DNA from: Lineolata rhizophorae
Lineage: Eukaryota; Ascomycota; Dothideomycetes; Lineolatales; Lineolataceae
Assembly: GCA_010093515.1 (NCBI GenBank)
Contig: MU001689.1
Coordinates: 533,764-597,763, forward strand
Direction of reading: 5' to 3'
DNA length: 64,000 nucleotides
A model generated the notes under the pieces. That model saw nothing but the letters and a program-made list of their open reading frames with translations. It was not told the origin of the DNA and ran no database searches. Shown here piece by piece: positions 1 through 64,000 of the stretch; position 1 is the stretch's first letter, and every line of letters begins with the position of its first letter. The position numbers and the translations under genes were made by a program.

Positions 1-121
1 CGCCAAGAAGAAAAGGCGATGTGGCAAATGTGGTACCTTAGGACGCAACGCCAGGACGTGCCAGCAGGATTCTCCAGATGATCAGCTTCAAAATGAGCCG
101 GAGACCATTCAAATTGAGTAA
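1..121 (+). mobile_element. 3' end of a pogo/Fot1-type DNA transposon transposase
   Basis: The frame starting at base 2 stays open for 39 codons to a TAA at 119-121. It holds a short zinc-knuckle-like motif, CGKCGTLGRNARTC, next to a lysine/arginine patch and is followed by an acidic tail. A CxxCG..G(H/R)NARTC signature at the extreme C-terminus is typical of fungal pogo/Fot1-family DDE transposases, which cut and paste DNA at TA dinucleotides. Only this tail is in the window and the catalytic DDE core lies to the left, so whether the element is intact cannot be judged. A weaker alternative is a zinc-knuckle host protein. The right terminal repeat was not identified with certainty. Confidence 0.7.
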
Positions 122-168
122 GAATTGATGGTTCTATGATGAATTGAAATAGGATGATGGTGTTGAGT

Positions 169-200
169 GGGTCATACCCTGAGGGCGGGTCATACCCTGA
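169..200. repeat. Two tandem copies of an 18-bp unit
   Basis: GGGTCATACCCTGA occurs at 169-182 and again at 187-200, in 18-bp register. It lies 48 bp after the transposase stop codon and contains the small inverted pair GGGT/ACCC. It may belong to the subterminal region of the transposon, but this is inferred from position only. Confidence 0.6.
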
Positions 201-232
201 TAGGAACGGTTATGTAATTTTTGCCCAATAGT

Positions 233-246
233 TAGGTAATTACCTA
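233..246. repeat. 14-bp perfect palindrome
   Basis: TAGGTAATTACCTA is a perfect palindrome about 110 bp beyond the transposase stop codon. It could be a transposon end, a target-site scar or a protein-binding site. Nothing else in the sequence decides between these. Confidence 0.5.
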
Positions 247-677
247 GGCGGTTGGGGTAGTAGCGAGTAGTTGATGTCATACCACAGCGGGCGAAGCAGC
301 AGCAGCATTAGTAGCAGTAATGTAAATGCAAACTACTTTAACTCGTGCTTGTTTGCCGTGCCAGAGACGAACATTGAAAGCCATATAAAGCAAGATATTC
401 CAGCAGCCAATAACGTTACTACCTAGACGAAATTCTGAGCTCCACCGCCCTAGGTATGCACATGCAGAGTCATAGGGTGCAGGAAACCTGCTTGGACGTA
501 CATAGCCAAAAGCGTCGCCGTTGTACGCGTGCCTCGCCCGAAGTGGCATAGAGCCAAGGCAAGAAATCCCCAATCGAGCTAGGAAAGGCATTGGGAGCGG
601 GCGTTGAGCATTCCTCCTGTTTCATTTCGTATTTGCCGGTCTAAAGCATGTAGGTCAATTGGACGGCTAGGTCCGCC

Positions 678-712
678 TTTTTTTTTTTTTTTGGGGGGGG
701 GGGGGGGGGGGG
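678..712. repeat. Homopolymer pair T15 followed by G20
   Basis: Fifteen T (678-692) run directly into twenty G (693-712). Such a junction is a low-complexity tract and a likely place for sequencing length errors. Confidence 0.9.
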
Positions 713-1831
713 CATTATAGTAAGCTAGCTACTCGTGGGCGATGGATACGGGATTCGAGAGTTGGGTAATATAAATTGCATAACATTACCAGCTTGGTAG
801 ATAGGAGACACTGAACATGCCTGCCTACCTCCCCATACCCCCCTAACATTCCTTGCTAGGTATAGGACGCCCACGCGATGGAAGGTGTTGCAAGATGTGT
901 GGGAGCACGTTGAGCCAACTGACGAACTATGAATATCAGAAAACGGATTCGTCTCCCTAGAAAATCCGTGCGATGCGTACAAGAATACAAGTCAATTTAA
1001 TTATTGTAGGAGTAGTATAATCCCGTACGTTGTTGTTCGTCTATTGGAAGTCTCATTTTGATCCTAGACCATCAGTGCCTACGATCTCTCCGGTAATCTA
1101 GCAAGCTCACGGGACGAAATGCAAGTCTTCTTGGAAGGTAACGCCTTTCATAGTGCAGGTAGAGGTAGAAGAGCAGCGTATAGAATTGAAGCACTGATAT
1201 ATACCCGAGAGACTGCCGATGTACTTCTTTATTAATAAAATCGAATGAAAAACGTAAAAATTGAAGTCAGAAATCGGGACAGAAGAAGAAAATCGCATCC
1301 CAAGTTTGACGAAAGCTTGGACGTGGACTGTAAAGCACTAAGTCGGGGAAAGAGGCTTGCAGTTAGGTTGAGACTTGAAAAGGCAGATAACATTCTAAAA
1401 TGGGTATTAGAGCCATAAAAAGGGGGTAGCCATATTGCATGGAACTAAAATCTACATCGAAGTACTATAAGCCAACCGCAAGGAAAATATCAGTAGGTAG
1501 GAGAATACTTTAGTTGGAGCGTGAGGATATAATCCGCATTTACTTTCCCCCCTACCATAGCACAAACACCTATACGAGCCGAGAGATTGTTCTGCCATTT
1601 CTTATTTCTAGTTCTATTGATTTTTTTTCTTAACTATTAAAAAATTCGTCACTATCCGCCAATACGTAGCACATGCAGCATAATATATCAAAGCATACCG
1701 TCCGTCCCATACCCGCCCGTCCAACCCACAAAGACTCCACAAGACGTCATCTCATCCACCTCCACGCCCATCCCTAGTAAAACGTACCCCCTCCTCCCCC
1801 TCCCCTCTCTCCCCTCTTCCAACCTACTCAC

Positions 1832-3567
1832 CTACATACCTACCCCCCTCAAGACATCCCTCCTCACCCCCTCCAGCGCCTCCGCCTTCCTCTTCCTCCC
1901 CGCCTCCGCCTCCCTCCGCTCCTCCTCGTCCTCCCTCTCCACCTCCTCGTCCTCCCCCGTCCAAGGCCGCCACACCCGCACCTTGCCGTCCCCGTGCCCC
2001 GACACCAGCTCCGGCGCCCCGCCGCCGCGCCGCCACGCCACGGCCGTCGCCCGCGCCCGCGCCACGCGCGTGCTCGTGGGGCGGCCTGCGGACCGCGCGG
2101 CGCGCGCCGTGCCCCTACCGCTCGACGCGGAAACGGACGCGGACGCGGTGGCGGTGGCGGAGGCTCCGGTCGCGCTCGTCGGGGCCATCGGCGGCGGCGG
2201 CACCGCGCGAGCGGCGCGCACCATGTCCGGGGTCCGCAGGCGGCGCACGAGGCGGCCGTCCCAGAGCTCGAACAGGAGGACCTCGGCGTCGGAGGGGAAG
2301 GCGAGGACGTCGGCGCGGGGCAGGGTGGCGCCGCGGGGGGCGCACTCGAGGCGCAGGCCGGCGAGGCGCGAGTTGCGCACGAGCGGGCCGAAGGCGGCCA
2401 GCGTGTTGGCGCCGCGGTCCGCGTCCCAGACGCGCACCTTCTCGTCCAGGCCGGCCGAGACGAGGTGGCGGCCGTCGGGGGCCCAGCAGAGGGCGTTGAC
2501 GGCTGCCCCGCCGCCGCTGCCGCCGTGGGCCCGCCCGCGCGAGCGGTGCCGCGCCCCCGTGCCGAGCCCGTCGTAGCCGAGCACGCCGACCGAGTCCTCG
2601 GCGTCGAGGGCGGCCAGGGCCGGCACGCTGCGGCGCACGTCCCAGAGGCGGAGGGCGCCGTCGGCGGAGCCTGAGGCGAGGAGGTGAGGCCGTGAGGGCA
2701 GCGGGCACCAGGAGAGGGCGAGGACGGCGGCGGCGTGGCCGGGGAGGGAGTGGGCGGCGGAGCCGGTGCGGATGTCGAGGAGGCGAATGGCGGGATGTTG
2801 GAGGCCGACGGCGATGAGGAGGTGCGACGAGGGGTGCGGGGAAGGGGCGTGTGTGTAGGGGATGGACTCGAGGTCGTACGAGGCGGCGGGCTCGGGAGGG
2901 ATGCTGGATGGCGGGGAGGAGAGGAAGGATGTCGTGGAGAAGAGCTTGAGGGTGTGGTCGAAGGAGGTAGAGATGAGAGCGTACGGGTCGGTCGGAAAGA
3001 AGGAGACGGCTGTGATGCCGAACTTGTGGGACTGGGAGGACCTATTGGGCATGAAGAAGCGTGTCAGCAGTTGTAACTTAGTTGCGTTCAGAGGCAGCGG
3101 ATGCGTGGCATAATCGATAGGACGCTCCAACCTACTTCGGAATCTGGCCCACCGGCGCCAAGGCGCTCCCTCGCGGGACGAGCCTCTCCTCCTGATCAAA
3201 GTCCCAGACAGATATCGTGCCATCGGCACCGCCAGAAAGCATACTGCAATCTATGCGTCAAAGGCCCGTCCAAGCGCGCCGCACCGGAGCGTCCAAAACC
3301 TACTTACTAGCGCCCCTCAAAGCGATCCATATCGATCGCGTTCACGCCCGCCAGATGCGCGACCGCATCCGCTCTCCTCGCCTCCTCCTCCCCCGCGACG
3401 GCCTCATCGTCCCGCTGCCCCCGCAGCGCGGCGTCCAGCCCGCGCCGGCTGCCGTACAGCCGCACGTCGGCAGGCTGGATGTCGCGCACGAGCGAGTGCG
3501 TGTAGGCGCGCTCCAGGGCCTGCGGGGCCACGGTGCCAAGAGCGCGGTTCAGAAGGAAGGCGTTCAT
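1832..3567 (-). CDS. rad28: CSA/ERCC8 (Rad28)-like WD40 repair protein
   Basis: Three exons, 3567-3308, 3243-3136 and 3041-1832, join in phase to give 525 residues. Both introns (64 and 94 bp) are GT-AG with donors GTAAGT and GTAGGT. The splice at residue 87 restores the string EGRYMLSGGADG, which closely matches human ERCC8 at the start of its first WD40 blade. Later blades carry SADGALRLWDVRR, LDEKVRVWD and GDGKVRVW. ERCC8/CSA is the substrate receptor of the CUL4-DDB1 ubiquitin ligase in transcription-coupled repair. That role is inferred from the family. The start is the ATG at 3565-3567, placed like the ERCC8 N-terminus. The protein is longer than human CSA (396 residues) because of a Ser/Ala-rich insert around residues 350-400 and a charged C-terminal tail. 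The gene is very GC-rich, which produces long shadow frames. Confidence 0.85.
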
Positions 3568-6175
3568 CCGGGGGTGGGGGCAGCGGTGACAATGGACGGG
3601 CAGGGTGGTGGTGGTGGTGGTGGTCGTCGGTCGTGCGCCTGGCTCTGTGTGGCTGCGACGAGGACGCGTTCCACGCCGGCGGGCTAGACGAAGGGATACG
3701 AGACAGGCGGCACGGCACGGCACGGCACGACGCGGCGCGGCGCGGCGGGAGGGCGTGGGTGGAGACGAGAGTGGAGAAGCAAGGGATGGCGCTGGCGCGA
3801 TGAGATGTGCAGCTGCAGCCGCTCGCGTTGCCGGTGCTCGCGACGCGAGCCGAGAGCGCCGGCACGTGAGCGGCGGGGTTCTCTCGGCGCGCGGCGCGTC
3901 GCGGGGCATTCGTTACGGCCGCTTACCTCACGTGCCTACGGCGTACAATACCGCGGTACGTGCGCGGTGCGGAATCCTCCTAGCGAAGCCCTTGCGCCGA
4001 TGTGTTCCCACACACCGCCTCTGCGTCGATTCTTCACGGACCGGGCCAACGATGCATGTCGCCGTCTCCACGCACGCAAATCCCCGGACAGTCGTGCATG
4101 CCCCGCCGTCCCAATTCCACGTATTTCTCTTTGGCAAACGCGCCTATGTGCCCGAGCAGACCAGCCCACTTGGCGGGGACCTTTCTCGCGCCGTCGAAAC
4201 TTAACCAGGCGTAGCTGTAGCAATTCGAGTCAGCCAAGCGGACGCAAATCCGAGGCGTGCAGACAATAGGAAATTAAGAGGGAAGCTCTTCAAGGACCGG
4301 CCAATCATGCGCCGTTCTCACCGCTGCATTTTCCACCGTTTTTCCTCGCTCCGTTTTCCGTCTCATCCCCATGTCCTCCCTCCCATCTGCTCTGTTCCCC
4401 ATCCATCCCTAGATCGTGACGCTAATGCTCCAGCGCCGCTCGCTAGCTTGGCTCGTTTGGCTTCCGAGTCCTCGGCCAAGGCGAAGAGGCTTCAGCGTCC
4501 AGGCTTACTTTTGACTGCTGGGAGATATTCCGTGCACATGCCGATGCATACACATAGGCATCGCTAGCGAGGTAGTTACGAATGACCACCTTCGTGTGTA
4601 TGTACATACCTGTCTGCGTGATACATTTCTTCCTCCTCCGCCGCCGCCGCCGCCGCCGCCCTCCCGTTCGAAGCGCCGTCCCTGGTGCCACCACCCTGCA
4701 CCCTTCCTTTCACCCGTGTCACCATTCCACGACAACGCACGCCTTTTCTGTCAAAGCTGTACGGCACCTTGCAGCACCGCGACTTTGCAAAAGAGAAATT
4801 GGAAAAAGAAAAAAAAAAAACCGGCCCGAAGTACCCGTGCATGAATGCATGCATATTCGTTATACGTATATGCATGCATATACATATCTATATATATGCC
4901 TCGAATCCAATCCAAGTAGAACTAAATAGTAGCACGACAGGGCGCAAGACGAAGCCCGTACCCCATTCTACCTACTTTCCCGCATTGCCTTTCCCTTCTC
5001 TTCCTCCAACGTGAAATGAAATCCACCACCAAGGCTCAAGACCTTTTTCTCCTTCTCTTTTCCGTAATAAAGGAAAAAAAGAATCCCCATGTACACATTG
5101 CACAATCGCAGCAGAAGGCGACCAGAGAAGACACCCAGCCAGACGAAAAAGCAGTCTAGCTTTCCCATCAAGGTTCTCTTTCCGTGACATTCAAATCTAG
5201 CACTCGGACAACGATAGCATCACAGCAACAGCCCACACGGCTACAAGAGCCACCGGTGCATGCACAAGAAGGGATTATAACCAAGCCTAGCCTGTGATTC
5301 TGCTACCTGCTAGGCATTTTAAATAACCGCCGGCCCCCCGTTCTTGGCCTTCCCATGGCACCGGACGGGGGCCCCATAACCATATAAACTCTCAAAGAAG
5401 AGGGAAAATAGAAAGAAGGAAGAGGAAAAGCAGCATGGAAAGGGAGGAAGGAGAAAAGGCAGAGCAAGGGAATCGGTGAATGATGACAAGCAGATGTGTG
5501 AGAATGATATCGATCAGTTGGTTATTGTGATGGCTAATAATGCTGAAGACGACCTTGGATGAACCCGAGCGGAAGACACATCGGCAGCATGCCCACCGGA
5601 TGGACCACCAGTGATAGACCAAAGCAAAGAGAAAAGGGAGGGAAAAAAAAAAAAGAACAGAAGTAGAAAGCACCAACCCCGAGAATCTCCTAAGCAACGC
5701 CGTGCAAACGCCCAAGCAATAAACCCGCCCCATACTGCCCTGGTCCATTTAAGTGTACTTCCTCTAGTTAGCGGCCCTCGAAGCACCGGCGTCTGTACAG
5801 AACGTTCCCCTTTCCCGCCCCCTTTTTTGGTCCTTTTGTAGGCCTAACTTTACCCGCCCACCCCATCCATCCATCTATTGTATCCCTCTCCCCACCAACC
5901 CACCGATCCGACTTTCTTCCATCCCGTTAGCCCAGTCGAGAATATGAAAACCCCTTATCCGAACAGGCAAAGCAAGGATGAATGAAAAAGAATTTTCTTT
6001 TCTTTCTTTTTCCTTTTTTTTTCCTTTTACCTTTTTTCTTTTGAAGGAGTTCTCTGCCGGGAAACTGATCCTCTGGTCTAACCCGTGAGACGCCCCGCGC
6101 CCAAAAAATTCAAGACGCACCGAACCTTCGACCCAGTCTCCTCTGGGTCCTCCGTGGATGATCACAAAAAGCCTG
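3568..6175. other. Intergenic: CSA upstream region and velB 3' flank
   Basis: Both neighbours are on the minus strand, so this holds the CSA promoter and the velB 3' untranslated region. It contains a (GGT)n run near 3608-3627, GGCAC repeats near 3717-3740, a (CCG)n tract near 4640-4665, an A-rich run near 4800-4820 and a TA/TGCA-rich patch near 4840-4895. I see no gene. Open frames here are low-complexity shadows. Confidence 0.6.
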
Positions 6176-7661
6176 TTAGTCCTCGTTGTCGTACTCGTGC
6201 GCGTTGTTGAGCTGCTTGGGACCGTCCTTGCGGATCGGGATCTTGATGCCCTGGCCCGCGAACGCCTTGCTCAGCGGCGTGCTCTCGATCACGCCCGGGA
6301 ACTTCTTGGCCGAGTACACCTGGAAGCAGTCTGAGAAGCACGAAGCGAGCACGGGCGCCTTGCCCGTGTTGAGCCCTTGCCCGTGCTCGCTGCCCACATC
6401 GACGAAGTTCATCTTGAGTCTGCATCGAAATTTCGCTTGTTAGCATGCGCCCAGTATGTCACTTTCCCGTCGCCACAGGAAAGGGGGAGGTGAGGAAAGG
6501 GAAAAGAAAAAAAAAAGAAAAAAAAAAGAAAGGCAGAAATGCTCACCTAAAGTTGCCCTCGGTCCGCACCGACAAATCCTGCAGCACGAACCAGAAGCCC
6601 ACCTTGTTCTCCGTGTCCGTGAGCCGGAAGGCGTTGACCGACAGGCTGCCGATGAGGTTGCGCGTGAACATGCCCGCGGGCGGCGGCTGCGACGGGCCCG
6701 GCACCGCGTACTGCGGCGGCGGCGGCGGCGGCCCCGCCGTCGTCGCCTGCGCGTACCCGTACGGCTGGGCCGGCGGCTGCGCGTACATGTTCTGGTGCGG
6801 CGGCGGTGGCGGCGGCGGCGGCGGCGGCGGCGCCCCGGGCCCTTGTTGGCCGTATCCGGGGCCCGGGGGAGGAAGGGCGCCGTACTGCGACTGCGGCTGC
6901 GAGGGCGGCGGCGGCGGAGGCGGCGGAGGCGGAGGCGCCGCTCCCGTCGAACTGCTGCCGTAGCCCGCGGGCATCACGGGCGGCGCCGACGTGTGCGGGT
7001 GCGTGTGCTGGTGCTGGTGCTGGTGCTGGTGCTGGGGCGGCGGCACGGCGGCGTGCATCGCGGCGGAGCCGTTGTACTCTGGGCGGTAGGACATGGTCGG
7101 GAGCGGGTTCGGGGTGAGGAAGTACGAGGGGCGTTCGGGCGGGGGTGGGAACGAGGTGACAGTCGAGGTGGAGATGGACACCGTCTGGGCGGCAGTCGAG
7201 TGGCGCACCAGGTTGACCTCGTGGCTGCCGTCCTGCGACCACAGGTCCACCGTTAGGACGAAGTAGGTGATGTCCACCTCGCTCGGATCCACCTCGTTGC
7301 CCGTCACGTCGTCGCGGATGATGAGCCGGATGCACGGCGGCGGCGTGATGGGCCGCCGGTCCTTGTCGCCGAAGCCGCACATGCGCGCGCGCACCGGCTG
7401 CTGCTCCACCTTGAGGCTGTAGCGCTTGCCGTTGCGCGACGACTCCAAGGGCGCCAGCAGGTTTTGCGGCGGCGGCGGCTGGGCGTGCCCCGGGTGCGTC
7501 GGGCCCGACGGTTGATACGACGGCTGGTTCATCATGGACGGGTGGTGCGGAGGCGGAACGGTGGAAGACGAAGGTGCGGAGCCGTTGTGATGAGGAGGCA
7601 GGGAGTTTGGGGAGGTCAAGCTGGGCGGCATGGGAGGGAAGTGCTCGCGGTGGCCGTACAT
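6176..7661 (-). CDS. velB: Velvet-family regulator VelB
   Basis: Two exons, 7661-6547 and 6419-6176, with a GT-AG intron of 127 bp (donor GTGAGC, acceptor TGCAG), give 452 residues. The velvet domain is in two parts. The first half (about residues 80-156) includes [20 protein letters not shown] and IRLIIRD. The second half (about 330-435) includes [31 protein letters not shown] and [12 protein letters not shown]. Between them lies an insert of about 170 residues made of poly-proline, His-Gln repeats and glycine. A split velvet domain with a low-complexity insert is characteristic of VelB. In known fungi VelB pairs with VeA and LaeA, or with VosA, to bind DNA and control development, light response and secondary metabolism. 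The homologue in A. nidulans is about 370 residues, so this insert is long. The start ATG at 7659-7661 is well placed. Confidence 0.93.
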
Positions 7662-9937
7662 GGCGCAAGACGGGAGACCTGAGGCAGGCCGGAAGTGATG
7701 TCGGTTCAGCCTTTGCTTTTATATGCGAGGGGTTGAGACGGTTGACGGCAGACGCGCAGGCTGCGGTGGCTTGTGAAAGGCAAATAAAAAAAAAAAAGAA
7801 CGAGTTCTTTGGTGCTCAGACGCGTCCTGTAACCACGGTGGCGATGTGGTCGAGGTCTCGGCCGCTCGCTCTCGAGGCAACGACGCCCCCGCGCGAAGCT
7901 CCGGAACGGGAAGGCAGAGGAAAAGAGAAGTCGGGAAACGGCAGAGGACGCGATGACTGGTGGAAGGCAGGAGCGATTGAGCAGAACCTAGAACCGGCGA
8001 TGGACGGGATGCCGGCGGGCCCGTCGGGCAGATCGTGCAGCTTCTTCCTCACGCGACTTTGTTGCTCATCGACGCAGAATTGAATGTCGAGAACGAGGCC
8101 GGGAACCAATATATAAAAAAATGAAATTGAAATGGAAAAGCACACTGGGCGCGCGCAATTCTTCACGCACACGCCAGCCGCCGGTCGCGGTTTCCAAGGT
8201 TGAGCAGAGCGGGCGGGAGCGGGTTTTAGTTGTCGCTGGCCTCGGACGCGGTTCCGACTCCCGCGGGAGGGCAGAAGGGGGGGAGGGGGGGAGGCTTTTC
8301 GACGGAACCGTGGGTTCGAGGAGCAGCGGCGGCACGCGCAGTCGCGGGAGCCACAGTTCGTCCTGTCCCTTTTGGGCCCGCGGGAGGAAAGAGGGCGGCG
8401 GCGGCGGCAGCAGCGGACAAGAGCAGGCCGAGGAGACGCGTCCGGTTAGCAGACCCCTGCTATCATGGCCGTCTGGTCTCGACTACTACAGCAAAGCGGG
8501 CGGGTGCTGGTGGTGGTGGCAGCGGCGGCAGCAGCCAGGAGAGCAAGGTCCGACCACTGCAAAGGTCGTCGCAGCAGGCGCAAGTGGCAAGGCGGTTAGA
8601 TACCGGGCAGCTGCGGCGCGCGGCAGCATGCACGTTGTCGCGACTCGGAAGGATGTATCGCGCGCTTGGAGGACGCGAGAGGGAGATTGGAAGGGATGGC
8701 AGGGTAGGGGAGGGGAGGGGAGAGAGGGGGAGGGGGAGGGGGAGGGGGAGGGCGTGAGGAAGTCGTGGTTCGAGCGCGGCCGCACCCGAAGGCGCCGGAT
8801 TGGGAGGAGGAAGGCAACGATGGGGAGGGACAGCGTTGCGTGGTTGGCAGGTAGGTCGCACAGAATGCGCACAGAACGAGAGTAAACTGCGCCTGTCGCG
8901 CGCTGGCAGCTGCTCGGCCGCGCCCAGCGCCGGCGGCGGGCGGCGGCGGGCGGCGGGCGGCGGGCGGGCGGGCAGGCGAGACGAGACTGCTTGTGCCCGC
9001 TAGCGGCGCGCGGCCTTTGGTGCAGCCCCGCGACGCACGCGCCGTGCCAGATCCCTCTTGCTGTACCTACATACACACGACTCCCTGCGCGCTCCCTCGC
9101 CGGACAAGTTGTAGCCGACCGCCGCCCTGAGAGATACGAAAAGCAAGGTAATTGTGGAGAAGGAACGAGAGACAAACCTGAAAAAGAAGAATCGGGTCGG
9201 GCGCGTGGCGAGCTGGCCGTATAGCAGCGGTGAGAGAAGGGGCCTAGCACGGGGGTAAAAAATAAAATAAAACAAAATAAAATAAAAATACCCACAGCCA
9301 ACAGGTACATAGGTCAAAGAGCGCGCCATCCGCGCGCCGAACAGGCTCACATGGCAGGGCGAGCAGCCTCGCAAGGACAGGGGGCGGGCGATGTGCGCTG
9401 CGCACCACCTCCCGCCGCCCGCCGCTCGCAACAATGATGCGGTGGGTCGCTGGCCCCCCGCGGTCCTCCCCCAACCGACGGGACGAACAGGGGCCGGTAT
9501 ACGGAGGTCGGCAAACCACCTCTACCTAGGTACCTGCAACCTCGGACAGCTTCCAATTGCCTCTGCACACATGGGCACGTATGCGTAGGTTTGTTTGTGC
9601 CCAAACTGGGGCTTGCGTTTTGACGCGCAGACAGGCGGGCAAAGGGAATTGGCAACGGGGATGACAGCGCGCGTGGCGACGGGCAGCACAAGCAGCATTG
9701 GGCGGAAGCACGACAGCGACAGCGACAGCGACAGCGACAGCAGCAGCCGCCCACGAGACGCACAGGGGCGGCGGGCGGAGGCGGAGGCGGGCTGCCGCTC
9801 CAATAAACTGACTCCCGTCCCTCCCGTCGAATACATACGTACCGGGGTTTGGTCGCTCAATGTATGCAAGCAAGCATATAGGCAGCAATTGACGGCCAGC
9901 GGCCGCCCGTCTGCCTGAGTGTACCCTTTTTTACATA

Positions 9938-9999
9938 GACATATGTATATATATATATATATATGTATATGTATATACATATGCATATATATACACATG
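9938..9999. repeat. TA/TATG-rich microsatellite
   Basis: An alternating TATATA tract is interrupted by ATGTATATG and ACATATGCATAT words. It is self-complementary and lies within the desert upstream of velB. Confidence 0.85.
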
Positions 10000-11448
10000 T
10001 CTCTAGGCGCGCATGGTAGGCTGGCCCCGTCGCGTCAATCAATCAGCCATCGTGGCCTTTGGCCGCACCCTCACGGTGGCCTCCCGTCCTGCCAATACAA
10101 GCTTTTCTCGCTACAGGCCGAGGTTCTAGCTCGCGGCAGTCTCTGTATGTACATATGCAGCGCGGGCTTGCCTTCGTGTGCCAAAAGGTCAGGTACCGTA
10201 GCTCAGCTAGCTAGCCCAGCTGGTCCGAGGCCTCGGTCGACATTTCTGCGGTCTCTGGCGAAATCCAGAGGGATCCTGGGCGGACCTGGGCCAAGAACGA
10301 AAAGGAAAAAGGAAACAGCAAATGGTCCGCCGTTCCGGACGCCATGTCCGCTCGAGTCAAGCTGCGGCCGGGGTTTATCTCGGGAGGCCCCGGTCGGGGG
10401 CGGCGGGAAGCATGGGGCGGGAGCAAACAAGCGGGCGGCAGGGCCCCCGGCGGCGCCGCGCCCCTCCAACACCCAACCAGCTCTCGAACCTGCCAAGCGG
10501 GAGACGGGGCTAGCGCCCGAGCGGGAGCGCCGCAAACTCTTTCCACACGTGCTGTATGTAGATACGAATGTGTGCAGACGCTGCGACAGGTCGCAATCGC
10601 TCCACTCGAACCACTCGCGTCATTTCATCATCGACGAGAGCAGAGAGAGGCCCCCAGCGCTCTAGGCTCTTTGTCTGGTCCGTTTCAGGCCGGCGGCGGC
10701 GGGTTGCGATGTCGGAGGACCGACTCCCCGTCGCCCAGCCCCCGCCGTCCGCGCCCGATCTAAGCATTGGATGCGAAGGAAGGAATGAGAATGCGCGTTC
10801 GAACCCACGGAAGAGCATCGCGAACGAAGCAAGACGAGGGCCATTTTGCGGGCCCCCTATGCACGAGTTCAAGCTTGTGTGCCTATCAAATAGGCACAGA
10901 CAACGGACCACCCTGCTTCTTTTCTTCCTTCGGAGCGTCCCGCGCCAAACGCTCCCTCCGCAGCCCGCACCAGCGCAGCTAGCGCCTCCGCTTCTAGGCA
11001 CATATGTAGCTGTCGGGCAATACATACGTAGCAAAAGTGCCAACCTAGGTACACATATGGCACTGCACCAAGCTCGCCCCGCACACACGGACACACTTAC
11101 CTCACCGCCCCAGCCCCCCCCAGGCCGGTCCCTTGGTTCCCAGGGCAAAAAGTCGCACCCCAAACTCCCCAATCGGAGCAGTCGGCTATCTGCCCGCGCC
11201 CGCGGCCGACCTACCGACCCGTGCTGCCAGGGGGGCCCCAGGGACGGGGTTTTGCGTGGGTACGTAACGAACGGCAGGGTTCAAGGGCGCCGGCTTTGCC
11301 CGCCGCGGCGCGCGGTGCGACCGACGACTGCTCATTCGTGAGCTTTGTCCGTCCGTGGAGGCGGAGGAGAAAAGGAAGGGGGAGGACTTGGTCCGGCCGA
11401 GAATGAGTGAGTCGGTGGACTGTTGACGCGGGCGGGAAGTGCTGGGGT

Positions 11449-11466
11449 GGGGGGGGGGGGGGGGGG
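11449..11466. repeat. G18 homopolymer
   Basis: Eighteen consecutive G in an intergenic region. The length is likely to be unreliable. Confidence 0.85.
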
Positions 11467-12500
11467 AAGTTGGGATAGTGGAACGAGGGCTAGGATGCCT
11501 ACGCAGGTACCCGTTTAAAGCCCCGTCGACGGGGCTACGTAGCATCTACATGGCACAGATTCTCAACCGCGCCCCCCTCGCTCTTCCATCGTGACTCGTC
11601 GACGCACTCGCCTCGACTTGGACGCCCGTTCTTTCCGAACGAGCTCGAGCCTTCACCGGGCATCTTGGAACGGCGCGGTCCGCGCCGCGGAACAGGCAAG
11701 CCTTAGTTACGGCGTCCGCGTTGGACCAAGGTTCCGTCGGGCTGCGCCCGGGCTATTGCCAATTTCTTCATCAGACGGTTTGTCACGTCATCGGGCACTT
11801 TTGGCTTGGATGCCACGTGTCGGACGATCCAAATGCTTTTCATTCGACACGTGTGTGGTCCTGCGCTTGAAGAAGTCAATCATAGTCGAGCAGGATGGAT
11901 GAAAAGGCGGGCCGTTCGGCTCCAGAGCGGACGATTGAAAACCCGCCCGACTATTGACTGGTTATTGCCAGTGACGAATGAAGCAAGACCGGCTCATTTA
12001 AACGCGCACAGATTGTTCAACACTTCGCTGGCTGCGTAATCATGCTAGAGCTCGCTTCGTTTCAATCAAAATATGACACGGCTCTTTGACCTAGCCTAGG
12101 CTGAAAGTTTCAAAAGTTTCAAACCCCAACTCCGTCCGGGCAGTGGCTTCCTTGAATGATCAGAAGCTCGCCTCTAAGGAATATGCCAAATATTATGCGT
12201 ATTAGGACAAAGAGAATTCATGCATTCAAGTCACCCGGTCGAATCCCAAAAGGCGCTAAGAGTTCTTGCAATATATTGCTCAATTCTTTTCCAACTGAAG
12301 TTATTGTCGGTCTCTAATTACTTGGGTTGAGAGTACTATATTCCCCTGTTATTGAGTACAAGCACAAAATTGTCTTATATGCTTACATTTTTACCTAGCT
12401 TATGTCACTTATTGTTGCTTTCCATACTGGATTTGACACTCCTCGTTAAGCAAGCAAAGCGGGCGACGATATTTCGATAACCGGCCGATGGATAACTGAC

Positions 12501-12640
12501 TATCTATCGATATCTATCGATATCTATTGGTATCTATCGGTATCTATCGATATCTATTGGCATCTACATATCGATATCGATATCTATTACCTTATCTGTC
12601 GATATGTATTGGTGTCTCGATATCTATCGATATCTATCGG
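12501..12640. repeat. 10-bp TATCTATCGA tandem array
   Basis: Six consecutive 10-bp units fit exact register from 12501 to 12560: TATCTATCGA twice, then the variants TATCTATTGG, TATCTATCGG, TATCTATCGA and TATCTATTGG. A degenerate stretch follows, and two more clean units lie at 12621-12640. Scattered copies reappear near 12838-12856. The surrounding 800 bp is AT-rich, unlike the flanks. Confidence 0.85.
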
Positions 12641-12801
12641 CCGTATCATAAATAATTCTGGCTCCGCAAATATTTTATACCTATACAATGTTTAGATATT
12701 AAACCTAATAGTATCAATTCAGTATATCAAGTACTAAGAGATGGGATACTGCAGGAGTAAGAAGTAGTGGAGTTAAGCAAGATAACCAGCCATTATCGAT
12801 C

Positions 12802-12863
12802 AGCTAAGCGACAGATATCACCGAAGTATCGATCAGCCATCTATCGATATCTATCGCTTAGCT
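12802..12863. repeat. 18-bp inverted repeat with 26-nt loop
   Basis: AGCTAAGCGACAGATATC at 12802-12819 pairs with GATATCTATCGCTTAGCT at 12846-12863 with one mismatch. It lies beside the TATCTATCGA array and could be the end of a small decayed transposon. That reading is inference. Confidence 0.7.
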
Positions 12864-14351
12864 AACCGACTATCGGTATCATCGCCCACCCTGCTAGCAA
12901 GCGTTCAGATTCCTTGATCTCCGTCTGCATACTTTCCGTCGAGCGACATCCGAGCCCTCCAAAAGAACCGAAACGCCCATGCCCCAATTGAAACCGACAG
13001 GAGTTGTCCCGTAGATAGGCATCGACCGCCAGGGCCAGGGCTAGCTAGGTAGGTCCAGGAACTACGGCGCAGCAAACCATCGACGAGACCGGACGCCACC
13101 CAAGAACACAAGTCGAGCCACCTTCGACTCTAGCATCCCGACCGCAAAAGGCCGTCGCGGGTATTGCCGTGCATCCCGTATTGACGGCCTCGGTGCCAGC
13201 CCACCGAGCGTGAGCGCGCACATCGTATGCACGCACCGAGTAGCCAGCTGTACCTTCGAACAGCAAACCGTGAAACCAACAAGCGTAGTTACCAGACCTC
13301 GGACAGGTCGATGCGTAGTCCCCGGCGTCGAGCGCTTCCAAAAACCCCCATCCTACGCACACGTCAAGAGGCGAGCCTACCGCACCCTCACTTCCCTCCA
13401 GCCCGTCGTGCCACATGGGAACCGCACCTCGCGCTCGTCACGGGTGCTTCCCCCGCCCAAAGCAAGATTATCGGCGCAGCCCTCACTTCACATACCCAGA
13501 GGCGTAAACCGCTCGCATGGAAATTCTTTCGCAGCTACGGAGAAGAAGCTCTGCTATCCATGGTATAACTCCCCGCCTCCCCACACCCCCTTCCACTACC
13601 GTTACCCGCCTAATCCGACTGATCGGCAAGTAGCAGCCAAAAAGGAAGCAGCAGCAACAGCATCGGCAGGAAAGCACTCTGCGTGAGAAAAAAGAAAGCC
13701 CAAAAAAAAAATTAAAGGAAAAGGGAGGTGTGCATACCCGCCTGCCTCTCCCCTAGACGCTCCTAGCCCGCGGCTCGAGCGAAACCGCAGCCCAAACACA
13801 TGGGACGGGCCACGAGGCCAACCAGCAGGTACGATCACTCGCTACCGCTCGCACCAGGAAGAGGTTGGGTTTTAGCGGCGGACCCCGACGGAAAACGCGG
13901 TTCATGAAGTAGGTACGCAGCTCGAGCCAACAAAAAGCTCGCTATATAAAATAAGAAACAGAAAGAGGTATAGGAAAAAAAAAAAAACCACAGAAAAGCT
14001 AAGCAAAACCTAGATTTGAGAAACGATCAACTTGAAACCCCGAAAACGCAGATGAAGTGGGCTTTAAAAAGGAGAGGGGGAAAAATGAAAAATAAGAAAA
14101 AAAAAGAAAAAAAGGGAGAAAGCCGCATGCATTAGATCTGTACAGTGTTCCGCACCCGTCCAAAACAACAGAACTATCACGGGCCGGGCCAGAACCCTTT
14201 TTCCCAAGCGGGAACGTCCTCTCAACCCCCCCGAACCGTTCCCCATTCATGATCCCATACCCATCACTTCATACGCCGCCATGAAACCTCCCCTTTCCTT
14301 ACCACACACTCTCTCTCCCACATCACAACCGCACCCCTCCCCACCGCCACC

Positions 14352-17300
14352 TTACTCGAAAAAGCTCTCCTCCTTAACCATGCCCTTATCATTATCCCGG
14401 ATCCCCACCCTCTGCATCGAGCTCTTCCGCTGGCCCGCCAACCCCATGCTCATCCCCATCACGTTCAGCATGTTGCTCTCCCTCCGCCGCTGCTTGTTCG
14501 GGTCCCTACCGCCCGGCGGCCCCATCCCCATCATCATCTGCGCCTCGCCGCCACCACCTCCGCCGCCACCGCCGCCACCTCCGCCGCCGCCTGCCGCCGC
14601 CCCGCCGCCGCCGCCCCCCTGCGCCATGATGGCGCCGTTGAGGCTGCCGAACGCGCCTTCGGGCCCCTGCCCCATCTGCCCGTAGATGGGCGTGTCGTAC
14701 GTGGGCTTCAGGGGGATGAAGCCCGTCTCGTGGGCGGGGCCGTCGCCGCGCTGCGACGGGGGCGGGGCGGCGGCCATGGGGAACTGCGACGGGGGTGGGC
14801 CGGCGCCGTGGAACGACGTCTGGTTGTAGGCGGGCGTGGGGATGTCGGAGAACATCTGGTGGCGCGGGGAGCGGATCGACTCGGGCGTGAGCGAGGGGGC
14901 CTGGATGGTGATCTCGCGGATCGGCGACGTCTCCTCGTCGACGGGCGCGCCGAAGATGGCCGGGTAGTCGGTGAGGAACATGGAGATGAGCGGGGCGGGG
15001 ATGTTGAGCGTGGGCGCGAAGACGATGCCGACTGGTGCGTCGTGGGTTTGGTTAGGTATATTAATGCTCGTATAAGGATGCGAAGTAGATGTGCCCTGAA
15101 AAAGGGGAAGATCTTTTCCTTGAATACAAAAAAAAAAGAAAAAGGAAAAAAAAAAACACTGCACTCACCATTCCTAACCGTCATCTTGTTGACCTGCGAA
15201 TTATCCACAATCTCGATCAAAAAGGACGACAGCGCCGACAGCAGCTCGGCGTTGACCTTGGGCAGCCTGTGCACGAGCACGTTGAAGGCCTGGATCTTCT
15301 TGTCGCGCTCGTCCAATTCTGCAAACATCCCAAGTCAGCTTCATCAGCCCTCACCCCCCCCCTTCCTCAAACCAACGTCGGCAGCACAAACTTACCAAGC
15401 ACCTTCAGAAAGTCCAGATGCAGATCCCGGGTCAGGATCGACACGGGCAGCTCCCTCAAGTACAGCTTCAGCAGGCTCGCCACGGCATGGACGTCGTAGT
15501 AGGTGCCCTCGCCCAGCAGCCGCACGTCCCCTTCGGTGTTGAACCGCTCGCGCAGCGCGCGGATGACGATGTTGGACCCCGACAGCCGGAAGATGCCCTC
15601 CTCGCTCGCCGCCCGCTTCGCCTTGAGGTACTCGAGGCACCGGTACACGACGGCGGGCAGGTGGGTGTCGGCCCCGGCCGGCACGCTCAGCTCCACCGCC
15701 TCGTGCAGCGCGATGCCGAACACCTGCCTGCTGTCGCCCGCGTGCGCCGCGTACGCCGCCGCCTGCTGCTGGCGCTGCTCCGCCAGCGACATGGGCGCCC
15801 CGCCGCCGCCTCCCGGGCCCTGCTGCGCGCCCTGCTGCACGCCCCCGTTGCCGCCGCCGCCGCCGCCGCCCGCCTTGGGCTCCGACGCCGAGTCCGACGA
15901 CGACCGGCCCCGGAAGTTCGCGAAGATGCTGCGCTTCTTGTCCTTGACGGCGCTGGGCGGCGCGGCCAGGAGGCTGGCTCCGGCTCCGGCGCCGGGGCCG
16001 GCGGCGCCGGCGGCGCTCCTGCCCATGCCCCACATCTCGGCGTTCTCGATGGGGGCCCCGTTGGTCGGGCCCGAGATGACCGGGTGGGCGCCGTGCAGGT
16101 GGCCGTGGCCGTGGCCGTGGCCGTGGCCGTAGTGGTGCGCCACCTTCTCGCGCGAGAAGTCGTCGTAGCCGGGGCCCACCATGGCGCTCCCGCCGCCGCC
16201 GCCTCGCGCCGCGAACTGCGCCTGGACGGGCGAAGGCAGGCTGCCGTTCTTGTAATTGGGCCCGCGGATGGGCGCCTCGGCCGCCACCACGTCGTCGTAG
16301 CTGGTGCCCAAGAGCTCGCCGCCGTCGCTGGCGTCGCGCGGCTTCGCCTTCTGCGACCCGCCGCCGGCCGCCTCGTTCTCCTTGTTCTTCTCCGACGATA
16401 GGAGGTCGACCCACTGCAGCAGCGCGTCGACCCAGGCGTCACGCTCCTCGTCGCTCTCGGCGCACAGCACGTGCCGTACCAGTGCCGACGAGTCCTTGCG
16501 CTTCGGCTCCAGGATCAGGAACGCGTGCCGGTACTGGTTCTCGGCGTCATCGCCGCGGGACGGCGACGCGTTGTTGCTGTTGCTGTTGCCGCCGACGCCG
16601 CCGACGCCGCCGACGACACCGCCGCCGCTGCCGCTGTTGCCGCTCGCCTGCTGCGCCGACTGTTTGCCGATCTGCGCGTTGGCCAGCTTGATGGTGCCCA
16701 GGTGCGGGCCGCCCGCGTCCTCGTAGTAGCGCAGCTCGGGTCCGTCCAGCACGAAGTAGCGCGCCTTCCAGCCGCCGAAGTTCTTGCCCCGCTTCGTCAG
16801 GAAGCCTTCGCGGCGGGGCCGCGGCTTCTGGTTCGGCGCCGAGGGCCCGCCGCCCTTGGAAGCGTTCACCGACAGGCTGTTGGAGTTTTCGTCCTCGGCG
16901 CCGATGACGTCGGTTGAGAAGAAGTTGCAGGCGACCAGGGCCGCTTTCTCGTCCATGTACGTGTCGAGCATGGTGTCGAAGTACAGGTTGAGCGCGGCCC
17001 TCCGGGCGTCGATCTTGGCCGGGGCGTGCCCGCTGAAGAGCGACCGGTCGGGAAGCTTGCCGGTGAAGTTGCACAGGGACCTGAGCTGCTGGTCGAGCAC
17101 CGGTAGAGACACGATCGTCTTCTCGACGCGCCAGAGCTGCTTTCCATCCGAACGGGCGTATATGGCGAGGATGAAGACGGGATCTTCGTCCGCAGCCTTC
17201 TGCCCCATAAAACTCAGGCGCGACGGCCGCATCCTAGACGAGAAAACCCTGACCTGGATCGAAGGGAGAGCGTTCGGAGGGAGAAGCAATCCAGGATACT

Positions 17301-19325
17301 GCTCCGATATCAACCCCTTGTATACGTTCTCCATGCCGGCAGTGCCGGAGCCAGACGTCGCCGAAGGCGGCGGCTCTTCGATCACCGGTGGCTGCAGCAT
17401 TCCTTGTTGCCTAGGCGGCTCCGGCTCCTCGGGAGCGGGAGCCTCTTCCTCCACCGCCTCCGGAGCTGCGGCCGTCTGGTAGCCTTCGGCGCGGGCGAGG
17501 TGGGGTGAGATGTAGGAGAGCGGCGTGTTGGGCGGTAGTGGGATGGGCTGCTTCGGGGCGCGCGGAGACAGCGGGCCCGCTCCCGATCGCGGCGACATTG
17601 GAGGCGAAGCTAGAGACTGCCGAGGCATGCGAGGGTTTGGCGAGTTCATCGGACGATCGCCGGGCCGGGGGCTCATGGGCAAGCCGGGGCTCATCATCGG
17701 CGACGAGATGCCGCTGCGCTGCGTGTTGTTGGTGCGGTCCGAGTTCGTCGGGCTGAGGAGGGCGTTGATGGAGCCTTGGTTGGACGCCATGCGAGGCGAG
17801 CTCGGCAGACCGGTGGGGCTGAAGGCGACGGGTACGGCGGGGACGGCGTCGGCGTGGCTGTTGTTGCTCTCGGCCGGCGACGTGGTGTCCGACGCCGCTT
17901 TGCTCTTGCTCTTGCTCTTGCTCTTCTTCTTGGACCGGCTCCGAGCCTCCTCCTCGCGTTTCATGAGGATCTCGCGAGCCTTGTCGTCGGCCTCGCGCGT
18001 CTTCCGCCGGCCCCGCTCCATCACGGGGATCTCGTCTTCCTCCAGCACGTCGTCCTCGTAGTCCGTGTCCTCGCCGGGCACGGCTTGGTGGAGGTGGGCG
18101 CTGGGCCGGCTCGGCGTCGAGAGGTCGAGCGGCGCGGGTGGGGGTTTCCTCGATACGGTGCGCTCTTGCGGGTCCTCAAACTCACCCTGTCCGAGAACGG
18201 GGGTGGCTTGCGTGAGCGACAGCGACGGCGCCTCGAGGCTGTCCTGTGGCGAGCCCGCGGCGATGTGTGCGGGTTGCGAACGAGCGGTGGCGGCTTGGAT
18301 GGGAAGGGAAGAGGGAGTAGGATCGATCGGGGTAAACGAGTGGTCCGCCGGGTGTTGTGGATTCAGCGGCGCGGGCATGGGCACGTCTGACGAGACGCTC
18401 GATTTTATCTTGTGATCTGTGGGCGAATTGTTCGAACTGCCGGCGGCGGAGGCCGCGGCGGAAACGGACTCCTCAGGCTGAATGGCCTGGGTCGGCGAAG
18501 GGCCGGTAGCCGATACGGCGTGGTTGTGCGGCGAGGACGAGTCAGGGGTGATTTCATTTCGAGCCTGCCGCCGCACGGCGCCGAGCTCGTTCACCTCGGT
18601 CGAAATGGTGCTCTCGGGGACGCTGTCACTCCTGTGCTGGCTGCCGCTGGGCACGCGTTCGCTCAGCGCCGGCGACTGGCTCGTGTCGCGCCCGAGCAGA
18701 TGGTCGTGCAGGGCCGACGAGGCGGCGCCCGTCTGCGCCAGGTGTTCCTTGAGCTTCTTGCGGTACCGCTCCTTGTCCTTCAAGGCGCGCTCGAGGTCCT
18801 TGTTCAGGCCGAGGATCATGGCCCGCTGCTTCTCCACGAGCCGCCACAGTTGCGCGTTGTGGGCCGACGCGCTCTGCTTCTCTTTCCACAGACGCAGCAT
18901 GGCGGCCTCGGCCGAACCGGCCGACGCGATCAGCTCGGCCATGTCGGGCGGGTTCGCGGTGGAATCCTGCGACGACGAGTGGGCGTGTGACGCGTTGGCC
19001 CGGTAGGTCTGGGAGGTGCTGGATGATATCGAGGAGACGGCGGAGTCGATGGACGGGTTGCGGGGGACCGTGGGCCGAGGCTCCGGTCGAGCCTTCATTG
19101 CCGGGAGCATGGTGGAGGACGAGGTCGGCGAGGACGGCGGAGAGGGGGCGGAGGGAGCGGCGGCGGCGGCGGCGGAGGAGGAGGAGGACACGGGCGCGGA
19201 GACGTTGCGTAGGGAGTGGTAGGAGGCGGCCTTGGCGAGGAAATGGCCGCCTTTGTTGAAGGGAGGTGCGGGTCCGACGGCGGGCACGGGAGCGGGAGCA
19301 GGAGCAGGAGCAGGCGCAAACGCAA

Positions 19326-19361
<36 letters not shown>

Positions 19362-20061
19362 CCGTGGCCAGCGATTGCTTGGGGGAGGCGTCGGTGTGCG
19401 AATAGTTGTGCCCCTCTGAGGCTAGAAAGGCGTCCAATCGTTCGCGAGGGGAACGCGGCTTCTCGAAGGAGGAGCCGAAGGACGACTTGTGGGCTGGAGG
19501 AGACCGCGGGGACGGCGAGAGCCCACCATCAGATCCGGGGAAGGCGGACGGCAGGTGGGAAGCGGCGGTGGTGGAGGTGGCGGTGTTGGCGGGCGCGGCG
19601 GGAACGGCAGCAGGGCCGGTGCTCGGATCGGCGGTAACGGCCAAGGCGGGTGTCTCGAAGACGTGCTGGAGCGGGCTCGGCGGCTGCTGGCGGCTGCCCT
19701 GGCGGAGGTCAGAGCGCGAGGGCGGGCCTGGAGGGCGAAGGGAGGACGAGGGCGCGGCGGGGTGGTGAGGGGAGGAGGCCGAGGGCGCGGCGGCGGCGGC
19801 GACGGGCGAGGGCGAGGCGGCGGGTTCGCGCAGGCCGCGGATGGTGTCCCTGAGGGAGGAGGAGGAGGGGGAGGAGGAGGAGGAGAAGGAGGAGAAGGAG
19901 GAGGAGGAGGCAGGGTGCGGGAACGACGAGGGCGCGGGCGCGGGCGCGGACGAGGACGAGGACGAGGACGTCAACGACGGCGACGACTGCGACGGGTGGA
20001 CGACGCGGCGGTTGGAGTGCTCGCCGGCGAACGGGCCAGGGCCGCGGCCGGCCTGCAACAT
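14352..20061 (-). CDS. bem3: Bem3-like PX-PH-RhoGAP protein
   Basis: Three exons, 20061-15396, 15318-15169 and 15031-14352, join in phase to give 1831 residues. Introns are 77 and 137 bp (donors GTAAGT and GTGAGT). Domains in order are: a Ser/Pro/Ala-rich disordered N-terminus; a coiled coil around residues 385-440; a PX-like domain around 925-1055; a PH domain around 1080-1225 (EGFLTKRGKNFGGWKARYFV); and a RhoGAP domain around 1440-1640 with arginine finger in EEGIFRLSGS and the block NVGIVFAPTLNIPAPL. This order is that of yeast Bem3, a Cdc42 GTPase-activating protein that limits Cdc42 at growth sites on the plasma membrane. The start is the first ATG in the open frame, since the upstream extension has no other. 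The last exon encodes a Gly-rich run and ends in EESFFE. Simple repeats inside the frame (SASASA near 19320-19365, HGHGHG near 16100-16135) are in phase and translated. Confidence 0.9.
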
Positions 20062-20159
20062 GACGGCGCGTCCGGGAGAGTGCAATGCCGGCTCAATGGA
20101 GCTTAGCCAGGGCGCGAGCGTTGGGGTTGGGGTTGGGGGGGGGGTCCGTAGCCGCGCAG

Positions 20160-20225
20160 CTCTTTCTCTCTCGCTCTCTCTCTCGCTCTCGCTCTCGCTG
20201 TCGCTCTCGCGCTCGCGCTCGCTCA
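20160..20225. repeat. CTCTCG/GCTCTC microsatellite
   Basis: An imperfect CTCTCG repeat lies about 100-165 bp upstream of the bem3 start, probably in its leader. Pyrimidine tracts on one strand are common near fungal transcription starts. Confidence 0.8.
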
Positions 20226-20977
20226 GTCGCTCCGGCGCGGCTGCAGCGTGCGCGCTGATTGCTGGGAGCCGGCGGGATGGAGGATGACGGGCGCGCGGCG
20301 ACGGCGACGGCGACGGGCTGCCGGGGTCAAGGGCGGGCGACAGGCGGCCAACGGGCCGCGGCCACAGCCGGCCTCGCGCTGGCCGCTCGTACTGGGCCGA
20401 CTGCGACTGGCGCCGGCGGCTGCGGGCGAGTGGTTTGCTGGCGCTCCCCGGCTTATTGCAGGGAGACGCATGCGCTGGGCTGCGTGTGCTGCCGGCTGCG
20501 TGTGCTGCTGCTGCGCTTGCGCCCAAGCACCGCACGCGCGCACGCTCGCCCGCTCGCTCGCTCTCCGCCCTTCACGAGGAGAAAGGAGGATAAGGTTGTG
20601 TGCAGCGCGCAAAAAGCACGCAGAGTCAAAGTTAAAGTCGGATGTCGCGCCCGCCACCAAGCCGGCCGCAAGAGACGCTGGGAGCGAGCGGGCAAGCCAC
20701 CGCCGGGCGCTTCTCCCCCCCAGGCCAGCCGAAAAGAGGCACGCCGCCGACGCCCGACGACGGGCCAGACACGCCCCCCCCGGGCGCGTCCCGTCGTGGG
20801 CTTGGGCAAAAGAGGTTTCGCGCCGACGCCGGGCTCGGGGGGGCGTCCTGCAGGAACGCTCGACGCTGATTTGCGGAGTCCTGCGCACGGAGAGCATCTG
20901 TGTCTTTTTCGCAGCTTGCCTCCCGCGCGCACCCGCCCATCCTCATCCGCCGCCGGTCGGGGCGACTCGCGGCCATC

Positions 20978-21004
20978 GCAGCAGCAGCAGCAGCAGCAGC
21001 AGCA
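20978..21004. repeat. (GCA)n trinucleotide run
   Basis: Nine consecutive GCA units upstream of bem3. No supported coding frame covers them. Confidence 0.85.
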
Positions 21005-21288
21005 AACGGAAAAGGTCCGAAGAGGCGTGTCCGCCGCGGCTGCCCGCTCGCTCGCTCGAAAAAATAAAAATAAAAAATAAATAAAAGCTGAAACGCCGCG
21101 CCCGCACGGCGCACCCGCCTGACTAGCGCCGCCCGGTGCGGTTGGACGCCGGCCGCCAAATAGGAGGCCCCTCGTAACGCGCTGTGCCTTCGCCCGCCGG
21201 CCTGCCATTGGCCCGCGCCGGCCTGTCCCAGATGTGACGACGGGCTGGATCGCCCGCCTCGTGCCTCCAGGGCTGCCGTCGGCCTGGT

Positions 21289-21314
21289 TGGATGGATGGA
21301 TGGATGGATGGATG
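21289..21314. repeat. (TGGA)n tetranucleotide run
   Basis: About six and a half TGGA units in intergenic DNA. Confidence 0.85.
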
Positions 21315-24300
21315 CTCTCGCGGCGAAGCGGTGAACAGGAGAAGAAGAGAACTAGAGGCATGCTACGTATGTGCAAGCAGGCCACTGCAAAAATCTACCC
21401 AGGCATGTACATATTCCAGAGAACCTGGGCCATCTGGAGAGAAAAAAGGGCGAGACGGTCGAGCTGCTCGCGCATTTCCGCACTTGTCTTAGTCGGCGCC
21501 CGCCCTCGTATCACGGTCCTCATGTACATATGTAGCGATGTAGGTAGGTAGTATGCGCTCCGTACTCCGCTCCGCCATCTCCGCCTCCAGCACGCTCGCT
21601 CCCGTAACGCAATGCGAGAGACACGAGTACATAGTAGGCACATGCAACCACCGCACCGTTAGAGTTTTTTTTTTTTCTTTTTTTTTCTTTTTTTTCGAAT
21701 TTGCCCAACACCCCGCTCCGAGCTCGGCCGGCATCCCGCCCATGCAGGGTTTTCCTGGGCGACGGCTCGGCAAGGCTGGCATTCGCAAGCGCCAGATCAC
21801 CCGGCCAAGATGCGCCTCGTCCGTCCTGCCTGCACGCGGATTGCGGAGACCGGCCGGGGCGCCCCCGGTCGGCCGCGAGACGGAGGGGGTTGTGGGGGCC
21901 GTCAAGGGTGGGCGGGCCCGGAAAGGCCGCTCCATCGTGGCGGCTGCTGCGCGCGGACAGAGTCTTGAGGGGGTGCTCTACGGAGTATGTACAAGCTTTT
22001 AAGTCTATACTAACCTTCGACTGCAGTTACATATGTATGTATGTACCTAGGTGGTCGCAACGCAATTGAAAGCATGTACCTTTGTACTGCTTAACCTCCG
22101 CTTTGCTATGCCAGCCTGCGTTGCCCGTTCATCACTTCTCCACCTCGCGTCCAAAGCAGCTCCTACCGGTACTGCAATTCGTCATTTGAAAAAAAAAAAA
22201 AAATTGTGGGACCATTCTTGCAGCCGCGGGGCCTTCCTCCTGTCTGAAGTCACGATAATCCATCCCCCATCATACATACCCGAGCGCCGCGAGCATCAGA
22301 GAAGGAGGCTCCCGTGACCCCATCAGACACAGCACCGGCAACACCAGCGCCGTTTGCTCCGTAGTCTTCTCCAGGTTCCGTTTGACCTCAACTCCGTGCC
22401 TGTCCTTTCCCCTCCGGACTTCCGCCCCCGCATACAACCATGCATCCTCCCTGAGAGAAAGGGGGACGGAGAGGGGCGAAAAGGGCCTGATTCTTGCATC
22501 CGGGGGCGCTGTTTCTTTTGAAACGCCAGAGCCGTTATGCGCAGGGCACGTCGGGCTCGGCCGTATCGCCGGCCTTTCCCCAGCGCTTTACCCTTGCCGA
22601 CGCGAGCGGCCAGGGCAGGGAACAATCAGCTGATTGTAGGGGTCCCAAACCCTCAGCTGGACGCACCGACCGAACAAACGGCGCCTACGTACGTACATAC
22701 GGGCATGTGGGTGTGTACCTATGCGCGCTACCTATCCTAGCCTCGTCCTCTGTCCGCATCGTCGTCGCTCGGCCCAATAACCGCTGACCGCTCCAAACTA
22801 CAACCCAAACCTGAACCAACCATCGCGATTTGCATGCCGCATCATGCGCTTCATGCGGCCTGTTGTTGCAAGAATGGACTCGTTCTCAGGAATTTGAATT
22901 TGAGTCCACTGGCTGGCCGTCCATGATTGGAGCATCTGTCAACTCGGCCGTGCCGCCGAACAACCATGACCTGCATCAGCAGCATTGACTGATTCCATGC
23001 CCAGGCACATCTCCCACCGCAGCTCCTCCTAAGAACTCAGCGTCCCCCGTACCTCTGCCCTTTTTGAGTTTTACCCTCGGACAAGCTTCGTATACGCAAG
23101 GTACTCTATATATACCCGTGCGTACCTGCAGCCAAACCCTCTTCCTCCTGCAGGTACCCGACCGCGCAAGTGCCAGAAGAAGGCACCGACCTCGCCCAGG
23201 AGATCGCGAAGACTCCCGCCTCTTAACCCCGTACAGCCGGGCTCTCACAGATCCGCGAAGTCGACAAAACACATCACCGCCCGCGATACATAGGGATTAC
23301 TACTAGCCTGCACAACCACCTAACTCCGCATGTACCCTGTGGCTCTTCCCCTCTTTTCCTCGATGCCCGCAACAACCGGGGTGTACGGAGTAGTCGCTAC
23401 GTACACAGGTTGTTCGTATGTACGTATGGAGTTGACCCGCGCCGCCCAATCACCCGATGCATACGCCGCAGCGACCAACGACGGCGCTCGCTCGGCAAAC
23501 GCTTCCGCCGCCCTCCCTTGCTTTTTCACATACGTAGTACATACTCCGTACTCACCCAGTAGATCGCAGTTCGCGGGCGATCGTCCATCCATCCAGCCAG
23601 CCAGCCAGCCACCTAAGCTCGCTCTCCCGACCGCCCGGCTCGGCCGCATCACGAGCGCGCAAAGTGGACTGATGATGATGATGATACGCCGCCGCGCGGC
23701 TTGCGGCGAACCGATTTATGTACATACGTAGAATGTATTGGACCGGAACCGGAACCGGCTGGCGTTCAGCCCTAACCCGCCACGTCGGTTGATTCTGCCC
23801 GGGCGAGGCGCTCGGCGGCATAGGATCGGTATGGATTGGATTGGATTGGAATTCCGCCCTGGAGGCCTGGATGGTTGGCGTTCGCGGGCTGGGGAGCTAA
23901 CTACGTATGTATATGTACTACGGATGGATTGGCGCGCCGTCGTCGTCGATCTGATCTGTCAATTGGATCTGTGTCCGGAGTATGTATGTATGTACGTAGG
24001 AGTACATAGGTAGATTCTCGGGTTTCGGAGTAGCCTTCCCGCCTAGCGTATTGGCTGGCTTTCGAGGCGCCGTCGTCGGATCCGTCCAAATGGGATCCAA
24101 TAGTTGCGTGAAATGGCGCCATCGTTCGAGTGCGCCGGGGAGGGATATATAGGTCCGTAATTGGTAGCTGAAGAGCTGCCTTGCCGACGCCACTAGGTGT
24201 GCCTACATACAAGTGTGTGGGTACAGGATTATCTGAGTGGCATCAGGTTCGCATCTTGCCGTCTCTTGTTATGACTTTCTGCTCCACACGAAGCTAGCTC

Positions 24301-25967
24301 CCTCCGCATTCTGGCCAGAAGCTCCGTCCCGCCGTGTAGCGTCGCACGCCGAGCGCGTGCTAGGCACAGGCTCACGCGGACGCCAATCGCCGTCCATACC
24401 GTAATGCTTATTGATTTAGCCCAAGACATCCTTCGACACTGCTTGCAGGCCAACCTTGCGGCCCTTTCAGCCATGTCGTGGATAGGTGGGTTCCTTGGCC
24501 CGCCACTTGCGCTTGTGATTGATTAATCTATGTGTCAGTTCTTAGCTCAACCGAGACATCGTAGTTAGTCAAGATGCACCTATCACCGGCGGAATTCTGG
24601 TGGTGGGCAACGTTCGGCGGTGGCGACAGCGGCGGCAAACCGTCCCGGCACGCATCCACGTGCAACGTGCATCCGTCGTCGCCGTCCTCCGTCAGCTCGA
24701 GCGAGCGATACGTTTCCAGGACCTCCCGCCACGGAGTTGACGTTATCCAAGCCGAACACCTCCCCAAATTTGCAAAAGGCCTCAAGCCTCTAAACGAACG
24801 CATGCGTAAAATACCTGAGATAATGCGCGCAACAATATGTAGCTCAGCTATAGTAGGGCTGTAAGACACCGTTACAGCTCTATCAGTCCGTTCACTCTGC
24901 CTGCCGTTCACTTAAACATCCTACTCACCTAGTGTGTAGTCCCGCTAGCCCCCCACCACACACACGCAATCCAGCATCCACTCCCCGCCACAAAAGTGGA
25001 CACACTAACCTTTCCCCCCTCATTCAATAGTAACGGAGTCTGCCAGCAGGTCAAATTATGTGCATTGAGTGGGTCCGAGTGGGGTCTCGCCTCCACGAAA
25101 GAGACCGCGTGGTGCCGTGCAGCGGTTGGCGCCGCCGCCAAAGGACCCTACCTACGTAGTATTTACCATTTTTGCTATCGATTGCCAGCGGCCAATCATC
25201 GCCCAGGACTTGTCTTGGAGATAGAACCGTGCTCTGAAGTGACGAATTCGTAGTGGTAGTAGTACGCTCTGGTTACATAGCGCCTCGTCACCAGCTCCCC
25301 CGTCCGCCTCTACTACATATACATACGACGCACCAAACACCTGCGTTAAGTTTTGAAAGTGCACGCGGCTACCCGGCTCTTGGGGCCTCGGGCCTAAGAC
25401 CCACCGCGTCAGCCAATGCGAGCACCACCTGCACACCGGCCTAACGTACCGGCTGAGCGGAACCTGAGCGGCAGGTCTCCTCTCCGGGACCGACGAAGGC
25501 GGTGCTCGGGTGGCCGATTGGCCCCCGCGGAAGTGGTAGGTAGGAGAGAGCTGACGCGAGATCCGGCCCGCGATCCCCTTGGGCTGGCGGGCCTGAACAT
25601 CTTTTGGGCTCTCGACCTGGGCAAGGTGGGTAGCGGGAGGGCCAAAAAGTTTCAGTTGCAGACGGGGGCGCGTTTGTTACTGGGTGAGCCGGACGGGTAG
25701 AGGAGTAACAATGTCTGTCCCGAGTGGCGTATGAAACGGCTCGCGGGTCTCGACGACGTCTTAGGTGTTGCGCTCGGGATAATCTGCTTGAAGCAACGAA
25801 GGACTTGGAGCGCTGTGCTCAAGGCTAGCGAGGCGGGACCGGCGAGCCAAAAGTCCATCCACTGCAATACCACTTCACAAACCCGCTGCACGTCGAACAT
25901 TCCAAAGCTAGCAAACCAGAACGCCTTTCCCATGATGCCCACCATGCCGCCACCACGGCAGGCCCGT

Positions 25968-26247
25968 CTAATCATGATAGCCTGAAACTATGCTTTCCCA
26001 CTTGAAGGTGTACCTAAGAACCCGGTAGTGCGCATCCTCGTACCAACTCCTAATCGAATAAGTTAGTATTTGTACGACATGGATAGGTAATGATCGAGCC
26101 ACGTCAACAAACCTCTTCCCTACTTGCTGCAAGACTTGGATCCTGTTTAGGAGAGTCCACAGCCATGACAGTCCGGAGCTGAATTTTAAAGGGCGATGCG
26201 TTCGCCAGAGCCTCGTAGGCAAGGACAATGTTTTCCGCCTGCAACAT
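25968..26247 (-). CDS. Doubtful small gene directly behind THOC5
   Basis: An ATG at 26245-26247, 19 bp past the THOC5 stop, opens a 45-codon frame starting MLQAENIVLAYEALANAS. A good intron-like signal follows: donor GTTTGT, a perfect TACTAAC branch site and acceptor ATTAG. Splicing there in the simplest phase adds only about a dozen residues before a stop. A different frame through the next exon reads SWYEDAHYRVLRYTFKWES and looks more protein-like, but I could not join it in phase. It may be a small gene, a decayed gene or THOC5 3' untranslated sequence with a spliced intron. I recognise no family. Confidence 0.2.
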
Positions 26248-26266
26248 TGACCGTGAAAGCAGATGC

Positions 26267-27217
26267 TCAATACTCCTTCTCGAAAGTCTTCATGATAGGG
26301 GTTGCGGCCTGAAACCAACGTTAGTCCACATCGCAACATCTTTAAAAGATGCGGACCCATCGGCCGTTGTTGAGGGCCATCAACACAAGACACTTACATC
26401 GATGAACTTCTCGAGGTCTTTGTCGAGGTTCGCCAGGTCGTCCCGGCGCCGATTGTTGTCCGCAATCAGGCCCTGCTTCCTCTTGAGCAGTCCCTGCCTC
26501 TTTTCTTCCAGAGCCTGCCTCTCGGCGTGTTCGTGGTTGATGCGCGCGATAGTCAAGGCGTGCTCGTCCAGGTCGCGATGCTCCGGGTGCAACTCGAGAA
26601 ACTCTTCGACAGGAATGAGCGGGAGCTGCAGGTACTTGTGGCTGGAGTCATTTCTAGTTAGCCTGAAGCGGCGTTCCAATTCTCACGCGTCGCGCGCAGC
26701 TCGCAGCAAAAAAAAAAAAAAAGGCCAACCACACTTACTTGTAACTCTCGCACGCCTCGATCTCCCCGCCCAAGTGCCTCTGCTCGTAGAAAAGATTCTG
26801 CAGCTGCAAGTGCAGGCGATCGACCTCGCTGCGCGCCTCGGCCGTCGCCTGCTTCGTCTGGCGCACGCCCAGGATCGCCGCGCGGTTGAGCCCGCGCAGC
26901 TGCGCCAGCTGCGCGAACAGCCGCTTGCGGCGCTGCTCGAGCTCGGCGTGCGTGTCAGCCGGGAGCTGCTGCTGCTGCTGTTGCGGCGGTGGCGGCGCGC
27001 CGTCCGGGGCCGCGACCGGGTGCTCGTCCATGAAGTCGAGCAGCGCCAGGCACTGGTCGCGCGTCTCGGCGCCGGCGCGCAGCGCCGCCTGCAGGTCCGG
27101 GTCCGTCACGATGTCGGTCGACGAGGAGGAGGCGGCGGCCATGGTGGCGGGCTCAGCGGGCGCGTCGGAAGCAGAGGTGGACTTCGGCTGCGGGCGCTTC
27201 CTGCGTGGGCCGGGCAT
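26267..27217 (-). CDS. thoc5: THO complex subunit THOC5
   Basis: Three exons, 27217-26739, 26641-26398 and 26308-26267, give 254 residues. Introns are 97 and 89 bp with GTAAGT donors, and phases fit throughout. The protein opens with a basic nuclear-localisation-like stretch (GPRRKRPQPK) and a Gln run. A predicted coiled coil follows, containing LHLQLQNLFYEQRHLGGEI and the signature HKYLQLPLIPVEEFLELHPE, both typical of the THOC5/FMIP N-terminal region. The last exon is only 14 codons and ends FEKEY. THOC5 belongs to the THO/TREX complex that couples transcription to mRNA packaging and nuclear export. Human THOC5 is far longer (683 residues), whereas this copy keeps only the N-terminal half, which I believe is usual for filamentous fungi. 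The start is the ATG at 27215-27217. Confidence 0.82.
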
Positions 27218-29186
27218 GGTTTGTCGGACGCGTTCGAGCCGTGAGTGAAGGTCGGCGGTTGCGATGGCTCGCCCGGTTGCTGCAAAAGTAGGGCTTGGTC
27301 GATTGGTACCGAGACGGTGGAGCCGAGGGCCTTGGCGGCGGCGGCGCTCGTGCCGGCTCAGATATCGCGCACTTCAACGGTCGAGATTGATATCTCTAGT
27401 TTTCAACATGACGTCCCTGCAGACTGAGATGCGCGATGTGCATTTGTAAATCTTCCTGTGTTATCGGCTCCGCAACTCGTCTAATAACTTCACGAGGACA
27501 TTGATGAGCTAGATAGTATCTCTCTGACACCATCATCGACCAGGAAGCCTGGCCAGCCAAAGTTGGTTGCATTCAGCCCTGCGGCAATCAAACGTATTGT
27601 GGGTACTCTGCTTGTGTACATACTCCAATACCTACTCCGCGCATGGGCTCTTCGGCTAGGACAATGCTTTTACATAATAGTTGCATTCTTTATTTCGACT
27701 TCTATGAACCTCGCTTGTTGGAACATCTGTTCAGCTAATATCAGATGGAAACGCAAGATTGTAGTAGCTAGTTCTAGAGTAGCGGCAACAATGCCAAAAG
27801 ATGCCAGCCCTTGCTTTTGAGTTCTGAAGGTCATTTCATCGAAGCAACACAACGTTGCAGACGTAGGAACGCTAAGCAATTCCTAGAAGCTCAATGCACG
27901 AACCTCATTGAACAAACATGCTCCGTCTAAAGCGCTACCGCTTCTTATACCGCGACTCCAATTCTAACACGCAAACAAACGGCTTCAACAAGGTGGTACT
28001 CGATGGGATGTTTGCTCTCGGCCCCTTGAAATTGTTGTCATTTATACCTTTCTTGCAGTGGACACCCGATATCTTCCCAATCTTACCGTCTCCACGAAGA
28101 TAGCATATCAGCCACTACATAATGAGTCGGACTACGACGTATAATCATAGAAGAGCCTATCGCACTCCCAGTGCCATGCACGCCAATTCGTTAGTATGTT
28201 GACTGTGACGTAAATAGCCTACGTATATATCTTCTGGTAACACTTTGCTTGAACCAATTGGACGGCTGTAGACATAATTGACACGCTAAACGAAGCCTTC
28301 AACGCCGGAGGGGAGTTCGGTCCCGAACCTGACTGCACTAGCGGCTCCATGTTTTTTACCACGTTCACTCACAGCAAGGTATAGACGGAAGTGAGGAGAC
28401 TTCCAGGGTGCGCCGCGTTGTCCAGAGACTACATACAAGCGGGCGAGGACCCACCGGAGCCCTAAATCTAGGTGTTCGCAAACTCGACGGCATGGACCAT
28501 ACTGTAAAGATGTTGTGACTGCGACAGTTGGAGCTACGAGATGGGGATTTGGTAAGGGAAATCGACTTTTGCCAATCATGACATCATTTCCTAGCTATAA
28601 AACGGGGATAACTACTTGCAAAGATTCATGACCAAGAATCTAATCGAACGAAAGGTATGTTATGCGCAACAAAACACTAGGACAATATGCGCACGTAGAA
28701 TTCGTGTGTTGTTGCTGTCTATAAATGCGCTTGGCGTCCTTCGCAATAGACGGTATCATTCTCTACTCACATGCGACTACGAGGACTACAAACAACTGTC
28801 TATCTCACGCAAAGCTTGAACGTGTAGAGGACGTTATTGGCGTGCGAACTTGAGGCTTGTCCGATATGGGCTGGACTTAATCCTGCGGCACGCAAAGCTG
28901 TGGCTTTGGTAGGAATGAGTGCTAATCACCCAGTTTTTAAATTTATGCGCATCCTGAAAGCCTGTTTTAGGACTATAAATGCACTGGCCACATCATCCGA
29001 TGCGTCACCTATTGACCGAAGTGTGTGTGGGTAACTCAGGAGCTGGACTGCACGAAACTGAAGTTGAGAGCAGTGAGCATAAAATCAGAAGTCCCACAAA
29101 ATGCCAGACTTGTTCACAAAGTGAATGTTCACATTAGCACAAAAGAGTAAGGTAAAAAATTTATATTCAAGGGACAAAAATTGCAA

Positions 29187-29306
29187 AACGTACGACACTG
29201 GGGATTCCCTCGTGGTCACCCACCGAAGTACTAGTCCAGCGATCTGTGGCTTGATTACAGGGGAGCGGACGGGACCCGATATATTCCACAGTCTATGGTC
29301 GTACGT
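29187..29306 (-). rRNA. 5S ribosomal RNA gene
   Basis: The minus strand from 29306 to 29187 is exactly 120 nt. It begins ACGTACGACCATAG and ends GTCGTACGTT, so the two ends form a perfect 9-bp terminal stem. Inside are the family landmarks: TCCCGTCCGCTC, AAGCCACAG (box A region) and CGGTGGGTGACCACGAGGGA (box C region). A T run follows the 3' end, as expected for RNA polymerase III termination. Solitary dispersed 5S genes are normal in Pezizomycotina. Parts of the middle (for example the helix around AATATATCGGG) differ from the Neurospora alpha sequence as I remember it, so a variant class or an early pseudogene is possible. Confidence 0.85.
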
Positions 29307-31253
29307 GAGAGAAACAGTGAGAAAAATGGTATATCTAGGCAAAATATTGGGTTTCAACTTCGGCTTTCTAGATGTCACGAAATCGCTTCGTCGTGTGCTC
29401 CCAGTCAGTCGCACTTCGGCAGACCTCGACAGGAATGGGTCACGACCAATTGCTTCTCGATCGTTCGATGATAAGAGCAGCAAGCCCCCGAAAGCAAGAC
29501 ACTTCAATTCTTGTTTTAATATCGGGGCCGAGACAGCAATGGACCATACACCATTGTTGTGTTGAGGCCCCAGACCGGTCTACAACGACGCCTTCACTTC
29601 CATTCGGCATCTGACTCCGAAGTACAATTGGAAGAGGAGGCGATATCGCAAGTAATTTCCATTGGACAAAATTTGAGATTTTTTTTTTCTGGTTCTAGGT
29701 TCTCAGGGGCCTAGAGCAACCGCACGCTTACTGAGCCCACAAACTTGCCGTCGGCTACGGCGGCCACTTGTAGACGATCCCTAGAACCGGCTCGGTGATG
29801 CTGTACGGGGTGCAGGCGTTCCCCCTACATCCGGACCCGCGGTGGTGTTGGCGTGGTTGGGTACCTGCATGTCATCAAGCTGCCCGGTTAACTGGTGCCG
29901 GGGACGACAAAATGGCGCTGGGCCCAGGCCGTGGTTTGGGCCTAACGCGGAAGCGAGACGCAGAACAGTGCGTGGGTGGCCGCGGCGGCGATGGGGTACG
30001 AGTGGTGGAGAGGGCTCGGGAGAGAATGGCGAGCTCGAGAAAAGCCATCGAACGCGGCCGGAAGCAGTGAAGGATTCCTTTTGATGAGACGCCCTAACCG
30101 CCGGGTATTCACGTGACGAAATCGTATCCTGATTCGTTGTCGGGCTCTCGCGTAGAGATCAAACTCGCTCTTATCGCGGACACTCCACGATGTTCAGTTG
30201 TAGGACCGCGCGGACTCGCACCGTCGCTCGCTAGAGCAAGACGAAGGCGGCGCGAAAGGAGCCCGTCGAGTTAGCTAATATACGGACTTCACAGAAAACC
30301 CCGGCCGCAATCTCAGATAAAAGGCACGAGCCGGCCTGTTCGGCAATCGCCCCAACCCAGAGCGCCATTTGTATCAGCGGCGCATGCCGGTGGACGCGGC
30401 AAAAAGAGTCCGAGAAAGGTGGGTGGGCAGCGCGGGCCGAACAGAAGCTCCAGCCGTGCACGTGGGGCCGAGAAGGCCAAGACGCAACAAGCATTCGAGG
30501 CAGACGGCGGTGGCTGGCCTTGGGGGGCCGGCGCGGCGCAGGGATGGGCGAGCCTCCAATGGCAGCGTGATGAAGGGCACGATAGCCCCGGGCTTGGGCG
30601 CCGGGCCAGCCGACGGGCGCGGGTGCGCCGCGCATGGCGGGCTGGGCCGCGAAGTCTTGAACCAGCCCCGACGGCCCCATCAAAAGTCTCGTTCCACGGC
30701 GGCCGCTTACTACGTAGCAGCGCTGTCGTCCAACACCGACCGTCGCCCGGATCCAGCTCCTCTGTGTTGTCCGCTCGCGCTCTGCCCCAGACGCCGGCCG
30801 CAAGGCGCGAGGCCCGCCCGCCTCGAGCCTCAAGGCCGGCCCGCGCGCGGGGCCCGTCCTTGCTTTTGGCTGTATCTCGACGGATATGTTCGCCCCATCC
30901 GGGAACGCGTTTGCCTGCGATGAGGAATGCAGGGTCCGGGGTGATCAGTTGCCTGACGCGGACCTAGCGCCCTTCCCCGTTATCGCAGGTGCTTATGGTT
31001 GTTGCTCTCCAGAGTGGCGCCGAGTTGCCTTATCGCGTGACGGAAAGGCCGCAGAGAGTGGGTAGCTTCTCACCACCGTCCGACTGGCGCAAGGATCGTC
31101 CGCGCAGGTCACGGCGTGGCCTGCCAGCATCGGCGCCTCTCCGACGGTCGTACCCTGAGCTGCAAGCCGTGCTGGGGACCGTAATCCCCCACCCGCGCCG
31201 CTGGGATAGTGCCTTGACACCCATGCCGTCAAACATGGAAGGTATATGGTAGG

Positions 31254-31260
31254 TATATAA
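31254..31260 (+). promoter_or_regulatory. TATA-like box of the amino-acid permease
   Basis: TATATAA lies 144 bp upstream of the permease ATG and is followed by a pyrimidine-rich leader. The spacing fits a core promoter. Confidence 0.45.
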
Positions 31261-31403
31261 GTTCCGGCCCGGTGCCCTTGTCTCAATTGATCGTCAACCT
31301 TTGCTCCCGCAGCTTCGGTGTCTGTGTGGAACTTCCCTAGCCGCGCGTCACTTCTTCCTCGTTCCTCTCCCTGAAGCTCCGGGGCTTCAAACCTCCCACC
31401 GCA

Positions 31404-33151
31404 ATGGGCCATCCTGAAGAGGCCGAGGGCGTTGCGCCCCTCGACGAGAAGCCCAGCAGCTACGATGGCCGCAAGGGCTCCGTCGCCAGCGGCAAGCGCT
31501 CCCACTCGGTCGCCCTCGACCCGGCGGTGCTCGAGGGCGAGATCTTCGACACCCGCTACGAGAAGACGCAGCGTGGCCTCAAGTCGCGGCACGCGCAAAT
31601 GATCGCCCTGGGTGGCACCATTGGCACCGGTCTCTTCGTCAGCTCCGGCCAGACGCTTGCGCGCGGCGGTCCGGCCTTCATCCTCGGCTCCTACATCGCC
31701 ATTGCGTTCCTCGTCTTCTGCGTCGTGACGGCCATTGTCGAGGTCGCCGCCTATCTGCCCACTCCGGGTAGCTCCATGAACCTGTTCGCGTTCCGGTACT
31801 CGTCCCGCTCTCTCGGCTTCGCGACTGGCTGGCTGTACTTCTATTCGTTGGGCATCTTGGTCCCGTACGAAATCACCGCCGCCGCGCTCGTCATCGAGTA
31901 TTGGAACCCGCCCGTTAACATTGCGGTCTGGATCACCATCATGCTCGTCGTCATCGTCGGCCTGAACGCGCTGCCGGTCCGTTTCTACGGCGAGACGGAG
32001 TTCTGGTTTGCCAGCACCAAGGTCATCATGATGATCGGCCTACTCATGCTCTCCTTCATCCTGTTTTGGGGTGGCGGCCCTAAGCGTGATAGGCTTGGCT
32101 TCCGGTACTGGCAGCATCCAGGGGCGGCCAATACGTATCTGGAGTCGGGAGATCTAGGCCGCTTTCTGGCACTTCTGTCCACCCTGGTGCTCTCCTCGTT
32201 CCCCTTCACGTTCGCGCCCGAACTCATGGTCGTTACCGCGGGAGAAATGAAGTCTCCTCGCAAGAACCTGCCAATTGCCGCTAGGCGCTACATCTACCGT
32301 CTCATCTTCTTCTATATCGGCAGCGTCCTGGCCATCAGCGTCATTTGCCGGTCTGACGACCCGTAAGTTACTTCCACCAGCGACCTGTAATCGCATATGC
32401 TAACCCATGTTCTAGTGCCCTTACCAGCGGTGGCACCGGTGCTGGTGCGTCCGCATTCGTCGTCGGTATCAAGAACGCCGGCATCGACGTCCTAGACAGC
32501 ATCATCAACGCCGGTATCCTCATCTCGGCCTGGTCATCCGGCAACTCGTTCTTGTACCTCTCCACCCGCTCGCTCTACTCGCTCGCGCTCTCCGGGAACG
32601 CGCCTAGCTTCTTCAAGGCGTGCACTAAGTCGGGCGTCCCGTACCGTGCCGTCGCTACGTCGTCGCTGTTCTGTGCCCTCGCCTACCTCAACGTCGCATC
32701 CGACGCCGCCGTTGTCTTCAACTGGTTCGTGAACCTGACCAACACGTCGGGCTTCATCTCGTGGATCACGTGCATGATCACGTACATGCGGTTCCGCAAA
32801 GCGTGCCGGGTGCAAGGAGTGACGCAGCTGCCGTACACGTCCATTATGCAACCGTGGGGCTCGTACTGCGCCCTCATCGGCTTCACCTTCCTGTGCCTCA
32901 TCAACGGCTTCAACGTCTTCTGGCCCGAGAACTGGTCCGCCAGCAACTTCCTCACCGCCTACGTCGGTATCCCCATCTTCCTCGGCATCTACTTCGGCCA
33001 TCGCATCTACGCCTGGCGCGACCCGTGGATGCACCCGAGCGACGAGGTGGATCTCCACACGGGCATGGCGGAGGTCCTGGCCGAGGAGGATGGCAAGCCG
33101 CCCCGCAAGCCGGAGCACTGGTGGGAGTATATCAAAAGGATCTGGGAGTGA
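31404..33151 (+). CDS. Amino-acid permease (fungal APC/YAT family)
   Basis: Two exons, 31404-32362 and 32416-33151, with a 53-bp intron (GTAAGT donor, TGCTAAC branch, TCTAG acceptor) give 564 residues. A hydrophilic N-terminus of about 60 residues leads into the family signature KSRHAQMIALGGTIGTGLFV, where GGTIGTGLF is the substrate-binding loop of transmembrane helix 1. About twelve hydrophobic helices follow, including EVAAYLPTPGSS, and the protein ends with the conserved tail EHWWEYIKRIWE. The family imports amino acids through the plasma membrane by proton symport. Substrate cannot be read from the sequence, and similarity is to general permeases such as Gap1 and Dip5 relatives. The start ATG (context CGCAATGGG) is the first in frame. 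A TATA-like box lies 144 bp upstream. Confidence 0.92.
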
Positions 33152-34513
33152 TTTTTCTCTCTTCTTTTTCCGTCAACCTCGCGTATGCCCTCTTGCGTAC
33201 GTTTCGCTTTGTGGATGTATCATTGATCTAGACCACGATTTCGCTCCTCCTAAAGCTCCTTACGAATCTTGACTTGTATATATACATATTTCTTTTGGTT
33301 GTCTTTTTCTTTTCTTCGGCAAGAAAGGTTTGCGCTTTTGTGTGCGATGGACTTTTGGCACGCACAGAGGTGTGGATATACTTCGAAGCTCCTAACGAAT
33401 TAGACGTGTCTCTTACGAAAAGGGTTGGAACTGTCAAGGATTGGCCACGGCGGGCAGTGAAGTCGGTTCTTTGCCGGCGCGAATTTTTAAAGCGCCATTC
33501 CGTCGGGTCCCACAGGGCGAACGAAGCCAGCCGTTGCGACTTTATTCTTGCGGAATACTGGACCGTGTATCTTTGGCCTGATGCGACAACTCTTTCTACC
33601 GCGGTCTCCAAATGCAACTTTACTAGACGCTTTGTCTAGTGCAATCACGACAGGACACGCATCTAACGCGACCATGAGAGACATAGGGAGTCCCATACGG
33701 GAAGGCTAGGTGAATTTGTACTTTTGCGACGAAGCATGATTATACCAAAGAGACTGGTCACCAACGACCTTCTAAATGTATAATTACCGATTAAATTCTG
33801 CGGGCATTCGGTTGAGATGCTATGAGCGCTCAAAATAAAACGTCTCGGATTGACTTGAATCGCTCTTAGTCAATACTTGCAATTTATGCGCTTATAAGTT
33901 CATTTTCGCCTGTGGATATGCAGTCACCACAATATTTCTAGATGCCATCATGCTTTGATATCGATCTACCTAGGCAATAGTGTCTGCGCTTGGAATAACG
34001 TAAAATTCCATTAGCAATGAGGCAGATTTGAACTGTTAAATGACGCTTATGAACGAATGGTTTTGTTTTTAATCTGGCATAGCAATTGAGTTCCGAGTGT
34101 TGCGCCAAACTAACCGCCTCGGTCCAAACTTGAATACCAACTAAATCTCGCGAATAGAACGAGAGGCTAAGGCAAGGAAAGTTGGCTAGCTATTGCAAGC
34201 CCCCTAATGTCAAAGGCAGCTAAGAAAATAAATATGCTATCCTCTAAGTGCCTCGCAAGTTTCATAACCTTACATTTTAGCAGCAACCGGTGAAGGTTGA
34301 GTGGGTGCACACTACAATCGCCGTCTTACGTCCTGCATGTAGGCCGGGGTCAAATCCTGCCAGCTGCGCTCATTCAGCTGTCAACCGCAAAGGGCTACCG
34401 CTAAGTGGCTGTTTATCCGAGTATAAAATAACGGCGTAGGACGTTCGTGTTGGCAGTTGCCGAACCCCCGCACTTCTCGACGACTGAGCCCCTCCAGGCG
34501 GAACATTCGCACC
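33152..34513. other. Intergenic region, permease 3' flank and GH31 promoter
   Basis: AT-rich DNA with no supported gene. A T-rich stretch at 33280-33320 suits a permease 3' untranslated region. The part 33700-34300 has no coding signal. A weak tRNA-like match at 34280-34367 was rejected. Confidence 0.55.
34422..34430 (+). promoter_or_regulatory. TATA box of the GH31 gene
   Basis: TATAAAATA lies 84 bp upstream of the ATG at 34514, a normal distance for a fungal core promoter. Confidence 0.5.
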
Positions 34514-37115
34514 ATGCCTCAATACGAATACGTTCCGCGGCGCTATGCAGAAGACTCAACCGAGGGGATTATTCACGACAATGGGGTGTATTTGCGGTCC
34601 AAGGACTCCGGTTCGTCTTGCGCTTTCACTTTCGAGCCAATTCGTCCGAACCTCTTCAGGACGACCTTTTCCTCAGAGGAGCATCCATTACCCTTTCATC
34701 CGAGCGTCCCCCGGCCAGAAGTAGATAATGGCAGCTTCCATTGTGAGGCCCAGGGAGCCGAGCCGCAAAAGAAAATTCAATGCGGCGACATCACGGCGAC
34801 AGTCGACTGGGCTTACACTCCGGTCATTTCGCTGTATTGGACTGGCTCAGATAAACCTCTTCATCGCGACCTGACTTATCGATCGTACGCCACGGACTCT
34901 GTCGGTATTGCCCACTACACCGAGTACAAAAAGGGAACGCTTCACGTCGGCCTCGGCGAAAGGGCTGCGCCAATGGATCTTTCGGGGCGGCATTTTGTCT
35001 TGTCCGCAATGGACTGCTTTGGCTACGACGTCTATCGCACGGATCCCCTGTACAAGCACATTCCGCTCCTCATAAATGCAACTCCGGATGGCTGCGTGGG
35101 CATGTTCTCGACCGCACACAGCCGGGGCACATGGTGCGTGGGTTCGGAGATTGACGGGCTGTGGGGCCGCTACAAAGTGTATCGGCAAGACCATGGGGGC
35201 TTGGAAGAGTACTTGATCGTCGGACGGACGATAAAGGATGTTGTTAGGACGTACGCCGACCTCGCTGGCTACCCGAAGCTCGTGCCGCGCTGGGCGTTTG
35301 GGTATATCGCTGGCGGGATGAAGTACTCGATGCTCGACGAGCCAAGAGCCTGCGAGGCTTTGCAGGAGCTTGCGGAGAATCTCAGAAAGCACGACATCCC
35401 GTGTTCGGCGTTCCAAATGTCGTCCGGATACACGGTAGCTGAGACCGAACCGAAGACTCGTAATGTGTTTACATGGAACCGCCATAGGTTTCCAGATCCG
35501 CAAGCTTTCACTGCGAGCTACCATGCCCAGGGGATTCGCCTGATTGCAAACGTGAAGCCCTATGTCCTCGCTAACCATCCGGAATACGACAATTTGAAAA
35601 AGGCAGGCGCACTGTTTGTTGATCCTAGGACAAACAAGACTGCAGTCACTCGCCTATGGAGCGCAGGAGGAGGGGAGAGCGGCGAGGGAAGCCATATTGA
35701 CTTCACGTCCGCTGCGGGCTTCAAGTGGTGGTACGACAGTGCGAAAACTCTCAGAGAACAAGGCATCGACGTTATTTGGAACGACAACAACGAATTCACC
35801 ATATCCAACGACAACTGGATATGTGCGCTTGATGAAGGAGTCATGTCCAAGACGGCGGATGCCGCGAAAGGCTACGATAAGGTCGGACTCTTAGGGAGAT
35901 ACGTGCAGACGGAGCTTATGGGAAAGGCTTCGCACGACGCAGTCGTGGATTCCGATCCAGAGGCTCGACCATTTGTGCTTACGCGAAGCGCGACTGCTGG
36001 GACGATGCGATATGCAGCGAGTTCGTGGAGCGGAGACAATGTGACTAGCTGGGAGAGCATGAAAGGCTCCGTTTCTCTTTCCCTCACGGCGGGTATGTGC
36101 TTGTTGCAGGTACCGACTAAGCTTTCTTCAAAACGTACGCCTCAACCTTGCTAAACATTCGCAGTGCTACGGCCATGACATCGGTGGTTTCGAAGGACCC
36201 CAGCCATCTCCTGAGCTTCTACTCCGCTGGGTGCAGCTGGGAATCTATTCGACTCGATTCGCCGTCAATTGCTTCAAGACTTCTCCGGAGAACAACAATG
36301 TCGGCGAAGTGATTGAGCTATTCATGTATCCTGAGGTCACTCCGTTGGTGCGCAATGCCATCAAACGCCGGTACGCATTGATTCCGTACACCTACTCTCT
36401 CGCGCTTGAGAGCCATACCACGGCTTCGCCGCCCCTCCGATGGGTCGGTTGGGGGCACGAGTCAGATCCCGAAGTTTGGACGCCTACTCTGGCAAGAGGT
36501 GATTCTCAATTTTGGTTCGGCGACACGCTTATGATCGGTTGCGTCGACGGACCAGGCGTAAATACGATGAAAATGTACCTACCCAAGGGCAAAGAAGAAG
36601 AGAAGCATGCCGGGTTCATCAACTTGAATGCTCCTCATGAGTATCTCCCCGCTGGACAGTGGGTCGATATATCATGTGACTGGAAAAGTAGCATACCCGT
36701 GCTAGCTAAGGTTGGCGGCGCCATTCCGGTGGGCAAAGACAGTCCGACCTACGCTCCAGGCGGTCATGACTACGAATCGCCGCAATTGTCTAAAGATGAT
36801 TATCGTGCTATCGAGATCTTCCCCCCACAAGGAAGCTCCCACGGGGAATGCTACACGTCGACATGGTACGAAGATGATGGAATATCGGCGAACCCGCAAA
36901 TCTCTTCGTTCACGGTCAGCTACAGCTCGACCGAAACCGAAGTCGCGGTCACGTTTTCGAGAGGCGCAAACAATGTGTACAAACCTGTCTGGCAAAACAT
37001 AGATATCATCCTTCCGGTTGAGGAAAGGAGGTCGGTGTTCCTGAACGGAAAGCGCGCGCACATGGAAATGAAAGACGCACATGGTCGGAATCATTTCAAA
37101 GTCTTGAACGACTAA
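34514..37115 (+). CDS. Glycoside hydrolase family 31 enzyme, cytosolic
   Basis: Two exons, 34514-36109 and 36165-37115, with a 55-bp intron (donor GTACCG, acceptor CGCAG) give 848 residues. The splice yields GMCLLQ joined to CYGHDIGGFEGPQPSPELL, a strong GH31 block. The nucleophile motif reads IDVIWNDNNEF with Asp424, where most GH31 enzymes have W-x-D-M-N-E. The likely acid/base is Asp508 in WSGDNVTSW. GH31 enzymes release alpha-glucose, alpha-xylose or related sugars by a retaining mechanism. The exact substrate cannot be told, and alpha-glucosidase or alpha-xylosidase are the usual annotations. There is no signal peptide, so an intracellular role is inferred. The ATG at 34514 (CACCATGCC context) was chosen because the upstream in-frame extension lacks another ATG. 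Its stop is 57 bp from the stop of the convergent neighbour. Confidence 0.9.
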
Positions 37116-37172
37116 GCCTCGAGGCCTTTGTCCTTTATTAATGTATTTCCTCGGTATTTCGTATCTTGACCA

Positions 37173-38720
37173 TTAATATAGTAGCAGCTGAGTCGGAAAG
37201 TCGTAATGAACGCCGTAATCAAATTCGTAGCTCGCATGCACGGTGTAGAGCTTCGAAAGCGCAACGACCGTGTCCACGTCCAGCATCACATCTGGGTCAA
37301 CTTCCTCAGCCTTTGGCCCTACATGATTTCTCCAAAACTGCGTCTCGTGTAACCTCGGGTCATTCGTGTCGCAATTTTCCCATAGCAGCAATGCTACGCT
37401 CGTCACTGCCCGCGTTAGGCTCCCCCCTTCCCTCAATGCGGCGTCTGCGACGAGATCTGCCAGCGTCTCGTACACGAAGCGTTGGTCCCATCCTTGCTTA
37501 ATAAGTTGCTCTTCGCGGCCGATGACGGTGCGTCGTAGCGTATTTGCGAGCGCTCTACGATACGCTCTCCACATAGGTTTTCCGTACGCGACAATGACAT
37601 CTTTAAGTCCCCGGTGCATTGGCCATGCGAGTTGTGTCCAAGGAATCTTGTCCATGAGCTCTGCGAGGATGTTGATTACTGAAGGCCCTATGTGTACGGT
37701 CGTGGCTGCGGAGGATTCTTCGCCGAGCGCTGGGAGCTGAAGAGTCATTGACCCACTGTCAACGTCGGTGGACTCAGTGATCAGAACCAATGATAGCAGG
37801 TCGACCGCATAGACGTCTCCGCCCATCATGTCGTACAAATCTCTTGCCGCCACGCAACCATTCAAGCCCTTTACCAAATAGTCCATCCGGTATGTCCCCT
37901 TCTTCCTTCGTCCGGAGACATGCACTCGAAACGCCTTGCCGTCATCTATGCACCCACACATCATGTTGATTGCATGTCTGACCGACCTGTAAAACCCCCT
38001 AGGATACACGTCTTTTTGACTCGTCCTGGTATCTAGCAAGTTGAACTGCACGGTCGCATTCCCTCCTAGAGGCCAATCGACAGTAAAGATGCCGATGTAT
38101 CCCCTGTACACATAGCGCAGCCCCGAGGGGCCCCGCAGCCGCTGCATGAGCCGCATGCTCGACACAGCAAGCATCGTCAGCAAGGTGGCGCGCGAAATGG
38201 CGATGCAGGACCTAAAGGCTGGAGAGTTGCTCGGAACGGCCTGGGATCCGGCGAGAAGGATGTGAGGGTGCCAGGGCAGCGTGTCCCAGCGCACTATTGT
38301 CTGGAGAGATGAGTTTGTTCTTAAGCTGGATAAGCCTATTTCGGACTCATCGTCGCCGAAGAGGGTCTTTGTTTTAATGCGCTGGAGCTGCCCGGGTTTG
38401 AAAGTGGAAGAAGTCGTGACGGTGGTAGTGGCGGGGGCGTCCGCAAAAGCCCCCTTTGACTTTTCCGGGGCTCGAGTTTCGGTCAGGTGCATGACACCAA
38501 ATAGCGGGTTCGCCAGTCCTTTGTCGGGGTATCTTGTCGGTGTCGGCGTTAAGTAGACGATTTCATGGCCGCAAAAACTGTCCGCGAGACAGGCAACCGG
38601 GATCGGTCCCCGCGGAGCTTCAGTACGCTTGACAGCCTTGTACACGGCGCTTAGGCCAACAATAGTAGCCACGCATGACACCCAGCCCGCGGAAAGATTG
38701 GCAGCCTCGACAGGGTCCAT
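37173..38720 (-). CDS. Unknown protein with N-terminal membrane anchor
   Basis: A single uninterrupted frame of 515 residues. Residues about 8-28 form a hydrophobic segment (LSAGWVSCVATIVGLSAVY) that could be a signal anchor. The remainder is soluble-looking with mixed helix and strand character and no motif I recognise. Blocks that may help a search are RGYIGIFTVDWPLGGNATVQ, YRSVRHAINMMCGCIDDG and a C-terminal FDYGVHYDFPTQLLLY. Length without introns, balanced composition and lack of low complexity support a real gene. It converges on the GH31 gene with only 57 bp between stop codons, so the transcripts probably overlap. No function is proposed. Confidence 0.75.
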   Translation of the reverse strand: MDPVEAANLSAGWVSCVATIVGLSAVYKAVKRTEAPRGPIPVACLADSFCGHEIVYLTPTPTRYPDKGLANPLFGVMHLTETRAPEKSKGAFADAPATTTVTTSSTFKPGQLQRIKTKTLFGDDESEIGLSSLRTNSSLQTIVRWDTLPWHPHILLAGSQAVPSNSPAFRSCIAISRATLLTMLAVSSMRLMQRLRGPSGLRYVYRGYIGIFTVDWPLGGNATVQFNLLDTRTSQKDVYPRGFYRSVRHAINMMCGCIDDGKAFRVHVSGRRKKGTYRMDYLVKGLNGCVAARDLYDMMGGDVYAVDLLSLVLITESTDVDSGSMTLQLPALGEESSAATTVHIGPSVINILAELMDKIPWTQLAWPMHRGLKDVIVAYGKPMWRAYRRALANTLRRTVIGREEQLIKQGWDQRFVYETLADLVADAALREGGSLTRAVTSVALLLWENCDTNDPRLHETQFWRNHVGPKAEEVDPDVMLDVDTVVALSKLYTVHASYEFDYGVHYDFPTQLLLY

Positions 38721-40953
38721 TTCGAAGGCCAGGACTTGAAAAAGTCCAGCGAGGAGTCAAGCCGTTTACTAGCACCAGCCAGGCTATGCGCTTCGTTTCG
38801 GTTTCTCGAGTGTGGAGAATGGGGTTGAAAAGTAAAACGGTTCGAGGCAGCACACTCCTTTTATCTCGCAGAAGCGAAAGGCTGAAGTCGAGTTTGGGGT
38901 TCAGCTCAGCTTCGTGTGACTCCTGCACGCGCTGCACGGGTTTTGATACGCAGCGGACGTTGGCCAACCGCAACCCTGGTCATCTTGACCGGAAAGACGA
39001 CTGTGAATTGAACCTGCGATAGCCTTGCCTAGTTTTCAACAAATTCAACGAGAACACACACCAAAAGTCCCGCGGCGCTTGTCAAATTCTTGCGGAAGGA
39101 TTCAAAGACGCTTTTGCGATCCAACAAATTAAGTGGCGTAGACGTACGCTCGTGTGGGCGGGGTGCAGCATCCGAAATAGAAGAGACCGGAGGGAAATTG
39201 CACCGAGTGGCTTGACGCTGACGGCTGACTCTTGGCAGTCAACTTCAGTTGACTGTCAAAATCCGGTGACCCCTTGTCGTTCTCGAAAGACATTCTTCAT
39301 TATAGATAACATTTGGGGATAAAAATACGGTGTCGAGCATGTGGCCTACAGTTGATAATGTGAATTCAAGAATATGACAAGATTCAAAGAGAAGAGCACT
39401 TGCGTACCTTGTGTTATACCCAACAAAGATGGATCCCACCGCAAATCGTGCTGGTTTACTGTGAAGTTGAAAGTCCTAATCCCTTTTAGTCCCGCAATGG
39501 TGATCTCTTTGCCAAATACTCTTTACAGCGTTTCGCCGGATTCGGAGTTACTTTCGGATAACGGGTCACCTGGCAATTCTCCTGCAAGTTGATGACTGGT
39601 CATTGGCTAGTCGTTGATAAGCCGGAGCGGGGCTACGCAGTCGCAGGGTGTAGACGTAGTTCTGTATGCTCCCTTTTCGTGCTAACCAGAAACGGCGCAG
39701 CTCGAAGACCAAGCAGTAGAAAAGTCTAACGCCGACGTCGTCGTCAACTCCCAACCTTTCTCCGCTACTGATGTCCCAAATCCCTCTTTGAATCTCGTCA
39801 CGAGCCGGTTCAATTTGCGCTTGCTCTTTAGTGGTTTTGACACCATGATCAGTCACGGTTTCTGGTCCATTAATTGGACTAGAATTGGAATCCTATCCGT
39901 CCGAATCGAAGCTTGATCTAACAATATGGAAATCCATGCTAGTGGAGTTACAGCACCTGTCCCGTCAAAAACAAAGCACATTTGCCTACTGGCTGAACAT
40001 TGCTGCTCCATTCCTTATATTTTCTATCACTTGGATTATTCGTCGTCTCTTACGTTGACAGAGATATGTGTCTGTAATGGAACTTAATTAGAAGCAAATA
40101 GATGCACCGTGGCCAAAGGCTAAAGAGCCGTAAAACTTACGTGGCCCAGCTATTTGCATCGAATACGTGTCAGGGTTATTTCCTATCCTGAGGTTGATAT
40201 ATGTGAGTGTTCACTCGTGACTATTAATGTTAGTAAAAGTATATAAGTGAAATTCTGTTCCTAATTACCGGGAACAAGCATGAGTATATCTACTGCATTC
40301 TAAATAAGAATATTCGTCTATTAGACGTTCCATCCTAACTCAGAACGTTACTTTGTTTAACAGCGCTATTGACCTACAACTCCTCGTCTCTCCATCCTGG
40401 ATAAGTAATGGTAGTATGCCATTGCACTAATGCGATTTCTAGCCTCGATCTGGAGCTTAAAGTCGAAAATGACATCGCGGGAAAGCGGTTTACAAAGTAG
40501 TGTTGACACAGAAAGCATGCCAAAAGCCATGAACATGCAATACAACGTTGGACAGCTCAAAACGCTCGAAATATCCCGGAAACTAGGAATTTATATGGAA
40601 TAGCCACTGGCCCCAAGCATTGACCGAAAGGGCACAAACCGGCACCTGTGCATTTTGTCTACCACTGTGGTGAGGTATTGAACTGGGGCTGAGGAGCCAC
40701 CGGCCATGTCTAGACGTGGCCAACCCATGCAGTCTCAATATACGTGAAGAATTGCTAGCTAGTTAGATGAGTAGCTGATTCTTCATTTTCCTATCTCGGC
40801 CTCCTTTTAGTCGTCTTCTACACCGGATATCTACGAAACGTGACAGATGTTTTTTCAGGTCTTACGTCAGACATAACCCGAGCAGAATTGTAGCAAGATT
40901 TCGTTGAATGACCAATTTGCTAAACAGCACTCCAATGTATTGACCTGATTATG
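38721..40953. other. Intergenic, AT-rich, with gene-like scraps
   Basis: No complete gene is seen. On the minus strand, 39566-39856 is open with a charged, protein-like sequence (ERLGVDDDVGVRLFYC). At 40366-40560 another frame reads FDFKLQIEARNRISAMAYYH before its stop and looks like the C-terminus of a once-real protein. I cannot connect these to a family or to each other, so both are treated as possible gene fragments. The rest is AT-rich. Confidence 0.45.
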
Positions 40954-43588
40954 CTAGTCTAATGCTTCCAAAACTGCGAAGGAAATCGCTTTTAGAACGA
41001 TCGGGGAAGATTGCATGCTCGTCATCAAATAAAGAACATTTCCAAGCACTCTCGAGTGTATTGACCAACTTTCTCCAGCTTGTCCATTCAACAAGTGCTT
41101 TTGAAGACCTGCCGCGGCATTCGATGTATAGCCTAAATTTCTATCAGTTTTGAAGTAAAAGATACGAGGGAACCAATTTTTGGACTAACCTTGCCCGTGC
41201 ACGTCTCGCAGCTTAATGACCAATACCGAACCAAGTGCCCAGACGCTGTCGACGCTTGTTTTATAGGACAGCTGGCTGACAAAATCTTGCGACCACATAC
41301 TCCAAATTCGGGAGCTAGCTTTTGCGCAGACGGCTCTAGGGGAGGGAGAAACAACGTCCTTGTCTGAAAGACCAGGGTTCCATTCCAGCCTATACGCCTC
41401 CCAGCCCTCGCTGGCCTCCAATCCTTTCATCTCCTTTAGCGCCGTAATTGCCACGGTGCAGCCAACAGCATGAGCCGTATAACTATGCCCATGAAGCAGC
41501 GCGGATGACTTGTCGTCGTCGAGGAACGCTTCAAAGATGCTCTCGCTCGCCGTCGTCGTGCAAAGAGGAAGCACGCCACCAGTCAAGAGTTTGGCATTGA
41601 CCACGATGTCGGGATCGACTCCGATAAGGGAACTAGCACTCCAGTGGCCAAGCCTGTAGAGTCCCGTGAATACTTCGTCGGAAACCACGGGAAGACCGGC
41701 CCACGCGTTGCTGTCGCTGGGTGCTCCGGAGCTGGGATATGTGTTGAATATCTCGGGCTCTTTACGGATGACGTCCACAAGGGTTCTCTGAAACAGGGGG
41801 TCCCTGGAGCAAGTTAGTGGGAAACTCCAACGTAATATTTGGGGGTTACGGACGCAAACACCATTCCTCCTGCGCCAAGAATGACTGGTTCAAGAATCAA
41901 GGCACCCAATTTCTTGCCGTCTCTCACCAGCTTAGTCAAGACATCCCTAATGTATAGTCTATACTTTTCGCCGATTCTAGACCCGTCGAATATTTCCTGG
42001 AGCGTCCCGAATGTCTGAGGCGGACCGAATTCACTCTCCATCCCTGTTGGTGGCTCGATGGTCCAAGCCCCGTTTCGCATCTGGACCTGTGGAAAGTCAA
42101 ACCAAAATCCACGACCCCGGTACCACTCTACCTTTTCGTTGAAAGTAGATGGCTCAGACATATCCATAGCGCCAATCGTGTCACCATGATAGCTTCCCTT
42201 TAGGCCAATCGCGAGTATGTCATCGGATCGGCTGTCCCATCTGTAGCGAGCAGCAGACGCCCGCAGGGCCATTTTCATGGCCACTTCGGTCCCCGTGCTG
42301 CCGTTGTCGGTGTAGAACACTCGAGAAAGTCGAGGATTTTTGGATTCAGCTAGAAGCATGTCCGCAAGAGCAACAGCTGGCTCGTGGACCGCGCCGGCAA
42401 ACATTACGTGGCCGTACCGGCCTGCAGCATACGCAGCGGCGAGAGAGAACTTGGGATTCCCATGTCCAAGACCCTGGGTCCACCACGATGCCGAGCCGTC
42501 GAACGCAGGCTGCAGAAGCGGGTTTGTGCTGGTTTCCAAAGAGGTTTCTGGCCGAAGGGTTTGGAAGAAATCCCCATATGCAGAATCGATAGTTAAAATG
42601 TCTTTGGTAGAACGCCCTTGATGTTGAGTGAAAGGGTGCCAGATGGCTTTATCTGCGGCGACGACCAGCGATCCAAGCTTCTCTATCCGGGACTTGTGGT
42701 TCTCCACAAGGAGAGTTGCCAGTGGACCAAGCTTTTTATCCCGAACAGCCCGTTCATAGTACGTTTCCACGTTTTTCTGGTCCTCTTCAACAGGAAGTAC
42801 TGGAGCCGGAGGCTGATTCAAGACGAAAAAGTTATCTTTCACTTCTTTGCGAAAGAAGTCCGAAAGATACTCATGGTTACCCAAGATTCCCCCGTTCTCC
42901 TCGTTTTTGAATATGACCACGGCGTCTACGTCATAACCGCGAATCCGAAGACTCTCGTAAGCCGAGAGAGAAGTGCCAATGCCACCTAGTCGATGGTCCG
43001 CGACTAGAATGACGGGCAGCCTCAATGGCCGATAAAGATCTGCCTGCGACTCTGCCGACGGCCCTGGAGAGAGTACACCGCCGGCGGTTTCTACAACCGC
43101 CACGGCATTCTTCTCCTTTGCATACTTCGAAAACTCAGCGGAGACAAGTCCAATCAGAGATTCGGCTGAGGGCACCTATAAATTGCATTAACAACCATTG
43201 GTTGGTCAAAGCGGCTCAAAGGGGTACTGATGGAGTACAAACGTTTCCATCAAGCCGAGCTGCCACGTGAGGAGAGACTGGCAGTGAGAATTGGAACAAG
43301 CATTTTGATTGAGTGCGCTTTCCCGCAAAACGACAGATATGGCTGCAGTTCAATTGGCGTGAGCTCGAGTCAATTGATTGAGTGCGAAATGAAGTCTCAC
43401 CGGTCGTCAGCTTCGGCTTCAGGCCCCGTGGAGACGGGCTTCAAGTAGTGCACGGCATAGGAAGGATGGGTTTCGGACAGGGTGCGGCACAGCAAAGCGG
43501 ACACAATTGTCTTGCCGACGCCGGTGTGAGCGCCAAAAATCTGAGCCGCGACCAAGTTCGGCCACAGCCCAGGAGGCGGCCGCAACAT
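40954..43588 (-). CDS. bioDA: Bifunctional dethiobiotin synthetase / DAPA aminotransferase
   Basis: Five exons, 43588-43401, 43342-43243, 43175-41854, 41803-41190 and 41132-40954, join in phase to give 800 residues. The four introns are 50-67 bp. Residues 1 to about 270 are dethiobiotin synthetase (BioD), with the P-loop GAHTGVGKT at 19-27, LKPVSTGP and VETAGGV. Residues about 275-800 are a class III PLP aminotransferase (BioA), with WHPFTQHQG, NGSTGTEVAMKMA, SYHGDTIGAMD, SDEVFTGLYR and the probable PLP lysine 608 in NAKLLTGG. The enzyme converts 7-keto-8-aminopelargonate to diaminopelargonate and then to dethiobiotin. The fused order BioD-BioA is the eukaryotic form found in fungi and plants. 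The gene is divergent from bioF across 240 bp, so the two are probably co-regulated. The first intron donor is canonical; the third (GTCCGT) is weaker. Start is the ATG at 43586-43588. Confidence 0.92.
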
Positions 43589-43828
43589 GGTAGAGGTTGA
43601 AGTGGTTTTGCCCACAGCGCGCTCCGCATCCCATGGGACGCCCCAATTGACGTGCTCCTCGGCTACTATACCCCTGTCGGCCTTAGCATCAAATATTTCC
43701 TTTTTGAACTGTCTCTGGTCACAACGGTTCGAGTGAGATTTTGGACACGCACGAAACCCCAAAGGCTTCTACCTTTCAGTATCCTATCCCTTGCGTATAG
43801 TGCAATCCTCGTCTCCTGCCGAATCTAA
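43589..43828. promoter_or_regulatory. Shared bioDA/bioF divergent promoter
   Basis: The 240 bp between the two divergent start codons must hold both promoters and leaders. No clear TATA box is visible. The compact head-to-head arrangement suggests joint regulation, which is inference. Confidence 0.5.
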
Positions 43829-45249
43829 ATGCATCATGGACCGGGGACGCCGTTCCCCCCTGCCTGCTCGCCGCTGGAGCGCCAGCTCGCCCAGCGCCTC
43901 GACCGGCGGCGCGCCAATTCGACGCTGCGAAGTCTGACCGTCGCGCCCCCGTCCAGCGTCGACTTCTCGTCCAACGATTTCCTCTCGCTGGCCGGCAGCG
44001 CCGAGCTACGCGCCTACTTCCTGTGTGAGCTGGCCGGGGACCGCTCCGGCTGCCCGCCCCTGCTGGGTAGCCGGGGCTCGCGTCTGCTCGACGGCAACTC
44101 GGCCTACGCCGAGGCCGTCGAGCGCGAAGTCGCCGCCTTCCACGGCGCCGCCGCCGGCCTGCTGTGCAACTCGGGCTTCGACGCCAACGCGGGCCTATTC
44201 GCGTGCGTGCCGCAGGCGGGCGACGCCATCCTGTACGACGAGCTGATCCACGCGAGCGTGCATGACGGCATGAAGCTGTCCAGAGCGTCGAGGCGGGTTG
44301 CGTTCGAGCACAACTCTGCCGACGACCTGGGGCGCAGGATCGAGGAGTTGCTGGCGGCAAAGCCGTCGTTTGCCGACGGACACGGGAATGTGTTTGTCGC
44401 TGTGGAGGCCATCTATAGCATGGATGGCGACTTGGCTCCCCTTGCGCAAATCGTCGAACTCGTCGAGAGGCTTCTGCCACGTGCCAATGGCCATGTTGTA
44501 GTAGATGAGGCCCACGCGACGGGCGTTTTGGGTCCTCAGGGCAGGGGTCTGGTGTGTGAACTAGGGCTCGAAAAGAGAGTATTTGCACGACTACATACTT
44601 TTGGCAAATCTCTAGCTTGCAGTGGGGGTGAGTCCACATATGAGATCATTTTCTACGAGTCTTCGAAGTAATCAGTTCATTACAGCCATCATTCTCTCGT
44701 CTCCAATCGTCCGTCATTACTTGGTCAATTATGCCCGTCCTATGATCTACACCACCTTCATGTCGTTCCCCTCCCTGGCGGCCATACGTGCCTCGTATCG
44801 CTATCTGGAGGATGGTAAATCTGAAATAGTAAGTATAACTGATTTACTACGTTGGGATCTCATCATCCTCTGTTCTAATCCGCTACAAGCTATCCTCGCA
44901 GCTGCAAAATCTCATTGCATATCTTCATGAGCGACTATACGAACTTCTCTCTTCTTTAGAGGATAGCACGGGCCTCATTTCCATGCCCATGACCCGGCCA
45001 AGATCTCCAATATTTTCCGTCTTGACAACACGGCCCAGGGAACTGGCCAAACACTGTCAAGAAAGTGGCTTTATAGTCCGGGCCGTAGTACCGCCTACAG
45101 TTCCCGCCGGTAAGGAACGGATTAGAGTCTGTCTCCATGCTGGAAATACCAAGGATGAAATCGACGGGTTCATCTCTAGACTGCAAGAATGGCTTGAAAG
45201 TCGACTGGCAGAATGCAAACCACTCATGGCAAGACAGTCTCGTCTCTGA
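43829..45249 (+). CDS. bioF: 8-amino-7-oxononanoate synthase with peroxisomal signal
   Basis: Three exons, 43829-44627, 44686-44828 and 44902-45249, with introns of 58 and 73 bp (GTGAGT, GTAAGT) give 429 residues. Landmarks are FSSNDFLSLAGS near the start, GSRGSRLLDGNS, AGLLCNSGFDANAG, VVVDEAHATGVLGPQGRG and the PLP-binding Lys260 in HTFGKSLACSG. These define the KAPA synthase branch of alpha-oxoamine synthases, which condenses pimeloyl-CoA with L-alanine, the first committed step of biotin synthesis. The protein ends in Ser-Arg-Leu, a classic type 1 peroxisomal targeting signal. Fungal BioF is known to act in peroxisomes, where the pimeloyl precursor is made. The stop lies 94 bp from the stop of the convergent bioB. 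Confidence 0.93.
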
Positions 45250-45343
45250 AGCCAAAATGAAAATATTTCAGACGATATCCAAGGCTCTCCGTGGCATGAA
45301 ATGGCTTTGTTTATATACATCCTTAATCCTCGAAATGCACATA

Positions 45344-46653
45344 TCATGACATCGACACCTGTCCCTCTTCCTTTGCTCTTGACGCTCCTATTGCCGCGTT
45401 CACCGAAGGCGCATTCTCGCTCGGCCCATTTCTCAGCATTTCCGTCCTGGAACCCATTGTCTCATGACTAGCCATCGGCCTCAGCCCCCACCGCTCAAAC
45501 ATGGCCTTGTCCTCCTCCCACCCGGTGCACGCCGTTGTGAGCATCTTCTCGCCCGTGAAGACGGCGTTGGCGCCCGCCATGAAGCACAGCATTTGCTTCT
45601 CCTCAGGCAGCACGTTGCGGCCGGCCGCAAGGCGGACGATGGTCGTCGGCAGCACCAGGCGCGCCGTCGCGATGGTGCGCAGCACGGCGTCGAATGGCAC
45701 CGGTGGCGTGTCGCCCAGCGGCGTGCCCTTGATGGGCACGAGCGCATTGACGGGGAACGACTCCGGGTGCCGGTCGAGCGTCGCGACCGTGTGGATCAGG
45801 CCGACGTGGTCCGCGGCCTTCTCGCCGAGGCCGAGGATGCCGCCCGTGCACACGTGGATGCCCGCGTCGGCTACGTTGCCGATGGTCGCTAGCCGCTCGT
45901 CGTAGCTGCGCGTCGTGATGACGTTGGGGTAGTGCTCGCGGCTCGTGTCGACGTTGTGGTTGTACGCCGTGAGGCCGGCGTCGCGCAGCTCACGCGCCTG
46001 CGCACCGTCGATCATGCCGAGCGTCACGCAGCTCTCGAGGCCGAGCGCCCGCACCCCTTCGACCATCTTCTTGATGTTGGCTAGGTTCGTCTTGCGCCCG
46101 CGCATGTCGCGCCAGGCGGCGCCCATGCAGAAGCGCGTGCTGCCGTTGTCCTTGGCCACCTTGGCCGCCTGCAGGACCTCGTCCACGGGCGAGAGCTTGG
46201 TCGCTTTGAGGCCCGTCTGGTACCGCGACGATTGCGCGCAGTAGGAGCAGTCTTCGGAGCAGCCACCCGTCTTGATGTTCATCAGGGTGCACATTTGGAT
46301 GGCGGCGGGGTTGTGGAAACGGCGGTGGAGAGTGCCCTGCGGGGGGTGGATGAGTGTTAGCGGATTTTCATTTTTCAAAATTTCAATGGACAACTAACTG
46401 CAGAGAATGCAAGCTCCATGAGAGGGGTGTTGTATATTTCGGCGATTTCATCCTTGGTCCAATTCGTGCGCGGCTTCGCGGCATTGAGCGCATCGTGGAG
46501 CACCCCTGACGGCGCTGCCGAGGATGATGCAGGTGTTGGAATTACAGGGACGTCCTGGACGGTCGAGAACGGTCGCCGTGTGCTCCGAGGATGCGCAAAA
46601 GCCAATTGACGCCCTCGCAAACGCCTGACGCTATAAGGAAGTCTAGGCGGCAT
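45344..46653 (-). CDS. bioB: Biotin synthase
   Basis: Two exons, 46653-46399 and 46336-45344, with a 62-bp intron (GTTAGT donor) give 415 residues. The first 40 or so residues are rich in Arg, Pro and Ser without acids until residue 34, as in a mitochondrial presequence. The radical-SAM cluster motif is C111-SED-C115-SY-C118. The second, [2Fe-2S], cluster ligands known from the family are also present: TRFCMGAAW, LESCVTLGM, IHVCTGGI and the Arg in VRLAAGR. The enzyme inserts sulfur into dethiobiotin to make biotin. In eukaryotes this occurs in mitochondria with the iron-sulfur machinery. The C-terminal extension after the barrel is Ser/Ala-rich. The gene is convergent with bioF and divergent from rrp17. 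Confidence 0.95.
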
Positions 46654-46986
46654 TCTGAGCGAACGTGAGTATTTGAGTGCGCGAAAGACCGGAGAGCACC
46701 TTAAGGTGTGCTTGTTGTTTTTCCGTTCTGTTGGGCGATCTCAGCTATCAGCGTGGTGGGGCACACCCCGCCATGGCCCGGGGCGTCGTTTTTCCGGGTC
46801 AGGGACAATGCTGTCACCGCCATTGGCCCAACCACGCCAGGGTCCGAAATCTTGGCCGCGATTTTGCCTGCCATTCTAGCTTTGTCTCGCCCTCGACGCT
46901 TCTCCCTTCTCTAGCCCCCGGCCATGTCGCAGCTACGCGGATGAGCCGATAACATTCAATCCTCTTGCTCCAGAATTGTCTCCGCC
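46654..46986. promoter_or_regulatory. Divergent bioB/rrp17 intergenic region
   Basis: This 333-bp stretch separates the start codons of bioB and rrp17 and must contain both promoters. No distinct motif stands out. Confidence 0.5.
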
Positions 46987-47751
46987 ATGCCTCCTCCGAG
47001 CAAACGCCGCAAAACCTCCGCCGTCGACGAGATCACCTTCGACGACAAGGACCGCACAGACTTCCTGACGGGCTTCCGCCGGCGCAAGCAGGCCCGCATA
47101 CGACATGCGCAGGAGGTAGCCGCGCAGAAGGAGAAGGAGGAGCGCCAGCGGGAGCGACGCGAGGTGCGTTCTGTGCCATGTCTCCTGCAGAGACAATATC
47201 CACGTTGCGAACACGCCGTCTGATTCCGCTCCCTATAGCTCCGAGAACGACGTAAGAGAGACCTCGAACGCCACGTTGCCGAAGTGAACGCGATACTCCG
47301 GAAGCAGTCGTCCGAGAATGAATACGGCGATCGTAACGGCTCCAGCGACGAGGACGAATGGAGCGGCTTGTCCGAGGACGAGACGGCGACGCCGCCGCGC
47401 GAGGCGCCGATCCGTCGTGAAGATGAGTACGTGGACGAGGATAAGTACACGACCGTGACGGTGTCTGAAGTAGGCATAACGCGGGACGGGTTCGAAGAGG
47501 CGCGCTCGGGTAGTTCGGATGATGGCAAGGGTGACGAGGACAAGGAGAAAGAATCGCGTCAAAGTGCAGTTAATGGGAGGGGAAAACTGTCTGAAAAAAT
47601 AAAGAGGGAGGCGAAAGAGAAGCAGAGACCGAAGAAGAAGAAAAAGAAGTTCAGGTACGAGACTAAGGCGGAGCGTAAGCTAGGACGGATAAAAGATAGA
47701 ATGCGGAAGAGTGCAAAGGCCAAGGCGAGGAGAGGAGAGAATAATGCCTAG
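46987..47751 (+). CDS. rrp17: Rrp17/Nol12 ribosomal RNA-processing factor
   Basis: Two exons, 46987-47163 and 47239-47751, with a 75-bp intron (donor GTGCGT, acceptor TATAG) give 229 residues. Residues about 15-80 contain FDDKDRTDFLTGFRRRKQAR, then a long basic/acidic helix and RRKRDLERHVAEVNAIL, the hallmark of the Nol12/Rrp17 family. The middle is acidic and Ser-rich. The C-terminus is a lysine/arginine block (KKKKKKFRYETKAERK) typical of nucleolar proteins. Yeast Rrp17 is a 5'-3' exonuclease that trims pre-60S rRNA 5' ends. That role is inferred from the family. Start is the ATG in CGCCATGCC context at 46987. Confidence 0.87.
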
Positions 47752-48357
47752 AAGAGTTGAATAAAAGACATAGGGGCTTTATGAATCAGTCTATATAGAT
47801 ACCATATGCGGAGTAGCGTCGTAATTATACACGGACCATCCATCTTCTCCAACGAGGTAATGTCAATTAGCTAAAGTCTAGTGGAGTCAAATATGCAGCT
47901 TTGGGGAATGTTTAAATTAAAAGTAGGTATTATCATCGGCACCGGCCAAAGAGCACACTATACATGCCAATGCTAAAGAGTGAAAATGCACCGCAACACT
48001 GCGAGCAGCCAAGACGCATGCTCTGCAAATTGCAAACCGGTGATGGTGGACATGGACTGCCACATCACACACGAGAAGACAACAAATAAAGGTTCAAGAC
48101 CGCCATTTGTCTACATAGCATCCCATGCATTTACTTAGCGCGGTCGTCCAGAACCCCCGCCAGCTGGGTTTTGGGACGGCCAATGCCAAGCTCGACGATA
48201 ATAGAAAATGTGCATTTGGGGCCTAAGGATTGGGTGGATTGGGAAACAGGGATAAGGAGGAACGGATCATGGTATTGATGAAAGACAAAGTTATACGCCG
48301 GGAGTGTGGACAGACAGGCAAGCAAACAAGACAGACGGGCGGGACAAGCAGCCTTTT
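47752..48357. other. Convergent 3' flanks of rrp17 and tropomyosin
   Basis: AT-rich DNA between two facing stop codons. It presumably holds both 3' untranslated regions. No gene or repeat was seen. Confidence 0.6.
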
Positions 48358-49106
48358 TTAGATGTTGCCAATCTCCGCGACAAAGTCGTCGAGCTCCTTC
48401 TTTGTGTCGGCGTACTTCTTAGCCATCTCCTCGTACTTGGATTCCCACTGGTCACGTTCGTTCTCGAGAGCCTGCACTTTGCGCTCGTAGTGGCCGGCCT
48501 TGACGTCGGTCTGGCGAAGCCTATGGGAAGAAGTAGCGTCAGCGGTGCGTTCCAGTAAAAGGGGTTCCAAACGGCCCACTACTAAGGCTCCTGGTAAAAG
48601 CAAAGTCGATGGCGTGCACTCACTTCTCGTTCGTCTCCCGCAACGTCTTATCCGCCTGCTCCGCCTCGTCCTCCAGGATGGCCAGGCGCCGCTGCAGCGA
48701 CTCGGCCTGGGTGCCGTGCTGGGCGCTCTCGGCAGCGGCGCCCTTGGCGTCCTTGAGCGCTGTCTCTAGCTTCTCCACCTCGGCCTCGAGCACCTGGTTC
48801 TTGTGCGTGAGCGACGTGATCTCCTGCTCCTTAGCCAGGTTCTCCTGCTCGAGCCCCTTAACCTTGGCCGAGAGCTCGTCGGCCTTGGCCGCAGACTCGT
48901 CGGCCTCGATCCGCAGGGCGTTCATGCGCTGTAAGGAGACAGGTCCACATTGTTAGCACGGCTGCATCTCACGGACGGGCTGGGGAATGCGGGGAGCTTT
49001 GCTGGAGAAGGAACGTTGGCTGACGGCGGCGGTAATAGCGGGGCGCCATATGTGAAGGAGGGGCAACTGTCCGGCGCGTAAACAGTACCTTCTTGATGGC
49101 ATCCAT
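48358..49106 (-). CDS. Tropomyosin
   Basis: Three exons, 49106-49089, 48928-48624 and 48520-48358, give 161 residues, the same length as fission-yeast Cdc8 and budding-yeast Tpm2. The first exon is only 18 bp (MDAIKK); splicing gives MDAIKKRMNALRIEADESA, a standard tropomyosin N-terminus. Introns are 160 and 103 bp. Almost the whole protein is a two-stranded coiled coil with clear heptads (LEQENLAKEQEITSLTHKNQ, LEAEVEKLETALKDA), ending FVAEIGNI. Fungal tropomyosin coats formin-made actin cables and the contractile ring and is needed for polarised growth and septation. The short first exon would be missed by simple ORF calling. The gene is divergent from the securin candidate. Confidence 0.93.
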
Positions 49107-49504
49107 GGTGATGTTGGCGTTGCGAAGTAGACTAGGAAAGTTGGAGGAGGGCAGCAGAGTTAGCGGAAGGATTTGCACGAAAGTGAGCGGAAGGGCGCGG
49201 GCAGACGTAGTCGGGAGGGCTGGGTCAATAGGCGTTGCGTATGCAGCGTGTGAGACTGGGCGCTTTTGCGAGACACCGGCCGGCGCCGGTGGCGGTGGAG
49301 GGACCCTGGCTCCGGGGCGAGCGGCCGACCTTTGTTCCGGGCTCCGCGTTGCCCCGGCCAACCGTGGGTGCGTCCGGCCGCCTTGCCCCAAACAACTCGC
49401 GTCCTTCTCCACCACGGCCTCCTGACTCATCGTCTCGACCTTTGCTCCCCGATCCGCCTCAGCTGCATTCCACGAAAAATCTGCCATCCATCATCACCTA
49501 GGCC
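49107..49504. promoter_or_regulatory. Divergent tropomyosin/securin-candidate promoter region
   Basis: A 398-bp GC-rich stretch separates the two start codons. No TATA box or other motif is obvious. Confidence 0.5.
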
Positions 49505-51010
49505 ATGTTTGCAGCCCACGACCAGCAGGAGAACCTCGTCCACGCCCAGCAGGCTGCGGCGGCCGCCAAGCCTCTCAACCAGGGCCTCAAGCAGTTTACG
49601 GCCAAAACACCCGGCAACAAGGCGCCCAAGACGCCGTTCAAGGTCGCGCTCAACGACGAGAATGCCGTCGCCGGCCCAGGCAAGTCGGTTGCCAAGGCCA
49701 ACGGTAAGGCCCGGGATAATCTACTTCGTACCTCGGGCCTGAACAAGAAGGGGGACGCCGAAAAGGATGCCTTTGTCACGCCGGCAGGTGCGTCCTCCAT
49801 CGAGACTCACAGGGAGGAGAGAAATAGGGGAGCTAAACCATTCTGCACATTAACAGGCCCGCGCACCGCTCGCGCACCCCTCGGTGCGAAGACGACCAAC
49901 GCAAAAGCGAAGCCGCTGCAGACGCCTGCGCCCAACAACCTCGAGCCCGGCACCGAAAAGACCAACGTCAAGAGCCGCAGCCCGCGCCTCCGCCGCCCAG
50001 CGAAACTCAAAGTGCTCCAGGCGGACCCTGAAGCTGCGAGCGCCAACCTGCACGATGAAGAGCCCGACGTCGAGTACATGCCGCCTCGCGGGGTGCCGCT
50101 GCCGGACTTTGACGACGACGACGTTCCCGCCGAAGTGAAATATCCGATGCTAGCCGGGAAGAATCTGACGCGCGGCTGGGCCTCGACATACTTGGATCCG
50201 CTCGACGACGACGACGTTCCTCTCTCCAGGAAGCGAGCCGCGGAGAACAAAGTGCGGGCGGACGCATATGCAGATAGGATGATGGCTGAAGCATTTGGTA
50301 GTCTGCCTGGGCCGGGCAACAGGACGAAGCGACCTCAGTCCCCGGGGAAGAAGAACGTACCCAAGAAGCAAAACGAGCCGGCAAAGAAGCCGCCTGCCGG
50401 GCACCAGAGGACTGGCTCCACGCAGTCCCGTGCTTCGAGGGCGGACACGGCCACATCGCGCGCCGCGGCCGCGGCGCTCGCCCAGCCAAACGCCAACCCA
50501 AACACATCCGTCTCACACGCTGCACCACCAAAGCCTCGAGGCACCGCGGGATTCCTCCGTCCCCGCAAACAGGCCGCCCCCGAACCGCCTGCCAATGCGG
50601 CGCGGCGCCACGCGCTGGCGACGGCCGCATCGCGCACCACGCTGGGCTACGCCAAGGGCCGTGACGCGTCGAGCAACCTACGCAAGCCGGTCCGCAACAT
50701 CACGCGCGGGCTCGACGCGCTGCCGGGGACCTCGGAGCCCGTCGCCATCAACCCGCGCGCTCTATTGCGTAGGGAGGACTCCGAGATGACCATCACGCCG
50801 GCCCGGTACGCGGAGAGGTTTCAGCAGGCCGAGGAAGAGGAGGATGAGGTGGTGAGGGATTTACGTGCTATGGACGAGATGATGCGGTGTGGTGCCGAGG
50901 ACGATGGCGTCGAGGAGGAGGTGACTGCAGCACTGCGCGGGAGGACTGAGGAGGACTTGGGAGGGTTGGATGACGAGCTCGAGGACTTTCAGTTTGACGT
51001 TCCCAACTGA
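49505..51010 (+). CDS. Candidate securin (Cut2/Pds1-like)
   Basis: Two exons, 49505-49787 and 49857-51010, around a 69-bp GT-AG intron give 478 residues. The intron length is a multiple of three without a stop, so the frame also stays open if it is retained. The protein is disordered, basic in the N-half and acidic at the C-terminus. The case for securin rests on three signs: an R-x-x-L destruction-box-like site RAPLGAKTTN at 100-109, resembling Cut2 RAPLG; a second at R70 (RDNLL); and DVEYMPPRGVPLPDF at 165-179, which resembles the DIEYMPP segment I recall from fission-yeast Cut2. The length and layout (N-terminal degrons, C-terminal acidic part) fit. Securins hold separase inactive until anaphase and evolve quickly. 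Alternative: an unrelated disordered nuclear protein. Confidence 0.6.
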   Translation: MFAAHDQQENLVHAQQAAAAAKPLNQGLKQFTAKTPGNKAPKTPFKVALNDENAVAGPGKSVAKANGKARDNLLRTSGLNKKGDAEKDAFVTPAGASSIETHREERNRGAKPFCTLTGPRTARAPLGAKTTNAKAKPLQTPAPNNLEPGTEKTNVKSRSPRLRRPAKLKVLQADPEAASANLHDEEPDVEYMPPRGVPLPDFDDDDVPAEVKYPMLAGKNLTRGWASTYLDPLDDDDVPLSRKRAAENKVRADAYADRMMAEAFGSLPGPGNRTKRPQSPGKKNVPKKQNEPAKKPPAGHQRTGSTQSRASRADTATSRAAAAALAQPNANPNTSVSHAAPPKPRGTAGFLRPRKQAAPEPPANAARRHALATAASRTTLGYAKGRDASSNLRKPVRNITRGLDALPGTSEPVAINPRALLRREDSEMTITPARYAERFQQAEEEEDEVVRDLRAMDEMMRCGAEDDGVEEEVTAALRGRTEEDLGGLDDELEDFQFDVPN

Positions 51011-51373
51011 AAAGGACGCACAGTCATCTCCAACGTCTTGCAGTGTGCGTGGCTTTCTTAGGATTGGATTAAAATGGCGCTTTTGGCGTTTGCTCGCCTC
51101 TACGGAGGAGCGCTATTGGTTTATAGCACCTTTGTATTCATAAGCTCTTCGGGCTTAGTTGTAAGTAATGAGGTGCGTCCATTGGGAAAGATTATACGAT
51201 GCGAAGGGGATTGCTTTGAATCAGCCCTTCAATTTCTCACCTACAGTAGCTTTCATTCTCAACATTCAATGGATAGCAGTGCCTTTCGTTGCGATCAATC
51301 ATGCAAATGTTGGCAAGCGTCAAAATACCATAGACACTCCTCGTCCGCATCCTTTCAAACCTCACTCCTAGCG
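51011..51373. other. Convergent 3' flanks
   Basis: Short AT-richer region between the stops of the securin candidate and the PhzF-like gene. It probably holds both 3' untranslated regions. Confidence 0.6.
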
Positions 51374-52312
51374 TCAACACCAAACCTTCCCTTCCATCAC
51401 TGGCACAGCCCATCCACTGAGCACAACATCCCGTATTCTCCGCTCCTCGTCCAGTGCCACCTCAACTCCAATCTCGCTCCTCCTCCCCATCTCTACTCCC
51501 TGCGTAATTGCATACCTGCTCACCTTCCCGGGCTCACCATCCCTCAGCGTCCGATACACCGCCAGCGCGCTCGCCGCGCTCCCCGTTGCCGGATCCTCGA
51601 GCGGATCGTCGAACATGCGTGCGCACAACCTCTTCGTTCCGTCCTCCATACCCGCCAACCTCACGTAGAAGTACCACCCAACAAAGCCCTTGGTCAGCAG
51701 ATCCGTGTCGGCGGCGTCGAGCGACACCCGCAATAGCTGGCCCGCGGGCTTGACGGCGCGAAGCGCATCCAAGGAGCCCAGCTCCACCAGCGCGAACGTC
51801 ATGCCGCGCACGATGGAGACAACGGGGGCACGATTCGGTATCGCAGCCTGGCCAACCTCGCGCAGCGCCGGGCGCAGGTCGAGGAGTTGCGACCGCTCGA
51901 CAGCCGTTTTGTGGACGATCACATCGTGCGGGATCGAGGCTGAGATACGGCGACGGTCCGGATCCAGGGTGACTGGGATGGGTCCGGCTTTAGTGTTCAG
52001 GGTCGCGCGGCGCACGTGCTGGTCGGCGAGGTGGGCGAAGGCGTACCAGGCGGATCCGATGGTGGGGTGGCCTGCGAAGGGGATCTCGGCGTCCGTGATG
52101 AAGATGTCGATCGTCCATTCGTCTGGGTTCTGTCCGGTGCCTAGGCGGAGGAACACCGTTTCAGAGAGGTTGAATTCTTTCGCGATTGCTTGCTTTTGAC
52201 CTTGGGACAGAAAAATGTTCGGAGGCAGGCGGACGATGGCAAGTGGGTTGCCTTCGAACCGGATGTCAGTGAAGACATCGCAAGTGGTGAATTCGAGCTG
52301 TTGTGAAGCCAT
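51374..52312 (-). CDS. PhzF-family isomerase-like protein
   Basis: A single exon of 312 residues. Family signatures are TCDVFTDIRFEGNPLAIV at the N-terminus, FNLSETVFL with the catalytic glutamate, DAEIPFAGHPTIGSAW at the first half-barrel and DPLEDPATGSAASALAVY at the second. PhzF-like proteins are two-lobed isomerases. PhzF itself acts in bacterial phenazine synthesis, but fungal members are widespread and their substrates are mostly unknown, so no phenazine pathway should be inferred. The start is the ATG at 52310-52312, since the frame extends six codons upstream only from a TTG. No biosynthetic partners are nearby. Confidence 0.9.
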   Translation of the reverse strand: MASQQLEFTTCDVFTDIRFEGNPLAIVRLPPNIFLSQGQKQAIAKEFNLSETVFLRLGTGQNPDEWTIDIFITDAEIPFAGHPTIGSAWYAFAHLADQHVRRATLNTKAGPIPVTLDPDRRRISASIPHDVIVHKTAVERSQLLDLRPALREVGQAAIPNRAPVVSIVRGMTFALVELGSLDALRAVKPAGQLLRVSLDAADTDLLTKGFVGWYFYVRLAGMEDGTKRLCARMFDDPLEDPATGSAASALAVYRTLRDGEPGKVSRYAITQGVEMGRRSEIGVEVALDEERRIRDVVLSGWAVPVMEGKVWC

Positions 52313-52890
52313 GATTCGCAATTGAGCCAAGAGTGTAATTGCAATTCAATTTCTCCCAAGTCTGTCCACGAATAGAAGTTCGAGATCTGAGCTCACATTC
52401 ATTAGCCTGTACGCATCTCCAACTCTAAATTCTGTTACTAAGTGAGTCATGTGTGATCACAAAAACCTGATTACTAATATCCAAGGCTGTGCCAGATTGC
52501 ATTGCATACTCTTGCCATGAAATATGCTAAAACTTATTCGAATGTTGTGGTGATAGTCGGCCAGACGATCAAAGTTATCCGGGATGTTAAGAGGACTATA
52601 CTCGGGCGATTTCAACTCAGTCTTAGTTAGTCCCATTGTCTACTATTCACTTCAAATAGACATTTGCAGTAATGAGCTATGCACAGTGCGTTCTGGTGCA
52701 CATGTATGGCGTTCTCAGTAATTGAATCTGCTACTGGTACGTCTAAGCTTGCAATATTACAACATGCCTCAAGATTCAAATCAACCGGTCTAGCCATCAG
52801 AAACGAAATAACATGCAAAGACGATCCATCATGGGCGAGTAAAACGCTTCAAATCCGGTATCCAAAACGCTACATTCACTGCAGTAATAT
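52313..52890. other. Intergenic, no feature seen
   Basis: AT-rich stretch between the PhzF-like start and the inositol-phosphatase stop. I see no gene or repeat. Confidence 0.55.
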
Positions 52891-55800
52891 CTAACCAGGC
52901 TTCAACGCCTCCCAGCCACGCAACTGATTCAAACCACTATCATCCTCGTCGTCCAACAAGCCCGGCCCCGACGCCTGACTGCTAGCCTGCGAAAGCCCCG
53001 TCCCCGTCCTTCGTGGCGGCAGTCTCGGAGGTGCCTCGTCCACTTCAGGCTCGTTCGTTCGTCTCTCATTCTTAGAGCTCGAGCCCCGCGGTGGTGGTGG
53101 AGCGGGAGCGGTCCGAGCGGAAGGACTCATCTTCTCAGTCGCCGCTCGGCGAGGCGGCGGTGGGAACCCTCCCCCTAGCGCGTCGGTGGCACTTGCAGCA
53201 TGGGAGGGAGATGTGCTGCTTAGTTGAGACGGCTTCTTCGGGATTGGAGGGGCCGGCTTGCGAGATGGTACCGAGCTCACGGAGGATGCAGGGGAGTTCC
53301 GGCCGGACGGGTGCTGGTGCAATGGAGCTGGGTGGATGGGAAGAGAGCGGGTTGATGTCGAAGATGGAGACCGTGCGCGAGAACGAGTGGGCCCATTAAC
53401 ACCGCCATCTAAAAGGCTGGGGTTGTATGGTGGTGGCAGCTTTCGTTGTGGTAGGGTTGCGGAAGACGACATCCCGGACGAGCTCTCCAGCCTGTCATGC
53501 TGAGGTAGACTGGGTCTGCTTTGAGACTTATCGATCCATGTTGGATGAGGACTCTGCGTGAAAGGGTTTGAAGGACGAGCTGGGTTGAGAATGGAAGTCG
53601 GGTTTGGAGGTTGGAGCGTGGAACGAGCTGGAAGGCCTAGAAGTATGTTAGTACCGACTTCGCACTCCGCAATATCGTGTTTGGCTCCATACCGTTATCT
53701 AACCACCACTTGCGTTTGTCAGAACTCGCGGGCGGGAGCCCAGGCTCTACAGCCTCGTATCCGATGAGGTCCTCGTCTTCCGTGTCGACATCATCCGCAT
53801 TTGCCGTATTGTTGCCTACGGCACTCTTCCGGGCCAAGTAGAGCGCATTGCTAAGCTCGTCCCTCTTCTTTTCGTCGACTACGTTGATCATACAAAGGAA
53901 GAGCGCATAAACAGGGCGATGATCTGAGAAGCGAAGGGGAGCGGTATAGTATGTTGTCTGACGAAGATTGTCTCCCTTCCATAAAATGCGATCGCACCAC
54001 GCCGGGATACGCGCCTTGTCACTCGTATCGTACTTGTCCGTACCGTTGTCATACTTGTATGTCGGATCGAAAGTTATTCGACCCTCGGCGTAGTATGGGA
54101 ATGTGAGGCCATTCACCATCTGAATATTAAGCTGCGATACGGTTAGACTTTGCGCCAAGACATGCGACGGATATGGATTACCTGATCGTTGTCGTAAAGC
54201 CTCTCTAAATTTCCCATCTGAATGCATTTCCGCACCTCCTCGTTGTCCAGTCCGATCCGGTAATTAAAGTCTCCCAGCCAGACGACGGTATCGTGGTCAT
54301 CGATGGCCCTATTCCGCTGGAATCGCAAACCGTTACTGATCGTTTTGTAGTCACGATTACGTTCTTCGTAGTTTGCGAAACCAGCAGCCAAATGCGCAGT
54401 CACAAAGCATATTGAAGTACTCGCATAATCCATTCGTATCGCCACGGCACCTTTGTTGCCCGCAATGCCGGACATGCCGGTCTTCTTAACGCTTCCCTCC
54501 ACATTCTTGATCGACCGCAGAACGCTAGCTTTGACGAAGATCGAAAGCGACGCGCCGACGAGCTGGCCGCCGCGGAGGAGGACGTATTCCTCACTTCCAG
54601 TCTTTTGGGCATGCTCGTTGAGGGTTTTCTTCACCGCAAGCTCCCAAGCTTGCCGCCTTGCCGGATCAGTGCTCATGATCTGCTGGGGCGAAAGCTCCAC
54701 GATTTCCTGAAACCCAACAGCGACAATCTCTGGATTTTGCTGCGCTTCATCAATGTTAGGCGGGCAAAGCCAGGAGGATAGGTCTTCGTTGACGCCGTGG
54801 CCTTTGCCGTTCAGATTGAACGTCCCCGACCAAATCCGGATGATGTCCTTGGAGGAATATTCGCCAGATCTTCGCGCAAGTTCGGCGGTTACGTAGTCAT
54901 TAATAGGGTCGTAAAGGTGAACAGGACTTTGCCCTATCAGACGCCCCAGAAGCATGTCAATAGTGTTCTGCCTTCCCTTGTCCGCAAAGTTATTGATATA
55001 CATCCTAGTAGCGCTCTTTCTAGCATCCGCCAGGGCGCCTGCGAGTGACATCTTCCCATGTCTAGTAAATGATGATTTCAAGGCACCAGTGCCGGCATAA
55101 ATACGAGAAAGAGCCTATTGTAACGAAATATTGTCAGAAGAAATTCCGGAGGTTGGCATCGAAACTTTTCTACTCACGTCGCCATTGTCTGCCCAGAGAC
55201 TGCTGTGTCTCACCCAAAAATCCGAGTTGGCCCGGTCACTACGATGCTCCAAGAAGGCCTCGAAGGCCATTCGCGAGATGTTAGTCTGCACAAGATTCGT
55301 TCTATCTAGACAATCAAGGCAATTTGTTCTAAACACCCCTTCTTGTTGCAGGACAACGACTGATCGACGAATCGGTTGACTCGGATCAATCGCATTCCCT
55401 TGGACGTTGGAAGGCCGTTCCTCAATGTCCTCGCTCAAAAGATACGCAAAGCTATCCGCGGAGTCTTGAATCCAGCGGCTGACTTGGGCCGCAGCTTCGT
55501 AGCCCGAGGGCCCTCTGGTCTCGGCGTTGAAGTCATAGTTGGTTTCCTTCAATAGCTCGTGGCCCGAGCCGGATAGCGCGCCCTTCTCGTCCCGGTTCAG
55601 CGAGCTACGCGTGATATGATGATGGTACCTTTGCGTCAGCTCCACCTCGCCTGGGCGCTCGTTGCTTAGGAGATTCACGATGTGTACGGCACCATAGTGC
55701 GTTCCGAGGTCCTCAAAGTGCAGATCAAAGGCGGGCTGTGTCGCCTCGGCGGATCGCGTGACGCTTATCTTTTGCTGCCCCGGTATCAAGCCTGACTGCT

Positions 55801-56897
55801 GCTCCCAGAAAACAGGAACGGAGCCGCGGACCTGGACGTACGAAAACGTCAGGGAGCCGGACGGAGACCAGTAAACTGTCTCGGATTCTACGAAATTAGC
55901 CACGTTGCCGTCGTCGTCGATGCCACGTGCGTTGAACCGGGTGCCCGCACGTCTGCAACTGAGGCGCGAGATGAGCGTCAGATGCGACGGCAGGCCAGAA
56001 CGTGGCCCCGCCGCGCGAGCCGGCGACGATGACGGAGGAACCTTGATAGTGAGTGCGAAACCGCGAATCGCGGAGGTTAAAAAGCCAGAGCGGTCCAACG
56101 ACGTCTTTTCCCGCTGAGAGAGCCTAGACCGGAAGTTCACCAAGGGTTGGATCATGTAGCTGTTCCAGAGAAAGCCAGCCTTGAGGCTGTCGATGGCTAC
56201 CGTGGGAGCATCGCCGGACCTGTCTTGCAGCCTCCTGGTAAGGTCGAAGTCGGCGCTGTAGTAGAACGTCCCGCTACTAAGCAGCTTCTTCAACGCGAGG
56301 CAAGGATGCTCGAGCGAACCGTCCTTGCGGCCCTCATTGTACCCATAGTCGAACCCTTCTTCGTCCACGTAGTCGGTCGGGTACGGGTTGATTTGGTCGT
56401 TCAAGACGTGGTCATATTGGGTGCTGCTTAGACAGTCTGAGTTTGCCAATGCGGATTAGCCACGTGTGCCAACAGGGCCGCGCTGTGAGCAAATGGAGGC
56501 GCGGCTTGGGCAGAAACATACAAAAATCGACTCCCAATATCCGCTGCACCGTCTCGCCCGGCCTCGCTTCGGCCACCCGCGCCGCCTGGCTCACCACGCA
56601 CAGGAAGACCTCCTTGTTAAGCGTGATCAGGCCCAAAGTCCCGCTGACGCCCACGCCCGCCGGAGTTAGGTTCCTATAGTTGGAGAGGTCGACGTCGCCT
56701 GCCTCGGCGAACTCGACCATGCAGCGAGGCGACGACCCCGATCCATTGCTCGAGAGCGATACTTGGCTGCCGGAGTAGAGCCCGCCGCCTGGAGCGTCTG
56801 TCGAGGACGGGCTGTGCCGGAATATGAGGGCGTGGGTCCTGGTCTCGAGGGCGATGGCCCGATGCGGGTGGTCCTTGACGCGCACACGTATCGACAT
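52891..56897 (-). CDS. Synaptojanin-type phosphoinositide phosphatase (Inp52/Inp53-like)
   Basis: Five exons, 56897-56522, 56436-55178, 55114-54182, 54131-53693 and 53636-52891, join in phase to give 1250 residues. Introns are 50-86 bp. The N-terminal half is a Sac1 domain with the Cx5R(T/S) site CLDCLDRTN near residue 497. The central IPPase domain (about 635-930) has WLGDFNYR near 825, PAWCDRILWK near 900 and SDHRPVY near 926, all metal or substrate residues of inositol 5-phosphatases. The last 270 residues are Pro/Ser-rich with PxxP runs such as RKPAPPIPKKP, likely SH3-binding sites. The protein should remove both 5- and mono-phosphates from PI(4,5)P2 at the plasma membrane and endocytic sites. 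Both active sites look intact, which fits yeast Inp52/Inp53 rather than Inp51, whose Sac1 site is dead. Confidence 0.93.
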
Positions 56898-57588
56898 GGT
56901 CGAGGGATTTGCCCCTGGCGCTCAGCTCCCCGTCGAGGGTAGGGAATGTTGCTGCTGATGAGGCGGGACACCTAGGGCGGAGGCTGGAGTATGGAGAAGA
57001 CATTCGACATGACTGCTCGCCTCACCGCGAGAAGGACGGGCCGGGTGCCCGCAACGCGCGCAGCATCTGCCGTGATTCGGTTGGTCTGAAGTCTGGCGTC
57101 GGCGTGGCGGGCTGCCAGCTGTGTGGGCGGATTTTGCGGCTCTTTGACGGGCACGCGGCGCTCCGAATTGTGGGTCGCCACCAGCGATCTCAGGAACGCT
57201 AGTCTTGCGTCGCGGCCTACTACGTACGGTACGGAGTATACCCGCTTCAACTTTGCCTTGCGATATCCGGATCTCTACCTAAGTAGAGCCGTGCATCGCA
57301 AAGCGCCTTACAATTAATCAAATAACCACGTCTCATATAGTTTAGGCGTCCAACTGCCTCGAAACTCGCTCTGAATCTTGTACCAGTCGCTTAATCCCGA
57401 AAATACTTCGTACACTGTGAAAACCGCAAAAGACATACGCTACTAAAAATAGCCACATGTCGAAACATCCCTCTACGCAAAAAACTTCAAGGCTAGATAC
57501 AGCGAAAAAATCATCACGGTATTAACGTCACCCGTAAAATCATGAGCAAAGCAGAACCATGACCCGAAGCGCAAGCAACCACCGTGAA
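56898..57588. other. Intergenic, inositol-phosphatase promoter and 3' flank
   Basis: The phosphatase promoter lies on the left side. A TACGGAGTA word occurs at 57230-57238. The stretch 57300-57580 is AT-rich and suits the 3' untranslated region of the next gene. No gene was seen. Confidence 0.55.
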
Positions 57589-58230
57589 CTACGTGTAGTA
57601 ATCCCGTCGCCGCCTCCTCCCGCTGCTGTCCACGATCACCCGCTCGCGCGTGACCCTCGTCGTCGACTGCGAGCCCCTCCTCGCCTCGTCGGCGTAGCTC
57701 CGGCGGTCCCTGCTCCGCGACCGCTCCCTCCACCCGTCGCGATCGTACCGGTCGTAGTGGTCGTAGCGCGGCTCCGGGGCGTCGATGTAGCGGTACGTCT
57801 CATACAGCGGGCTGTGGTAACCGCCGCTGCTGCTGGGCGAGTAGTCGCGCTCGCGCACGCGGCGGTGGTAGTGCCGCTCGCGGACCACGCGGTCGCCGCG
57901 GCCGCGCGAGCTCTCGCTCGACAGGCTGCTGGACGAGCTGCTGCCGCGCAGGCTGGGCTGCACCTCGACGTAGTGGGCGCGCGGCGGCGGCGGCGGCGAC
58001 GGCGGCGGCGGGTTCACGAAGACGGGCGCCGGCTGCGGCGGCGGCACCGCCAGCGGCGGCGGCTGCGCCGGAATCACCTGGTGGCTGCTGCGCGAGGGTT
58101 GTTGCTCGATGATGGTGGTGCGCGAGCGCGAGACGTGCTGGTGCGAGCGGCGCGGCGAGCGCGAGCGCCGCCGCACCACGCGTACCGGCACGCTGAGTTC
58201 CTCCTCCTCTTTAACTTTGACGAGACACAT
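57589..58230 (-). CDS. Arg/Ser/Pro-rich unknown protein
   Basis: A single exon of 213 residues starting MCLVKVKEEEELSVPVRVVR and ending RRRRRDYYT. It has an RRRSRSPRRSH segment at about 21-31, a proline-rich centre with runs of five and six prolines, a serine stretch, then a Tyr/Arg/Asp-rich tail (YDHYDRYDRDGWRERSRSRD). The opening MCLxKVK followed by acidic residues recurs, as far as I recall, in uncharacterised ascomycete proteins. It has no enzyme motif and is probably disordered. RS-like blocks could suggest RNA binding, but that is speculation. The ATG at 58228-58230 is the first in frame. Confidence 0.65.
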   Translation of the reverse strand: MCLVKVKEEEELSVPVRVVRRRSRSPRRSHQHVSRSRTTIIEQQPSRSSHQVIPAQPPPLAVPPPQPAPVFVNPPPPSPPPPPRAHYVEVQPSLRGSSSSSSLSSESSRGRGDRVVRERHYHRRVRERDYSPSSSGGYHSPLYETYRYIDAPEPRYDHYDRYDRDGWRERSRSRDRRSYADEARRGSQSTTRVTRERVIVDSSGRRRRRDYYT

Positions 58231-59587
58231 GGCTGGGAATGCGCCAGACGGACTGGGCTCCTGTGTGGAGGGAGAAGGCAGGAGGAGAAGGATCAAGGAG
58301 AACCGAAGGTCGCGGGCGGTAGAGATGCTCTGTCAGCAGATGCGGATTACCACCGCTGGTGGAGGTGGCGGAGGAGTCGAGACGAGGGCGTCGTCTTTTT
58401 GACGGACGGCACCGCCGAGTCGCAAAGGACAGTCACCCGCGATCGCCACCAAGGTCCGAAAGATGCACTCCGTACCCTGGGGTGTTTAGGTTGCTCGCAG
58501 GGGCGGAACAGGGTGCGAGGCCGCGACGGCGCGGAGCGAACCGTTGGCTGGCTGGTGGCTGGGACGGGACGCGATCGGCAAGCGGGGGTCTCCAACCAAG
58601 TGGCCGTTGACGTAGTGATCCGACGAGCGTTCCTGGGTCTCGGAGTCGGGATCTGCGGGGCGATCTCGGGTCAACGCCAGATGCGATGAATCGTGAAGAA
58701 CTGCGAAGGGGACGTAGCGATCGTTCGAGTGCAAACGATACCGCTCCGGTGGCGCAACGCGCTTTGTATATTGCCCGTGAACTGCGCCGCACACGCTGTC
58801 GCATTCCCGATTCTGCGCAGCTGAGAAGTCAACGTGACGACGTGGTGTGAATCAGAAGCACTGTGCGGCAGCCTGGCAGCCTGGGGCGCAGTCTACTGTG
58901 GCGTTTGGGGCTAAGCCTGTGAGTGATTGCGACTTGGGTATCTGGCGGCGGCCCAACGGGCCCTGAGCGGCGTCCCGATCTGGGTCGCTGGTGGCAGACA
59001 CTACCATAGGTGAGCTGTGGCTTAGTTCTGTCATGATGGTTTCGCCGATAATTCCGTGGGGTTTCTACTGTAGGGCTTTGACGGCCCCCAATAGTCTCTT
59101 CGGGTTATCAGGACTGTGGCAATGCTGTACCTCGTCATTTTGTGTGCAGTCTTTTTCTTTTCTACACTGGCATGGGCTGGATTGGACGGGTGGGCAAGGA
59201 TACTCGGATGTGGCTGTGCTCAACACCCGTATACCGGCGCGGGCAAGCGAGGGAGACATCAATGAAGTATCTAGAGGTTTTTGAACAGCTTCAGCTCGCT
59301 CATGCCTCGGGACCTCAATAGATGGGTTACGAGTGCACTGCGTGCAATATGAATTGATCTGTAGTGCTAGAAGACATAAACCGAATTATGAATGACTATA
59401 GGGGTATGGTGAAAGGGAAGGGACAGCTATCGTAGCGCGGAGTGCTTGTGGTAGTGCGTGCCAGAACTATTAATGCACAATAACAAATGCAAATAAGGAG
59501 CTACGACTTGATCCAATGACTCCTCGCCAATATCAGCATCGTACGTCTGTCTCGCATTCCGCGAATCAGGTTCCTCGCCCGTGCGTA
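58231..59587. other. Intergenic, no supported gene
   Basis: GC-rich up to about 58750, where the promoter of the preceding gene must lie, then mixed composition. Frames in this region are short and show no family resemblance. Confidence 0.55.
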
Positions 59588-60089
59588 TTATTTCTTGTCG
59601 TGCTCCCCATGTCCCAAGCCGAGCATCTCCTTTCCCTTCTCGACGATACCCTTGTGGTGTTCGCCGGAATGTGAGCTGCCCCGACGCTCACGGTCGCCGC
59701 TCCCAGACCGGACAACATTGGCGGCGCCTCCACGTCCGAAATGGTAGTTGGTCTCGGGCTCCCTTGGGGGCTCTCCGGAGACATCCTGGGCCGCGCGAGC
59801 AATCTCAGGGTGCATGGGGTCGTTCTTCGCCATGTTGCCGCTGCCTCCGCGGCCGGTTGTGTATATGTCGCTCTTGATGGTGGGAGTGATTAGTTCCTCG
59901 CGGTTGATGCCGTCGCTGCTAGTCCTGCCGATGTTTCCTATCGAGTCGTCAGCGGAAGGGGTCGACTTGTGAAAGGATAGTGTCTTCCAGCATGCTTTGC
60001 ACGGCAAGAAAAATGTCAACGGTTGCCTGTAACTCACCAGCACCCCCACGGCCGTGCGAGACGTTGCGGTTTGCTGCGTCGTAGCTCAT
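59588..60089 (-). CDS. GRGGAGN-repeat protein (DUF3602-like)
   Basis: Two exons, 60089-60038 and 59937-59588, with a 100-bp intron (donor GTGAGT, acceptor GATAG) give 133 residues. The intron splits the first repeat, and splicing restores GRGGAGN at 13-19. Two further copies follow, GRGGSGN at 47-53 and GRGGAAN at about 85-91. The protein is hydrophilic, small and ends in a charged His/Lys tail (GLGHGEHDKK). GRGGAGN repeats define the fungal DUF3602 family, whose members are often stress- or development-induced and of unknown biochemical function. A TATATAAA box lies about 190 bp upstream, consistent with an inducible gene. Confidence 0.85.
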
Positions 60090-61528
60090 TGTGGTAGGAC
60101 CGCGCCGAGTTAGCTTCGCAGCTTAGTTGGAATTGTCACGGCCAACTCACTGAAGTCTCAGTGGTAGGATGTGAAAATGCTGCCCGCTAGTTGTAATTCA
60201 ACAATTTGATCGAGAGTATCAACAGCAGAATCCGAACACGATGTAGTCTTAGAAGCGGAGGACGCTGTTGGGCAAGGCCCTTTATATACTGAGCCATGGC
60301 AACGCAGAGAATTCTCTCATTAGCTCGCACGAGTGCCTGACGCACGTCGTCATAACTAAATCTTTCCTAAGACCGGTAAATAGCACGTAACAGGGCCTCT
60401 TTGCCGTGCGGGTGCAACGTGCTCGACTGATTTGATTCAGGGAAAAGGTGCGCGCCCAGCGCCGGACTCCGCCAATCTGCGAATCCTATGGCGGGCCGGA
60501 GCCTTGGGCGGAGCGCTGAAGGGTGAGCCTGGTGGTGGACGGTGGTTGCTATTACGTACATTTTCGACCGCTCGCGCAACCCGTATGATCACGTCGCCAG
60601 CAAGGGTTTTGTAGCCCTGGCGCGAAAGATTTGCGAGCCGTGACGCGGTCTAGCGGTATGTATTTCGAGGCGAGGGCCACGCTACGCGCCATGGCCCCAG
60701 CTCGAGCGGGGCGGCCTCGCGAAAGTCGACACCGCAAAACCTTTCCACGTCGGAAACACGATCTTTGGTGTCGGAAGAATCGCGACGATCGAAAGAGGGT
60801 ATAAGTGGGGCGCCGGGGTCGTCGTCAAGTGGCTGCATCCTGCATTAGAGCGCACGCACTCACTGGGGCGATCGTTTACACGGTATGCATGTGTCAGGAA
60901 GCATTTGTTCATTCTGGAGGGCTGGTTTGCTTGGCAGCGGACACGGGGTTAGGAGATATCCCCGCTCATCCTCTGCTCTCCCTTTCCATCGTCTACACAT
61001 CCATCTTGCATCCCTCCTGCCATCCATCATATTATCGTACACGACGTGGAAAATCCGACCGCTATGCCCGACATATCAAAAAAATACAGGACGTTAATCG
61101 AAAGTCGAGACCAGATCTGTCCCGAGGCACACCCAAAAACCGGGGCGGCGATGCGATGAGAAACCCGAAACCGAAAACCATCCTTCTAAGAAAACTAAAC
61201 GCCAACCTAGCAAACGGCGATCCAGCCAACCCTTGGCGATCCAGCCCATGGAAGCATGACCCGATGCGAGACTTCGCACCTTGAAGCCAGCAAGATCGAA
61301 ACTCCGAATCGATGCAGACGTATATGCGCGGAGGCGGCTATACCTCTACGCAAGACCGAGACGTCGATAGTAGTACACTCGAGGAAATGGGTCAATCAGG
61401 ACGCCGACCGATTAGACTTGAGGCCGCGATGTTATGGCCACTGGTGTTGCGGTGACGGTGACAACAGCGGCCGTGGCGCGTCGGCGTAGATGATTGGATT
61501 GACCTTGATGGGTTCCTGAGGCGGCAGT
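60090..61528. other. Intergenic between two minus-strand genes
   Basis: Contains the promoter of the GRGGAGN gene and the 3' flank of the micropeptide candidate. Between 61432 and 61543 the minus strand has an open frame reading LPPQEPIKVNPIIYADAPRP, which looks protein-like but is out of phase with the canonical splice of that candidate. Confidence 0.5.
60281..60288 (-). promoter_or_regulatory. TATA box of the GRGGAGN-repeat gene
   Basis: TATATAAA on the minus strand, 192 bp upstream of the ATG. The leader between them is long enough for a normal fungal start site. Confidence 0.5.
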
Positions 61529-61673
61529 TTAGTAGCCGGCTAAAGAAGAGCGATACGTTAGCAAGAGAACGACAAGACTGATGAGAAGAAAGAGTGCGGC
61601 GGTACTTACGAGGATTGCGCGGCTGACTGTCGGAATCGCCGGAGCCGGACTGGAAGGCGTACATCTCCGACAT
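61529..61673 (-). CDS. Possible micropeptide gene (24 codons, two exons)
   Basis: Exon 61673-61610 starts MSEMYAFQSGSGDSD and ends with a consensus GTAAGT donor. A CTAAC branch-like site and a CTTCTTTAG acceptor follow, and exon 61539-61529 ends NPPGY-stop, giving 24 residues. The splice signals are all strong and a TATAAAG box lies about 145 bp upstream, which together suggest a real transcript. The peptide matches nothing I know. Oddly, the sequence after the acceptor also reads through in another frame for about 35 codons with protein-like composition, so a longer product by alternative splicing, or an indel in the assembly, cannot be excluded. It could also be a spliced non-coding RNA. 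Confidence 0.35.
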
Positions 61674-61815
61674 GGTGACGCTCTGGTGTTGTGTTTCGAC
61701 TTGCAATGCAAGTGCTAGCAGGTGGGACAGAACGTTGGGTTGAGGAGGCAGCGTGTCTTTTCGCTTTGTCGAGGTGAGTGGACTTTGCTTGTGTTCAGTC
61801 GTGGGCTTGCTTTTT

Positions 61816-61822
61816 CTTTATA
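61816..61822 (-). promoter_or_regulatory. TATA box of the micropeptide candidate
   Basis: TATAAAG on the minus strand, about 145 bp upstream of the ATG at 61673. Confidence 0.45.
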
Positions 61823-63207
61823 GATGAAGAGTGCTTGCTAGAGTAGTGTGTCTGGGAACGAGATGGAAATGTTTGTGTGAATCTAGCGGTCTTAAGTAGT
61901 CAGTTGTGAGGCCGGCCATTTTGGAGGGCGCGGGCACCCTGAACTTCAGGTTGGCAAACCAGTCATTGAATGCCTACCTGGGCATTGCCTTCTGCCTGAC
62001 GGTGCGAGCGAGCTAGTGAGGCGGCAGCCGGTGGCCGGACAGGGAACCGCGCGCACAGCCTCAGGTAAACTCCCAAGGCAATCGCCTCGGCGCATTTCTC
62101 CAACGCCATCATTGGAAAGCAAACCGCCAATTCCACACTTGAAACGCCGCAGCGGGAGCGAGGGCGCGTCATTGGGCTGCGTTTTTCTAGAAGGCTGTCT
62201 GAATATATTCTTCAGCCCCATACGCGACCGACTCCCGGGGTGGGGGGCCAGCGAAGCAGCCAAAGCCACACCGTCCTATGAGCCAGACCGACAGGCGGCA
62301 ATGTCGACCCAAAACGCCGTCCACGTTGTGCGTCACCACGGCCTATACACAGACGGTGAGTCACAGACAGAAGCCCAAATGAGAGCCCCGGCGACGTAGT
62401 TAGGCGCGAACGCGCTTGGTTGGCAAGGCAGAAAGCCGCAGAGCTCCAGCGCTGCCAGAAGCCAGACCGCGTCAGGTACCTGCCCAGATGGGCTCGCCGG
62501 CCCAAACGCGTCGTGGCGGTGCACTGCCCTGCGTTTGTCGCAGGGCGGCGGCGCCCCTAACCACCGCCGGGTCAACGAGGGGGCTTTCCAGAACGCGGCC
62601 CTACGCACGTCTCGCCCTATCGCCGGGCCGCTCCATGCACGCCCGCCTTGCAGCCCTCAGATGCACGATGACCAGCGGAGCAGGGCGCTTAAGGCTGACC
62701 GTTCCTGCGCATTGTGCAACTGTGCGAGGGGAACCATCTGCGGGCGAACGCCGCGGTAGCAAACAGCCAGACCAAGCCCGGAAATTGCGGGCCAAGTAAG
62801 TAATCCTCCCACCCGAGCCAGCGCAGAGAGACTTGACGCATCCGACCGCGGCACGTGAACGGCAGGTGTACGAATTGCCTCGTTCGCAGCTGCGATGCGG
62901 TGCGGCGGCGGTGAAAGCCTTGGGGATTTGTTGGCTGGACGAGGAGAGCCTCCCTGGCCGGGACGGGAGGCGCCCTCGGGCCCTCGGACGGCCACGTTTA
63001 CGGATTGATGACGGCGTTTCAATCGGCCCGGGCCACTCAAAGGCCGCGCACGGGCAGTGACTCAGCGCCCGAACAGGGCGGCCGAGCCGGTTGGGTGCTA
63101 ATACTCCGTACCGTTCGGAACATTTCGCAACCCCCACGGCCCCAGCCTGCACGCGCGAGGTTTCGAAACGGGGTCAGTCACCGGGTGCGCGAACTCCATT
63201 GCTTGCG

Positions 63208-63288
<81 letters not shown>
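63208..63288. repeat. 81-base poly-C homopolymer
   Basis: Eighty-one consecutive C. A run of this length is rare in nuclear DNA and is hard to sequence. It may mark a mis-assembly, a closed gap or an unreliable length. Confidence 0.9.
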
Positions 63289-63290
<2 letters not shown>

Positions 63291-64000
63291 CCCCTAAGCT
63301 GCGCCGCGGCTCTCCGGCTACTTGACCGATAGGTCGAGCTCGGTGCCCCTAAAGGGGCGGAGGTGTAGACGGAGCAGAGCGGGACGAGAGGTTCGCATCA
63401 CTGCCATCCCAATGAGTCAAACCCCGCTAGTATCCGTCTCTGAAAGCATCACTGCCCGTTTTGGGCTTTCTGTGTGCACGATAGGGCTGCTCGCGAGCGC
63501 CCGAGCCACTACCACTCGCAGAACAGGGCGAACACGGAGGGTCGCGGCATTGCCACGGCAAACGACCGCCCGCAAATACGCAGCACTCTCCCGTGGGCCA
63601 CATCAGTGGAAAGCAGTCGCCTTGTTGCTGGAGACTTTAGCAATTAGCATAGCCAGATGCACCATGACTTTGCTATGCCGGAATTGGCTTGCACCATGTG
63701 ACTGTTGGAACAAAGAAATATGGGCGGCAAAGTTGAAGGAGCCTCCCACTTAAAATTCATGGCCGCGCGAATTGATTCGAAATCAGGTGTAGCTGGGGGA
63801 TGGTTATTGAAGTCCATCGCTAGAGGTGGTGATGGAACGCAAATGATGTCGCCACCAGCTCAGAAGCTAACTCCTCGACTCTATTGGCATCGTATGTGAT
63901 TGCTGTTGTGCGAACAGACAGCAGAGTAGCGCTCAGTGCTATAGGACCCTGGGGCCGTTTCAATTTGCCTGCCGCCCCGCGTTGATGAACGGCCGCAACG

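Follow-up and report, generated by a model that had tools for sequence, protein, structure and literature searches.

A candidate securin of Lineolata rhizophorae recognised by the anatomy of its motifs

The locus and its gene

We analysed a window of 64,000 nucleotides from a contig of the fungus Lineolata rhizophorae (MU001689.1), in which a gene on the forward strand at 49505-51010 is a single open frame running from ATG to TGA, 501 codons long without its stop, with an in-frame TAG immediately upstream of its first ATG. By codon position, the GC content of the frame is 0.766 at the third, 0.678 at the first and 0.511 at the second, and the GC-rich third positions are as expected for a coding frame at the given base composition. 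A 69-bp stretch inside the gene (GTGCGT...ACAG, with a branch-like GCTAAA) is likely an intron, judging from its splice signals; its GC content is 0.507 against 0.652 in the coding sequence. Because this putative intron preserves the frame, the protein would be 478 amino acids long if spliced and 501 if unspliced (Table 1).

The surroundings of the gene are recognisable from Pfam domains. Between 41185 and 46393 in the window, biotin-synthesis genes adjoin one another: a radical-SAM plus BATS gene (45347-46393), a class I/II aminotransferase (43829-44668) and an AAA_26 plus class III aminotransferase gene (41817-43175), which we take to be BioB-like, BioF-like and BioDA-like, respectively. The other strand carries a tropomyosin exon (48623-48952, minus strand; Pfam E 1.4e-19) upstream of the candidate gene, and a PhzC/PhzF-like gene (51377-52345, minus strand) lies immediately downstream in convergent orientation. 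Adjoining frames at 54146-56455 on the minus strand encode SacI-homology and Exo_endo_phos2 domains, presumably as in a synaptojanin-like phosphatase.

Table 1. Features of the candidate gene, in window coordinates. Residue numbers of motifs (RDNLL from aa 70, RAPLGAKTTN from aa 100, DVEYMPP from aa 165) refer to the spliced form of 478 aa.
Feature	Position	Strand	Comment
Coding exon 1	49505-49787	+	N-terminus, DEN-like site, RDNLL; TAG at 49499 and ATG at 49505 bound the open frame
Probable intron, 69 bp, frame-preserving	49788-49856	+	Splice signals, lower GC, GCTAAA
Coding exon 2, including stop	49857-51010	+	Open frame
DENA, aa 51-54	49655-49666	+	Aligned with KENA of the provisional Cut2 sequence; no true KEN box
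RDNLL, aa 70-74	49712-49726	+	RxxL without statistical weight
RAPLGAKTTN, aa 100-109	49871-49900	+	RxxLG; best destruction-box candidate
DVEYMPP, aa 165-171	50066-50086	+	Putative pseudosubstrate with Asp at P6, Glu at P4 and Pro at P1
PLPDFDDDDVPAE, aa 175-187	50096-50134	+	Candidate docking stretch, compare LPE/VPE motif
LDPLDDDDVP, aa 207-216	50192-50221	+	Second acidic block, like the first
Acidic C-terminal tail, aa 401-478	50774-51007	+	28 acidic residues against 7 basic ones; some helix in a low-confidence model

The encoded protein has a long basic middle part and an acidic tail, and database comparison places it in no family: hmmscan against Pfam returned 0 families, a PDB search gave nothing useful beyond a single spurious vimentin match (E 0.69), and the genome holds no paralogue of the exon-2 part, the two matches to it being weak (E 1.49 and 1.65). 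Peptide-pattern matches in 8 viral_contigs and 67 genome_contigs stretches, both collections viral and prokaryotic, included no relative. Composition and modelling suggest that the protein is mostly intrinsically disordered. TOP-IDP places all residues on the disordered side, charge-hydropathy does so narrowly for the protein (0.402 against a boundary of 0.419), and a single-sequence AlphaFold model of the unspliced 501-aa form, which as a prediction made without an alignment is weak evidence, agrees with both (mean pLDDT 49.2, pTM 0.20, 306 of 501 residues below 50). At low confidence, the same model suggests helices in the N-terminus and the acidic tail as well as around residues 240-264 and 363-379. 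The first-pass annotation had described a disordered protein of suitable length for a securin; its disorder holds up, and its length fits roughly, at 478 aa against 301 aa for the provisional Cut2 sequence used below and a still shorter human protein.

Comparison with known securins

Securin holds the chromosome-separating protease separase inactive until anaphase. The Cut2 sequence of fission yeast used here is provisional and not confirmed letter by letter; it is 301 aa long, with two RxxLG boxes, a KEN box and DIE at residue 127. Published work places an in-frame Met five residues ahead of the canonical start of Cut2 (PMC13175033), and an excerpt of PMC4626109 describes a separase-binding DIE motif within Cut2 residues 81-156 that yeast and worm securins have as well; the provisional sequence has Met at -5 and its DIE inside 81-156, which speaks for it. 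In a single BLASTP comparison, the candidate aligned with the provisional Cut2 sequence at E 3e-4, collinear over the destruction box and DIEYMPP/DVEYMPP, the latter being the resemblance proposed in the first-pass annotation. The local score of 90 was attained by none of 2000 shuffles, and that of the N-terminal parts alone by none of 1000. Masking the pseudosubstrate left a score that 4 of 1000 shuffles attained; once the destruction boxes were masked as well, no residual similarity to the provisional Cut2 sequence was left (308 of 1000), and the C-terminal parts likewise showed none (230 of 1000). Only the motifs, destruction box and pseudosubstrate, are thus common to the two proteins.

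These motifs follow the same order in the candidate and in the provisional Cut2 sequence: DENA for KENA, RAPLGAKTTN for RTVLGGKSTN, a basic stretch, DVEYMPP for DIEYMPP and then acidic residues. The provisional Cut2 sequence differs in having a KEN box and two RxxLG boxes within 301 aa, whereas the candidate has one RxxLG, 478 aa and a dissimilar C-terminal part. Among 335 open reading frames of at least 150 aa, a set made up of the window and fetched loci that is enriched for pattern matches and is no proteome, the unspliced candidate frame ranked first against the provisional Cut2 sequence (score 83), followed by a receptor-like tail (77). When the whole genome was searched with the provisional Cut2 sequence, the sole match listed, at E 1.33, was this receptor-like tail and not the candidate. 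The tail belongs to a membrane protein at C43:8032-8193, which we take to resemble a pheromone receptor, and aligns with the N-terminus of the provisional Cut2 sequence, in our view by chance. Its local score of 77, against 83-90 for the candidate, was attained by none of 1000 shuffles, and since the tail is unrelated, shuffle statistics overstate the similarity to Cut2. Whole-sequence similarity was accordingly dropped as the main argument for a securin, the receptor-like tail being near-equal and nothing being left once the motifs are masked.

Budding-yeast Pds1 offers a comparison with confirmed letters, the 116-residue segment used being identical to PDB 5u1s_B over query residues 4-119. 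We found that DVEYMPPRGVPLP of the candidate aligns without gaps with DIEIAPQRQEPLP, the 13-residue start of the confirmed Pds1 part, at a score of 37. This was the top score among 2403 open reading frames of at least 50 aa (258,834 aa; again the window plus fetched loci, enriched for pattern matches and no proteome), in which the runner-up reached 31, and when the candidate was shuffled 20,000 times, 10 of the shuffles attained it. A gapped alignment with the first 25 residues of the segment gave a score attained by 23 of 2000 shuffles; the whole 116-residue separase-binding segment has no significant similarity to the candidate (133 of 2000). Both proteins (Pds1 in PDB 5u1s_B and 5u1t) read D[IV]ExxPxRxxPLP without a gap, and Pds1 has Pro at P1 in the candidate's register. 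Beyond this block, VPE follows in Pds1 and VPAE in the candidate, six residues past DVEYMPPRGVPLP and closing an acidic stretch. A test for the docking motif read VP.E in PLPDFDDDDVPAE, with no exact VPE or LPE, and this stretch is a candidate docking motif comparable to the VPE/LPE of securins. A likeness between the C-terminal ends, GLDPEELED in Pds1 and GLDDELED in the candidate, is put down to chance, since 398 of 2000 shuffles do as well.

The literature supplies the structural logic of these motifs. Securin lies along separase as an extended pseudosubstrate in which the Arg at P1 is replaced by a large hydrophobic residue (excerpt of PMC10317155); the candidate, with Pro at P1, goes against the residue class stated in that excerpt. 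After the pseudosubstrate, an LPE motif (VPE in budding yeast) blocks the exosite that Scc1 uses, and in human securin the two elements are 113-EIEKFFP and LPE at 130-132 (excerpt of PMC6858450). Human securin thus resembles the candidate in its sequence of pseudosubstrate and LPE and in a P1 that is not Arg, and is unlike it in having Phe rather than Pro at P1 and in being much shorter, its constructs ending at residue 202 (excerpts of PMC6858450 and PMC8280194). It also has a KEN box; the 478 aa of the candidate contain neither a KEN box nor an NxLxΦE motif, which counts against a securin, although we do not regard a KEN box as a defining feature of the family. Vertebrate securins are described as lacking homology to Cut2 or Pds1 at the sequence level (excerpt of PMC10003635).

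In the filamentous fungus Chaetomium thermophilum, a securin with a recognised pseudosubstrate is described (excerpt of PMC6858450). Homology with it allowed the human pseudosubstrate to be recognised, an observation for which the same excerpt cites Lin, Luo and Yu 2016. Besides C. thermophilum, the literature matches listed contained nothing on securins of filamentous fungi, and the excerpt of PMC6506691 names only budding-yeast Pds1 as a securin. Literature searches by motif letters returned unrelated work only for EYMPP and no match for the destruction-box letters.

Motif rarity, separase and kleisins in the genome

The individual motifs differ greatly in weight. Of 20,000 shuffled versions of the candidate, 96% have an RxxL somewhere, so RDNLL carries no evidential weight. 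RxxLG within the first 160 aa occurs in 5.9% of 20,000 shuffles, [DE][ILV]E[FY]xP in 0.17%, and the ordered pair, RxxLG followed by [DE][ILV]E[FY]xP, in 1 of 20,000; all these frequencies are optimistic because the patterns were picked after the protein had been seen. The first-pass annotation had pointed to two destruction-box-like sites. Both are present, RAPLGAKTTN as a modest signal when taken alone and the best candidate for a destruction box N-terminal of the pseudosubstrate, RDNLL as a worthless one.

In the whole 31-Mb genome (48 contigs, the window lying on C20), a DNA pattern for [DE]ΦEYMPP had one match, the candidate, and its reversed control had none. A looser pattern, [DE][IVM]E[FY]xP, had 40 matches, as did its reversed control; its P3 is confined to Phe or Tyr and its P5 to Ile, Val or Met, and a securin with other residues would escape it. 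All 40 loci, the window among them, were read, and same-frame features sort them: a stronger RxxL form lies upstream in 5, [LV]P.E downstream in 2 and PL downstream in 1, and only the candidate combines all three, with frames taken from stop to stop, such that a destruction box in a separate exon would escape. Within these bounds (Phe/Tyr at P3, Ile/Val/Met at P5, single frames), no better securin candidate emerged elsewhere in the genome.

Family models offered less. The Pfam Securin model had no match in the genome, and none in its 14 controls; we take this model to be built on vertebrate securins, so its silence is not decisive. The premise that similarity searches usually miss the securins of filamentous fungi stands as far as the Pfam and provisional-Cut2 searches go, both having failed, and is weakened by the C. 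thermophilum securin already in print (excerpt of PMC6858450), which also means that the candidate is not the first securin from a filamentous fungus.

The partners of a securin are present in the same genome. Separase matches at C2:575575-576789 with 496 bits, in an open frame of 2328 aa with the protease domain covered, and its nearest solved structure is the Chaetomium thermophilum separase (E 1.9e-157). The separase protease family has one further, weak match at C18:283193-283765, in a frame of 1158 aa, scoring 41.8 bits and above the cut-off. The kleisin N-terminal family has two matches, one on contig C11, taken as Rad21, and a weaker one on C9, called Rec8-like solely as the second match to this family; for the C-terminal family of kleisins, the C11 gene was the one match.

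Both kleisins contain peptides of the separase type, for which an excerpt of PMC12609080 gives the cleavage rule [D/E/S]ΦExxR, from P6 to P1. In the 599-aa Rad21 frame, 3 of 5 ExxR sites have Asp, Glu or Ser at P6, and 2 of those have a hydrophobic P5 (PSVEFGR/R and LSLEVVR/R, the slash following P1); in the two frames of the Rec8-like gene, the corresponding numbers are 2 of 4 and 1 (DEVELPR/E). SVEFGR in Rad21 and EVELPR in the Rec8-like protein are therefore putative separase cleavage sites that match the published rule. Set against PSVEFGR/R, the candidate's PDVEYMP/P has the same P5 and P4, an aromatic P3 in both, Asp for Ser at P6 and Pro for Arg at P1. By alignment score, the kleisin site peptides match the candidate within chance (328 of 2000 and 165 of 2000 shuffles), so the argument from the fungus's own substrates rests on position. 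DVEYMPP looks like a separase pseudosubstrate, matching Pds1, following the P6-P3 pattern of the kleisin sites and lacking an Arg at P1.

A securin reading and its alternatives

In aggregate, we consider it highly likely that the protein is the securin of L. rhizophorae, a judgement founded on the anatomy of its motifs rather than on overall similarity. The first-pass annotation had proposed the same identity, and the proposal now gains three further reasons: the Pds1 13-mer, the pattern of the fungus's own kleisin sites, and the PL and VP.E elements. The protein is very probably a fast-changing member of the well-known securin family and no new kind of protein.

The genome contains separase, two kleisins and, in one protein, these motifs in this order with a rare pseudosubstrate. 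Before anaphase, the disordered candidate would be stretched along separase, with DVEYMPP filling the active site as an uncleavable copy of a substrate, Asp standing at P6 (Ser in Rad21), Glu at P4 and Pro rather than Arg at P1. The PLPDFDDDDVPAE stretch would block the exosite otherwise available to Rad21. At anaphase, APC/C-Cdc20 would recognise the N-terminal RAPLGAKTTN, and the candidate would be ubiquitinated and destroyed. Freed separase could then cut Rad21 at SVEFGR and, in meiosis, the Rec8-like kleisin at EVELPR. Binding, inhibition of separase, degradation and the kleisin cleavage sites are all inferred from sequence in this scheme.

Another APC/C substrate would be the foremost alternative, and an unlikely one: a disordered protein of the spindle or chromosomes that has a destruction box, does not inhibit separase and contains EYMPP by coincidence. 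The missing KEN box, the long basic middle, the acidic tail and the dissimilarity to Cut2 past the pseudosubstrate speak for it. It would leave to coincidence that [DE]ΦEYMPP has no second match in the genome, lies inside the 13-residue Pds1 match and is followed by an acidic VP.E stretch, and that the P1 Arg is replaced as in known securins. We regard as very improbable a separase substrate or docking protein that binds through DVEYMPP without inhibiting and is cut elsewhere, for example at EDEVVR (aa 423-428), the one strict [DES]xExxR match, located in the tail; DVEYMPP has no Arg at P1, EDEVVR has Asp at P5 where the published rule asks for a hydrophobic residue, and ExxR occurs in about 20% of yeast proteins (excerpt of PMC12609080). 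Equally improbable is a protein that is simply disordered, has some unrelated function and carries every motif by chance: the ubiquity of RxxL (96% of shuffles), the similar score of the receptor-like tail against Cut2 and the looser pattern being as common as its reversed control (40 and 40) speak for it, against the 1 in 20,000 shuffles with the ordered pair and the 10 in 20,000 attaining the Pds1 score, both for patterns picked post hoc.

Under the preferred identification as securin, the C-terminal part, with its second acidic block (DPLDDDDVP) and perhaps helical tail, might be a lineage-specific extension that gives an extra grip on separase or performs a second job such as loading separase onto the spindle; securins of filamentous fungi would then be bipartite inhibitors, a speculative idea to which we attach little probability.

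The candidate would fill the place of securin beside separase and the kleisins in this genome. That both the Pfam and the provisional-Cut2 search missed it fits the picture of securins diverging too fast for sequence searches, and the case suggests a simple rule for finding further ones: look for a protein that combines a destruction box, a docking stretch and the cleavage pattern of the organism's own Rad21 and Rec8-like proteins with the Arg at P1 missing. Our understanding of anaphase control is unchanged by the candidate; its worth lies in the annotation and in the search rule.
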